DNA of 64,000 bases, taken from contig JAPNXP010000003.1 in assembly GCA_028753945.1 (NCBI GenBank), positions 5,952,001 through 6,016,000 of the forward strand. Reading direction: 5' to 3'. The position numbers and the translations under genes were made by a program. This document shows, piece after piece, positions 1 through 64,000 of the stretch. The first letter of the stretch is position 1. Each line of letters opens with the position of its first letter. The notes beneath the pieces were generated by a model. That model worked only from the letters and a program-made list of their open reading frames with translations. It searched no databases and had not been told where the DNA came from. The DNA comes from Hexactinellida sp. DTS-2022. Taxonomy: Eukaryota; Porifera; Hexactinellida.

Positions 1-334
1 CTATAGTTCGATACCTACTTATTAGATTTGTTATACAGATAATTTATGTATAGATATGTAATTTGTACTAACTGGAAATAACTGGTATTATCTGGAAAGT
101 AGTACAATCAGTTAATATTTTCTAAATTTGTCATTAAGAACTATTTTGTGGCCCACAATCAGCTATAATTGCTGACTTTGCTATTTTGAATACAGTTGCT
201 ATAATATTTTTCATTACTGTAATGTGAAATACATGTATGAAATACAATAGTAGGCTTTTGTGATATTTTCACTAGAAGAAGCACACTCAAACTAAATACA
301 TTTGACATAAACTAATAATTTCTAATCCTTATCA
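1..334. other. AT-rich non-coding sequence upstream of the small membrane-protein gene
   Basis: I see no exon here. If the USP47 gene runs on upstream, as its missing 5' exons imply, this stretch is part of one of its introns and also holds the promoter of the gene starting at 335. No clear TATA box, repeat end or RNA gene could be picked out. Confidence 0.4.
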
Positions 335-814
335 ATGAAAGTTTTCATACAAACTTTGATTTTATTCTCAATTTGTATTTCAATGTCAACTGAACCTACT
401 TACTCTACAAATAAATGCAACGAACAAAAGTGCTTTCCAACAGAATCCAATTTCCCAGTTCTTATCCGCTTTATTTTACCGATAATATTCATAATTGCAT
501 TTTTAATATTTATCTGCTCAGTCGTTTGCTTTCTCTGCTATACGCTCGACTGTAGCAACGGGTTTGTACCATCGGTATGCAATAAAACAACCTTTTTCTT
601 CCCGAAACTCAATCCAATGCATCGAAATGCCAAACAAAACTCTGAATTTACAAACAGTGACAATACAGAGAAACCGTATATCGATAAATCCAACACAAAC
701 CCTCCCTCTTATACACACACTGTTAAGTATCGAGACGAGTTATTTAATTCTTGTGCTATAGCAGATCTTTGTAGTAGCAATAATATCTGTTCTCTAACTA
801 ATTATAACTTATAA
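335..814 (+). CDS. Small single-pass type I membrane protein with PPSY motif (hypothetical)
   Basis: I do not recognise this 159-aa intronless reading frame, but its layout looks real. Residues 1-19 form a signal peptide. A short outer part follows with two cysteines (C28, C33), then a strongly hydrophobic segment at about 41-70 and a polar inner tail. The tail holds a PPxY motif (PPSY at 123-126), the usual ligand of WW domains such as those of Nedd4-family ubiquitin ligases, and several more cysteines. Small animal proteins of the VOPP1, WBP1L and Shisa type share this plan: signal peptide, Cys-rich ectodomain, one membrane helix, PPxY tail. A link to any of them is inference. It lies on the same strand as USP47 and upstream of the first visible USP47 exon, so it is probably nested in a USP47 intron. 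It could still be a chance open frame. Confidence 0.5.
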   Translation: MKVFIQTLILFSICISMSTEPTYSTNKCNEQKCFPTESNFPVLIRFILPIIFIIAFLIFICSVVCFLCYTLDCSNGFVPSVCNKTTFFFPKLNPMHRNAKQNSEFTNSDNTEKPYIDKSNTNPPSYTHTVKYRDELFNSCAIADLCSSNNICSLTNYNL

Positions 815-1293
815 GTTGATAACAAGTAAGATGATTAATCCTTTTGAGATACCTTGTATTGTACTAATAACTATTTGTTCTAACTGTATATTCGTGTGCT
901 TATATTGTGTGATGCTTTTTCTACCTGTTTGCTTATATTTGCATTATTTAACTAGATTGTTTGTGTTTGTTTGTTTGTCTGGATTGTAATATAGTGATGG
1001 GGGAATAGAAACCGCATTTATATTTGAGATATAAACTAACTTTCAAATGTTATAATTGGTAACAACTTACAAGTATGCTAAAACGATTTCGTATTTACAA
1101 ATTTATAATATGGATTTTCATAGTTATTTACAAAATACAGTTAAAACCGGTTTTTTCTAACTAACTATTTATTCCAAATGAATAAGAAATTCAAATTTTG
1201 TTTACTTTCAATCGGTTTATTTTAACTATCTTATTGGTGGTGTATTCTCTGTGTTTACGTGTACGTATTATTAAAGGCAATTATTCTGTTTAG

Positions 1294-4200
1294 GGTTTGA
1301 AGTTCACCAAATTCCCGTATCTCCTCACTTTGCAGCTCAAAAGATTCGATTTCGATTATACTACAATGCATAGAATCAAACTTAACGACAAGTAGGGCGA
1401 ATGGAATGTCTAATAGTTTAATGTCAGTTTGTTTATTTATTATTTTCTTTCTTAGAATGACGTTCCCATTCTTTCTCGATTTAAATGGATTCATTGAAAA
1501 GGTATTATCCAATATAGGGGCGGATACAGGAATTATTTAATGGGGGGGTTGATTTTTATAATAAAAAAAAACACGATAAAGAGCTATTGGCCCATTTTCA
1601 CTTTCAATTGAATTCAATAAAACTTTCACATTCTGAGTAACCGCGGGTTTTAATTAATTAATTAAATACCGCGCATTTTCAGAAATATTAAATCAAACCT
1701 GAAAACTAATTGAAGATGAAAATTTCTATTTATACCTTTGAACCCCAAGATTTAAGCGAGGTCTACTCTAAAATATGCTATTATAACAAACTAGCTATTA
1801 TATTATAATATAACATAACTCTGCGCTTATAACATAACATACTACTAACATAACAATATAATGCTATTGCATAGGAAGGGAAGCCTGACCCGGCGAAGAG
1901 ACAGAAGAGCTCAGACTCATTCGCAGACTCTGAGAGACCCAGCAGCAAACAGTCCACCTCCTCTGAGACCGGGTCCTCTAGTGCTAACACACTCGAGCCA
2001 GGTTAGTTATACGTATGCAGGGTTTCATTTAGCTCCCTTGGGAATTAAAACATACATTGATCAAAGCTGAAGCCGCCGCCCCCCCTTACATTCCAAAACT
2101 CTACTCCCCCCCCCCTTGCCTAAATGTCTGGATGAAACACTATGCTGCATTATTAAGAAAGCTTTGTCCTCCGTCCGTCCCTGTAACTCTTTGCTACACT
2201 ACTCGATCCATAGTCTATGCCCGATCCTTGTGATGAAAATATCAATCGAAAGCTCTTCGAAGTGAGACCTCGGCAAATATACTGGGTTCCACGAAAAGCT
2301 GTTAGTACCAGAATTACACAGCATTTTGTGTGCACGTAGTAATAAGTGCTTGGGACCTGTAAATTCCTTCGTTATATCCGGATATTCGTTAGAAGCGGCT
2401 AATGTTAATGCATTTAGTGCTCTGGGGGAAAATCTCCATTTCTTTATAAGCGGTTATTTCGTTATACTGGTATACTGCAGGGTTGCCGTGGGAATGGGAA
2501 TCGTATTTATCCCATGGGAATTCCCACGGGTTTTCCCATGGGAATTCCTACGGGTTTTCCCATGGGAATTCCTACGGAAACCCTGTGGGAATGGGATGGG
2601 AATGGGAATGAAAATTCCCTTCCCACGGCAACCCTGGTATACTGACTCTGGGTTGATAAAAAACATGATTATTTAAAAAAATCAAAAAAATCCATTTTTT
2701 AAAATATAAATCAAAATTTAGATTTTGATTGTTTTTTTGCAATCTATATCACACTGGCGTATATTATTTGGCTAATAGATTAATTACATTGATAATGACT
2801 CATTATCATAATATCATTGTAATTTATTATTTCGAAAAACCAATAGACATAAAAATCTTATTTAAATTAAAAAAATCGAATAGGTATGGACGGCTACCAG
2901 GCACTACCGGAGAGTCAGGACAGAGAGGACCTGGCCTCTCAGCTGATGAGCAATCTGAATATTACCTCCGAAGATCCGGACTTAGTGCCACTCATTGTAG
3001 ATGGAGACATCAACACGGAGGATAAGATTATAAGTTAGTTATACGTATACACTGTATGTACATGGAAAATGGAACATGGAAAATGGCAGAAAGGAACGTT
3101 ATATACATTCCTTTATACAATTTCCATAGTTTTAACTTGTTTTTCATATCCGTGTTCAGTATACGTACTTGTTTACCTATAATACCCGTTGTTGAAAGGA
3201 AACTTCTAGGTTGATTTTGAATTTTCATTAATTTTGTGTATAATATACTACAGTACATCCAAGTAATCATATACCTTAGATTACAAATACAGTCGACTCT
3301 GCTTAATAGAGTCACCTCGGGACCAGGTTACTTTGACCCGATTAAGTGGAGAAATCTATTAACCGGTGGCTCTATTATACAGTGGAGTATACTGTGTTTA
3401 CAACATCTGTAATATATTGCTATTACTGTATTAATATGTGGGCTTCAGTAATAATAATCCTATAATAACTGATATTAATGTGTTACAATTTACAAGACAC
3501 AGTGGAACTTGTCTAATCCGACACCGTTCGGATAAGTAAAAAATGTCGGATTGCCAAATTGTAGGATTATACAGGTTCTAATGCATTTAATTATACGGTG
3601 CAGTCTTGTGACTTTAAACTTTGGTGTATAATACTCATACTATTTAACACCCACTACGATACACTGCAGAGGCCGCTGCCGGCACAAATCGTGGTGTTAC
3701 TCCAAAAATTCTTGGTGCAAATTTTACACCAAGATCGGCCTTAAAAAACCCTGCACTACTATATTACTCTTTCCCGTTAGACTCTCCCGCTGGACACACG
3801 CAGGCTCCGGAGGGCAGCGACAGCGGACTCTCCAGTCCCAAGTCTGAGGATGAGCCCACCACTCCCAACGGCCCTCCCATACCCTCTCCGGCCGGGAATG
3901 TATCTCCTGTCGAGAACAGTGTTAGTTACCCTATACAGTGTATCCTGTTAGTTACCTTTTGTAGTACAGTGTATTGTACAGCCATTTGTAAATATGCTAC
4001 TAATCAGTGTGTTATACAGACAGGCATTTGTAAATATGCTACTAATCAGTGTGTTATACAGGCATTTGTAAATACTCTCCTAATCCAGGTCTGATCCAAT
4101 TTACATACACCTATATCACAATTTAATATTACTAGATAAGATTTATGAGAAAGTTTCGCGTTCCTAATTAATATTTTTCCTAAAATCATACTCCAAAAAG

Positions 4201-7200
4201 GAGCGTCTCGCGCTCATGTATAATTCCCTGTGTGTAATACAACCAAGTAATCATAGACCTTAAATTTCTTAGATTTTTAACTTTAAATTTTACTCTCGCA
4301 TAAAGCATTAAGAGCAAAGATTCAACTCTTATATTTGGCATGTTTTTTTCATGTTTATAACCGAAGATACAATTTGCAAATATCTATAAAATTTAATTAC
4401 CACCGTCTAGAGTAGAACTCGGTTATTCCGTACTTGGTTAGTAATTTCAATACAAATGATATTTGGTATTCCGAATTCCAGTAAGGCGAATGCATTTAGA
4501 CGGTCCCCTGGTGTTCTTATATCCGATATCTACTGTATCTGTATACTATACTATACCAGGGGTTTTTTTAAGGTTGAGACCTTGGTGCAACTCAACACTG
4601 TATCGGCCGCGGCCGACCCTTAATCGTGGTGTAATTCCAAAAAATCTTGGTGCAAATTTTACACCAAGATCGGCCTTAAAAAAACCCTGTACTATACTAT
4701 ACTATACTATACTATACTATGCTATATCTCTATATATCAGATAGAGGATTACTCGCACATGAACAAGCGGCGCCCCGGCATTAACGAGTTCCACACGGGC
4801 GCCGAGAACACGTACCCCCACAGAGCCTACAACAGAATAAACTCAGATTCCGAGGACGGTGACACCGCTGCTGCTGGGGGGGCAGAGGAGGAGAAAGTGG
4901 AGACTTATAATCCGGAAGAGCTGCTAAAGAAGGTAGTTACAGTAGTGTGTCAATGGAATGTAGTATATGTTATGTCGATTTTGTCAAATAGTCGATTTTA
5001 CAAAATCAACATCCAAAATGTCGCTTTTGTAAAATCAACATGCAAACTTAAGTTTAATTTGTAAAATATTGCCTCCAAAAAAGGGAAATTCGTGGGCACA
5101 GCTGCAATTTTAGATTTTTTTGTTTTGTTCGGAATTGATTGTGGAACTGGTAAGAGCTACAGACTTTAAATTTGGCAGAGGGGTAGGAAATGTAGTTACG
5201 GTAGCGTGTCATTGGAACGTATACATCGTACTCTACGTATCAAAACAACTTTATTGTGATACTAAGTTAAATTTTGGCCAACACCTTTCTAATTCAAAAC
5301 CTGGTTTCGCAAAAGTGAGTTTTTGGTAAAAATGACCTTGCCAGTGACTGATAATTACAGTATAATTTTTGTGATCGACATAAAGTTAAAATTAGGCAGT
5401 TAAATGCTTAGCAAAGATAATTTTTTATCTAAAAATAATTAAAAATAATTATTTTTTATCCTTGTTAGTACGTACCTGATAATAACATTAGAAATTGTGT
5501 TGGCCGACATAAAGTAATTAAGATTATTTGTGATTATATTATTGTTGTTGTTTAGGGTCCTTATGTTTACGAGCTGTTTAGTATAATGATACACAGCGGC
5601 TCTGCTATAGGAGGGCACTACTACGCTTATATAAAGTGAGTAATATTACTAGTATGTATTGTATTAGTTATGTATTGTACAGTGGATGCCGGTTATAAGC
5701 ACATCGTCGGGAACTGCACTTAATGTTCTTATAACCGACAGAAATTATATAGGGTATATGACAACCGCTTTCCAACATAGTGTTTTTATATCCGATATGT
5801 TCTTATAACCGGTGTGCTTATATCCGATATCTACTGTATTGTATTGTATTGTATTAATTGTATTGTATTGTATTGTATTGTATTCTGTTAGATCTCTGAA
5901 AGATAGGAAATGGTATCAGTTCAATGACCAGTCAGTATCTGCTGTAAGTACGTATCTGTACATGTTTGTTTGTTGTTTGTTATTCAAACGAATCTTGTTT
6001 TATATGGGTGTTTGTTTGTTTGTTACTTGTAAACTTGTTTGTTAGTTAATAGTTAGTTACTTTGTTCGTTTGTTTGTTTGTTTATTTGTTTGTTTGTTTG
6101 TTTGTTTGTTTGTTTGTTTGTTTGTTTGTTTATTTGTTTGTTTGTTTGTTTGTTTGTTTGTTTGTTTGTTTGTTTATTTGTTTGTTTGTTTGTTAGTTTA
6201 CTTGTTTACCTGTTTACTTATTTACCTGTTTACTTGTTTACCTGTTTACTTGTTTATCTGTTTACTTATTTACTTGTTTACTTGTTTACTTGTTTACTTG
6301 TTTATCTGTTTACTTATTTACTTGTTTACTTGTTTACCTGTTTACTTGTTTGCTCTCTACCCAGATGTCCAACAAGGACATAGAGCGCGCCTACGGGGGC
6401 ATTGAGAACTCCAGAGGTTACTACTCCACGCTATTCTCCAGCTCTGCCAATGCCTACATGCTAATGTACAGACAGATACATATGGAGAGAAACGCAGGTA
6501 ATGAGAACTGATATGATGTGTAACTAACTATACAGTCAGGTTCTTTTATTATGAACATTAAAGGGACCAAAAATTGTGTTCATAATAGAGAGACTTCATA
6601 ATAAGCGATCTCAACTTAATACAAACCCTATGTAAGTTTTTAAATTGGGACCATAGGGTTTGTTCATAATAAAAAATCTTCATATTAAGCAGACGAAATC
6701 TTGTTCATAATAAGCAGACCTGACTGTATACAGTCAACTCCCGTTATAACGAAGTGCTCGGGACCGTAGTTACATTTCGTTATAAGCAGAGTTTGGTATA
6801 AGCGGAGTTCGATCTTAAAAGAGTTCATTGCAAGCTGAATTTCGTTATAACCGGAGTAAAAATCAAAATCAATAGCTTAGAGGCTTTATGGGATTTAAAT
6901 GACTTCGTTATAAGCGGAATTTCGTTATATCCATTTCGTTGTATACGAAATTTTAGTAATGTAATAAGATGGAAGGATTTCCGGACCATTGAGTGACTTC
7001 GTTATAAGCAGGTACTTCGTTATATCCGACTTGGTTGTAACGGGAGTTAACTAGTATAGATAGTAAATAGTATGTATATCTTAGTACGAAGTGTGGTTTC
7101 GATACAAATGACACCGGTTAATACGAATCTCGTATAAGGTATAAGGAGTACACATTTACGCTCCCCTGGTCTACCTATTAACGAGGTTCTACTGTACAGC

Positions 7201-10200
7201 GACAACCGTTAATTCGAACTTTCACTAATTCGAGCAAATTTATTTTTCCGTTGGAAGCCCCTCCCATACAATATCCGTTCGATAATTCTGACTATTAAGT
7301 GAAGGAACTGAGTTCTTTATATTTGTAGATTCGCTCTAACTTAAAATTATTGCTATTTTATTTTCCTAATTTGTAGCAATTAATTGCATAATTTTTAGAT
7401 TTTATCGAAAAGACAACTTTCCCAGACCACATCCATAATGTAATTACGGAATTTCAGTTAGCAGAGCAATCAGAGAAGTTACGGATTGAGAGAGAAAGGT
7501 CGCTTTGTAAAGTTAGTAAACAACAACAACAACAATAACAACAACAAATTTTTATTATCAGTATTATATGGTGCCGTTCAAACGATACATAGCGAAAATT
7601 CCAGGAAATTTATATGTCACGATTTTTTACCATTTTGCAATACAAATGGATTGTCTATCACCCTTGGAAGTTAATACTGATTTAATTCAAATAATTTGGT
7701 TGGATACTTTTAATTAAGGAGAATACTATACTTATGCTGTATTATGGGAATAGTTATATATCAGCTAACACCTTTCTAATGAATTTTCAGGAATTGGCAA
7801 GGTAATTATTTAGTTGTCCTTATCTAAGCCGAGTTTTATATTGAAAAGGTGTTGGCCGATATATAGTAAATAAGCCCTTTCGTTATTATAATAGAAAAAT
7901 AAAATCTTATTCAATTAACCAGTACAACATACAATATTTCTGCTAGTTAAATATTTCTTACAGACTTTCTATTAATTTATTTACAATTACTATCACAGCT
8001 AAAGCTATTCTGTTGGCATCCGAAGAACCTCGTTAAGATAACAGAGCTACATTTCGAGGTTCACAAAGACAAGTCATTCAGAGAAGCGGAGGATCAAGCT
8101 TATGAAGTAAGAACATTCCAATTGTCAAGTTCTGTAGTTAGGTCGAAACGGTCGAAACGGGTTTATTCTAACTATTAGTGATGCAATATTCTGTAAGAAA
8201 TTCCAACTTTAGTAGTATTTTCATCGGTTTTTTCTTACTTTTCTTATCTGAAAAGAAATGGTTAGAATTAACTGGTTTCAACTGTATCAAGTTCTGTAGT
8301 TAGGAATATTAAATTGTAAAGTTTTAGAGAATACATACTTATATAGAGCTCAGTTTTCTAATAGCAAAAGAGCCAAACTTGCCTTCTAAATGTCAATTTA
8401 TAAACTGTCACAAATGACCTCTTTGTGTATTTAGTATCTTAGAAAAAAATTGAGCTCTATTGAAGTAATGTCAAAGTTTACTAAATTTCAATTATTGAGC
8501 CTTAGTTTATTACCTATGGGACATATAAATTAGTATTCCTATAAGGCTGCTATTACATGATATGTGGGAACTTCTCTCGATTTTCACCCTCCTATATAAG
8601 TTTTCTGATAAATTACGCGCCTGGATGAAACCTGATGCGTTTATTAGTTTCAATTATTGAGTCTTAATTCCAGACCATTTTATTAGTAGTAGTACATGTA
8701 TTCTTATTCTAGCTGCTATTAACATAACTTGCGTATTATTTATAGACTCATTAAGTGACGTGTTATTGTTCTATTTATAGCAACTAGAGCTGAAGCCCTT
8801 TGCCTCTAGAGATTGCTGCAGACTGGTTAAGTACGACGAGGTGTACGAGACACTAGATATGTCTTATGAGGAGCACCAGGTTAGTTATACGTAGTACAGT
8901 ATGTTCTCTCTATTGTACATACTCTCTAATTGTACACTTATTTACTTGTCCACAAGATACAAATAACTAAGTACAGTCTGTTCTCTCTAATTATTTACTT
9001 GTCCAAATAAATAAAAATAAGTTTAAAAATTTTTTTTTTTGTACTTATGGCAATGAATGTATGATTTCCGTAACTAGCATTTTATTACATTTTATGACAT
9101 CATTTATTCATTATTTTGTATGCTATGTATTTCTGTAGAGCACTTCGTTTGCACATTTAATGGGAGGAGTGAGACACAGCTACATACACGATCTGTTAAT
9201 GGAAATTAAGAGAGAAGACCAGAAGTTCCAAATATACAAACCAGGAGGTGAGTCATACAAACTTATGTTATATTCAGTTATCCAGGGATTGTACGGTTTG
9301 TATAATTATGTAAGTCTAGATAGTACATTGTTTAATACGCCTAAATCACAAATTATATTCTCTTATCGACGGATTGTACGGTTTATACAAGTCTAGATTG
9401 TAATTTGTATGTTGTGTTGTAGTGTCCACTTTCATCGGTTGGTACATTAATCTACTACAGTGGTGTTCGCCTAATAGCAATATTGCTTTATTAGCAAGTT
9501 ATTTTCAGTCCCCAAGCAAGAATTTAATGTTAATTCTGTTCCTCTAATAGCAAGTTCGCTTATTAACAATCAAATTTCGTGCAAAATGCAACTTGCTATT
9601 ACGCGAACACCACTGTAATTGTAATATATAGGCTCACCGATTTTATTTGCTATTAATATATATTTTGGAGTATTTGGACTTCGACAAATCCCTTGTGCAT
9701 CTATGCTCTACAGTCTATTTTATTTATATTGCTTTTTCTAACTATTTCCCTATAAATGTCCATTAGCTTAATAAGTGAGATAATCTCTGATTATTAATGG
9801 CAGAGTTATACAATTCCCCCAAGCGTGTTAAGATTAGCTCTCCTTACCTTTCTATAAACACAGAATATACGAACTCTAGTTCTCTATGTGATATGTTGCG
9901 TAGAAACTGGATGTCCTCTAAAGAATTTGAAAATAGGAATTTCACATTTTCTACTTTTCCCTTCAAACATTGCATTTTGAAGGATTTCTTCACAGAATTA
10001 GATTCAGTAGAATTGTTGGAGAAAGAACTTTCTCTTCTCAAACTTATAAATCGTAATTCCGATTTGCTAAAGTTCCAACAATCCTGTGATTTATCAAAAC
10101 CGGACAAACCGATTTTAGCATCTTTCATGTCTTCTTTCCGAACACAATTCTTACAATTTATTTCAAAATCAACTCATTTTGATTTGGATACAAATAATAT

Positions 10201-13200
10201 TTCTTTAAGTTTCGCTAATTATTCATTTGGAGATTATTTGCTCTGTCATGATGACCAACTAGAGAATCGAAAAATTGCTTTTATTTATTATTTGGTAGCG
10301 GATAACTGGGGTATACTGGATGGGGGGACTTTGGATTTATTTAATTCCAAAGTGTTGAAACCTTTTGAAATTGCAAAATCTATCATTCCATCAAGAAATA
10401 CTTTAATTTTCTTTGAAGTTAGTGATATTTCGTTTCACCAAGTTTCTGAGATTTTGAGTTCGAACAAATCGAGATTGTCTCTCGCTGGTTGGTTCCATTA
10501 TAGAACTGAAACTGAAAATTTGACACCTGTATTTCCACTTCCAATTCCTAACCTAATTGAATTGGTAACAACGGACATCTCAATATTAGAACCATGGATA
10601 AATCCAATCTATTTAGACACAAGTGTACAACTTGAAATCAGGAATAATTTCGCTTCTAAATCTGAAATAAAATTACCAGATTTTATTTTGCCCGAAAAAT
10701 TTAAAGAAATTTCTGACAAAATAAATTCTTCTGAATTAGAATGGGAATGGAATGGAGTGTGGAATAGAGAGAGATTTCAGCGAATCAAATGTGAGGAAAA
10801 ACCGGAAATATTAGCAAACTTTGACACCTTATTAACATCAGATTCGTATGCTATTTTGCTATCTCACTTAACAGGACTGAAATTATCCGAAAATCTACAA
10901 GAATTCGATTCTAGCGATTCGGAAACCGGAAGTAACACCTCTCATAGTTCCTATTCAGACACGACACAAGATACAAACGACATCACACCTGTTCTAAATA
11001 TAGGATTTGGCACCTTAATATCCTCAGCTAAATGGAGTCCTGGTAGTTACAGTTTATTAGATTTCACAAATTCGATTGTTTCCCAAACAAACCGTCTCGA
11101 ATCTACTTTATTCCTAACCACAGATTATGTGCCTAATGAGTATCAAGGTTTCTGTAGTTACATAGCGTGCGATAATACGTTGGGAGAATTAATGAGGGTA
11201 ATGCCACAAAACAACTGTTTGTGTATTGTCTATTTGGAAAGGGGAACTGACAAGTTTGTTAAATACACAAGTTTGTCTTCTGTGGAGTCTTACCATACTT
11301 TCTCTTCTTTGCATTTTGAGAAGTAATTTCAGTAATTAGATTTATTGCCCTTTAGATTCTGTATTTCAGTATTATTCGTTTAATTATTGAAAAGTATCAT
11401 TGATAATTGTGACGTATTTCTACTTTATTCTATTTCATTTTTGCTAAGGAATAGCAGCTTGTATTCATATTGGCATGTTCACAATTAGTTAGCAATAAAT
11501 ACTATACAGTATACTCTCGTTAATACGAACACACAAGGGAACCGTCGAAATGCGTTAATATTATTCGTAAATCCATATTGTCATTTGTATGTATTTGTAT
11601 AGGCTAGGGGAATTAAAGTCGACTCTCCTATTAACAAGAGTCATATGTATTTGTTTACATATTTTAACGGTTGATAACTACAGTAGAACCTCGTTAATAC
11701 GAACACCAACGGACGGTAAAATTTGTTCGCTTTATCCAGAGTTCGTATTAACCGGAGTAATACCCATTGAATAGCCATTGTAGGGACCTGATTTTGTGGA
11801 ACTGTTTGTTCGTCTTATCCGGAAATTCGTATTAATCATGTTCATACTAACGAGATTCTACTGTAACATATATTTACAAATTGTAACTGTTGATAGCTAG
11901 TTCATTTCCAACTACATATCTAAAACAGTTTACTTGAGTAGTATAGTATTTAGTTAGTACTGTCCCTATAGGCATAATGGTGAAGGTGTACCACGTGGAT
12001 TTAGACTGCAAGAGTGTTAGGGACCCTCAGATGCTGAGAGCTCATCAAACTATGACCGTGGGGGAGTTCAAACAGTTAGTCGAAGAGGTACTTTATAATA
12101 GTATATAGTACATTGCTAATTGAGTACATTTGTATGTAGTCTTGTTGTTGTTGTTGTTGTTGTTCCATTCTGTAAATCCTGTGAAATGTTAACCAAATTT
12201 ACGTGTGCTCTTTTAAGAGAGTTACTATCTGCTTATTGTGGAGAATTTATCATCTGTTTAATATGAAAAACTTTATTATGAACAAGCCTTATGGGATATG
12301 GTCCTAATTTACCAACTTCATAACCTTTGTGTTATGCTGAGTTACTTATTATGAACACAATTTTTGGTCCTTCAATGTTCAAATATATAATCTGACATAT
12401 ACAGTAAATACACTATACTGTTGTATTACTGACCGTATACATATTATTACTGTTGTATTACTGTACTATTGATTACTGTACCGTATATACACTATACTGT
12501 TGTATTACTATTACTGTACCGTACACACACTATACTGTTGTATTACTATTACTGTACCGTACACACACTATACTGTTGTATTACTATTACTGTACCCTAC
12601 ACACACTATACTGTTGTATTACTATTACTGTACCGTACACACACTATACTGTTTACACACACTATACTGTTGTATTACTATTACTGTACCGTACACACAC
12701 TATACTGTTGTATTACTATTACTGTACCGTACACACACTATACTGTTGTATTACTATTACTGTACCGTACACACACTATACTGTTTACACACACTATACT
12801 GTTGTATTACTATTACTGTACCGTACACACACTATACTGTTGTTTTACTATTACTGTACCGTACACACACTATACTGTTGTATTACTATTACTGTACCGT
12901 ACACACACTATACTGTTGTATTACTATTACTGTACCGTACACACACTATACTGTTTACACACACTATACTGTTGTATTACTATTACTGTACCGTACACAC
13001 ACTATACTGTTGTTTTACTATTACTGTACCGTACACACACTATACTGTTGTATTACTATTACTGTACCGTACACACACTATACTGTTTACACACACTATA
13101 CTGTTGTATTACTATTACTGTACCGTACACACACTATACTGTTGTATTACTATTACTGTACCGTACACACACTATACTGTTTACACACACTATACTGTTG

Positions 13201-16200
13201 TATTACTATTACTGTACCGTACACACACTATACTGTTGTATTACTATTACTGTACCGTACACACACTATACTGTTGTACAGTACTATTGTATTACTGTAC
13301 CGTACACACACTATACTGTACATACACTATACTGTTGTATTACTGTACTGTTACCAGGAGATGGGAATACCAGCTGAGAACATGCGAGTGCTGCTGGAGA
13401 GATACTACTACGAACTCAGAATATTAGAGTACGACCACCATCTCCTCAAACAGGAGGGCTTCTACAGAATTAACAAGGTAGTATATAGTCATTCATAATG
13501 CAACTCTCGTTATAACGAAGTACAAGGGACAATTACTTCGCTATAAGTGGAATAAATAAATTGCTTTATTCGTCTGGGGAATATATATATACAGTAGAAC
13601 CTCGTTAATCCGAAACTCCGGTTAATACGAACACTATTTCAGTCCCCTTCAAAGCCCTTTCAAACATTAATTAATCACCAACATATTTGTAGATGTAATT
13701 ATATTATACCTGTTAAGCAATTACACCTGAAATTTATAGGAATACAGTGGAACCGGTTAACAACGGCCACCCAAGGGACTGGCCAAAATTGGTCGTTTTG
13801 TACAGGTTGATTATAAATTGGAAGTAATGTGGGGAGTCTGGGGAATTATTATAAGTGGCCGTATATACAGTTTTATTGTACATTAATTTTCAAATGCAGG
13901 TGTGTATTAACCGAGTTTACTGCATTTATTTCTGTCTGTTATAAGTTGCATTTATTTCTGTCTGTTGAAAGTTGCATTTATTTCTGTCTGTTGAAAGGTG
14001 TTCGTTGAGGGCGGGAAGTTTGACGATCACCTGAATCCGATCGAGACCTCGCAGATGTACAAAGTTGTGGATTCGCACATAAACGCGGTTAACCTGATAA
14101 TAACGCTGCCTAGCTCCGAGGAGGTGGAGCGGGAGAAGAGCGAGAGGAGAGCTGTCGAGGGAACAGTGGACCGAGAGGGGGGAGATGAAGGTATGTAGTA
14201 CTTACTTAGCTATTGTATCTTGTTAATAAGCTTAATAAGCCGTTGTCACAGTACAGTAAAACCTCGTAGATAAGTAGATACGGTCTGATGATGGTACCTA
14301 CTTAGTTAGTTAGTTAGTTGTAACGTAAGCCTTAGACCGTCTATTTATAGATCAGGTTTTCTTACACTTACGTACATTAGTATTACCCATAGACGGCAGG
14401 GCTTTTGGACTACAGAATTTATAGATGATCTACAGATTTTTGGCTTATTTGTATGGGCTTTTATAAACTCACACATAAATTATTTGAATTTAATTCGATA
14501 CGCCCGTAGCGCGGAACGAATAGTTGTAAATAATAATACATTCAAGATAACTGTCTAACTCTAACGGTACTAGTTGCATGAATTTGCTGTCAATTTTCAT
14601 ACTTTCTTTCTCTCAGAAATTCCACAATTATTAGAAGAAACTTCTCAGCCAAATGAAACAGAAAACGAACCAATAGAAAAACAACAAACAGAAGAACAAC
14701 AAACAGATAAACAACAAACAGAAGAACAACAAACAGATAAAGAACAAACAGAAAAACAACAAACAGAAGAACAACAAACAGAGAAAGAACAAACAGAATT
14801 CGTTAGAGTTTTCACAGACAAAGAAACTGAAAAAGATCCAGAATTAGATTCAGCGCGTAACAAACCGAAACCTCGAATAATAAGAATTAAAATCGACAAG
14901 CGCCTAACTATTTCAGATCTGAAGAAGAGACTGGAATCAGAAGTTGGAGTCTCGACTGACTTCTTTAAGATTATTCGTGTGTACTCCAATCTACAGGAAT
15001 TTGAGTATACACGATTGGGAGACACTCTTTCATCTTTCGTTGATGACGTTAAGGTATGCTTAAGGACAGTAAATTAACAACTTACATAGGATTTGTATTA
15101 AGTTAAGTTCGCTTATTATAAAGTCTCTCTATTATGATTTATGAACACAAATTTTTGGTCCCTTGAATGTTCATAATAAAAATAACCTGACTGTAATTCC
15201 AATTTATATGAGTCAAGGTATTAACTTGTAAGTTGCCTTTCCTTACTGGTGTACTGTATTTAGATTGTAGTGCGTTTGGGTCGCGCCTTGAAGCCGGGAG
15301 AATACAGAGCTAAAGTATACTTCCTGAATGTTAAAACTCCTGAAGAGGTTGGTTATTAAGTTTATATTTTGTACTTAAACATTGTTATTTGATGCCATGA
15401 TTTTGTTCTTGAATACTGTTATTTACTCAAATATATTCGTTTAGATTACAAAGTTTTTGATGGATTTTATTGTCTCCAAAGATTTATCTGTCAAAGATGC
15501 CAAATTAGAAATTCTAGACTCAATCAATCGAAAGAAAACAGATTATTGTCCGGAGGGACTAACTTATGAAAAGTAAATACAGTGAACTCCCGTTATAACG
15601 ATTAATAACCGGTTATAACTAAATGGAGATTTCCCCCTGAGTACTAAATGCATTAATTATTATCCGATTTTTAACAAATATCCGGATATACCGAAGAACT
15701 TTACAGGTCCCAAGCACTTCGTTATAACGAGAGTTCACTGTAGTAACATGTATGCATAATCCGAGCTCTTTTTTACATCAGCTTTTCATTAGACGTATAA
15801 ATTTGCTGAAATTCACTGTAATACAGTTGTGTCTTAATTTGAATCTACTCTATAAGCTACTATTCGAATAAATCCTGAAATTTACGTTATAAAATGTTTT
15901 GGTACTTAATTCCTTTCAGAAAATTTCAGAAAAAACATCTAAATTATTATTCATTAGTCCACATAAATATAAAATTTAAATTAGTTCGGTTAATAACTTA
16001 AGAGTTTACTTATACAGCGATCATCGATATCACCGATCATCGGAGTTTGTATTAAAAACCTGGCTACTTTCTACCGATTGTTTTCATATGTTTATAAAAA
16101 AAAAAACACCATCGGTAGAAACTAGCCAGGTTATTTAATACAAACGCCGATGATCGGTGGATAAGTAAATTCATGACTTAATTACACCAATAAAGTGACG

Positions 16201-19200
16201 AGTAACTAAAAGGTATAGCGACAAAGTCGAATGTAACTAATATTTTAAAAATTCCTATAAATTAGTTTCCGTCTCCGTAAGAAGACTTGGAAGAACCCCG
16301 GCACAATATATTTCGAGGATCAGTATTTCGATAAGGACATAAATGTGTTTAACGGAAGTGAGATGTTCGTTGAAATGCTAGAGGGCGAGGAGCCTATGAC
16401 GCGGCCTTCTGATCTCCAGGTGTATATAAGGAGGTGGCGACCCTCTCAGTACGCCCTGGATCCGTTCCAGGAGATTATCATAAACAGCTCCTCTGTAGAT
16501 GTGCTCAAACAAGTGGTACGTTGTTAGCGGAAATAGCGCGATTTGGGTATACATTGGAGTTCGCTTAATAGAGCCACCGGTTAATAGATTACACCGCTTA
16601 ATCGGGTCAAAATTTCACAGGATTTTATAGGACGGAATTACATTTTGGCTTAAAATATTTTCGTTAATCGATTTCTCCGCTTATTCGGGTCAAAGTATCC
16701 TGGTCCCAAGGTGACTCATTAAGCGGAGTCTACTGTATTTGATTAGTAATGCAGTAGATATCGGATATAAGAACATTATATTGAAAAACGGTTTCCATAT
16801 ATCCTGTATATTTTATGTCTGTTATAACTTATAAGAACACTATATGCAGTTCCCGACGATGTTCTTATATCCGGTATCCACTGTATATGATTATTAATAC
16901 AATCGACTCCGCTTAATAGAGTTAATAGTACACTCTAGGAATTATTCATGAACAAGATCCGCTCCTTTTTGGAGTGTGATTTTTGGAAAAAAAATTATTT
17001 AGGAGAAAAATTACCTTTTGCCAGTGCCTGAAATTACACTAGAAAAGGTGTTGGCCGATATTTAATTAATTCCAATGTTTACTTGTATATTTCTTCACAT
17101 TTTTCACACCTCTTAATATTGTATAATTATTAATTTACTCAATTTAGATCGCACAGCGGGCTTCTCTTCCATTCACTAGCATTGAATTCGCAAAGGTAAC
17201 AGAGTATACTAAATAGATATATAATATCGTCCTTAGCTAGTATTCGAGTAAATACGATATTTATACTTATAGACTACAGTCGAAACCGGTTTTTCTAACC
17301 AATTCTTTCTATGGAAATAAAGTAAGAAAAATCTGATAGTTAGAATAAGCAAATTGAAAATAAAACAAAATTGGAATTTCTTCCACATTTATAATAAATT
17401 GTTAGTTAGAAAAACCGATTAGTTAGAAAAACGATTAGTTAGAAAAAACCAGGGCTTTTCACGAGTCACTTGATTGACTCCATGACTCGCGAGTCACCGA
17501 TTTTGTCACGAGTCAATTGACTCGGTGACTCATGAAAAGCTCTGGAAAAACCGGTGTTATAAAACCGGTATCGACTGTGTGTTATTAGGGACAAGGGAGT
17601 TTTCCCTGTGAACTATCGCTGCTGGAGATTCAGGAGGAACTGGATTGGAATCCGTCCGCTATGTATCTCAACACCTGGCCCCTGTACATGCATGATGATG
17701 GATCTGTTATATACTATAGGTAATACGTATATGTATCTATATGTAATATGTACAGTAGACCTCGTTAGTAGGAACGAATACGCTTTACGAATACACGGAT
17801 AAGACGAACAAACAGTTCCACAAAATCAGGTCCCTACAAAAATACAATGGCTATTCAATGGATATTACGCCGGTTAATACGAACTCCAGATAAAGCGAAC
17901 AAATTTTACCGTCATTTGGTGTTCGTACTAACGAGGTTCTACTGTACTACTATAGGTAATACGTAGGTATTTATTTATCAATATTATAGTAGGTAAAATA
18001 TAGTTATAATTTTTGGAGGTAATATACATAGTACTATATGCTAGTCGTATAAGTATTTGCAAATCTATCTACAGTGTAGTATATTATTTAGTATTACCAT
18101 CTTTATATGATACTATTTATATATTTACATTTATCAGAGATAAGACAGAAGTCTTAATGAAGCTCAGCGACCAGAGAAGACAGGAGCTCCTCAAACAGGA
18201 AACAGCTAGGTGATAAGTGTGACGTAATTAATAATATTTGTAGAGTTTACTTATCCACCGATCATCGGCATTTGTATTAAAAACCTCGCTAGTTTCTACC
18301 GATTGTTTTTTTATGTTTATAAAAAACACCATCGGTAGAAACTAGCCAGGTTATTTAATACAAACGCCGATGATCGGTGGATAAGAAAATTCTTATTTGT
18401 ATTACGTCTACGTCTATGGGAGTGGTAACTAATTAATTAATAGCTTTATAACATTTTACTCAAATCAATGAACCAAGTGTCATGTTACTACTGTCTAAAA
18501 TTTTATTATATTTTCGGTACAAATTATACAGGACTGGAATTTAGCACTCCTAAGGTCACTAGAGTATGAATTTGTACGCCTAAAAGGTTAGTTTTGTATT
18601 ACTCTACGGGGATTTTCGCCAGTTTTCTCGCTCCTAAACGCAAACAGATTCTAATTTATACGCATCTAGGCGTATGGCGCGCTCCTGATAAAACACTGCC
18701 TGGCAGAAATGAATTCAATTCGAATTAAAATCTTAATTCCATTCCATCCTATAAATTTGGGACTCGATTTCCATTCCTTATGTTTGTGATTTTCTGATTA
18801 ATCCCTAATCCTATTTTGAAATTATAATCTAAAGGGATTTATGTAATTTCTGATCCCCTAAATATTTTTGGGATGCCTGAATTAGAGTTAATATGGTATT
18901 CTCCGGCGATTATTGTTTAATGGGCCAAATCACCTTCAATTTTTTTGAAATATCTAGAAATAGTTTTAGGTAGATTCCAATGGTTCTAACTTCTTAGCGA
19001 CAGTAAACATACCAAAATTGCATAAATCAATGTAATTACACTTCAGTTATGAATAATGGGTATTAATTTATCAAACAAATTCCATTTTTATTGACCCGGC
19101 GCTTATTTGGGGAATACAATATGCAGTGGACTCCGATTAATAGAGCCACCGGTTAATAGATTTCTCCGCTTAATCGGGTCAAAGCGACCTGGTCCCGAGG

Positions 19201-19423
19201 TGACTCTATTAAGCGGAGTCGACTGTATTCCTATTAATTTCCTATACACTATTAATAATTTCCAAATTATCCTAACAGAATCCAGAAGTTATCAAACACT
19301 ACATACGTGAGTTGGGTTAAACCTAAAGAGAGAGCTCTGAAAATATACGTAAAGGAATCCACGACTGATACCCCAGATGAAACAGAAGAGAAAAATCTCC
19401 AAATAGATACAAATCAAGATTAA
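1294..19423 (+). CDS. USP47: USP47-type ubiquitin carboxyl-terminal hydrolase, 3' 24 exons (5' end outside window)
   Basis: Deubiquitinase of peptidase family C19. Exons: 1294-1391, 1456-1501, 1875-2001, 2884-3033, 3781-3920, 4741-4932, 5556-5635, 5892-5943, 6365-6497, 7399-7511, 7999-8106, 8781-8879, 9139-9247, 11972-12087, 13358-13477, 13998-14190, 14617-15053, 15264-15347, 15445-15572, 16266-16515, 17148-17195, 17589-17719, 18138-18209, 19279-19423. All joins are GT-AG with matching phases, giving 1,056 codons and TAA. The first exon carries the USP signature [20 protein letters not shown]. Exon 7 holds the catalytic His box ([14 protein letters not shown]) and exon 8 the following WYQFNDQ box. 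The catalytic Cys box must lie upstream of the window. Later exons match the USP47 C-terminal ubiquitin-like region ([29 protein letters not shown]). Exons 3-6 encode the acidic, Ser-rich insert and exon 17 has a degenerate EQQTEK repeat. Human USP47 is about 1,375 aa, so roughly 380 N-terminal residues are missing. Known roles of the family are base-excision repair (DNA polymerase beta) and Wnt signalling. Confidence 0.93.
2478..2636. mobile_element. hAT-type MITE with 8-bp target duplication
   Basis: The element starts CAGGGTTGCCGTGGGAATG and ends with the inverted form CCCACGGCAACCCTG. It is flanked by an exact 8-bp duplication, GTATACTG (2470-2477 and 2637-2644). Inside are tandem copies of a CCCATGGGAATTCC-type repeat. 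CAGGG ends and an 8-bp duplication are standard for hAT elements. It lies in the intron between USP47 exons 3 and 4. A decayed relative is at about 34,086-34,255. Confidence 0.85.
3290..3394. mobile_element. Tigger/pogo-like MITE, CTTAATAGAG family
   Basis: It begins CAGTCGACTC and ends GAGTATACTG, flanked by TA. The inner arms read TTAATAGAGTCACC and GGTGGCTCTATTA in inverted order. Other copies lie at about 16,552, 19,124, 22,915, 25,958, 37,857 and 44,211. The copy at 44,211 shows an exact TA target duplication against its empty site. Confidence 0.7.
4557..4689. mobile_element. hAT-type MITE just upstream of USP47 exon 6
   Basis: Ends are CAGGGGTTTTTTTAAGG and CCTTAAAAAAACCCTG in inverted order. 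An exact 8-bp duplication TACTATAC flanks it (4549-4556 and 4690-4697). The element ends 51 bp before the exon starting at 4741. A copy lacking its left end is at about 3,660-3,755. Confidence 0.85.
5680..5836. mobile_element. Tigger/pogo-like MITE, CGGTTATAAGCAC family
   Basis: Starts CAGTGGATGCCGGTTATAAG and ends with the inverted form CTTATATCCGATATCTACTG, next to TA. It lies between USP47 exons 7 and 8. A second copy is at 16,752-16,883. Confidence 0.65.
6065..6350. repeat. TTTG tetranucleotide microsatellite and derived TTTACYTG repeat
   Basis: A long run of TTTG units passes into a degenerate TTTACTTG/TTTACCTG repeat that reaches the acceptor of the USP47 exon at 6365. Open frames across it encode only FVCL or YLF repeats and are artefacts of the repeat. 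Confidence 0.9.
6533..6726. mobile_element. Tigger/pogo-like MITE, TTATTATGAAC family
   Basis: Starts CAGTCAGGTTCTTTTATTAT and ends with the inverted AGCAGACCTGACTG. Only TATA separates it from the next element, which starts CAGTCAACTCC at 6731. Relatives lie near 15,110, 23,710, 24,520, 39,240, 45,665 and 49,211. Confidence 0.65.
6731..7051. mobile_element. Tigger/pogo-like MITE, CCCGTTATAACG family
   Basis: Starts CAGTCAACTCCCGTTATAAC and ends with the inverted GTTGTAACGGGAGTTAACTA. Relatives lie at 15,580-15,740 and 21,950-22,107. It lies between USP47 exons 9 and 10. Confidence 0.6.
9458..9615. mobile_element. Tigger/pogo-like MITE, GGTGTTCGCCTAATAGC family
   Basis: Starts CAGTGGTGTTCGCCTAATAG and ends with the inverted CGCGAACACCACTG, flanked by TA. 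It lies in the USP47 intron, 181 bp before the nested OGFOD1 frame. Confidence 0.7.
9797..11326 (+). CDS. OGFOD1: OGFOD1-type prolyl 3-hydroxylase, intronless and nested in a USP47 intron
   Basis: Fe(II)/2-oxoglutarate dioxygenase of 509 aa; human OGFOD1 is about 542 aa. The family hydroxylates a proline of ribosomal protein uS12 (Rps23) and affects translation and stress granules. The N-terminal double-stranded beta-helix shows the HxD iron ligands in YLLCHDD (H151, D153), the second iron His in SFHQVSE (H214) and the 2-oxoglutarate-binding Arg in KSRLSL (R226). The flanking blocks [30 protein letters not shown] and LAGWFHY follow the family order. The non-catalytic C-terminal dioxygenase fold follows from about residue 260 ([10 protein letters not shown] to YTSLSSV), with a Ser/Asp/Thr-rich linker near 375-400. 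The gene lacks introns and lies wholly between USP47 exons 9139-9247 and 11972-12087, on the same strand. That fits either an old nested gene or a retrocopy; no poly-A tract is visible. Confidence 0.93.
   Translation: MAELYNSPKRVKISSPYLSINTEYTNSSSLCDMLRRNWMSSKEFENRNFTFSTFPFKHCILKDFFTELDSVELLEKELSLLKLINRNSDLLKFQQSCDLSKPDKPILASFMSSFRTQFLQFISKSTHFDLDTNNISLSFANYSFGDYLLCHDDQLENRKIAFIYYLVADNWGILDGGTLDLFNSKVLKPFEIAKSIIPSRNTLIFFEVSDISFHQVSEILSSNKSRLSLAGWFHYRTETENLTPVFPLPIPNLIELVTTDISILEPWINPIYLDTSVQLEIRNNFASKSEIKLPDFILPEKFKEISDKINSSELEWEWNGVWNRERFQRIKCEEKPEILANFDTLLTSDSYAILLSHLTGLKLSENLQEFDSSDSETGSNTSHSSYSDTTQDTNDITPVLNIGFGTLISSAKWSPGSYSLLDFTNSIVSQTNRLESTLFLTTDYVPNEYQGFCSYIACDNTLGELMRVMPQNNCLCIVYLERGTDKFVKYTSLSSVESYHTFSSLHFEK
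11494..11499 (+). promoter_or_regulatory. AATAAA polyadenylation signal candidate for OGFOD1
   Basis: AATAAA lies about 168 bp after the OGFOD1 stop codon, before the next MITE. If it is used, transcription of the nested gene ends inside the USP47 intron. Confidence 0.4.
11681..11863. mobile_element. Tigger/pogo-like MITE, CTCGTTAATACGAAC family
   Basis: Starts CAGTAGAACCTCGTTAATAC and ends with the inverted CATACTAACGAGATTCTACTG, flanked by TA. This is the commonest family in the window, with further copies at 17,753-17,944, 19,734-19,890, 47,103-47,264 and 60,911-61,072. Confidence 0.7.
12495..13310. repeat. 38-bp minisatellite in a USP47 intron
   Basis: About twenty copies of a 38-bp unit containing TTACTATTACTGTACCGTAC and ACACACTATACTGTTG, with shorter interspersed ACACACTATACTGTTT units. 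The unit has no stop codon in any forward frame, so all three forward frames stay open for 300 codons or more. The array ends about 48 bp before the USP47 exon starting at 13,358. Confidence 0.92.
14671..14797 (+). repeat. In-frame EQQTEK hexapeptide repeat inside USP47 exon 17
   Basis: Within the exon 14617-15053 the protein reads repeated [10 protein letters not shown] and QQTEK units for about 40 residues. It precedes the conserved block starting [19 protein letters not shown]. It is a coding microsatellite in the disordered linker. Confidence 0.85.
15580..15740. mobile_element. Tigger/pogo-like MITE inserted 8 bp past a USP47 splice donor
   Basis: Starts CAGTGAACTCCCGTTATAAC and ends with the inverted CGAGAGTTCACTG, flanked by TA. 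The preceding USP47 exon ends at 15,572, so only GTAAATA of the intron separates donor and element. Confidence 0.65.
16004..16170. mobile_element. Fold-back MITE, CCGATCATCGG family, copy 1
   Basis: The two arms, each about 65 bp, are near-perfect inverted copies running from TTACTTAT through CACCGATCATCGG and TTTGTATTAAAAACCTGGCT to CTACCGAT. They are joined by a short AT-rich loop. The left arm carries an extra CGATCATCGATAT. Copies 2 and 3 are at about 18,245-18,390 and 23,815-23,964. Confidence 0.8.
17277..17577. mobile_element. Tigger/pogo-like MITE, CCGGTTTTTCTAAC family, with nested hAT-type MITE
   Basis: Starts CAGTCGAAACCGGTTTTTCT and ends with the inverted AAAACCGGTATCGACTG. Nested at 17,450-17,544 is a second element with ends CAGGGCTTTTCACGAGTCA and TGACTCATGAAAAGCTCTG. 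The flanks of the inner one (GAAAAAAC and GAAAAACC) agree at 7 of 8 positions, as expected for hAT. A related outer element is at 21,581-21,733. Confidence 0.65.
17753..17944. mobile_element. Tigger/pogo-like MITE, CTCGTTAATACGAAC family
   Basis: Starts CAGTAGACCTCGTTAGTAGG and ends with the inverted TACTAACGAGGTTCTACTG, flanked by TA, in a late USP47 intron. Confidence 0.65.
18245..18390. mobile_element. Fold-back MITE, CCGATCATCGG family, copy 2
   Basis: Near-perfect hairpin. The left arm reads TTATCCACCGATCATCGG and the right arm its complement, CCGATGATCGGTGGATAA. The loop is around TTATGTTTATAAAAAA. It lies in the last USP47 intron. Confidence 0.8.
19124..19225. mobile_element. Tigger/pogo-like MITE, CTTAATAGAG family
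   Basis: Starts CAGTGGACTCCGATTAATAG and ends with the inverted CTATTAAGCGGAGTCGACTG. It ends 53 bp before the last USP47 exon. Confidence 0.7.
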
Positions 19424-19568
19424 ATTTAGTCGCCCTACTTTTAATCTTTTGAGCTACGAAATTACCTTACTACACTCTTGTGCATGATCGAGTGTGTATT
19501 ATAGCTATAGACTATTAGGTTTAATCTTTTTAGAGATTGTTTATATTTCTGTTTACTCTTAAAAGGAT

Positions 19569-19574
19569 AATAAA
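19569..19574 (+). promoter_or_regulatory. AATAAA polyadenylation signal candidate for USP47
   Basis: AATAAA lies about 146 bp past the USP47 stop codon at 19,421-19,423, just before a GTT microsatellite. It fits a short 3' UTR. Confidence 0.4.
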
Positions 19575-19733
19575 CATCCATTTGAGTGTTTGTTGTTGTT
19601 GTTGTTGTTGTTGTTTTGTGTAATATTTACTGGACTAGAGCATTAGTGTAATTTAATATCACACCAGTTAATTGCCGATATATATGTAGAATTATTTATT
19701 GTAATAACTTATATAATTTTACTATTCTAATTA

Positions 19734-19890
19734 CAGTAGAACCTCGTTAGTAAGAACACTGTTAATACGAACACTATTTCAGTCCCCTTCAAAGCCTTTT
19801 CAATACAAATTACATTGGTTAATGCGAATTCCGAATAAGGAAAACGCATTTTGACGGTCCCTTGGTATTTGTACTAACGAAGTTCTACTC
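19734..19890. mobile_element. Tigger/pogo-like MITE, CTCGTTAATACGAAC family
   Basis: Starts CAGTAGAACCTCGTTAGTAA and ends near TACTAACGAAGTTCTACT. It lies between USP47 and the convergent EF-hand gene. Confidence 0.6.
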
Positions 19891-20153
19891 TATATGTTTG
19901 ATCATATAGTAGATTGCTTAATTGGGTCACTTTTCGGATTTAGTGTGTTTTGGCCCCAATTAAAGGGAATGACCTATGTTTAGCAAAAAGTTCAAATCGT
20001 TCATAAATGTGTCCAACTGAAAAAATGAAAGAGTTTTTTAATAAATAAAATAATTTTGTATATTCTAAAGATAATTAATAGTTAGTTTGAGATATAAATG
20101 AATGAATAATTTAGTAAATAGGTAAGAGAAAAGTTGTTTTGTATCTAAAATAA

Positions 20154-21384
20154 TCAAATTTGTATTTTATCGATCCTCATGCTATTCTCAAGCCCTTCTA
20201 GGAATTCATTTAAATCGATAGAATCGTCTCCACTTAAATCGAACATCTTATACATCCTCATAACATGGTTGTCTTCCAATGGGATTTGTAGTAATTTCAT
20301 CGTTTCTCTAAAATGCTTCTCCTCTACAGCCTGTTTCTTCTCTCGATCAAAAGTATCAAATATTTCCTTCAAAAGTTCGTAGTCAACTCCAGGGTCTTTC
20401 TTTCCAATTTCCTCTTTAGCTCTTTCTATTGGAATTTGTATACTGTTATTAGTGCAGTGTATAAGGTATAGGCTAATTAATGAACGACAGTTAATTAGCA
20501 ATTTTTCCAACGTTTGGCTTTTCTCCAAAAGTTGGGTTCTGGGATTTATTAAATACGGTCAGGTCTGCTTATCATGAACAGTTTTCGTTTGCTTAATATG
20601 AAAAAACTTTAATAGGAACAAGCCCTGCCTATGGTCCCAATTTAACAACTTATAGATAATTTCTAGCATGGATTAGAAATGTAACAATTTAATTTGAAGC
20701 ACTCAATCTATTGGACATAGTTTTGGGTTTTATAAATTAGAATTTGAACACTGCTTATGATAATAAAGTGATTATTTACTCCAAATGTTGTTCCACCAAC
20801 ATTAACAACGGAAATGCTTAACCTATGTGAAATTGTGATTGAATAGCTATTATCTACTGTATAAGTCTGTATTGCCTCAATAGTAAACCCTGTATTATAC
20901 AGCCTTTTATAAATATGCTCCTAATCCTGGTCTGATCCAATTTTCATACGCCTAAATCACAAATTTATGTTACAAATTACAAATATAGAGAGGATTCCAA
21001 ATTTTCGAGCTCCTAAATTCAAATTTCCCAAAAATCATACTCCACACACAAAAGGAGCGTCTCGTGCTCCTAGATAATTCCTTGAATTACTAAACAAATA
21101 ACCTGTCATAGTTACCCTTGTGTACCTTTGGAATTCTTAGTATCCAAGAGCGCGCCCATAAGGCCATTAGCGTCGAGTGTTCCGTCTTGCAACAAGTACT
21201 GCGACATGTAACTATCGAACGCATCCTTGGTTACTCCCATGTTAAGGTCTGACATCATTTTAAACAGAGTTGTGCCTTGTAATCCCGATTCGTTCGGATC
21301 GAATAAGTAGAGAAGTAATTTGTATTTCTCGAATCTCTGCTGCGCTAACTGCGCTCCTCTTTTCAGTTTGTCTCTTTCCGCCAT
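20154..21384 (-). CDS. Calmodulin-like EF-hand protein, two exons
   Basis: Exon 1 is 21384 down to 21116 and exon 2 is 20442 down to 20154. The donor (CAAGG before GTAACT) and acceptor (AACAG) give matching phases and a 185-aa protein. It looks like a four-EF-hand protein with only one canonical calcium site. The last loop at residues 158-169 (DLSGDDSIDLNE) has acidic or hydroxyl residues at positions 1, 3, 5, 7, 9 and Glu at 12. The loops near 29-40 (DPNESGLQGTTL) and 122-133 (DREKKQAVEEKH) break the consensus. Start and stop are clear; I cannot name the subfamily. The intron holds fragments of a TTATTATGAAC-type MITE and of a hAT-like repeat. The gene converges on USP47. Confidence 0.8.
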
Positions 21385-21580
21385 TCTAAACTGAAATATA
21401 ATATTAGCATTATTAGTATTAGCAGGCAGTAAACGCCTGTTTATAACTAAGTTTATATACAGTAGAACCTCGTTAGTAGGAACACGGTTATTACGAATTT
21501 CCGGATAAAATAAACAAACAGTTCCACAAAATCAGGTCCCTACAATGGACAACAATTATAAACTGAAATATAGTATAGTA

Positions 21581-21733
21581 CAGTGGAAACCGGTTTTTTC
21601 TAACTAACTATTTTTATAATTGTTAAAAAAATTGTTAAAAATTTGTTTTATTTTCGATCGGTTTATTCTAACTATCGGATTTTTCTTACTTTATTTTCAT
21701 GCAAAGAATTGGTTAGAAAAACTGTTTCGACTG
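21581..21733. mobile_element. Tigger/pogo-like MITE, CCGGTTTTTTCTAAC family
   Basis: Starts CAGTGGAAACCGGTTTTTTC and ends with the inverted AAAACTGTTTCGACTG, next to TA. It lies upstream of the EF-hand gene start. Confidence 0.6.
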
Positions 21734-21949
21734 ATTAGCATGCAGTAAACTCTATATGTATAATAGTATTACAGTAGACTCGTTAATAGGAACACGGATA
21801 AGGCGAAATATTGGTTAAGAACTTAAGAAGTACAAGGTTTAATTCCCATAGCCTATACAAATGCATCAAACGATTCAAGTTAACACAATCCGGAAAATAC
21901 GAACAAATTTAGATGGACAAATTTCGAAATTTCGACATACAGTAAACTC

Positions 21950-22107
21950 TCGTTATACCGAAGTGCTTGGGACCTGTATATTCCTTCGCTATACCCCGGA
22001 TATTCGTTATAAGCGGATAATAATTAATGAGTTTAGTGCTCTGGGGAAAATTTAGTTATAAGCGGTTATTTCGTTATATCCGACTTCGCTATAACGGGAG
22101 TTATCTG
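21950..22107. mobile_element. Tigger/pogo-like MITE, CTCGTTATACCG family
   Basis: Starts CAGTAAACTCTCGTTATACC and ends with the inverted CGCTATAACGGGAGTTATCTG. Inner sequence matches the copies at 6,731 and 15,580. Confidence 0.6.
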
Positions 22108-22914
22108 TATTTTCAAACTTGTATACAAGTTTAACAGCTGGGATGTTAGCAATATTATACTCTAGAAATAAATACTTTAGATAATAATAATAAATACAGA
22201 GTAAATACTTCAGATTATAATACAAGGTTAGAACTAACATGTTAAAGATCTTTTCTGTCAGGTTTTGTATGCTCCCTAAACGATGGTTTGTATTACCTTT
22301 ATGGAAGAGTTTAATTTAACTTTGTGTGTGGTAGAAAGCAATAAATACTGGATGATACCAAATGAAGTTTGAGTGAACTATTTAAATGTTTGACTGTATA
22401 TTGGCTATAATAGGATTGCCACTAGTTTATTTACATTATATGATTGTTGATAAAGCATGTGGTACAAATACAATGTTGTGATTATAATAGCTTAGCAGCA
22501 CTGATCATTATAAAGATATAATACAGTAGAACCTCGTTAGTAGGAACACCAGGGGACTGTCAAAAATCATTTGTATTGAAAAGGCTTTGAAGGGACTGAA
22601 ATAGTGTTCGTATTAACGATTCTTTTGATTTTATACGGTCTTTTGATGCCAGACAATATTTGTATAGAATTTGTGCAAATGTGTAGAATACGATTTATAT
22701 ATTTGAAGAGTACTTTTTGGGGTTTTAATAATGAAATTTCACGATTTTCAAAACAATTTAATCTCAATTCAAGCGAATACTATTAACAAATCGCATTAAC
22801 CTATTTTTTTGTTATATTTATTTAATTAAGTTAACACTAGCTAAGCCCAATTATAATAATTGCATATTTTTGTTTATTCAAAATTTATCTAGTAGATTAC
22901 ATATTCATAAATTA

Positions 22915-23014
22915 CAGTATACTCCGCTTAATAGAGACACCGGTTAATAGATTTCTCCGCTTAATCGGGTCAAAGTAACCTGGTCCCGAGGTGACTATTA
23001 AGCAGAGTCAACTG
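22915..23014. mobile_element. Tigger/pogo-like MITE, CTTAATAGAG family
   Basis: Starts CAGTATACTCCGCTTAATAG and ends with the inverted CTATTAAGCAGAGTCAACTG, flanked by TA. Confidence 0.7.
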
Positions 23015-23814
23015 TATTTGTAATTTACTTTCTTTAATTAAGAGATTACTCTTATATAGCAAGTGTTATTGATATGAGTATTATATTATATTACAAATTA
23101 GTGTGAAAATTGTCTGTACTATTAGGGCATTGCACAAAGACATATTTTGCTTAAGTACTTGAATATCAAATTCATTCAAATTATCCTAATTCAGTATTCA
23201 CTAATTAATTGATATTAATACTAGGCCTATTTTAGAGATTCTATAGAAAGTATAATTAGTAATTTCGGGAATTTAATCGAGTATAAGTTTATTGAATTTT
23301 TAGGTATTTTGTATTTGAATGTTCTTGATTATTACTAAGGTATTCGTATCTTCATATTTTCGAAACTTTATAAACTTTAGTCATTAGTAAATTTAAAATT
23401 TGAATAATAATTACAAATTCAATCTTTGAAATTAATGTTTCGGCAAATAATTAGACTCACTAATCAATACTTTAGAAGGACTACCTTATTTACTCGAATT
23501 GTAGCTAGACGATTATTATTTCTAAGCCCTTTAGGGGCGATTATTCGAGTAGATTATTATTTAACTTACGTTCTCTGTGTATACGTTTATACTTTGAGTT
23601 TTATTAATAGACATTCCTCTCTTCATATTATAATCTCTAAATAAATATACAGAGTTTCTATATTTGTCGGAATATTTATACTTTTTCTCCTTTTATTAGT
23701 TAAATACTCAGGTCTGCTTATCGTAAACATTTTTCGTCATCTTAAAATGATTTTTCTAATGAACAAGCCCTATGGTCCCAATCTAACAACTTACATAGTT
23801 TGAATTTAATTTAT

Positions 23815-23964
23815 GAGTTTCCTTATCCACCGATCATCGGCGTTTGTATTAAAAAACCTGGCTACTTTCTACCGATTGTTTTTTTTATGTTTATAAAAAA
23901 CACCATCGGTAGAAACTAGCCAAGTATTTAAAACAAACGCCGATGATCGGTGGATAAGTAATTT
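23815..23964. mobile_element. Fold-back MITE, CCGATCATCGG family, copy 3
   Basis: Same hairpin as the copies at 16,004 and 18,245: left arm CTTATCCACCGATCATCGG, right arm CCGATGATCGGTGGATAAG, loop around TTATGTTTATAAAAAA. Confidence 0.8.
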
Positions 23965-24722
23965 CTTAATTTATTATTAAGTCTCTCTATTATACACATA
24001 ATTTTGGGTCCTTGAATGTTCATAATAAAAGAGCTTACATGTTAATTAAGTTTTATATATGCAATAATGTTTGTCAAACGTTACCATTACAAACCATACA
24101 GATATGATAAGGAAATTGGAGCACAAATTATGTTCATATTGAAATAATTTTCAAATATCATGGGGTTTACAACTGACATTACAAATTTATTATATATGAC
24201 CTAATTATTTCTTAACTGCTGTTCCTCAAATAATATTTCCATAATTTATTCGTTGCTATTCTATCGAAAGTACAGCTTGACTGTTTATATTATCTGCATT
24301 ATTAGCACATAATCAAGTTTCTAAGTAACAGCAAGAATTAAACTACTCCATGCTTAGGACAAATTTCACTTCTGATATAAAATAATTTCTAAATATTTTT
24401 CGTCTGCTTATACTGTAGCTGTATATGAATTTTTTTTTCTGAATTTTTTGTGATTGTACATACAATGAACATTCCCTATTGTCCCAATTTAACAACTTAA
24501 CGATTGTATTAAGTTAACTTATTATAAAGTCTATAACCTCTATTATGTACACAATTTTTGCTTCCTTGAATGTTCATAATAAATTAACCTGACTGTATTA
24601 TAATCCTTTTGAGCATATACAATATTAAGGCGCTTATAATTGATACACATACAATTTACCTTGACAATCACTATATTTATGTTAAATATATTATTTTATT
24701 TATAAATAAGTAGCGAACAGTT

Positions 24723-26376
24723 ATGAAGACTCTAGGACTATTTCTATTCCTCGCATTCATTGGTCAATCCTATTGCGACCTATGTCCATTGCCGCCAACT
24801 GATTGGTCGGTTTTCTGTGGCGACAATGCAACTAATCCAGGCGAATATTATCTTTTCAATATTGTGTTCGAAATGCCTATAACTTATTTCATGGATCGTT
24901 CAATACAATTTTGTATTATGAATGGGAATGGCCCTTACCGTAGTCCGTTGGTTAATGTTATCGATTCAGCTTCGCGATTGTGTCTGTATCGCTATGACCC
25001 TGTCAGGCTGAGACAGAAGAGTGAGAGCATTCAACTCACTTTCTTCGATCAAACATTTCAACAGTAATTTATTATAATTAGTTACATACTTTCGTTAATA
25101 CGAACTCGGGTAATATTCGGTCAACTTGAAGTCATTTTTATATTTATTGAGAACTCTAGTTCAAATTGTGACTGTATCTTGTAATTCGTACTAACGAGAG
25201 TTTATTGTAGATAGATAGCTATAATATAATGGAATCTGTTTATAGCAATTTGATTTTTTTTTTAATCCTTAGGATAATATCAAATTATTTTTCTACTCAA
25301 TAATATAGGAAATTATTGTTTTATGTGGCAATTTATTACTACTAAACATAGAACAATTAATATTGGACATATTGTTATATTCAGATTCTGAAATTTCCTG
25401 TATTTAATTGGATGAATTAATTAAGCAGGTTTCTAAATATATTCTATTTTAGGTCTGGAGCCAGTATGGCAACTGGTCTTCAACAGAATATTACTATTGG
25501 AGGAAACTTCCCTTACAAACTCGTTCCAAATAACGCAGATTTCAAGAATAGATTTAATGTGAACTACACAACTACATTCTACTTCCAGTAAGGAGTTAAT
25601 GCAAATAATACCTAATAGAATAGTTAACTGCATATAATACAGCCATTTGTAAATACGCTCCTAATCCTGGTTTGATCCAATTTTTATACGAACACGGTTA
25701 ATACGAATTTCCGGAAAGTCGAACAAATAGTTCCACAAAATCAGGTCCCTACAATGGCTATTCAATGGGTTTTACTCCGGTTAATACGAACTCCGGATAA
25801 AGCGAACAATTTACCGTCCGTTGTTGTTCGTATTAACGATGTACTACTGTAATTTATTGTCCCTCTCTTTGAATTCCAATTACTTAATTAAATACAAAAT
25901 TTAATTTATTCTACCTAAGTAACCAACCAATCTACATCCAAATTCTCAAAATATATACAGTCGACTCCGCTTAATAGAGTCACCTCGGGACCAAGTTACT
26001 TTGACCCGATTAATCGGAGAAATCTATTAACCGGTAGCTCTATTAAGCGGAGTATACTGTATTTTGTTAGAAGTATAAGAGAGGGAGATAAGTCCTAGTG
26101 TGAAACGAACAGCTATAAACAAATGATACAATCGACTAATGTATGAAATACAATTTATGGAAATACAATTTATGATTTGTTTATAGAGTCACATACTTCG
26201 GAGCTGGTACTACAATCGGAGCTGAAATATTCGACGCTTCAAAGGATCTTCCTCGTTTGAACTACAGTCCTTTCAATGCCGGCGATTATGTTTATTCTGT
26301 GCTCGGGGCGATCGCTGTAATAATAGTCTGTTGTCTATTCATTTACGGGTTTTTCATCCAACCCTATTATCTGTAA
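24723..26376 (+). CDS. Secretory-route type I membrane protein, three exons (unrecognised)
   Basis: Exons 24723-25063, 25453-25587 and 26187-26376 join in phase to give 221 aa. I do not recognise the family. The N-terminus is a clear signal peptide (MKTLGLFLFLAFIGQSYC). The outer part has several cysteines (DLCPLPP, VFCGDN, FCIMNG, RLCLYR) and possible N-glycosylation sites (NAT, NIT, NYT). Near the C-terminus one hydrophobic helix (SVLGAIAVIIVCCLFIYGFF, residues about 196-215) is followed by only five inner residues, QPYYL. The short tail ending in YYL could be a sorting signal, but that is a guess. Splice phases and the late position of the single helix argue for a real gene. Pieces of TA-flanked MITEs fill the second intron. 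Confidence 0.75.
25958..26059. mobile_element. Tigger/pogo-like MITE, CTTAATAGAG family
   Basis: Starts CAGTCGACTCCGCTTAATAG and ends with the inverted TATTAAGCGGAGTATACTG, flanked by TA. It lies in the second intron of the membrane-protein gene, next to a CTCGTTAATACGAAC-type remnant at about 25,685-25,850. Confidence 0.7.
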
Positions 26377-26599
26377 AAAGAGACATTTAGGTGCTTTGTA
26401 TATATAGTTTATATAATATTCTATGTGAATTGTGAGATTTTATTTGGTTACTTTGCTTATAGTTTGTGTGAAAATTGTTAGTTTGAGTAGTGATTTCAGA
26501 AATTCTCATTTAGTATATCTGTTGATGTATTTTAATAGAATTGTTAGTTTTGTAATTTGAGTTATGAAAATTTGTTATTCGTGCTTATAAATAGTAATT

Positions 26600-26795
26600 A
26601 TAGGAAATATTCAAGGAATTATCCAGGAGCGCGAGACGCTCCTTTTTGGAGCATTATTTTTTGAAAATTTTGAATTTGGAAGCGCGAAAATTTGGCATCT
26701 TCTCCTATACCGTAACATTAATTTGTGATTTAGGCGTATGAAAATTGGATCAGACCAGGATTAGGAGCGTATTTACAAATGGATGTATAATACAC
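26600..26795. repeat. Interspersed repeat, GGAGCGCGAGACGCTCC family
   Basis: Runs from AAGGAATTATCCAGGAGCGC to a GGATTAGGAGCGTATTTAC end. Related pieces, in either orientation, occur near 4,020-4,220, 20,890-21,090, 48,310-48,390 and 62,080-62,160. It is probably a non-autonomous DNA transposon; its exact ends are not clear. Confidence 0.5.
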
Positions 26796-27418
26796 TGATT
26801 CAAGATTAATACAAACTAATAGATCCTTCGTAATTAAATATACTATTCCATAGTGATACAATTGAGTATCTTAAACCCTAATAATTAATTGAAGAATACA
26901 CAATGGATTGAATAAAAGTTTACACTAAAATCCTTAGGTTTAGTGGACGCAATAATTAGTTGTTATATTGAAACAAACATAATTATTGATGAAAGGCTTA
27001 TTTTCATTTTTAACTCCACTTCATGAACAGCAGGATGGCCAGCTTTCCTATCGAAATTCACAATTCATTGACAATTTAATGATTTAATAATTGCCGGATC
27101 ACATTCAACTACCTGGTCCAGAGTCGCCGGACCATATACAAATACTGTAATATTCTCCGCCGACCACTTTTTGAAAGGACGTGCCACCCTTGAACAGTAT
27201 TCCCCCTAAGCCAAGTTAGGGCCACATTCTGCAGTTTCGATAAATTTTAGAAAACGGCAATATACCGGCTGGAGAATTAGACACTATTTCAAACACATAA
27301 ATACAATATAACTTCGGTATCACGCAATTATATCCAAAATGCTAAGCTTACTTACTATCCGAAACCTTAAATAGGAATTAAATAGGAAGCCACTCTCCCA
27401 TACCAGGTAAATGCAGGG

Positions 27419-27513
27419 CCGGCGAAAGCGGCCAGGCCAATAGCCTGACCGCTCTTACGTCACTAGTTAGGTCGGTCAAGCCATGGCCTGACCACTTTAT
27501 AACTGCTTCCGCC
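27419..27513. mobile_element. MITE with GGCGGAAGCAGT ends, overlapping the end of the TRAF-like gene
   Basis: The right end ACTTTATAACTGCTTCCGCC and an inner TCTTACGTCACTAGTTAGG match another copy at about 43,287-43,430. The left end (GGGCCGGCGAAAGCGG) is roughly its inverse. A fragment lies at about 34,800-34,850. Read on the minus strand, the last codons and the TAA stop of the gene at 27,497-28,495 lie inside this end. Confidence 0.7.
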
Positions 27514-28495
27514 GTACCTTCGATTTTGAGTGCAAGTACAGAGTTGGAAGTACAGAGTCGATTTGATCGGGCGCTGGCTGGTCGAAAGACATAGGGACTA
27601 AGTTCTTCAAAGATCTGTGATATGGTGTTCTCAAACTGAAAGGATCTTGATCGTGTTGAACTAAAATTGGGTTTAATTGTTTTGGTTGTATTCTTGGTGT
27701 TATGTTTGGATGAAGTATTTTTTGTAACTCTAGTTTCAGTTCATCTTTTTCCTTTTCCAACGTTTTAATCCTTATTAAACTAATATCAGCATGTTCAATG
27801 TAGAACATTTTCTTGTGAGCTAGCAGGTCTGTCCTAAGCATTGGTTTTTCTTTGCAGCCGTATTCAGAATAGGGACATGACACCTTTTCTAACTCACACT
27901 CATTCTTGTGAGCAGAAAGCTGTTGTCGAACAAGGCTTACTCTGCAATTGTTCGGACAAGTCAGTGGATATTTGTAACAATATTCGAAATGCTTTTCGAT
28001 ATCCTTTGCTAAACCCGCTTTACCACAATGATACATACATTGTATTTGGCGCATTTCACAAACATTAGCTTCGTGGTTGATTTTCTCATCTCGCTGTATA
28101 ACCTGTTTGCATTTAGTGCATTCAATTAGGAAACAGAGACAGGTTTCCAAATGCACTGTCACTTCCGACAGTTTCCCGTTCCAATCGCAATCTCTGAGGA
28201 GAGGACACTTTATTTCTAATTTCGAGACAGAGACTTGTATTCCTTTCACAGAGTTTAGCTCTTCTGGCATTTCACTGCACACTAAACAAGTCGTATCGCC
28301 TTTGTATAGAGACGGTTCCCTCATAATCCCAGTGCACACTTTACACACGATTAATTCCTCTTCCATCTCTGACAGGTTTTGAGAGAGATAATCCTTTCTA
28401 TACCCACAGTGCTTTGTTACAGCTTTCTCAGTTGTTTTGACGTACAAGAGATCATTAGTATTATTAGGGATAATTCGTTCAAATTTCGATGCCAT
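27497..28495 (-). CDS. TRAF-type zinc-finger protein with degenerate RING, no MATH domain
   Basis: Single-exon frame of 332 aa. Residues 51-73 resemble the start of a RING finger (CKVCTGIMREP then CLVC), but the Cys-x-His pair is replaced by GDTTC, so ubiquitin-ligase activity is doubtful. Residues 97-230 form a series of TRAF-type zinc fingers: CPLLRDCDWNGKLSEVTVHL, CTKCKQVIQR, CPNNCRVSLVRQQLSAHKNEC and CPYSEYGCKEKPMLRTDLLA. A short coiled coil follows at about 238-262 (LIRIKTLEKEKDELKLELQK). The MATH domain of true TRAFs is absent; a basic, disordered tail replaces it. The last residues, VRRKQL, and the stop codon come from a MITE end, so the tail may be secondarily shortened. Likely a cytosolic adaptor in a TRAF-like pathway (inference). 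Confidence 0.82.
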   Translation of the reverse strand: MASKFERIIPNNTNDLLYVKTTEKAVTKHCGYRKDYLSQNLSEMEEELIVCKVCTGIMREPSLYKGDTTCLVCSEMPEELNSVKGIQVSVSKLEIKCPLLRDCDWNGKLSEVTVHLETCLCFLIECTKCKQVIQRDEKINHEANVCEMRQIQCMYHCGKAGLAKDIEKHFEYCYKYPLTCPNNCRVSLVRQQLSAHKNECELEKVSCPYSEYGCKEKPMLRTDLLAHKKMFYIEHADISLIRIKTLEKEKDELKLELQKILHPNITPRIQPKQLNPILVQHDQDPFSLRTPYHRSLKNLVPMSFDQPAPDQIDSVLPTLYLHSKSKVRRKQL

Positions 28496-29124
28496 GCTAT
28501 TTTGTGGAATTACAAAGCCTCTAAATGCTTTGGATCAAAGTTTGATGATTGTACTCAAAACTTATGGGTCTGTATTTAACGAAATATTTGACCTATACTG
28601 TTGATGATCCGGCCGGACCATTTTAATCCCGGTATCATAGTGCCAGCGGTCCCCCCGGACCAGTGGCCCTAGTGTCAGCTGTCCCCCCTCAGGGTCAGAT
28701 GTCTCCCATTCGGACTAATCCTAGACTATTAATCCTAATTTTAAAAGGAAACTTGTCTAGGCGCGCGAAAATCGAGAGATGCTCCCTTAGACCTAATACA
28801 AATTGAGTATTTTAGGCGCGTGTGAGCGAGCACAAACTTCAGCTAGGCGCCAGAAAATTTTGCTTGGATGAAAGCCTGGTTTCGGTTGTATACTTAAAAT
28901 ACAGCACTTAATCCAAAATGTGAGGAACAATCAGTTGTTTAATTAATACACAATTCTTAATAAATTAATAAAATTAGTAAATAACAAAATAAATTATTTG
29001 AAATATAAATATAGAAGGCCTAAATTAGTAGTCGTATCAAACAGTACAGACTATATTCTTAAAGCCAAATTACTTTAAGCATATCATTGTTTATATCAGG
29101 AACAGTTATTAGGAGTCAGTTGTA
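28496..29124. other. Intergenic repeats between TRAF-like gene and protease A
   Basis: Holds a repeat with GTGCCAGCGGTCCC and GGTCAGATGTCTCCC, similar to 43,490-43,560. From about 28,735 to 28,883 there is a hAT-like element ending GGATGAAAGCCTG, the same family as the 36,758-36,911 insertion. No coding signal is visible. Confidence 0.5.
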
Positions 29125-29460
29125 TTAGCAACAAGGGATGGTAGTAATGAGCTTAGGTGTGATGTACACCCTCTTAGCATGAGAGACACTGCGTATTGCA
29201 AAAAGCATTTTAGATCTGTCAATATCGGGAACTCCACACTTGATAATCCTGTCCTTAACTTCGGTAGGGGTGTAGCCGCTCTTTGCAGCTTTCATAAGAG
29301 CAGCTACTCCAGCTACATGGGGACAAGCCATGGAAGTCCCACTCATTGTTGAATACTCTGAAGAAAAATAGAATTATGGGAAATATATTTAAATTTTATT
29401 TAGCGATACATAGCATTGTAGAGGTATTTGAATTTGTAATCTAAATTAATATAATAAGTG

Positions 29461-29556
29461 AACAGTTAGTTCCTTAATTATTCAATGATTTTCGACAATA
29501 TTAATTATTATTTTAATATTGTCGAAAATCATTGAATAATTAAGGATCTAACTGTT
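29461..29556. repeat. Long hairpin in the last intron of protease A
   Basis: Arms 29,461-29,503 and 29,514-29,556 are inverted copies of 43 bp with one mismatch, separated by 10 bp. Each arm contains TTATTCAATGATTTTCGACA or its complement. A second, smaller inverted repeat (TCATCATTATT / AATAATGATGA) follows at about 29,574-29,600. Confidence 0.85.
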
Positions 29557-30506
29557 AAATTTGCTACAAGACATCATCATTATTAAATAATGATGAAGTC
29601 TTGTGCCAAGTGAAGTTTTTTTGTTTTATATCTTAACTTGTGATTCTTTCAAAAAATATCCACATGCGTTTATATTAAGTCATCAGTAACTAATGAGTAT
29701 CCCTCAAATGGAAATGATTTTGTGATGTTTTCAATGAAAAATTTGATAATGCAGCCAAATTTTTCCAAATTGAGAAATTTAGAAATGATTAAAGTTACTC
29801 ACTGTCCGTAGCTGTATAGTCTGCACTGCAGATTATTTCCCCTGGAGCCATGATATCAACACATGTTCCGTAGTTTGAGTAGGGTGCCATAGGTTTCTTG
29901 CATTTCCTGCATGGAGTTTCAATATACCCATGAGCTCCTACGTTAATATTCATTCCAGCACTGCCCGGACTTCTGTTGCATGCATCAATTCCCTGATTAC
30001 CACTAGCTGTGACTACTATTATACCCTCCGTAACTGCTTTGTTTATTTGTTTATTCATTGGAGTGTCCTTGGATCCTTCCAAAGACATGCTTGCTATTGA
30101 TGCAACGAAATCTGGTCTATAAATAGATTTCAATTAACAATTTATATCGTGGAAACAATTAATAAATATCTACCGTAACGTATTATTAAACTCGATTGTT
30201 GTGTATGTGTTCGTGTGTTTGTTTGTCCGGATTGTATTAATTAAAGAGATTCGGGAATAGAAATAGCATTTATAATTGAGGTAGAGACTAATAGTGAGGT
30301 GGCTTAGTGAAATTACCGTTACATTGCGGATAAGAGCACCATATTTTGCATGAGGCTCCCTTAGGGCCTATTGATTAATGTTATCCTGGGAGCCCTCCCT
30401 TCCGACGTATTAAAAAAAAATTATTGAATTATTGAAATTTTTTTTGAATTTAATTCAATAATTATATAGCAACAGTCACAGTTACTAACATACACTTTGA
30501 TAAGAT

Positions 30507-32080
30507 CTATGGAGTACATTTGCATTTGCAAAGTGGTGAGCAGTCAAGATTTGCTTTGGCACAATGGCAGATGGAGCAGTCCCCTTTGCAAGAACATTTG
30601 ATCAGCTCCCTGCACGCTCTGGAAGCCTCTGGAATTGTCACCCAAACTGGTACCCACGAATCTGATATATTGGTCCAGGCAAAATCATGTGGAGAAGGAA
30701 TCACTAGCTGTATTTGTGTGCTGGTCGTCCAGATTCCTGCTTGATACACTGCACGTCCGATATGCTGGAGTAGCGCATCATTGGTGGGTGGCAGCTTGTC
30801 CATTGCTCGATTCTTGTGACAGAAGAGTTACCCTCTTGTATCGTTGATGGATCTCAAAGGACTGGTTTTGTCATACAGGATAACAGTCAATCTCTCGATC
30901 TTTTTGAAATGGTCATCGTCGACACCCAGCAGCTGGAAGGGGTGACTGGCGAGATACACAAATGTCTCTGTGAGTCTTCATAAACATGCCAGGCCTGCCA
31001 AACTAACTTCTTTCCCTTGCCGTTGAAGGCAGAGGTTGTGTCACAACCTGAAAATGCATGCAATACAGGTAATGCTCGTGATTTTGGCTCCCCCAGGCTT
31101 GCACAGATGGCGTTTATGTGGAAAACCTTTAATTTTTGCCCATGCCAATGGCAACCCAGATGTCTCCCAAAAGATGAGTCGCAATCAGATCATGAAATGT
31201 TCCTGCAAGGATGACTACAACATCTGTATCTACGGTACGCGCTTGACAATGTAGATGGGGAGGGGTGGCTTACGCTCCAGAGTGTGCCTGGTCTTCACAA
31301 CAGTACGAGATGTTTTACCTTTTGTGTTGTAAATGATGCCTGGCCGATGGTTAGGCAGCCTGGGAATCACGCTTGTCTTGATATTTCAAGTTGGAGCCAT
31401 TCAAGATCATGGAAATAAGAGACTTGAGGCTTGAGGGTATTGAGCCTTCTTGGCATTGAGCCGGGATGCAAACAGTGAAGTTGAAGCCTTGATGGCTTAA
31501 GATGTCTTTTCTGACTAACGTAGCAGCTTTGGCCAGGATAAGAGCATCTTCTGAGAAGTCTCGAGTCTTCAGAGCATCCTTTAACATATTTCTCATGTCT
31601 TCCTTGAAAACGAGAACAGTGTTTCTTTCATCATACTGTTCTTGTGCCACTGGGAATCGTTATCGCAGATGCATTCCTTCAGCCTGGTCTTGTTGACTAG
31701 TTTCTTGAGCTCAGTTCTTCCAGACGTTTCACATACAGAGAATGGATCTCGGATAGTTTGAAGAGAAGAGTTCCAGAGTTCACAGAATTCGCAATGGATC
31801 TGGTGAGTTCTTCAAATGCCCGAGACTCGTTTATTTTCGCATCTGTGTCTTCAGGTATTTGGTTTAGCTTTCGAGTGAGACTACGGTAGCGATTTCTCAA
31901 CTTGACCATACATGTCAGATGGTATCCGGCCTTCATTGCAATTAGATCACCTCCAACTATTCTACTCAAGAGCTGGGTGTCGTTTAGATCTGTGATTATT
32001 TCCCGGATATTTTTGTGTGCATCAAATGTTGAAAATTCATGAGAACATGTTCCTCTTCCCCTTTCTCGCAGAATAATCAT
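30507..32080 (-). pseudogene. Decayed coding region of the long-TIR transposon
   Basis: Three open pieces read downstream on the minus strand: 32080-31697, 31650-31351 and 30803-30507. The first has a GGDLIAMKAGYHLTCMVKLR block followed by a coiled-coil-like stretch. The last has an AVYQAGIWTTS...PSPHDFAW block, an IPEASRACRELIKCSCK block and a closing Cys-rich cluster (CHCAKANLDC, CKCKC), probably zinc-binding. I recall similar multi-copy proteins of unknown function in cnidarian and other invertebrate genomes, apparently borne on transposons. Stops and frameshifts separate the pieces, so this copy is dead. I cannot assign the transposase superfamily. Confidence 0.55.
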
Positions 32081-32503
32081 TTTTGAACGTCAAGTGCTTT
32101 GCGTACTGGGCCTTTTCTCTTCATCATCATGGTTCCGCTCTCTCTTCTTCTTTGCCTTTGCTAACTTAGAATTGTTGAATTTCAAGTGACAAGATTTGTG
32201 CCAGGAAGCAGAATGAGAAGCAAAGTTGGCAACAGTTTCATAACTCCCAAAAATAGTTCAGCTGGAAGAGCACCAATGGCTCGGAACTGTTCTTAGTTGG
32301 TAAGGAATGATGTGTAGGCATCTGTATTGTCACGACTTGATCCAGGGCTCAGCAAGGGACACTTCAAGGGTTCACCAGTCTCCTGTTGGCAAATCACACA
32401 GCAATCCCGTTCAGTTCCATGCTGACACTCTGAAAGGAGAAGAAAATCTATTTGAAATTAAGCAGCCAAGGCACAAACATCTACAAATTGATTTTCCCTA
32501 GTA

Positions 32504-32883
32504 CCTTATTATAGGAAATTAACGCACCATGAAATTAACGCGAATTTCTCCAAATCGCGGTAATTTCCTTAGCGTTAATTTCATGGAGCGTTAATTCCAT
32601 GACCTTAATTTCCTGCTATTTAGCAAAATTATACAATGGATGGACAAACTTCCGAGCTACATATTTTAAGATGTGGAACTAGTTTGAAAGGATATACCAT
32701 GTCTATCAAGTAGATTGGAAGCCTTTTTGTGCACAATAATAGTATTAAATCAGGAGATTAATAAACCGGAAATTTTTTAATAAAATTTATTCGCGTTAAT
32801 TTCATGTATTTGAAAATGTTCAGCTCCAATTCGCGTTAATTTCCTTCGCGTTAATTACACGGCGCGTTAATTTTCTATAATAA
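32504..32883. mobile_element. MITE with TTATTATAGGAAATTAACGC ends
   Basis: Left end TTATTATAGGAAATTAACGC and right end GCGTTAATTTTCTATAATAA are inverted copies. Several extra GCGTTAATTTC motifs in both orientations lie just inside the ends. It is nested inside the 3.4-kb transposon. Confidence 0.75.
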
Positions 32884-33111
32884 TGTATACAATTCATATA
32901 CCTAAATAGCACAAGGATGACAAATGTTGAGAATATTGTTAGGTATCTGCCCCAGTGGTTCTCCCAATATAGCTATAGTTGGCCAGATAGAGTAAATTAA
33001 TAGAATATTATTGCTGTTTTAACTGCGTGCTGATCTCCCTGGGCTTCAGAGCTAGCTCCTTTATATCGGCTGCCAGTCATCTGTCCATTATCTGCTAACA
33101 CAATACAACTA

Positions 33112-33287
33112 CAGTTGAAACCGGATATTTTTAACACATTCTTTTAACGAAAATTTGTTAAAAATATCCGATTGTTAAAAATACCCGATTTTACAACAAC
33201 AACAATAATTAATTATTTACAAGAAAATGTGTTAAATATATCCGATTGTTAAAAATATCCGGTGTTAAAAATATCCGGTTTCAACTG
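33112..33287. mobile_element. Tigger/pogo-like MITE, AACCGGATATTTTTAAC family
   Basis: Starts CAGTTGAAACCGGATATTTT and ends with the inverted AAATATCCGGTTTCAACTG, flanked by TA. It is nested inside the long-TIR transposon. Confidence 0.75.
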
Positions 33288-33761
33288 TACAGTCTGTACT
33301 CATAACATATAGCCAACTAGTCATACAAACACAACACAATTACTGTACACAAATTACCACTAGTCATCATACACAATACAATTACTGCACATTAATTATA
33401 ATGTAATGTAGTCCTGTGTTGTTGGGGTTCCCCAGCATTGGGAAATCCACAACAACTATAGAATACGATTTAATATCAATTTAATGCCTAAAATATTATA
33501 GAGTTTCTAAACATGGGGATATGGTACAAAAAAAAATGTTGAGGAAAATCGCTCTTTTTCATATTTGTCGGCCATCTTTTTCATTTTACACACAATAAAA
33601 ATTGAATCTCCGGAGGGCTCCTAGGCTAACATTTATCGATATGCCCTAAGGGTTCCTCATACCAAATTTGGTGCTTTTATCCGCCATGTAACCGTAATCG
33701 TTAAATATAGCCCTAAGCCACCTCACTATAAGTTCCAAAGGATACAATAGGTAAATAAGTA

Positions 33762-34477
33762 CAGTAATACCTCGTTTTACGCGGAACAATTTTTTATAAC
33801 CAAAACTTTTTTTACGCGATCCTCAACTCGTTTTACGCGGTTTATCTATGATTTTCATACAATTAATTCTCTTTTTTATGGAGATTTTAGATAATTTTTA
33901 ATATTTAGTCGAATCAAAGCGATTCTACATTTCAAAAAAAAAAATGATTATTTAGGGATAGTAGATAGTTAGCGATATGTATTTGTCATATAGTAAGTTC
34001 ATCCAAATATATTATTGGTCAAATGAATACATATTTGCTTCACTATACACACTAAATATACCCGGTTGTGGGAGGTACCCGAAGGTGTAGGGTTGCGGTG
34101 TTAAGGGAATTTTAATTCCCTTCACAACACAATTCCCTTTCTGTGGGAATTCCCAAATATTCTCACAAGTTGGTTTCTTTCAGGATTCCCATAGGTTAAA
34201 ATAATTTCCATTCAAATCCCATATTGGAAATCCCATGGGAATTCCCATGGGATTAACATACACACGTAAACCTTGGCTATCTGAGAGGTCCGGATGTTGG
34301 AGGTTTGAGTGTTTAAACACTAGGTATTTAAAATTTTATTCGATGTTGATAATTTTTGGAAACGCATCTATTGGTTTAATATGTGTTACTATGAGAATAT
34401 ACCGTTTTTTTTACGCGATTTCGTTTTACGCGGGCTTTTCAAGGAACGCATCTACCGCGTAAAAAGAGGGATACCTG
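33762..34477. mobile_element. Tigger/pogo-like element, CTCGTTTTACGCGG family, with inner insertion
   Basis: Starts CAGTAATACCTCGTTTTACG and ends with the inverted CGCGTAAAAAGAGGGATACCTG, flanked by TA. The middle, about 34,086-34,255, holds a worn hAT-like element related to the one at 2,478-2,636 (GGGAATTCCCATGGG motifs). Confidence 0.65.
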
Positions 34478-34923
34478 TATGCTGATTTCGAATTTCGCAT
34501 TTATAAATTTCTAATAGAAAAATTTGTTGTGGTTGTTTAAAAACTAAGTAGTAAATTAATGGAAAGCTTTTAACTTGTTCAACTTGTATTATAGGTAAAA
34601 AAGTATGCCAAATTCTAATTAAATTTAAAAATTTTATTTAATGTAAATATATCTTGTAGTATATTGAAAAAGTGATGCCGTGTAGCAATTGAGACCGAAG
34701 GGCTCGTTGGTATGTAAATACTGTACCTCTTGAACCGATAGAACAATATGTTTGAAATGGATAACGATATTCAATTATTACTGCTAATATGTCCTTCAAG
34801 GCCGGCGGAAGCAGTTATAAAGTCGTCAGGCATGATCGCTTCCTCCGGTCGCTATCAATGCCAATAGTTAAGATGCTTTAATTCTACTCGCTTTTGACTC
34901 CATATAATTTATAAGATCATTTA

Positions 34924-35616
34924 GTATATATGTTATGGGCAATATGCGAAATTGGACATTTTGCATAATGCCCAGGCAATATGCAAAATCCTGGTTTTTG
35001 TAGCAATTTGCATAATGCCCTGATTCCAATCAGACAATTTGCATAATGTCTAGCAATTTGCATAATGTCGAGCAATATGCATAATGCCCAGGCAATATGC
35101 AAAATGCTGGTTTTTGTAGCAATTTGCATAATGCCCTGGTTCCAATCAGACAATTTGCATAATGTCGAGCAATATGCATAATGTCCAGCAATTTGCATAG
35201 TGTCCAGCAATTTGCATAATGTCCAGACAATTTGCAAAATGTCCAGCAATATGCAAATTAACTTTCACATAGTGATATCTTTTTTGTTAATTGATTAATG
35301 TTGTTTGTTCGAACTTAATATCTAAACAATTAAATGTCTACTAAGGGGGGACCCATCTGAAATTGTTGTATTTTACTATCCGGCTAAATTGAATTTATAT
35401 TAATAATACAGAATGTAACAAGTATGAATTGTATATTGCCAATTTTATGTGACAGTATTATGCAAATTGTCTGGACATTATGCATATTGCCGGACATTAT
35501 GCAAATTGTCTGGTTGGTATGATGGAAATATGCAAATTGCTACAAAAACCAGCATTTTGCATATTGCCTGGGCATTATGCAAAATGCCCACTTTCGCATA
35601 TTGCCCATAACATATA
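34924..35616. mobile_element. Inverted-repeat element built of AATTTGCATAATGTC subrepeats
   Basis: The two ends are inverted copies of about 150-200 bp beginning near ATATGTTATGGGCAATATGC. Inside, an 18-19 bp unit of the type GCAATTTGCATAATGTCCA is repeated many times, and ATTTGCAT or ATGCAAAT occurs about eleven times. The right end stops about 14 bp short of the splice-donor side of the protease A His exon (35,630-35,893). Confidence 0.8.
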
Positions 35617-35893
35617 CATTCTTCTTTACCTATTTATATTTTGCTGATGATTATCGCAGACCTTTATAAGTCCTCTAATAACTTTTCCCCGTGTTGATTT
35701 GCCGTCACGATCTAATACTCTAATGCTGTATAAGTTAGCATCCTTAGCAATTCCACTGTTTATCCCAGCTGCTATACCTGCACAGTGTGTACCGTGACCG
35801 TTACAGTCGCTTCCCGGAATATATCCTGGAATCGTATTAAGAAATGCATCATAGCCTCCGTAATTAGCTCTTCCTAACGTCCCATTCATGTAT

Positions 35894-36540
35894 CTAAACA
35901 TACATTAAATCCATTAAGTTAACACATAGTACGTATTTTCGAATAAAAGGCAATCCTGATAATTTTTTGATATAAAAAAAAAATTGATTAAAAGGGGCAG
36001 AAAATCGTTTGTAATAGTATATCTATCTAGTGTCTAATTACTTGTTATAATATATTGAACCCTTGTTATTGTTAACAGATCTGTTGCATGGTATTGTCAT
36101 TACTTAGGGGCGGAAAGGGGGTCATGGTCCCTTCAGAGTTTGAGCGGATTGAAGTTCGGATTTTGCAATCAGATTTTGTAAATTCACTCCCACGTGCAAG
36201 CATGGCTCCCCCCCTGAGTAAAATTTCTGTATCTGTCCCTGCTTAAAGTTTCGACTGTATGCTTAAAACACAGCACTTAATGCAATTGTGAGGAACAATC
36301 AGCTGTTTAATAAACTATGCTTAATTAATCAATAATTTTCCCGCGGTTGAAGTGGGGTCAAAGGTATAAATAGAAAAAAACAATTTCATTTTCACTTTCA
36401 ATTAAAATTCAATTAATTTTCAATTCAGTTTCACATTCCGCGCCAACCGCGGGTTTAATAGATTAATCATATTAGTAAAAACTTAAGATTAAAATATAAT
36501 TATAGAAGACCTAAATTAGTAATCGTGTATTAAACTTATT
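35894..36540. other. Spacer between protease A His exon and relic Ser exon
   Basis: I searched this stretch on the minus strand for an Asp or propeptide exon and found none. It holds AT-rich sequence and an inverted pair, CCCGCGGTTGAAGTGG / CGCGCCAACCGCGGG, near 36,340-36,455. Confidence 0.5.
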
Positions 36541-36541
36541 G

Positions 36542-36940
36542 TCATAAGCCGAATTTATTTAAGCATATGATTCTGATGTTGTTTGATTGAGGAGCGATTA
36601 TTTGGGAAATAATTAGGAGGAATATTAATATAAACCCTCTTAGCATGTGAAATATCGCGTGTTGCAAACCTCATAATCCTGTCCTTAACTTCGGCAGGCA
36701 AGTAGCTGCAATTAGCAGCTTTCATAAGCGCAGCAAAGCCAGTTATATGGGGACAAGCAGGGCTTCATCCAATTTTGAAAGGAAACTTGTCTAGGCGCGA
36801 AAATCGAGAGATGCTCCCATATAAGTAATACAAATTGAGTATTTTAGGCGTGTGAGAGCGAGCTCAAATTAAATCTAGGCGCGCAGAAAATTTTTCATGG
36901 ATGAAAGCCTGGGGACAAGCCATGGAAGTCATACTCCATG
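36542..36940 (-). pseudogene. Relic S8 subtilase Ser exon split by a hAT-type MITE
   Basis: Minus-strand reading of about 36,757-36,542 gives a degraded Ser exon: ACPHITGFAALMKAANC, then EVKDRIM, ISHAKRVYI, and a stop. Compared with gene A it has lost the block around CGVPDIDRS. The piece upstream of the active-site motif (about 36,940-36,912) is out of frame. The break falls within the codons for the GTSMACPHVAG motif, where the element at 36,758-36,911 has inserted. No partner exons are visible, so this is a remnant of a lost tandem copy. Confidence 0.8.
36758..36911. mobile_element. hAT-type MITE inserted in a protease active-site motif
   Basis: Ends CAGGGCTTCATCC and GGATGAAAGCCTG are inverted copies at 12 of 13 positions. 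An exact 8-bp duplication GGGACAAG flanks the element (36,750-36,757 and 36,912-36,919); both copies lie in what was coding sequence for the Ser motif. Related elements or fragments lie at about 28,735-28,883, 37,760 and 44,420-44,560. Confidence 0.9.
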
Positions 36941-37262
36941 GTATACCTTCCCCATTTCAATGTTACTGGGTAATAGCGTATTTCTTTGATATATATTTCC
37001 ATGTTACTATAGTTCCAATTTAATATATACTTTGCAAGGTACATAGGATATAGAAATATAGGTTATAGGATATTATAGGATATAGGATAATATTTTAGTT
37101 AGGCCTAGATACTAATGATATACTTGATAAATTAAATGATAATGTAATATTGAGCTGATACAAGATAATATAAGTTGAATCCAAGCCTAAATAATAGTTT
37201 GAGAGTAACTATTGGAATCAGCAAATATGTGAGCGTTTCATGATGGCCTATTCTTAATAGAG

Positions 37263-40162
37263 TTAAGTCTTGACAAACAACCTTTTTGCATGAGAGTACT
37301 CCTGTATAAAGGCGCTCTTTGCTGACCTGTCAATATCACTGATGCCATTGGCCTTAATAGTAAGTTTAACCTGATCATGAGTAAAATCTATGTTTTTAGA
37401 TTTAATTAGAGCAGCTACCCCAGCTACATGGCTCGCTGCTACTGCTGTGCCATATGATATTATGAAATCTAGAAACAATGTTGTAAAAATATTAAAATAA
37501 AATTTAATTATACAGAAGAATTGTCAATATGAACACCTGGGACCGTAGAAATTTGTTCGTATTATTTAGAAATTCGTATTAACCGGTGTCATTTGTATGT
37601 ATTTATGTGTATAGGTTCTAAAGAAGAATTAAACTTTGTACTCCTAAACCGATATATCGCCTTATTTGTGTTTGTTTGTATTAATGAGACATATACAAAT
37701 TTAAAAAATTGTGCATAAAACAATAAATTTCATTACTCAAGTTAAACTAAGTATTGAAATCAGGCTTTCATCCAAGAATTTTTCTTGCAGGCCTAGATTT
37801 AGTTTGAGCTCACTCACACTCGCTTAAATAACTAACTTAGGCTCAAGACTATGGGAGTAGAGTTGACTCCGCTTAATAGAGCCACCTCGGGACCAGGTTG
37901 TTTTGACCCGATTAAGCGGATAAATCTATTAACCGAAAATATTGTAAGCCAAACTGTAATTCTGTCCTATAAAACCTGTGAAATTTTGACCCGATTAATC
38001 GAAGAAACCGATTAATCGGTGGCTCTATTAAGCCGAGTTTACTGTATTTCTTAATTTCGCGCTCCAAATGGAACCTTGATTGGAATAAAAATAACTATTG
38101 ACTCACCAGTATCAGATTTGAAGCTTGCACTCTTGATAAAAACTCCTGGGGCCATGATATCATTACATCTTCCAAAGTTAGAGTATGTACCCATCGGTTT
38201 GGCGCAAGTATTTTCATCATATGAATGGGTTCCAACGTTAATACTGACAGAATTACCAGGACTTTTATAGCATGAAGGTTCATTTGTATTTCCAGTGGCA
38301 GTTACTACTACAATGCCATGCTTCACAATTAAATCAACATATGTATTTAGAAGTGATGATTTGGGAAATGCCATTGAAAGACTTGCAATTGATCCAATGA
38401 ATCCAATCCTAATAAAAAGAAATATTGTTACAATCATGTTTGTAATTGTTGCTAATTTAATTTTTGAGATGAATGCAAATATTTACCGTATTTTCCCGAA
38501 TAAGACCCCGGCGCTTATTGTTTCCAATTTGTTTTGAAAAAAATCAGAAAATAATATTTAGGTGGATTCTAATTTTTCTCAGCGACAGTAAACATAGCGA
38601 AATTTCCAAAATCAATGCAAATACACTTCAGTAATCAACTAATGGATATAGATAATTGACGTACAAATGCAATTGTTATTGACCCGGCGCTTATTTGGGG
38701 AAATACTACTGTATTTATTATAATATCTAACTCCATAATTAATGTTTGTATACCTCATAAATCTTCAATAATATTTTGATAATAAACCAATTTTTTATTT
38801 TTTTTCATTTATTTTTAGTACAGATTTTTAATTATACGTTCCATCAATGTATAAATATACAAGTATAAACCAATTAAGTCTAATGCAAACGATCTTACCT
38901 GAATTTCTCCCTATTATGATTATCTAAAACTGCTAGAAGACCGTGGATAAAATTTTCAGTTGTTGCCTGACCCTTACAGTTTACAGCTCGTATACTGAAT
39001 AGATTTGCATCTTTAGCTATTCCACTGTACAAACCTGCCGCAACCCCAGCGCAGTGAGTGCCTAGACCGTTACAGTCGCTACCCTGTTGGCTTGATCCAG
39101 TTAATTTATCAATTATATCAGTTCCTCCGAATTTTGCTCTGGTGCCCAATTTTCCACTTCGATGACTAAAATATCAATATTATAAACTATATTCTTGTGT
39201 GTGAGTATGTGTGTTTATTTGTTTGTTTGTTTGTTTGTTAGTTTGTTTATGAACAATCCCTATGGTCCCAATTTAACAACTTACATATGGTTAGTATTTT
39301 GTTGAGTTCACACTTATTATGTTGTCCCTCTATTATGAACACAATTTTGATCCATTGAATGTTGCATTTAAATTGCAATTACCATTTGTAACATTATTAT
39401 GAGCAAAAATCAAGCATATTTAACTCGGATTACTTAAAGTCTTTGTGCTCATAGTTGATTCCAGTGCCTACGATGTAAATATCGACTTCTTTTCCATAAC
39501 TTCCTGGCTCAAAGGTGCCATCTGTACATTTTTCATCATCCACAATATCCAAATTCCAGCGATCTGTGTTAATTAAATCTTCTGTGGATCCTAGATTATC
39601 CATTGGGACATCCTCAGAGAGGGAATTGCTACTTTCAGCAATCAAAGTTTCATCTCTTTCAACTGTGTCGACAATGTTTAAATCAGAAACCTAACATTAA
39701 AGACAATACAGTTATTAATTAATTAACACTCGTTAGAACAAAGTCGGATATAGCGAAATACCAACTTATAACGAAAAGATATTTTCCCCCAGAGCACTAA
39801 ATGCATTAATTATTATCCGCTTATAACGAATATCCGAATATAACGAATAAATTACACGTCCAAACACTTCATTATAACCAGAATTCATTGTATTAATATC
39901 CATACAGTCCTATTAATTAACTTACAAATTGGGCTATTTCATCACTGAATTCCCCGAATAGAACGGGTAGCAGAGTATTGTCGGACTGTATGGACATTTC
40001 ATCTCGAGACAAAGAGGATTGTTCCTCCAATTGCTGTATGACATCTTCCAATTGATTCTCATTAGCGCCTTCCTGTAACAGTACTATGTATCTTGCTGTT
40101 TCAGCTTGACACATGGATACCAGAGTAGTCAATAGGAATGCACACACAATCTGCACTTTCAT
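37263..40162 (-). CDS. S8 subtilase-like protein B with all three catalytic residues replaced (pseudoprotease)
   Basis: Minus-strand exons 40162-39926, 39690-39434, 39165-38899, 38408-38107 and 37468-37263 join in phase to an uninterrupted 422-aa protein. A signal peptide (MKVQIVCAFLLTTLVSMCQA) is followed by an I9-type propeptide (RYIVLLQEGANENQLEDVIQ) and the peptidase S8 fold. The catalytic Asp motif reads IYIVGTGIN (Gly154 for Asp), the His motif CNGLGTHCAG (Leu199 for His) and the Ser motif YGTAVAASHVAG (Ala363 for Ser). The oxyanion Asn is kept in VVVTATGNTN. Exons 2 and 3 are exactly as long (257 and 267 bp) as in the active paralog C. No stop, frameshift or broken splice site is seen, so a non-catalytic secreted protein is more likely than a decayed gene. 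An active protease is ruled out by the known mechanism of the family. Confidence 0.82.
37857..38044. mobile_element. Tigger/pogo-like MITE, CTTAATAGAG family, in intron 4 of protease B
   Basis: The left end GTTGACTCCGCTTAATAGAG and right end CTCTATTAAGCCGAGTTTACTG are inverted. The inner sequence matches the 44,211 copy. Confidence 0.6.
38490..38715. mobile_element. MITE with CGGCGCTTATT ends
   Basis: Ends TACCGTATTTTCCCGAATAA and TTATTTGGGGAAATACTACT are inverted and TA-rich, with CCCGGCGCTTATT motifs inside both. A worn copy occurs at about 18,800-19,115. It lies in intron 3 of protease B. Confidence 0.6.
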
Positions 40163-43100
40163 TGAATTTGTTTGATGATTTTCTGAGCAAAGAAATATGT
40201 TAAATTTCATGCTCAAGGCAAGTTCCAACATGATAGAGTCAGGTATGTTTATTGTGAACAATTTTTCGCCTGCTTAATTTGACAAACTTTTTATTATGAG
40301 CCAGTTTTATGGACAATGATCCAAATTTAGCAACTTACATCGGGTTTGTATTAAGTTGAGTTCGCTTATTATTAAATTTCTATTATAAACATAATTTTTC
40401 CTTGATTTTTTATTTCATAATTTGGTCAGCACTGCTGAATAACTTAAAACTTTAATGTTTTAATTCATTATTTTTATATTGTTTTGGAATAAGGAAGTAA
40501 TTATCACAGTTAAATGTCTGTAATTGTTATAAGTTAATTCAGAATAATTTGTTGTATAAAGTGTTGATTGCAATATATTAGTATTCAATAATAATTTTGT
40601 CAAACTAAAATATAATTATGTAAATTTAAATTCGTACTTTTGGCAAAATGTAATTTCTATAGAATAAAGAAATTTGTTTTCTGTAGAAAGTTATTTATTT
40701 ATACTCTCAAAATTAGTTATAAATTAGTTATAAATCAATAAATATTTTAATATAATAGGAAACTTGTTATTTTCACAAATGAGGGATCTCGTGTACATTT
40801 AAAATTTTATTATTATTATTAAAATGAATTAAATATATATGTAAGTGTCCGAGATAACATTCAGACAAATATGTGTTGATTTATATCAAAAATTAAATTT
40901 ACTAATTCAATTCCACATAAAATAAATAGATTACGATATCAATAGATAATGACGGCATTCTTAATTCTTAAGGTGTTTACAACAAAAGGATAAAATCCTT
41001 TTGTTATATTTGATTATTTTATATATTAATGAAATTAAATGATTTCTTATTTTATGAGCTTCAAGAGCACGTTTGGTAGGAGAGTGGGAAATACTCAATC
41101 TAGAAATAATTTAAATATTTAAGGGAATATTTACATCTTCCTTCCCAAATGCTACCAATAAGGTAATAAAGTCATTAGTTGAATTTTGAATAATTTGTTT
41201 ACCTTTTATTGACAATATTGTAAATAACAACAGTAAATATTCATATTATACATTTATAAATGCGAAATTTGTGTTCAACTTCAGGATACTCGTTTATCTA
41301 TAATACCAGTTGAAAGCTAACTTCTAGGTTGATTTTGAATTTTCATTGCATTAATTTGTTGACACCTATTTTGTAAATAACAACAATAAATATTCATATT
41401 ATAAATTTATAAATACGAAATTCAAAATCAACATACTTGTGTATCTATTATAACAATTGAAAGTTAGTCTCTATCTCAATTATAAATGCGGTTTCTAATA
41501 TAATCCAGACAAACAAAACAAACATACACCAACAATCGAGTTTTCTTCATATAGAATTGTAATTATTGAAAACATTCATTGTTGAATTGGTTGTTTAATA
41601 CCATCCAGGAATGTGAAACTCAAAGTAAACCGGAAGTTAATTCACTTTCAATTCAAATTGAAAGTGAAATGGGGCTTTTCTATTTATATCTTTACCCCTA
41701 TGCATCCGAGGGTTTTAATATGCAATTCGAAATTATCTATTGAGTTCATTGTTCTGGAGGCACCACAATATTAATCCCTACCATTTGACCTGAATGTTTA
41801 TCTACTGAAAAGCAGAGCACTAAAGGAGCGCGCTCCTGAAAAATTTGAGGAGCGGAAGCAGGAGTGCGCTCCAAACTTTTAGGTGCGGGCTCCCTTTTCA
41901 AATATTACTTGGATGTTATAGAAGAAAGCAGGGGGAAATTGATTATGTAATTCAGTATATCTAGTGAATTAACAGATAATATATACGTATATATTCATTT
42001 TGATTGGAAATTTGAGTTAGTTAAAATTGAAATTATAATTGAATTCAGCATTATACTATAAATATCCCTTTATCGAAGAGCTTTTAAGAGACTTTTGAGA
42101 TCTTAAAACACTTTTGCCGAGCAAAGCCAAAAACCGTACCTTACCAAAAATGTTGTTTGCTCAGCCGGACCTGCTCCTACGCCAATGTAAGGACACTGTT
42201 TTGCACTTTTGTAAAATACTCGTGTGCTTGTTGCAGTCCAAATGCGTTTCAACGCCGATCGCATTTGGCGCAAAGCAATTCCGCCAAACGCGTATAATAA
42301 TGCCTGGTTGTTAACAGTGAGTAATTAAGAACGCATTTGGCGTATTGAAATGCGCCGAACGCCTTTGGCGAGTTAATATCCGCCAAACGCGTTCGGCGTT
42401 GAAACACATTTTGACTGCAAAATCTCCATCAATTCTTAAGTGTGCATTATATAATGCCTATCTGAGACTTTATTTAATTGATCGAGAGTAAATTCATACA
42501 TACAATCAGTTATTTGTGTTCCATCTATTTAGCTTACATTTCTAACATTCCATTGTGTCTATTTGATATCCATTTATTACCAATCAAAGTAATAACTGTT
42601 TCCACCTGGGTCCAAGGATTGTACAGTTCCTTAATGATGGTTAATTCAAATCATTATTAATCAACACTATTAAGACTAACACTATTAAGACACTATTGCA
42701 CTATTAACCAACCAGCCACCAAAAGGTAGTGCCTCCAAAGGTCGGCACAGCTGTAATTTTAGATTTTTTATTGATATAAAATTGTCCTTAAATGTCAAAT
42801 TCTGAGCTTTAATGACATTCTTTTGCACAACGAAACTTTCTCCAGTAGTGATTGATTCCTATCCCTATAGTATAGAAAGAAGCTATTTCTAAGGTACTCG
42901 AGAATTTTAGAAACTAGATAATTCGATAGTATTTCAGATACCAAGTTCGGTATGGTAGAAGTCAGCATATGGTTTTGAGAAACCTTTTTGCTTAGAATCA
43001 TGTAAAGTGACTACTTTCTCTCTCTATATATTTAGTCTTACAGAAAATAAGCCAATTAAGATATAGAAATCGTGTCCACTTCACGAGTTATAAACTCAAT

Positions 43101-43986
43101 GGGAACAAAGAAATAGTAATTACAGAACTATGTTGATAATGAGGTATCAATAGAACATGTGTTCACTGATTTATCATAAGATCCGAGCTATCTGTTCTCT
43201 GGCGCATTTAAACTAATCGATAAATACAATATGCTCCCAAGTTGTTATGATCCCTAGCCTCGGGATTATGTTCCTTTGGAAATCAGGGGGGCGGAAGCAG
43301 TCAGGCCGGTGAGGCCATGGCCTGACCAGTTTTATCATTGGCCAAGCCAATAGCTTGACCACTCTTACGTCACTAGTTAGGCCGGTCAAGCCATGGCCTG
43401 ACCACTTTATAACTGCTTCCGCCGGCCCTATAAAGGTCATAGGTGGATGTATGGGGAAACTCTCTATTTAATATTCACCTCCCGGTGTCGGAGTGCCAGC
43501 GGTTCCCGGAAATGTGGCCCTTAGGATCAGATTTCTCCCTTAGGGTCAGATGTCCTCACCTCTGATTCCTCACACTAGGATCCCAAAACACTTAAATTTC
43601 ACAATGCACAATGCACATCACTATAGTTTTATATTCTACATAAAAGTGTTCCATATCTTCCCAATATAGATTTATTTCGCATTAATTTAGTTCAGTAACA
43701 ATATGCTAGTGAAATAGATATGTAGTAATACATGTATTAGCGATTCATTGGTTTGCCACGATTGCCACAATTGCCGCATTCTACGATTCTGAATTTCTGA
43801 TCGCAACATTGAAATTATTACAAAGGTCTCGCATAATACAGTAAATATTCGTTACCCAAATAATAAGATTATAATTTTGATCGATATTTGAATCGCTGAT
43901 GATTTATGCCATCATCAACAGCTTTGTAGAGGTCAAAATTCATAATTGTTTACCCCAAATACCAACCAAGATTTCACCCAGACAAG
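40163..43986. other. Divergent intergenic region upstream of proteases B and C, first part
   Basis: I see no gene. It contains a worn TTATTATGAAC-type MITE just upstream of gene B (about 40,237-40,400), a host-repeat copy at about 41,400-41,550, the GC-rich fold-back element at 42,231-42,420 and a copy of the GGCGGAAGCAGT MITE at about 43,287-43,430. Confidence 0.5.
42231..42420. mobile_element. Fold-back MITE rich in CGCCAAACGC motifs
   Basis: Left end TTGCAGTCCAAATGCGTTTC and right end GAAACACATTTTGACTGCAA are inverted copies extending over about 40 bp. Multiple TTTGGCG / CGCCAAA motifs in both orientations lie inside. Confidence 0.75.
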
Positions 43987-44210
43987 ATATTTTGTGAGCC
44001 TAGATTTAGTTTGAGCTCGTTCATACGGTGCTTGCTATAGATCTTTGCACAGCTGTAATTTCAAGGTTTTTTCTCGTCTCGTGTGAAGAATGCATCATCA
44101 ACAAAGTTAAATTTAAATGAATAGGATGCAATATTTGAATTAAAAATAAGATATCCCTCCAACAGTTTCCAATGTACGTACTTAAATAATCAACTCAAAA
44201 ATACTAGATA

Positions 44211-44395
44211 CAGTCAACTCCGCTTAATAGAGCCACCTCGGGACCAGGTTGTTTTGACCAGATTAAGCGGAGAAACCGATTAACCGAAAATATTATAAGA
44301 CAAACTGTAATTCTGTCCTATAAAACCTGTGAAATTTTGATCCGATTAAGCGGAGAAACCGATTAACCGGTGGCTCTATTAAGCGGAGTTGACTG
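44211..44395. mobile_element. Tigger/pogo-like MITE with verified TA empty site
   Basis: Starts CAGTCAACTCCGCTTAATAG and ends with the inverted CTATTAAGCGGAGTTGACTG. Copy 2 of the duplication has the empty site: TAGATATATCAAAACC at about 58,341-58,356 against TAGATA-element-TATATCAAAACC here. The target duplication is therefore TA, as for Tc1/mariner/pogo elements. Confidence 0.9.
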
Positions 44396-45664
44396 TATAT
44401 CAAAACCAGGATTTTATTCAGCGGTGTGCTAAATTTGAAGGGAAACTTTTCTAGGCGCGCCTAAATCGATAAATGCTCCAAGAGACTTGATTCAAATTGA
44501 GTATTTTTGGCACGTATGAGCGAGATCAAACTAAATCTAGGAGTGCAGAAATTTTGACGATGAATGATTGACCAAAGATAGCTCCTGGATAATTTGTTAA
44601 TTGCAACACGGCTTAACTCTATTATTGCAAACTCAATAGTATATTCAACTAGACTTTCAATATGGCAAAATTAGCAGTTTGAGCACGCGCCGAAAAACAC
44701 ATTTTTGTATTACGTCAATGGAATTATATCTCGATTTTTGCGCGCCTAGAAAAGTGTACTTCATGATTTACACTTCTGTAGGCGCGTAGCACAGGCCTGA
44801 ATGAAACCCTCTCTTCAACTATGTTAAAGGTATCTATAGAATGCAATTTTTTGTATTGAATCAATTTGAACTTAAGATGTAGTATGAGATAAAATTTTCG
44901 AAGATTATCATGTGGGACATCATGTGCATTCACACATAATATTGAGAAACCTAGAGCTGTAAATTTAATATCATGTGAATGTATTATCTGCTCTATAGAT
45001 TCATTTAATATAATTTATGCAGTTAATATCATTATCGGCAAAGAATCGTGACAACTACACGAGTTTTATAGAATTTGATAATCGAAAATAACTTAATGTA
45101 AAATATTTTTGATTTCTGGAGAACAAAATATCAATGGAATATTTTGATAATTTGATTTAAAATAACAACAACTAATAAAGTTAATGTGTTAATTATGCTA
45201 CAAGCATTGAAATCTTAATTTACCCCATAATATATTTACTAATTATATGTTATTACCAAATCTATTTTGGGTCAAATTAACGATATAGTACCTCTTTATA
45301 ACCCATTCTAGATTCCTGGGATGAAAATTGTCGATTGATTGAAATTTGGAACATTATTGAATTAATCCCACTTTTCTTCACAGATATTTGTATACAATTT
45401 GGACATAGTCGATGATAAAGTGTACTAATCAAGTGAAATGAAACAAATGTGCTGTAGGTTCTCGTTATTACAAATACCAGGGGACTGTAGATTTTTTAAT
45501 ATTTATTCGGGGAATTTGTATTATTGGAGTGATTTGCAAGCATTTGTATAGGTTATGGACCTTTTGTGCTCATTATTCCGAGATATTTCGCCAGTATTCC
45601 AATCAGGTATGTAGCTAGAAAGTGATAGTAGGTGGGGCTATGAGAAAGGCCTGAGTGTCATATA

Positions 45665-45847
45665 CAGTCAGGCCTACTTATTAAAAACAAGATTTCGTCT
45701 GCTTAATATGAAGATTTTTATAATGAACAAACCCTACAAGCATAATTTAACAACTTACATAATATTTGTATTGGCTTATTATGAAGTTTCTCTATTATGA
45801 ACACAATTCTTGGTCACTTGAATGTTCATAATAAAAGAACCTGAATG
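45665..45847. mobile_element. Tigger/pogo-like MITE, TTATTATGAAC family, absent from duplicate
   Basis: Starts CAGTCAGGCCTACTTATTAA and ends AAAAGAACCTGAATG, flanked by TA. The corresponding place in copy 2, about 59,610-59,630, lacks it. Confidence 0.75.
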
Positions 45848-46357
45848 TATTATGAAAACCCTATGTATGTTTTTCAAAGGAGATTAATTGGGCATTAATA
45901 ATTCTGAGGGCCCCAAAATTTTCCAAGGGGCTCACCCCCCAGTCCCCCTTGGATATGGGCCTGGTTCATATTAATGAGAATCTACAGTACTTGATACTGA
46001 ATTTATTCGGGTAAATACCATAGAAGCTATAGGTTTCTATTGATTATATTGGCTTCTAAATAATATTTTTGATAAACTGGATACTATCGTGTTTTGCATC
46101 ATGTATCTTAATTGAGAAACAGATATTTAGCTGCATGTGATTTTAATATATTATTTCTATATACATTTCACATTAGTGCAATACTAATGATAAGAATATT
46201 GTGGCAACAGCACGAGTCATTAAGAATGCAATAGAGACTGTATTAAATTATATTATCAATTAATTACGATTCTGGGATCGAAAATAATCAATTGAATAGA
46301 GTTTTAAAATGAAATTCTTGAAATCTTTTCGATACATTCTATTTCTGATACCCTAAG

Positions 46358-46365
46358 TATAAATA
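46358..46365 (+). promoter_or_regulatory. TATA box of protease C
   Basis: TATAAATA lies upstream of a short non-coding first exon ending at 46,439 (ACAG, then GTATTT). A 5' UTR intron runs to the acceptor at 46,698 (TTTTAG), and the ATG follows at 46,716. The same layout is kept at 60,126 in gene D. Confidence 0.6.
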
Positions 46366-46715
46366 CACCGATTTCTTAATGGCAACAATCAACAACACTC
46401 ACAGCAATAACAACATCTATAAAAAAGGACATAAAACAGGTATTTTTATATAAATGCTTCTAATAAATGACATAGTTATTAAAAATAATTTGACTATAAC
46501 ATACTTTATCACTGTTGATTAAAATTCTACATTTATTAATACAATTTAACATGTATTTTTAACCAGTACGAATTGCATGTTTTTGAGTTATTAATTAAGC
46601 TTTCATACCAAGGTGTAAAGTTTAATGATAATCTAAGAAACAGCTATTAATTAATAAAACAATTTAATTATAGCATATTATTGATATTTAATTTTTAGAT
46701 CTGTAACAAAATAAA

Positions 46716-49700
46716 ATGAAAGTTCAAATTGTGTGTGCATTCCTATTGGCGACTTTGGCTGTAACATTTGCCGGAAAGATTATCATTGAGAGGGAAAAGT
46801 ACATAGTACTGTTGAAGGAAGGGGCTACCGATGAGCAAATAGAAGAGGTCATTCAAATTGTGGAGGGACATGAGGGGTCACAAAGGGAAGAGCTCTTCAT
46901 AGAGTCAGATAATACTCTGCTACCGACGATCTTTGGAGAAATCAGTGAAGAAACTGCTGATAAGGTATGATTTGTTATTAATAAATGTCCAGTATATTCT
47001 TAACTTAAAAAAAATTTTTTTAATACTTCTATGAAAATTGCTGTTATTCAAAAAAGTCATTTATTCAATACCCGAGAATGAGTAAAACTAAATTACCAAC
47101 TACAGTAGTTAATACGAACACAAGGGGCCAGTCAAAATGCGTTCGTCTTATCCAGAATTCGTATTAACCAATATATAATTTGCATTGAAAAAGCTTTGAG
47201 GGGACTGAAATAGTGATAATAATTAATTATTACTAACCATCTTCGTGCTGACGAAATTCTACTGTATTAGTTTATGTACTTACTTTATATCAACCAACAT
47301 CCTTCAATATAAATACCTACTTTGCAAGGGTTAATTTGGGGCTGAAACGAATATTCGAAATGGAACGAACGAATCAGTTTCTAAACGAACGAATATTCGA
47401 ATATTCGTTCGTTTTGATGACCTAGCATTAAATCAATTTTAACACTCAAAATACAGTGGAAAATAGGTTTTGTTGATGTTACAATAGTTTAATCTTAGTT
47501 ATAAAGTGTTTAAGAAACAGGTTAGATATTACTCAGCTAGTTTAGGTTTAATTTATATTTACGATCTCTCCAATCTATACAAAAGTAATGTTTTTGCCCA
47601 AAATTAGTCAACGATTATCCGTTTCAATATACCTTCAAACGAATATTCGCTCAATCTTTCGAACGTATATTCGAATATTCGGTATATTCGTTTCAGCCCT
47701 AGTTAATCAACTTAATTTTGATGTAAAATTACCTTTCCAGTGCCTAAAGATTACATTAGAAAGCGTTCTGGTCTATACGTACAGTAGAACGTGGTTTTAA
47801 TTCGCTTAGTACATAAGAACTTGTATAAACAATGTTTCCCAATGTAAATGTATTATCTCTATGTAGTATCAACTCGGTTAGTACACACTCGAATAATACG
47901 TACAACTTTTTCTCCCGAGGGGTACGTACTACCGAGTGCTACTGTAAAGTAATTTATTTGTTATTTGCTTTGCATTTAGAATTTTATAAATTTCATATTT
48001 TAATCTCAGATTTCAGAATTGGACATTGTGGAAGTAGTTGAAGAAGACGAAATCATATACCTTGATAGAAACTTTGAAGATTCAAATGAGATATCCAATG
48101 ATGATCTTGAGAAGACTGAATACTCCACAAAAACAACTCGATACAATTTGGACATCATCGATAATGTAAACTGTACTGATGGCACATTCAAGCCATTCAA
48201 TAACGGATCGGGAGCTGATATTTATATACTCGATACTGGAATCAACTATAATCATACAGACTTCAGGTAAATACAAAAAAACTTAAATTAAATTATTGTT
48301 ACGTTATTGGAGTAGATGCCAAATTTTCGCGATCCTATTTAAAAATTTCCAAAAATTATACTCCAAAAAGAGCGTCTCGCGCTCCTGGTTATACCTTGAA
48401 TTTGTATCCCTACAACTAATGAGTTGTTGTACACAAGATGGTATCCAAGATTGGTAAGGAACAGTTGCCCGATTCCCGAGAGTATCAAGGCTGCAGAATA
48501 GCGTATATTTCCAGAGTCAACCCGTATTCTTTAATCTAGAAGGGGAGATGGAACGAAAGGAACTAGAGCAATAAATCCAGGATATGATGTTGTTGATAAC
48601 GAAACTGATTCCAATCAAAAAGGGAAAGATTGCAACGGACACGGTACTCACTGCGCTGGTATTGCAGGTGGTTTGTCTAGCGGAGTGGCTAAGGATGCTT
48701 TTCTAGTCAGCATAAGAATAATGGATTGCAAAGGAATTGGAAAAAGGAGTTGGGTTATTAAAGGGCTGCTGGGCGTAAGCTATTTCCACGAGTGGAGAAG
48801 TAAAAGGTAATATGTTGTACATTGTAACCTGTCTAATCCTACACCGTTGGGAAGAGAGAAATGTTGGATTGCCAAATTGTCGGATTATGCATCCTCTAAT
48901 GCATAGTCAGACTCTCATTGGGCTAATGTTCAGCTGAATTCCGGATTAAATAGGGTCGGATTATGCAGGTTCTACACTATATTAATAAATTAACAAAATA
49001 TATGACAAATTATTATTGTCAATATGAAATGTATTAGTGAGTGCATAGTTCATTAGTAATTATATTAGGGCTAAAATTTACTTTTCCCTTAAAATTAGAT
49101 ATCTCCCTCCCTCTCTAAGTCGCACTTTTCCATTTTGTAAAACAAAAAAATGGTTTGTTAATTGTTATACATAAGTTAATTAAACGGCCCAAAGTTCACA
49201 GTAACAATACAGTCAGGCCCTTTTATTATGTATAGTATAATAAGTGAATTCACTTAACACAAATCCTCTGTAGGTTGTTAAATTCGGACCATAGGGCTTG
49301 TTCATAAAATATTTCTTTCATAATAAGAAGACGAAAAATTGTTCACAATAAACAGGCTTAACTGATACAAATACAGTAGAACTCGTTTGTAGCCAACAAC
49401 TTCGGTTTGAAAATATGTACCAATTATCCGGGTATACGTTCTAAACGAGTTCCCCTAAATGGTAAGTATGTTTCCTAAAATTGCCTTATAAAATTAGTAC
49501 ATACTAATAGTCCATGTATATACTCTATGACATTACAATATACAATTTAATTCTCCTTTTAGAGAAGAATTTGTTGGAAGCATCGTAAGCATATCATATG
49601 GATGTGGGAAATCTGTTATTCTAAATAGCTACATCAATAAAATAGTGGATCGTGGGGTTGTAGTAGTGACAGCCAGTGGTAATGAAAGGATGAACGCATG

Positions 49701-50461
49701 CCGTAGGAGCCCCGGGAGTGCTTCTGGTAGTATCAACGTCGGAGCTCACGGTTACGGGAAAATTGGGACAGGCTGCAAAAAACCAATGGCACGCTTCTCA
49801 AACTATGGACCGTGCGTTGATATCATGGCACCAGGAATTCGTATTCTTAGTGCTAGCTACAAGACTAACACAAGTTTGTTTTAAAAATATACGGATTTTA
49901 TATTATATAGAATACAGTAGACTCTTGTAAATACAAACACTAGGATCGTCTTATTATCTAGAAATTCGTATTAACCGGAGTCACTTGTATGCATTCGTAA
50001 GGGCTAGGCAAATAAACTTTGTACTTCTTAACCGATTTCCCTCCTTATCCGTGTTCATATTAACGAGAGTATATTATATTTTGGAAAGACCTTTTCTAAT
50101 GTAATTTTCGGACAGTGTCATTATTTATTAACATCACACATTGACCTTTCCCAATCCGGAAAATTGAATCTGCATTTATCTTATCTTGGATAAATATTTA
50201 TGTGTATATTTACGGGTAGCCACTACATTCCACTCATTTCTAGGTTTCACTAAAGAGAGAGGAATTTCTATGGCTTGTCCTCATGTTGCCGGATTAGCTG
50301 CACTCATGAAAAAAGGTGACAAGACTATTACTGCTATTGAGATTAAGGAGAGGATTAAAGCTAATGGAATTGATGATATTGACAGATCAGCTATGAGCAA
50401 TGCAGTGCAGGCTAGTTCCTATGCCAAGAGGATGTACGTCACTCCTAACCTAATTGCTTAA
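46716..50461 (+). CDS. Secreted S8 subtilase C (proteinase K-like), complete triad
   Basis: Exons 46716-46964, 48010-48266, 48540-48806, 49563-49873 and 50244-50461 join in phase to 433 aa. A signal peptide (MKVQIVCAFLLATLAVTFAG) leads into an I9 propeptide (KYIVLLKEGATDEQIEEVIQ), which in this family folds and inhibits the enzyme until cleaved. Catalytic residues are Asp158 in IYILDTGIN, His203 in CNGHGTHCAG and Ser370 in GISMACPHVAG, with the oxyanion Asn in VVVTASGNE. The residue before Ser is Ile, where Thr is nearly invariant, which could alter activity. The donor after exon 4 (A then GTTTGT) is weak. Product: probably a secreted endopeptidase for digestion, defence or matrix turnover (inference). 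A Tigger-like and a hAT-like element lie in intron 1. Confidence 0.88.
47103..47264. mobile_element. Tigger/pogo-like MITE in intron 1 of protease C
   Basis: Starts CAGTAGTTAATACGAACACA and ends with the inverted CTGACGAAATTCTACTG. It is also present in copy 2 (60,911-61,072), so it is older than the duplication. Confidence 0.65.
47338..47701. mobile_element. hAT-type element, GGGCTGAAACGAATATTCG ends
   Basis: Left end GGGCTGAAACGAATATTCG and right end CGTTTCAGCCC are inverted, with many GAATATTCG motifs inside. Flanks GTTAATTT and AGTTAATC are similar but not identical. The duplicate at about 61,148-61,465 is shorter inside. Confidence 0.65.
49372..50085. repeat. Partial Tigger-like MITEs in introns 3 and 4 of protease C
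   Basis: Ends of the type CAGTAGAACTCGTTTGTAG (49,375) and CAGTAGACTCTTGTAAATAC (about 49,915) occur, the latter closing near TTAACGAGAGTATATTATA at 50,080. They bracket exon 4 of gene C (49,563-49,873). Confidence 0.5.
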
Positions 50462-50639
50462 CTTATATTGCCTGCTTACTTACCTTTCTTCGCTCAATAA
50501 TATCTATCATCATCCAGTATTTACCCCAGAATTATTTATCTATTTAGGCTTATAGTCCGATAACATGCTACTTATCTATTCTATTAACTCAATTCATGTT
50601 ATCTAGTGTATCTTTAGGCCATTAACCTGTTATGATTGC

Positions 50640-51310
50640 TATTATATATCACTAGCCAAGTGACCCGTCACCTTGCGACGAATTAGTCGGTATAAGCCCC
50701 TCGAGGGACAACCATATGCATTTTGAAATCTGCATTCGTTTTGCCTTGCAGACTTATTACATTGCAGGATTCAGGGTTGTTATCAATCCGGCCGGCAACG
50801 GTGTGTGGGTGAACTGTCTGACTGGATTACGTTGCATGATGTAGTAAATGATTATGTAAAATTTAACAAATTGATTCATTTTAGGCAGCGCAATTGGTAG
50901 TACACAATAGAATTAATATCCCAGTTAGCAGTAACCAATAGGATTAATATCCCTTTTAGCAGTGACAAATAGGGGTAATATCCCAGTTAGCAGTAACCAA
51001 TAGGATTTGTATCCCAGTTAGCAGTAACCAATAGGGGTAATATCCCAGTTAGCAGTAACCAATAGGATTAGACCTTCAACAATAGGCTTATATATGCACA
51101 TTAGTACGTAAACACAAAATGCCGTGTAATTCTGGAACTAACACCTGTTAGTGGAACCCAGTATATTTCCCGAGGTCTCCCTTGGAAGAGCTTTCGATTG
51201 ATATTTATTAAGTTAGGATCGGGTAATGTAGCAAAGAGTTACAGGGGCGGACGGACAGACAGACAGACAGACAGACGGACGGACCAAGCTCTCTTAATAA
51301 TATAGATGCT
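50640..51310. repeat. Interspersed repeat with inner 32-bp tandem array, ending in GGACAGACAGAC
   Basis: Begins near CACTAGCCAAGTGACCCGTC and ends TTAATAATATAGATG after a GACGGACAGACAGAC tract. At 50,912-51,067 about five copies of a unit containing ATCCCAGTTAGCAGTAACCA occur. The end part matches 2,150-2,310 in reverse orientation. It is probably a non-autonomous transposon; the class is not clear. Confidence 0.55.
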
Positions 51311-51523
51311 CATTAAATATAGGCTGACAATAATTATTGTTACAATCGAATTTGTTGATAACTTAACAACTCAGAATATACTCAATTCATATTGTCCTGG
51401 ATACTTTAGGCAGATAGGAAAATGGGATATATTAGTATACTAATTATTGTACACCTATAATATTGGAAGCTAATTATTGTACACCTATAATATTCGCACA
51501 AAGAATGCAGCAAATGGTATGCT

Positions 51524-51777
51524 GATGGAAAATTTAAAATTTCTCCAAATATACTTCAGCAGGTGTATACAATTCATGGCAGAGTTTTCGGGAAGCAGAT
51601 TTTTCCACTTGCCTACTGTCTTTTGCCGAACAAGAATTTTGCAACTTATGAGGCCATGCTTCAGGCACTGAAAGAGCTCCAACCGGACTCAACCCAGATA
51701 ACTTAATGACTGACTTCGAAAAAGGTGCAATCCGAGCATTCCAAGAAGCGTTCCCGGAATAAACTGTACAGGCTGCT
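51524..51777 (+). pseudogene. MULE-type transposase fragment
   Basis: From the GAT at 51,524 the frame reads DGKFKISPNILQQVYTIHG, then IFPLAYCLLPNKNFATYEAM and LQALKELQPDS. After a 1-bp shift it continues NLMTDFEKGAIRAFQEAFPE. This is the core of a Mutator-like (MULE) transposase, including the first (DGKF) and second (MTDFE) acidic residues of the DDE triad. The frameshift and the following stop (CCGGAATAA) show it is dead, and the rest of the gene is missing. Confidence 0.75.
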
Positions 51778-51778
51778 T

Positions 51779-51965
51779 TTTACTGTGCCGACTATACTAT
51801 AGTATAGTGGCCCAGTTCTAAAATCACTGCCTTTATTATTACTGTGCCGACTATACTATAGTATAGTGGCCCAGTATTAGAATCACTGCCTTTATTATTT
51901 TTACTGTGCCGACTATACTATAGTATAGTGGCCCAGTATTAGAATCACTGCCTTTATTATTTTTA
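51779..51965. repeat. Three tandem copies of a 62-bp palindrome-bearing repeat
   Basis: Each unit contains ACTGTGCCGACTATACTATAG followed by TATAGTGGCCCAGTATTAGA. The core ACTATACTATAGTATAGT is a perfect palindrome. A single copy occurs at 53,415-53,475 and three more, diverged, at 57,806-57,965. Confidence 0.85.
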
Positions 51966-51966
51966 T

Positions 51967-54900
51967 TATTATTTTTTTTTTCTCCGTAGACGGTGCCCTG
52001 GCCACAGCTTTATAGTTGATGGGCTTAAACTTTGCAAGTAGGTGCGATGGGACCGTCTAATTTGCACCTGGGGTAACGATTTCTGATTAAGAAATTTTTG
52101 ACACATCTTTAACACCTTTCAAATTTTGTCTGGTCCATAACTCAAAAATTCTTTTACTAAACCCCCAAATTTTATTTCATATTTGGATTCACCATAAAAT
52201 TCTGCGTCTGATGGGTGAAGAAAAGTTTCAATAAATGGTTTAATTTCTGCCATAAATGGGGGTTGAAATTTCTTTGTTTACTCACACTTCAATTTCAGTA
52301 AAAGTGTTAAATCTAATTCCATTGTTTCAACTTGTAATAATTATATTGATTTAACTTGTTAAATCCTACTCTAGTGATTCAACTTGCGATAATTATATTG
52401 ATTCAACTTATAAATTCCAGCTGGCTTCTATTTAATTGTAGCATTACTATACAATGGATTAAATTAAATTAATTTATATAAGGAATTTGTTGACTTTACT
52501 CAACTCACCGTGGATAACATTGCTAAAATAAATAACTAATAAATTAATTTATTATCAATAAGTAATGAATGAATGGCATTAAACTAAAGATGGTTTATGA
52601 TAGAACCGTTAAGATTTTACATTCCACAACAACGACAGATTAAGTGATTATATTTATTTCGGCGAGAATATTCTTTTTGCACAATTAATGTACTGACGTA
52701 ATTTATTATAATTAATTCCTTTTGTATTTAACTTATAGAATTTTCCAATTGGATTATTGGGGTTATCGAGTGCGCTGAATTCATATATGATAGTGAAATT
52801 CGATTTAAATTAATAATAAGTGCAAATAATTGAACTTTATTTATTTTGCTGTACATAATAATGGTGTTAAATTATTAATTTATTAATTAAATATATATAC
52901 TAATTAGGTAAATTTCATTAATCTCAGAGATGATACAAGATAGAAACAAACTTTCAATTTATCAATTGGTCCTTATGCCAGGTACCACCTATACAAGTGG
53001 GTCTTGACACCTTGAGGTGATGATGACATCGTCAAAAAAATGTATTTTTACAATTTTGTTAATTCGATATTTAAAATGGGTTAGTTGATGTTGGGTGATG
53101 ACCCAACACTCACATAAAAAATGCTGAGTCATCAGCTATTATATTCTACTCAAACTTGAATATCTCTAAAATTATATGAACTAAATGGAAACTTCCACCA
53201 CTCTAAGGGTCGATGCCTTCTGTAACACCTTTTTGAAATAATTTAACACCTTCATAGTGATGATGACATGGCGAAAAAAAAATCCAAAATTGCAGCCTGC
53301 GCCGACAGCATGTTCTTTTGGAGGCACTATCAATAAACAACCAACAAAATATAGTGCCACCAAAGGAACATGCGTCGGCACAGGCTGCAATTTTGGATTT
53401 TTTTATTATTATTTTTACTGTGCCGACTATACTATAGTATAGTGGCCCAGTATTAGAATCACTGCCTTTATTTATATTATTATTATTTCTCCGTAGCAGG
53501 TGCCCTGGCCACACCTGTATACATAGAGGGCTGAAACTTGGCATGTAGATTCGGAGTCGACGTCTAATTTGCACCTGGGGTTACGATTTTGTATTAACAA
53601 ATTTTTGACACATCTTTAACACCTTTCAAAATTTGTCTGGTCCATAACTCAAAAAATGTTTTACTAAACCCCAAAATTTTATTTCACATTTGGATTCGCC
53701 ATAAAATTCTGCGTCTGATGGGAGAAGAAATTTTTCAATAAAGGGGTCAATTTCTGCCATAAATGGGGGTTGAAATTTCTTTGTTTACTGACACTTCAAT
53801 TTCAGTAAAGTGTTAAATCTAATTCTATTGTTTCAACTTGTAATAATTATATTGATTTAACTTGTTAAATCCTACTCTAGTGATTCAACTTGCGATAATT
53901 ATATTGATTTAACTTATAAATTCCAGCTGGCTTCTATTTAATTTTAGTATTACTATACAATTGATTAAATAAAATAATATAATATAAGGAATTTGTTGAC
54001 TCAACTCAACCAACCATGGATAACATTGCTAAAATAAATAACTAATAATATAATTTATTATCAATACATAATGAATGAATGGCATTAAACTCAAGATGGT
54101 TTAAGATAGAAACAAACTTCAAATTTATCTACCGTTCCTTGTGACTCGGACCAATTAACAAATGCTTCTTCACACCTTGGGCGTTGATGACTTGGCAAAA
54201 AAAAATCCAAAATTGCAGATGTGCTGACAGCATGTTCTTTTGGAGGCACTATCAATAACCCACCAACAAAATATAGTGCCACCAAAGGAACATGCGTCGG
54301 CACAGCTGCAATTTTGGATTTTTTTTTTTCTCCGTAGACGGTGCCCTGGCCACAGCTTTATAGTTGATGGGCTTAAACTTTGCAAGTAGGTGCGATGGGA
54401 CCGTCTAATTTGCACCTGGGGTAACGATTTCTGATTAAGAAATTTTTGACACATCTTTAACACCTTTCAAATTTTGTCTGGTCCATAACTCAAAAATTCT
54501 TTTACTAAACCCCCAAATTTTATTTCATATTTGGATTCACCATAAAATTCTGCGTCTGATGGGTGAAGAAAATTTTCAATAAATGGTTTAATTTCTGCCA
54601 TAAATGGGGGTTGAAATTTCTTTGTTTACTCACACTTCAATTTCAGTAAAAGTGTTAAATCTAATTCCATTGTTTCAACTTGTAATAATTATATTGATTT
54701 AACTTGTTGAATCCTACTCTAGTGATTCAACTTGCGATAATTATATTGATTTAACTTATATATTCCAGCTGGCTTCTATTTAATTGTAGCATTACTATAC
54801 AATGGATTAAATTAAATTAATTTATATAAGGAATTTGTTGACTTTACTCAACTCACCGTGGATAACATTGCTAAAATAAATAACTAATAAATTAATTTAT

Positions 54901-57900
54901 TATCAATAAGTAATGAATGAATGGCATTAAACTAAAGATGGTTTATGATAGAACCGTTAAGATTTTACATTCCACAACAACGACAGATTAAGTGATTATA
55001 TTTATTTCGGCGAGAATATTCTTTTTGCACAATTAATGTACTGACGTAATTTATTATAATTAATTCCTTTTGTATTTAACTTATAGAATTTTCCAATTGG
55101 ATTATTGGGGTTATCGAGTGCGCTGAATTCATATATGATAGTGAAATTCGATTTAAATTAATAATAAGTGCAAATAATTGAACTTTATTTATTTTGCTGT
55201 ACATAATAATGGTGTTAAATTATTAATTTATTAATTAAATATATATACTAATTAGGTAAATTTCATTAATCTCAGAGATGATACAAGATAGAAACAAACT
55301 TTCAATTTATCAATTGGTCCTTATGCCAGGTACCACCTATACAAGTGGGTCTTGACACCTTGAGGTGATGATGACATCGTCAAAAAAATGTATTTTCACA
55401 ATTTTGTGAATTAAATAATTCGCATGGGTTGGTTGGAGTTGGGTGAATACCCAACACGCACTTTAAAAATGCTGAGTCATCACAGATTATATTCTACTGA
55501 AACTTGAATATCTCTCAAATGAAGTGAGCTAAATGGAAACTTCCACCACTCTAAGGGTCGTTGCATACTGAAACACCTTTCTGAAATATTTTAACACCTT
55601 CATAGTGATGATGACTAGGCGAAAAAAAAAAATCCAAAATTGCAGCTGTGCCGACAGCATGTTCCTTTGGAGGCACTATCAATAAACAACCACCAAAATA
55701 TAGTGCCACCAAAGGAACATGCGTCGGCACAGCTGCAATTTTGGATTTTTTTATTTTTTCTCCGTAGACGGTGCCCTGGCCACACCTTTATACATAGAGA
55801 GCTGAAACTTGGCATGTAGGTCCGATGGGACCGTCTAATTTGCACCTGGGGTTACGAATTTTGATCAAATAATTTTAACACCTATTTAAACTAGTTATGG
55901 CTCATAAAATGAAATAATTATTTTTGAGCTTGATAAATTTTACATGTACGGATAGAGAATTAAATTCTACACCTTTTCACAGTGCACGAATTTTGAAATT
56001 GGGTTTCGTTTGTGCCACAATTAAGTTGCAAGTGTCCTTTGTTTACTAACACTTCAGTTCAATTGAAAGTGTTAAATCTAATTCCATTATTTCAACTTGT
56101 AATAATTATATTGATTCAACCTGTGAGATCTAGTAGGCTTCTATTTTCTAATTGAAACCTAAGATTTTACATTCCACAACAACGACAGATTAAGTGATTA
56201 TATTTATTTCTGCGAGAATATTCTTGCACAATTAATGTACTGACGTAATTTATTATAATTCATTCATTCTGTATTTAACTTATAGAGACGGTTCCAATTA
56301 GATTATTGGGGTTATCGAGTGCGTGGAATTCAAATATTATAGTGAAATTCAATTTAAATTATTATTAATTGCAAATATTTGAACTTAATTTATTTTGCTG
56401 TATATAATAATGGTGTTAAATAATTAATACATTAAATAAATTTTTATACTAATTAATTAAATATCATAAATCTCAGAGATCATAGAAGATAGAAACAAAC
56501 TTTCAATTTATCAATTGGTCCTTATGGCACGTGCCACCTCTACAAATGGGTCTTGACACCTTGAGGTGATGATGACATCGCTAAAAAAATGTGTTTTTAC
56601 AATTTTGTCAATTCGATATTTAAAATGGGTTAGTTGATGTTGGGTGATGACCCAACACTCACATAAAAAATGCTGAGTCATCAGCTATTATATTCTACTC
56701 AAACTTGAATATCTCTAAAATGAAGTAAACTAAATGGAAACTTCCACCACTCTAAGGGTCGATGCCTTGTGTAACACCTTTTTGAAATAATTTGACACCT
56801 TCATAGTGATGATGACATGGCGAAAAAAAATCCAAAATTGCAGCATGTGCCGACAGCATGTTCCTTTGGAGGCACTATCAATAAGCCACCACCAAAATAT
56901 AGTGCCACCAAAGGAACATGCGTCGGCACAGGCTGCAATTTTGGATTTTTTTTTTTCTCCGTAGACGGTGCCCTGGCCTGAGCTTTAGAGTTGATGGGCT
57001 GAAACTTGGCATGTAGGTGCGATGGGACCGTCTAATTTGCACCTGGGGTAACGATTTTTGATTAAGAAATTTTTGACACATCTTTAACACCTTTCAAATT
57101 TTGTCTGGTCCATAACTCAAAAATTGTTTTACTAAACCCCCAAATTTTATTTCATATTTGGATTCACCATAAAATTCTGCGTCTGATGGGTAAAGAAAAT
57201 TTTCAATAAATGGTTTAATTTCTGCCATAAATGGGGGTTAAAATTTCTTTGTTTACTCGCACTTCAGTTTCAATAAAACTGTGAAATCTAATTCCATTGT
57301 TTCAACTTGTAATAATTATATTGATTTACCTTCTTAAATCCTACTCTAGTGATTCAACTTGCGATAATTATATTGATTTAACTTATATATTCCAGCTGGC
57401 TTCTATTTAATTGTAGTATTACTAGACAATGGATTAAATAAAATAATATATTATAAGGAATTTGTTGACTTAATTCAACTCAACCGTGGATAACATTGCT
57501 AAAAAAATTAACTAATAATATAATTTATTATCAATACATAATGAATGAATGGCATTAAACTCAAGATGGTTTATGATAGAAACAAACTTCAAATTTATCT
57601 ACCGTTCCTTGTGGCTCGGATCAAATAACAAATGGATCATGACACCTTGAGGCGTTGATGACTTGGCGAAAAAAAATCCAAAATTGCAGATGTGCTGACA
57701 GCATGTTCTTTTGGAGGCACTATCAATAACCCACCAACAAAATATAGTGCCACCAAAGGAACATGCGTCGGCACAGCTGCAATTTTGGATTTTTTTTTTA
57801 CTATGCCGACTATACTATAGTATGGTGGCCCAGTATTGAAATCACTGCCTTTATTACTGTGCCGACTATACTATCGTATAGTGGCCCAGTATTGGTCTTA

Positions 57901-58120
57901 GTGCTTTGGTATATTATTACTGTGCCGACTATACTATAGTATAGTGGCCCAGTATTGAAATGAGTGCCTTGGTATATTATTTTTTATCCGTAGCCTCTCC
58001 ACAGAACAGAGTATTATTATCTAAGAACCCAAAATTTAGGATATGTGTCTCATGGGTTACAGATGTGCACCTGGGGTCACGATTTTTGATTAATTTTTTT
58101 GGACACATTTTTGCACCTGT
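51967..58120. repeat. Head-to-tail array of inverted-repeat units with 20-bp spacers
   Basis: Units at about 51,967-53,330, 53,351-54,252, 54,273-55,679, 55,700-56,878, 56,899-57,723 and 57,744 onward. Each complete unit starts ATAGTGCCACCAAAGGAAC and ends with the inverted form GTTCCTTTGGAGGCACTAT; the ends match over about 50 bp up to AAAATCCAAAATTGCAG. The spacers 53331-53350, 54253-54272, 55680-55699, 56879-56898 and 57724-57743 are all exactly 20 bp and of nearly the same sequence (CAATAA then CAAAAT). Units 1 and 3 are nearly identical for about 1 kb. Short units (2, 5) lack middle parts. No credible protein is encoded. Confidence 0.85.
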
Positions 58121-60125
58121 ATATTTTGTGAGCCTAGATTTAGTTTGAGCTCGTTGATACGGTGCTTGCTATACGGTCTTTGCACAGCTGTAATTTCAAG
58201 GTTTTTTCTCGTCTCATGTGAAGAATGCATCATCAACATTGATAAATTTAAAATTAATAGGATGCATTATTTGAATTCAAAATAAGATATCCCTTCAACA
58301 GTTTCCAATGGACGTACTTAAATAATCAACTCAAGAATACTAGATATATCAAAACCAGGATTTTATTCAGGAGTGTGCTAAATTTGAAAGAAAGCTTTAC
58401 TAGGGGGGCAAAAATCTATAAATGCTCCAAGAGACTTGATATAAATTGTATATTTTTGGCACGTATGAGCGAGATCAAACTAAATCTAGGAGTGCAGAAA
58501 CTTTGCCAGGATGAATGACTGACCAAAGATAGCTCCCTGGATAAATCGCCAATTGCAACACGGCTTAACTCTATTAATGCAAACTCAATAGTATATTCTA
58601 CAAGGCTTTCAATATGGCAAAATTTTCAGTTTGAGCACGCACCAAAAATACACATTTTTGTATTACGTCAATGGAATTATATCTCGATTTTTTCGCGCCT
58701 AGAAATGTGTACTTCAAAACTTACACTTCTGTAGGCGCGTAGTACAGGCCTGAATGAAACCCTCTCTTCAACTATGTTAAAGGTATCTATAGAATGCAAT
58801 TGTTTGTATTGAATCAATTTGAACTTAAGATGTAGTATGAGATAAAACTTAAAAAGACTATCATGTGGGACATCATGTGCATTCACACTTAATATTGAGA
58901 AACCGAGAACTCTAAAGTTAATATCATGTGAATTTATTATCTGCTCTATAGATTCATTTAATATAAGGTAAACAATCGTGACCACCACACGAGTTATATA
59001 TAATTTTATAATCGAATATAACTTAATGTAAAATATTTTTGATTTCTGGAGCACAAAATATCAATGGAATATTTTGATAATTTGATTTAAAATACTATTC
59101 TACTATGAGCAGATCACTGTAACAACAACTAATAAAGTTAATAACTTAAGTATACTACAAGCATTTTAATCTTAATTTAACCCAAATATATTTACTAATT
59201 ATATAATGCTATTTACCAAATCTATTTTGGGTCAAATTAAAGATATAGTACCTCTTTATAACCCATTCTAGATTCCTGGGATGAAAATTGTAGATTGATT
59301 GAAATTTGGAACATTATTGAATTAATCCCACTTTTCTTCACAGATATTTGTATACAATTTGGACATAGTCGATGATAAAGTGTACTAATCAAGTGAAATG
59401 AAACAAATGTACTGTAGGTTCTCGTTATTACAAATACCAAGGGAATTGTCGATTTTTTAATATTTATTCTGGGAATTTGTATTACTGGAGTGATTTGCAA
59501 GCATTTGTATAGATTATGGACCTTTTGTACTCTATATTTCACCGATATTTCGCCTTACCAGTGTTCCTATAAGGGCTGTAGCCAGAAAGATATAGTGGGT
59601 GGGGCTATGAGAAAGCTATGTTATAAAAACTCTATGTATTACAAAGGAGTTTAATTGGGCAGTAAGAATTCTGGAGGCCCCAAATTCTCGAAAAGGGCTC
59701 ACCCCAAAGTTCCCCCTGGATTTGGGCCTGGTTCCTATTAATGGAATTCTACAGTATTTTACACTCAAATCTAATCTGGTAAATAATATAGAAGCTATAA
59801 GTTTCTATTGATTATATTGGCTTCTAAATAATATTTTTGATTAAACTGGATACTATCGAGTTTTGCATCATGCATCTTAATTGAGAAACCGATATTTAGC
59901 TGCATGAGATTTTATTATATTATTTCTATATACATTTCACATTAGTGCAATACTAATGATAAGAATATTGTGGCAACAGCACGAGTCATTAAGAATGCAT
60001 TAGAGACTGTATTAAATTATTTTATCAAATAATTACGATTCTGGGATCGAAAATAATCAGTTGAATAGAGTTTTAAAATGAAATTCTTGAAATCTTTTCG
60101 ATACATCCATTTCTGATACCCCAAG

Positions 60126-60133
60126 TATAAATA
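60126..60133 (+). promoter_or_regulatory. TATA box of protease D
   Basis: TATAAATA with the same downstream non-coding exon as gene C (donor after 60,205) and an acceptor before 60,501. It leads to the ATG at 60,518. Confidence 0.6.
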
Positions 60134-60517
60134 CACCGATTTCTTAATGGCAACAATCAACAACACTCACAACAACAACATCTACAAAAGAGGGACATAA
60201 AACAGGTATTTTATGTAAATGCTTCTAATAAATGACATAGTTATTAAAAATAATTTGACTATAACATATTTTATCACTGTTGATCAAAATTCTACATTTA
60301 TTATTAATTAATTGATTAATTAATACAATTTAACATGTATTTTATTATAATCATTACGAATTGCATGTTTATGATCATGAGTTATTAATTAAGCTTTCAT
60401 ATGGAGGTGTAAGGTTTAATGATAATTCAAGACACAGCTATTAAATAATAAAACAATTTAATTATAGCATTTTATTGATATTTAATTTTTAGAATCTTAG
60501 ATCTGTAACAAAATAAA

Positions 60518-62583
60518 ATGAAAGTTCAAATTGTGTGTGCATTCCTATTCGCTACTTTGGCTGTAACATTTTCCGGGAAGATTATCATTGAGATTGAGAG
60601 GGAAAAGTACATAGTACTGTTGAAGGAAGGGGCTACCGATGAGCAGATAGAAGAGGTCATTCAAATTGTGGAGGGACATGAGGGGTCACAAAGGGAAGAG
60701 CTCTTCATAGAGTCAGACAATACTCTGCTACCGACGATCTTTGGAGAAATCAGTGAAGAAACTGCTGGTAAGGTATGATTTGTTATTAATAAATGTCCAG
60801 AATATTCTTAATTTATTAAAATTATTTTTAATATTTTTATGAAAATAGCTGTTAATCAAAAAAGTCATTTATTCAATACCCGAGAATGAGTAAAACTAAA
60901 TTACCAACTACAGTAGTTAATACGAACACAAGGGGCCAGTCAAAATGCGTTCGTCTTATCCAGAATTCGTATTAACCAACATATAATTTGCATTGAAAAA
61001 GCTTTGAGGGGACTGAAATAGTGATAATAATTAATTATTACTAAATATCTTCGTGCTAACGAAATTCTACTGTAATAGTTTATGGACTTACTTTATATCA
61101 ACCAACATCCTTCAATATAAATACCTGACTTTGCAAGGGTTAATTTGGGGCTGAAACGAATATTCGAAATGGAACGAACGAATCGTTTTCTAAGCGAACG
61201 AATATTCGAATATTCGTTGGTTTTGATGACTAAGCATTAAATCAACACTCAAAATACAGTGGAAAATAGGTATTGTTGATGTTACAATAGTTTAATCTTA
61301 GTTATAAAGTGTTTAAGAAACAGGTTAGATATTACTCGCTAGTTTAGGTTGAATTTATATTTACGATCTCTACAATCTATACAAAAGTAATGTTTTTGCC
61401 CAAAATTAGTCAACGATTATCCGTTTCAATATACCTTCAAACGAATATTCGTTTCAGTCCTAGTTAATCAACTTAATTTTGATGTAAAAATTACCTTTCC
61501 AGTGCCTAAAGATTACATTTGAAAGCGTGCTGGTTATACGTACAGTAGAACTTGGTTAGTACAGTAGTTGGTTAGTTGGTTTAGTCCTCACTTCGGCTTT
61601 AGTACCTACTAACTTATATAAACAATGTTTGTAAATTTATATGTATCTCTATGTAGTGTCAATTTGATTGATGCGTACAGTCGGATAATACGTACAACAT
61701 TTACGTACTAACCCACTTCTACTGTATAGTAATCCCTTTGTTATTTGCTTTGCATTTAGTATGTTTATAAATTTCATATTTTGATCTCAGATTTCAGAAT
61801 TGGACTTTGTGGAAGTAGTTGAAGAAGACGAAATCATATACCTTGATAGAAACATTGGAGATTCAAATGAGATATCCGTTGATTATCTCGAGGAGTCTGA
61901 ATACTCCACAAATACACCTCTATACAATTTGGACATCATCGATGATGTATACTGTACTGATGGCACATACAAGTCATTCAATAACGGATCGGGAGCTGAT
62001 ATTTATATACTCGATACTGGAATCAACTATGATCATATAGACTTCAGGTAAATACAAAAAACTTAAATTATTGTCACGTTTATAGGAGTAGATGCCAAAT
62101 TTTCGCGATCCTATTTAAAATTTTCCAAAAATTATACTCTAAAAAAAGCGTCTCGCGCTCTTGGTTATTACATTGAATTTGTATCCCTACAACTAATGAG
62201 TTGTTGTACACAAGATGGTCTCCAAAATTGGTAAGGAGCAGTTGCCCGATTCCCGAGAGTATCAAGGTTGCAGTATAGAGTATACTTCCAGAGTCAACCC
62301 GTATTCTTTAATGTAGAAGGGGAGATGGAACGAAAGGAACTAGAGCAATATATCCAGGAATCGATGTTGTTGATGCCGCTACTGGTTCCAATCAAAAAGG
62401 GAAAGATTGCAACGGACACGGTACCCACTGCGCTGGTACTGCAGGTGGTTTGTATAGCGGAGTAGCTAAGGGTGCTTTTCTAGTCAGCATAAGAGTAATG
62501 AATTGCAAAGGAGGTGGATATTCGAGTTGGGATATTAAAGGGCTGCAGGCGGTAAATAATTTCCACAAGAAGAGAAATGGAAG
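60518..62583 (+). CDS. Secreted S8 subtilase D, first three exons (rest not in window)
   Basis: Exons 60518-60772, 61791-62047 and 62317-62583 are in phase and have the same structure as gene C. They encode a signal peptide (MKVQIVCAFLFATLAVTFSG), an I9 propeptide with two extra residues (IIIEIEREKYIVLLKEG), Asp160 in IYILDTGIN and His205 in CNGHGTHCAG. No stop codon interrupts them. Exons for the oxyanion Asn and the Ser are not found in the remaining 1.4 kb, although the matching intron of gene C is only 756 bp. The duplication breakpoint lies right after exon 3, so the gene may be truncated; exons beyond the window end cannot be excluded. A MITE starts 13 bp after the exon 3 end. Confidence 0.75.
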
Positions 62584-62595
62584 GTAATCTATCTT

Positions 62596-62740
62596 CAGGG
62601 GCGTCGCACGGCTCTGAAAAGGCTCCGGCCCAACAGTTAAAGTGGTCCGGCTTTGGCCGGATCCTCCTATATAATATAGTACAAGAAAAAGAAAAGTGGT
62701 CCTGCCAAAGCCGGACCTGCCGGACCGCGTGCTACGCCTG
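62596..62740. mobile_element. MITE with CAGGGGCGTCGCACGG ends
   Basis: Starts CAGGGGCGTCGCACGG and ends with the inverted CCGCGTGCTACGCCTG, with CCGGCTTTGGCCGGA motifs inside. The ends look hAT-like, but the 8-bp flanks do not match cleanly. Confidence 0.65.
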
Positions 62741-64000
62741 TGATCTTATATATTAAATCACAATGATTTGTCTTTTTTTGTTTTTTTGTTTTTTTGTTCA
62801 GAATTGATTGAGGAACTGGTGAGAGCTACAGACTTGAAATTTGGCAGGGGAATAGGGAATACTGTATCTAGAAACAAGTTCTAATATTTAAGAAAAATAT
62901 TCACATCTTCCCTCCCTATAGGTGACAAAACTTTTAGCCTATTAAATTCGAGGGTTTTCCAGTATGGATTAGCAGCTATTCAATTCGTATAAAAGGATTT
63001 TAGTGCCTCTATCGATTGTTAAGTGTGCATTATAGAATGCCTATCTGAGACTGTGATTTAAGGGTAATCTGTATTGATATTCGGGCGTTCACGGTGAATC
63101 TCAGAATTGCATAATTTACTACTAGGAATACTCTAGATGAGATAGAGATTGACTTCTATGATTTTTTTTTTCTTAATTTTCAATCAAGATGGTGTTTTTT
63201 AATAAAATAAGACGTCGACTTCCTTATATGGGCATGACATTTTTTCAAAATTGTTGAATCTTTTTGAATTTTTGAACATATTATTATGAGACTATTTCCT
63301 CTCAGTAATAATTTTTATTTTATTTATTTTTGCAGAAGAAACGATGCTAAAGGGCATTTTTTCAAAATAATCATAAAACGCAGTCGTGCACTAAACTATC
63401 GTTATAAAATGTTAGAAGAAAAATTTTTCAATTCTAGTTCAAGGGTCTGAGGATGCATCATGTGTTCCCCCAGAGAAATTTTTTGACTTTCTGATTATTA
63501 TTTTTGGTTTTATAAGCATTCTAAGGCTGCGGCCCACGAATTTTCCCGAATTTCAACATCAAAAGAGGTGATAAAATTCTACACTGCCATATATTGTTCC
63601 CAAAATTAAAAATTTCGGAATCTACAGGTCAAAATATACAGGTTCACGTCAAAAAGTTCAGGAATATGTCAAAAATTAGGAAATTAGGGGCATAAAAGAA
63701 TATGAAGGGTATGCAAGTACCCGGTGATCATATATTACTGTGGGAAATTGGACAGCAGAATAATTCTGTTATTCTTCATAAAAATGCGCCAGCTTCTTAT
63801 CTATGCGTAGCATTTGTTTTCAACACTTTTACAATAATATATCATGAGTTATGACCAATTTATGACTATGGTTTTGTCTGTTTTGTCATATTTTCACACC
63901 TCAAGGCCCTCAAATATACAATAAAGTATTACATAAAACACCAATTTGGTAATACAAATATGGAAATAGCATTTGCGCACAAAATGAGACGTTACACAAC
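62741..64000. other. Sequence after protease D exon 3, no gene seen
   Basis: A TTTTTTTG microsatellite (62,770-62,800) is followed by a GAACTGGTGAGAGCTACAGA block that also occurs at about 5,140-5,165. The rest is AT-rich with no exon that I can match to the S8 family or to anything else. Confidence 0.45.

Follow-up and report, generated by a model that had tools for sequence, protein, structure and literature searches.

How can a gene lose all three catalytic residues of a subtilisin-like (S8) peptidase and still encode a full-length protein, and what might such a protein do? The question is raised by a gene, here called B, that lies on the minus strand of the window, by which we mean the whole stretch of DNA analysed, 64,000 nucleotides long with a G+C content of 33.7%. 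The gene and its exons are the following.

37263..40162, minus strand: gene B, a predicted S8 (proteinase K/PCSK9-like) pseudoprotease of 422 amino acids in five exons (spliced translation; Pfam PF00082)
39926..40162, minus strand: exon 1, signal peptide (by eye) and first half of a propeptide-like segment (profile 116.5 bits, with B in the profile)
39434..39690, minus strand: exon 2, remainder of the propeptide-like segment, then the beginning of the S8 domain with the Asp site, here Gly154, GGC (123.6 bits, B in the profile)
38899..39165, minus strand: exon 3, His site, here Leu199, CTA (133.3 bits, B in the profile)
38107..38408, minus strand: exon 4, SLSMAFP segment and oxyanion Asn294 (144.4 bits, B in the profile; alignment)
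37263..37468, minus strand: exon 5, Ser site, here Ala363 in GTAVAASH, GCA, then the C-terminus and stop (103.0 bits, B in the profile)

From first to last the exons measure 237, 257, 267, 302 and 206 nt, stop included. They are separated by four introns, each of them GT-AG, and together form a coding sequence of 1269 nt that translates into 422 amino acids with no stop or frameshift. Identical exons were recovered when our spliced aligner was given B's own protein. The putative signal peptide (MKVQIVCAFLLTTLVSMCQA) is typical by eye. Intron 4 holds an inverted repeat with 29-nt arms 131 nt apart (window 37858-38046), resembling a small MITE, and exon 5 is flanked by an inverted pair with 77-nt arms that are 73% complementary, one arm downstream of the gene (36814-36890) and the other in intron 4 (37781-37857).

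The spliced protein scores as an S8 subtilase (PF00082, E = 2.4e-20, 73.5 bits against a curated cut-off of 21.8). Its best PDB matches are a keratinase (5wsl, E = 3.1e-35, residues 123-418) and PCSK9 (E = 6.8e-35), and the joint alignment of B and three paralogs (C, R and E) has a match at 7.3e-55 in aqualysin-1. An active S8 peptidase carries catalytic Asp, His and Ser; in their places B has Gly154 (motif IVGTGIN), Leu199 (NGLGTHC) and Ala363, while the oxyanion Asn is retained as Asn294 in VTATGN. The preliminary description of this locus had given the coordinates, triad motifs and splice phases of B, all of which proved right in the spliced alignment and in the comparison with gene C; its statement that Asp, His and Ser are all replaced with the oxyanion Asn present is confirmed from the codons of B and from the alignment. 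It had also held that the changes from His to Leu and from Ser to Ala each require more than a simple transition, and here a correction is needed: His to Leu takes two changes from CAC, the codon used by 19 of the 21 other models (F has CAT and Y has CAA), and Ser to Ala takes a single transversion, from TCA to GCA. For Asp to Gly one transition is enough (GAC to GGC). The I9 propeptide that it assigned to B did not hold up in the same way, for Pfam Inhibitor_I9 does not match B's propeptide even at E <= 10. One of the four family members scanned does match it, weakly (E = 0.0012), and the alignment of B with the propeptide region of PCSK9 reaches 4.1 bits, below significance; B's propeptide resembles I9 only in where it lies and in how it aligns with the rest of the family.

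Two explanations of the altered triad can be weighed directly against these observations. The differences might be assembly errors, but they lie in three separate exons, involve several multi-base codon differences and leave the frame undamaged, which makes such an origin extremely improbable. Alternatively, B might retain a hidden catalytic activity that uses other residues, as the presence of the oxyanion Asn and a fold that scores as S8 could suggest. Sedolisins have a Glu/Asp catalytic pattern; the alignment reveals no such pattern in B and no base or nucleophile left at its three sites, and we consider hidden activity very improbable.

Other positions of B have changed as well. Where the paralogs have SMSIGGG or similar (most of them), KGGG or similar and ACPH, B has SLSMAFP, KGQA and AASH, and these positions presumably map to the substrate subsites and groove glycines of proteinase K. 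The conserved cysteines of the mature domain are present in B, with the exception of Cys366, the Cys of ACPH.

The genome that holds the window comprises 112 Mb in 18 contigs. A placozoan source was considered first, but 16 homeodomain matches, two zf-C4 matches and no wnt match, in a scan in which wnt was silent in the control genomes as well, seem more in keeping with the gene counts of a sponge, perhaps a glass sponge. For the glass sponge Aphrocallistes vastus, Wnts are reported to be absent, scaffolds above 40% G+C were taken as candidate bacterial sequence, and introns on one scaffold average 516 bases (PMC10282587). Scanning the genome with PF00082 gave at least 89 exon matches; two clusters on contig C12 hold the majority, and not one of the 89 falls in the single exons of B. 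When the genome was searched with B's protein, no match outside B exceeded 63% identity. We modelled 24 genes with a purpose-written spliced aligner and aligned 22 of them. The other two, S (site-1-protease-like) and T (PCSK9-like), were kept outside the alignment and the counts, and in both the motifs of Asp, His and Ser are visible by eye. The triad counts refer to sites read, B included, and leave aside L001 and L002, which are the largest S8 frames in the genome; V, whose last exon is an artefact, and W, which ends before exon 5, provided no Ser site. V, Q and F were omitted from the tree and from the column counts, and F, K, Q and X contain doubtful short exons. On this basis Asp is kept in 20 of 21 models, Ser in 19 of 20 models, and His in 27 of 29 genes (22 models and seven short pieces). 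B alone among the models read has lost the triad entirely.

Further variation at or beside the catalytic sites is found elsewhere in the family. Paralog Y (G000:C12:4371850-4377450; L052 with L053) is a recent copy with about 82% identity to C; it has Gln (CAA) in place of the catalytic His and retains Asp and Ser. In the models H, U and P (L034; L013 with L021; L042), which retain the triad, Met takes the place of the Gly that precedes the oxyanion Asn (VTASMN). Search coordinates and equal scores also suggest near-identical tandem copies of a subtilase gene block at 4.407-4.465 Mb of contig C12 (G000).

Within the window, B is accompanied by the following members of the family.

29125..35893, minus strand: gene A, with open exons 3 (35893-35630), 4 (30116-29803) and 5 (29357 to a stop near 29125); His and Ser kept
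36639..36761, minus strand: relic exon 5 of another paralog, between B and A (exon-5 profile 43.6 bits, E = 7.9e-12; translation)
46716..50461, plus strand: gene C, a paralog with five exons, Asp, His and Ser codons and the Ser motif GISMACPH (spliced model, alignment)
60518..62583, plus strand: gene D, with exons 1-3 inside the window and exons 4-5 past its end; the codons for Asp, His and Ser are retained

The exons of gene C measure 249, 257, 267, 311 and 200 nt (the last without the final codons and stop), and their phases are those of B. By eye, the relic exon most resembles exon 5 of A. Exon 5 of gene D (L031 5090-5330) carries a frameshift with its triad codons intact, as in a young pseudogene or an assembly indel. 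Elsewhere in the window, long open frames in an apparent tandem repeat at 12408-13498 are in themselves no evidence for a gene.

Gene loss in the family counts against the maintenance of B: A is without exons 1-2, D has its frameshift, and the relic exon 5 is true decay adjoining B. These decaying relatives speak in favour of the view that B is itself a young pseudogene, which lost activity and purpose recently and in which stops have yet to appear. This view can be set against the substitution pattern of B. A codon branch model written for the purpose was applied to 11 of the 22 aligned sequences over 415 codons. The dN/dS of the B branch, which the preliminary description had proposed as a check, is 0.275 against a background of 0.370, a figure that averages the periods before and after the catalytic loss and from which we infer selection after it. 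A value of 1 on this branch is rejected (2dlnL 31.6, or 15.8 log-likelihood units; 41.0, or 20.5 units, with a second topology), and the difference from the background falls short of significance (2dlnL 1.8). Taken by part, the B branch has 0.09 in the propeptide, where 1 is rejected weakly (2dlnL 6.5), and 0.30 in the mature region (2dlnL 23.0). The control branches gave 0.290 for E, 0.168 for R and 0.166 for A. These results demonstrate purifying selection across the B branch as a whole.

The conserved columns of the alignment tell how well B has been kept relative to its paralogs. Of the columns that do not vary among the other members of the close clan, the number broken is 15 out of 101 for B, 25 out of 111 for R, 14 out of 100 for E, 4 out of 57 for A and 6 out of 92 for P; His199 is outside the 15 broken columns of B because Y differs there too. 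In the wider paralog set the corresponding figures are 8 of 51 for B, 7 of 50 for R, 4 of 47 for both E and O, and 0 of 35 for A. B is no worse kept than the less constrained among the long-branched paralogs, yet it is not the best kept. Outside the motifs, its conserved columns show no clear excess of decay over those of R and E, two old paralogs with an intact triad, which counts against a young pseudogene. In the protein tree the end branch of B has a length of 1.02, compared with 1.07 for E, which keeps its triad, 0.81 for A and 0.76 for R; the position of B in this tree is unsure (54/81).

The open frame itself sets a limit on neutral change. A simple model of mutation puts the share of neutral substitutions that create a stop at 4.8%. 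If each substitution is accompanied by 0.05-0.15 indels, as assumed here, a frame that is still open caps the neutral distance of B at 0.013-0.025 per site, so that a young pseudogene would be allowed only about 1-2.5% of neutral change. Over 22 motif codons, B differs from the nearest paralog codon by at least 10 base changes, compared with 4 in R, 2 each in O and G, 1 each in C, P and H, and none in E, and 8 of the changes in B lie in the six codons whose residues depart from those of the clan (154, 199, 363, 364, 366 and 367). At most, the joint chance of finding all three triad codons changed with the frame open is 1.3e-6 to 9.6e-6, and the chance of at least 8 changes in the 66 bases of the 22 motif codons is 3e-6 to 3.5e-4 at three upper neutral limits, small probabilities that are biased by the choice of case, because the triad was noticed for being odd. 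We read the triad loss in B as old relative to any neutral period, and regard a young pseudogene as unlikely. The core of the earlier reading, that B works as a non-catalytic protein and is not a product of recent random decay, is supported, if indirectly, by the branch dN/dS, the column constraint and the motif changes accumulated with an open frame. The particular functions suggested there (inhibitor decoy, binding partner, propeptide chaperone or lectin-like binder) are candidates.

A different kind of explanation would make A and B a single locus whose first two exons, those of B, could be joined to one or the other of two alternative sets of exons 3-5, the dead set of B or the His- and Ser-bearing set of A. 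No exons 1-2 belonging to A were found, and upstream on its strand, before gene C is reached, the sole matches to exons 1-2 are those of B; therefore, either A has lost its 5' half or it shares the first exons of B. In line with sharing, exons 3-5 of A are open, with the low branch dN/dS given above, and A has a good acceptor and a matching phase. An intron of about 5.5 kb separates its exons 3 and 4. The phase match is, however, unspecific, because the modelled paralogs have the same phases, and a deletion may have removed the 5' half of A. No mosaic signal distinguishes exons 1-2 of B from its exons 3-5, and an A-type product would still be without Asp, because exon 2 of B carries Gly. Taken with both sides of this evidence, a shared locus is improbable. 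A mosaic origin of B, considered as a candidate in its own right, was unsupported in the mosaic test.

In our view, then, B is probably a maintained, secreted, non-catalytic subtilase, that is, a pseudoprotease that would act by binding. The signal peptide, recognised by eye, suggests that the protein is secreted. Since B is without the triad, the simplest expectation is a zymogen-like secreted protein: its proprotein would be unable to cut off its own propeptide, and B would stay in a zymogen-like state with the uncleaved propeptide sitting in the dead groove. Because the groove positions of B have changed, a binding role away from ordinary substrate capture is favoured. The most likely function would be that of a partner within, or a regulator of, the secreted triad-bearing paralog family, in a manner similar to CspC and CspA.

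This proposal can be compared with systems that resemble B to different degrees. Proteinase K, aqualysin and keratinase are like B in fold and motifs over residues 123-418; unlike B, which has lost all three residues, they retain Asp, His and Ser and are active. PCSK9, like B, is an animal proteinase K-like subtilase in which Ala replaces the Pro after the Ser motif (GTSQAAAH in PCSK9). PCSK9 works mainly by binding; it has an intact triad, performs a single self-cleavage and carries a further C-terminal domain, whereas B has neither the triad nor an extra C-terminal domain. To our knowledge, few pseudoproteases of the subtilase family have a demonstrated function, and the best studied of them come from bacteria.

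Among these are CspC and CspA of Clostridioides difficile, which are like B in that a subtilase fold is combined with replaced catalytic residues, and the Csp proteins work by binding. CspC and CspA are reported to form a signalling heterodimer (PMC12880746), and the altered triad of CspC reportedly leaves it unable to process its prodomain (PMC6636752), an experimental precedent for B; the prodomain of CspC is present and uncleaved, as that of B would likewise be. Two catalytic residues are changed in CspA and CspC, compared with three in B, and the Csp family has a jelly-roll insertion of about 130 residues within the subtilase domain (PMC6636752). CspC possesses this jelly-roll domain and B does not: alignment of B against keratinase and PCSK9 revealed no insertion of that size. 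The Csp proteins serve in bacterial spore signalling, whereas B is probably a secreted animal protein. S8 pseudoproteases are already known from CspA and CspC, and B would add another.

A parallel from a different fold and enzyme class comes from leaf beetles, where dead members of the digestive GH28 family have measurable effects (PMC6549527). The GH28 pseudoenzymes are like B in being dead members within an expanded enzyme family; their role has been measured by experiment, whereas the evidence for B is that of its sequence. Among the titles and abstract openings listed from the open-licence literature on subtilisin pseudoproteases, there is no animal S8 pseudoprotease that has lost all three residues, and the family of B is absent from the matches listed in the literature on Trichoplax proteases and on subtilase expansion and sponges. 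An animal case situated among diversifying paralogs, nearly all of which bear the triad, would make it possible to test directly how a dead enzyme gains a use inside its enzyme family, and would also provide a natural instance of a subtilase that probably keeps its propeptide for good.

In one version of the maintained pseudoprotease, with odds that overlap those given to it above, B would serve as a decoy by taking up inhibitors directed at the active paralogs. This version draws on the strong diversifying selection, as in an arms race, that we observed in the young paralogs. For five of them (C, G, I, X and Y, the last without its His), the dN/dS of exons 1-2 is 0.60, that of exon 3 is 1.40, that of exon 4 is 1.15 and that of exon 5 is 1.00, with an overall value of 0.97. 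A site model for ten sequences from the young clade and its sister group (nine keep His and Y does not) places 14% of sites at dN/dS 4.3, with M2a favoured over M1a by a 2dlnL of 145.7, a signal that could be inflated by gene conversion among tandem copies, which itself counts against the decoy. Of 426 columns, 36 are above 0.9, and 22 of these are in exon 3; among them are residues 231, 233 and 234, which fall within the KGQA segment or directly behind it. The decoy version is further weakened because B has changed at the presumed substrate-groove glycines (SLSMAFP and KGQA), so that a groove-fitting inhibitor may fail to bind it. In addition, the beetle digestive pseudoenzyme that was tested was reportedly not bound by classical plant inhibitors, though it was bound by PGIP-like proteins (PMC8213348), and its failure to bind the classical inhibitors therefore counts against a simple decoy. 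On balance we find a decoy rather unlikely.

Returning to the maintained pseudoprotease in its wider sense, the codon patterns are compatible with a secreted protease family engaged in an arms race, of which B may be an old dead member. A more specific picture, which we put forward tentatively and with considerable doubt, is that of a pseudo-subtilase that lost its triad long ago and would now be a zymogen-locked regulator or partner of this arms-race family, possibly with its signal and propeptide exons shared with the C-terminal exons of A.

The selection signal in the young paralogs spans window positions 46716-50461 and the paralogs in L033, L035, L050 and L052, while the propeptide exons stay similar. 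In the bases that follow the coding sequence, five pairs drawn from C, D, G, H and I are 86-98% identical over the first 200 bases or so and 35-45% identical thereafter, an edge that we read as the sharp limit of a duplication or conversion.
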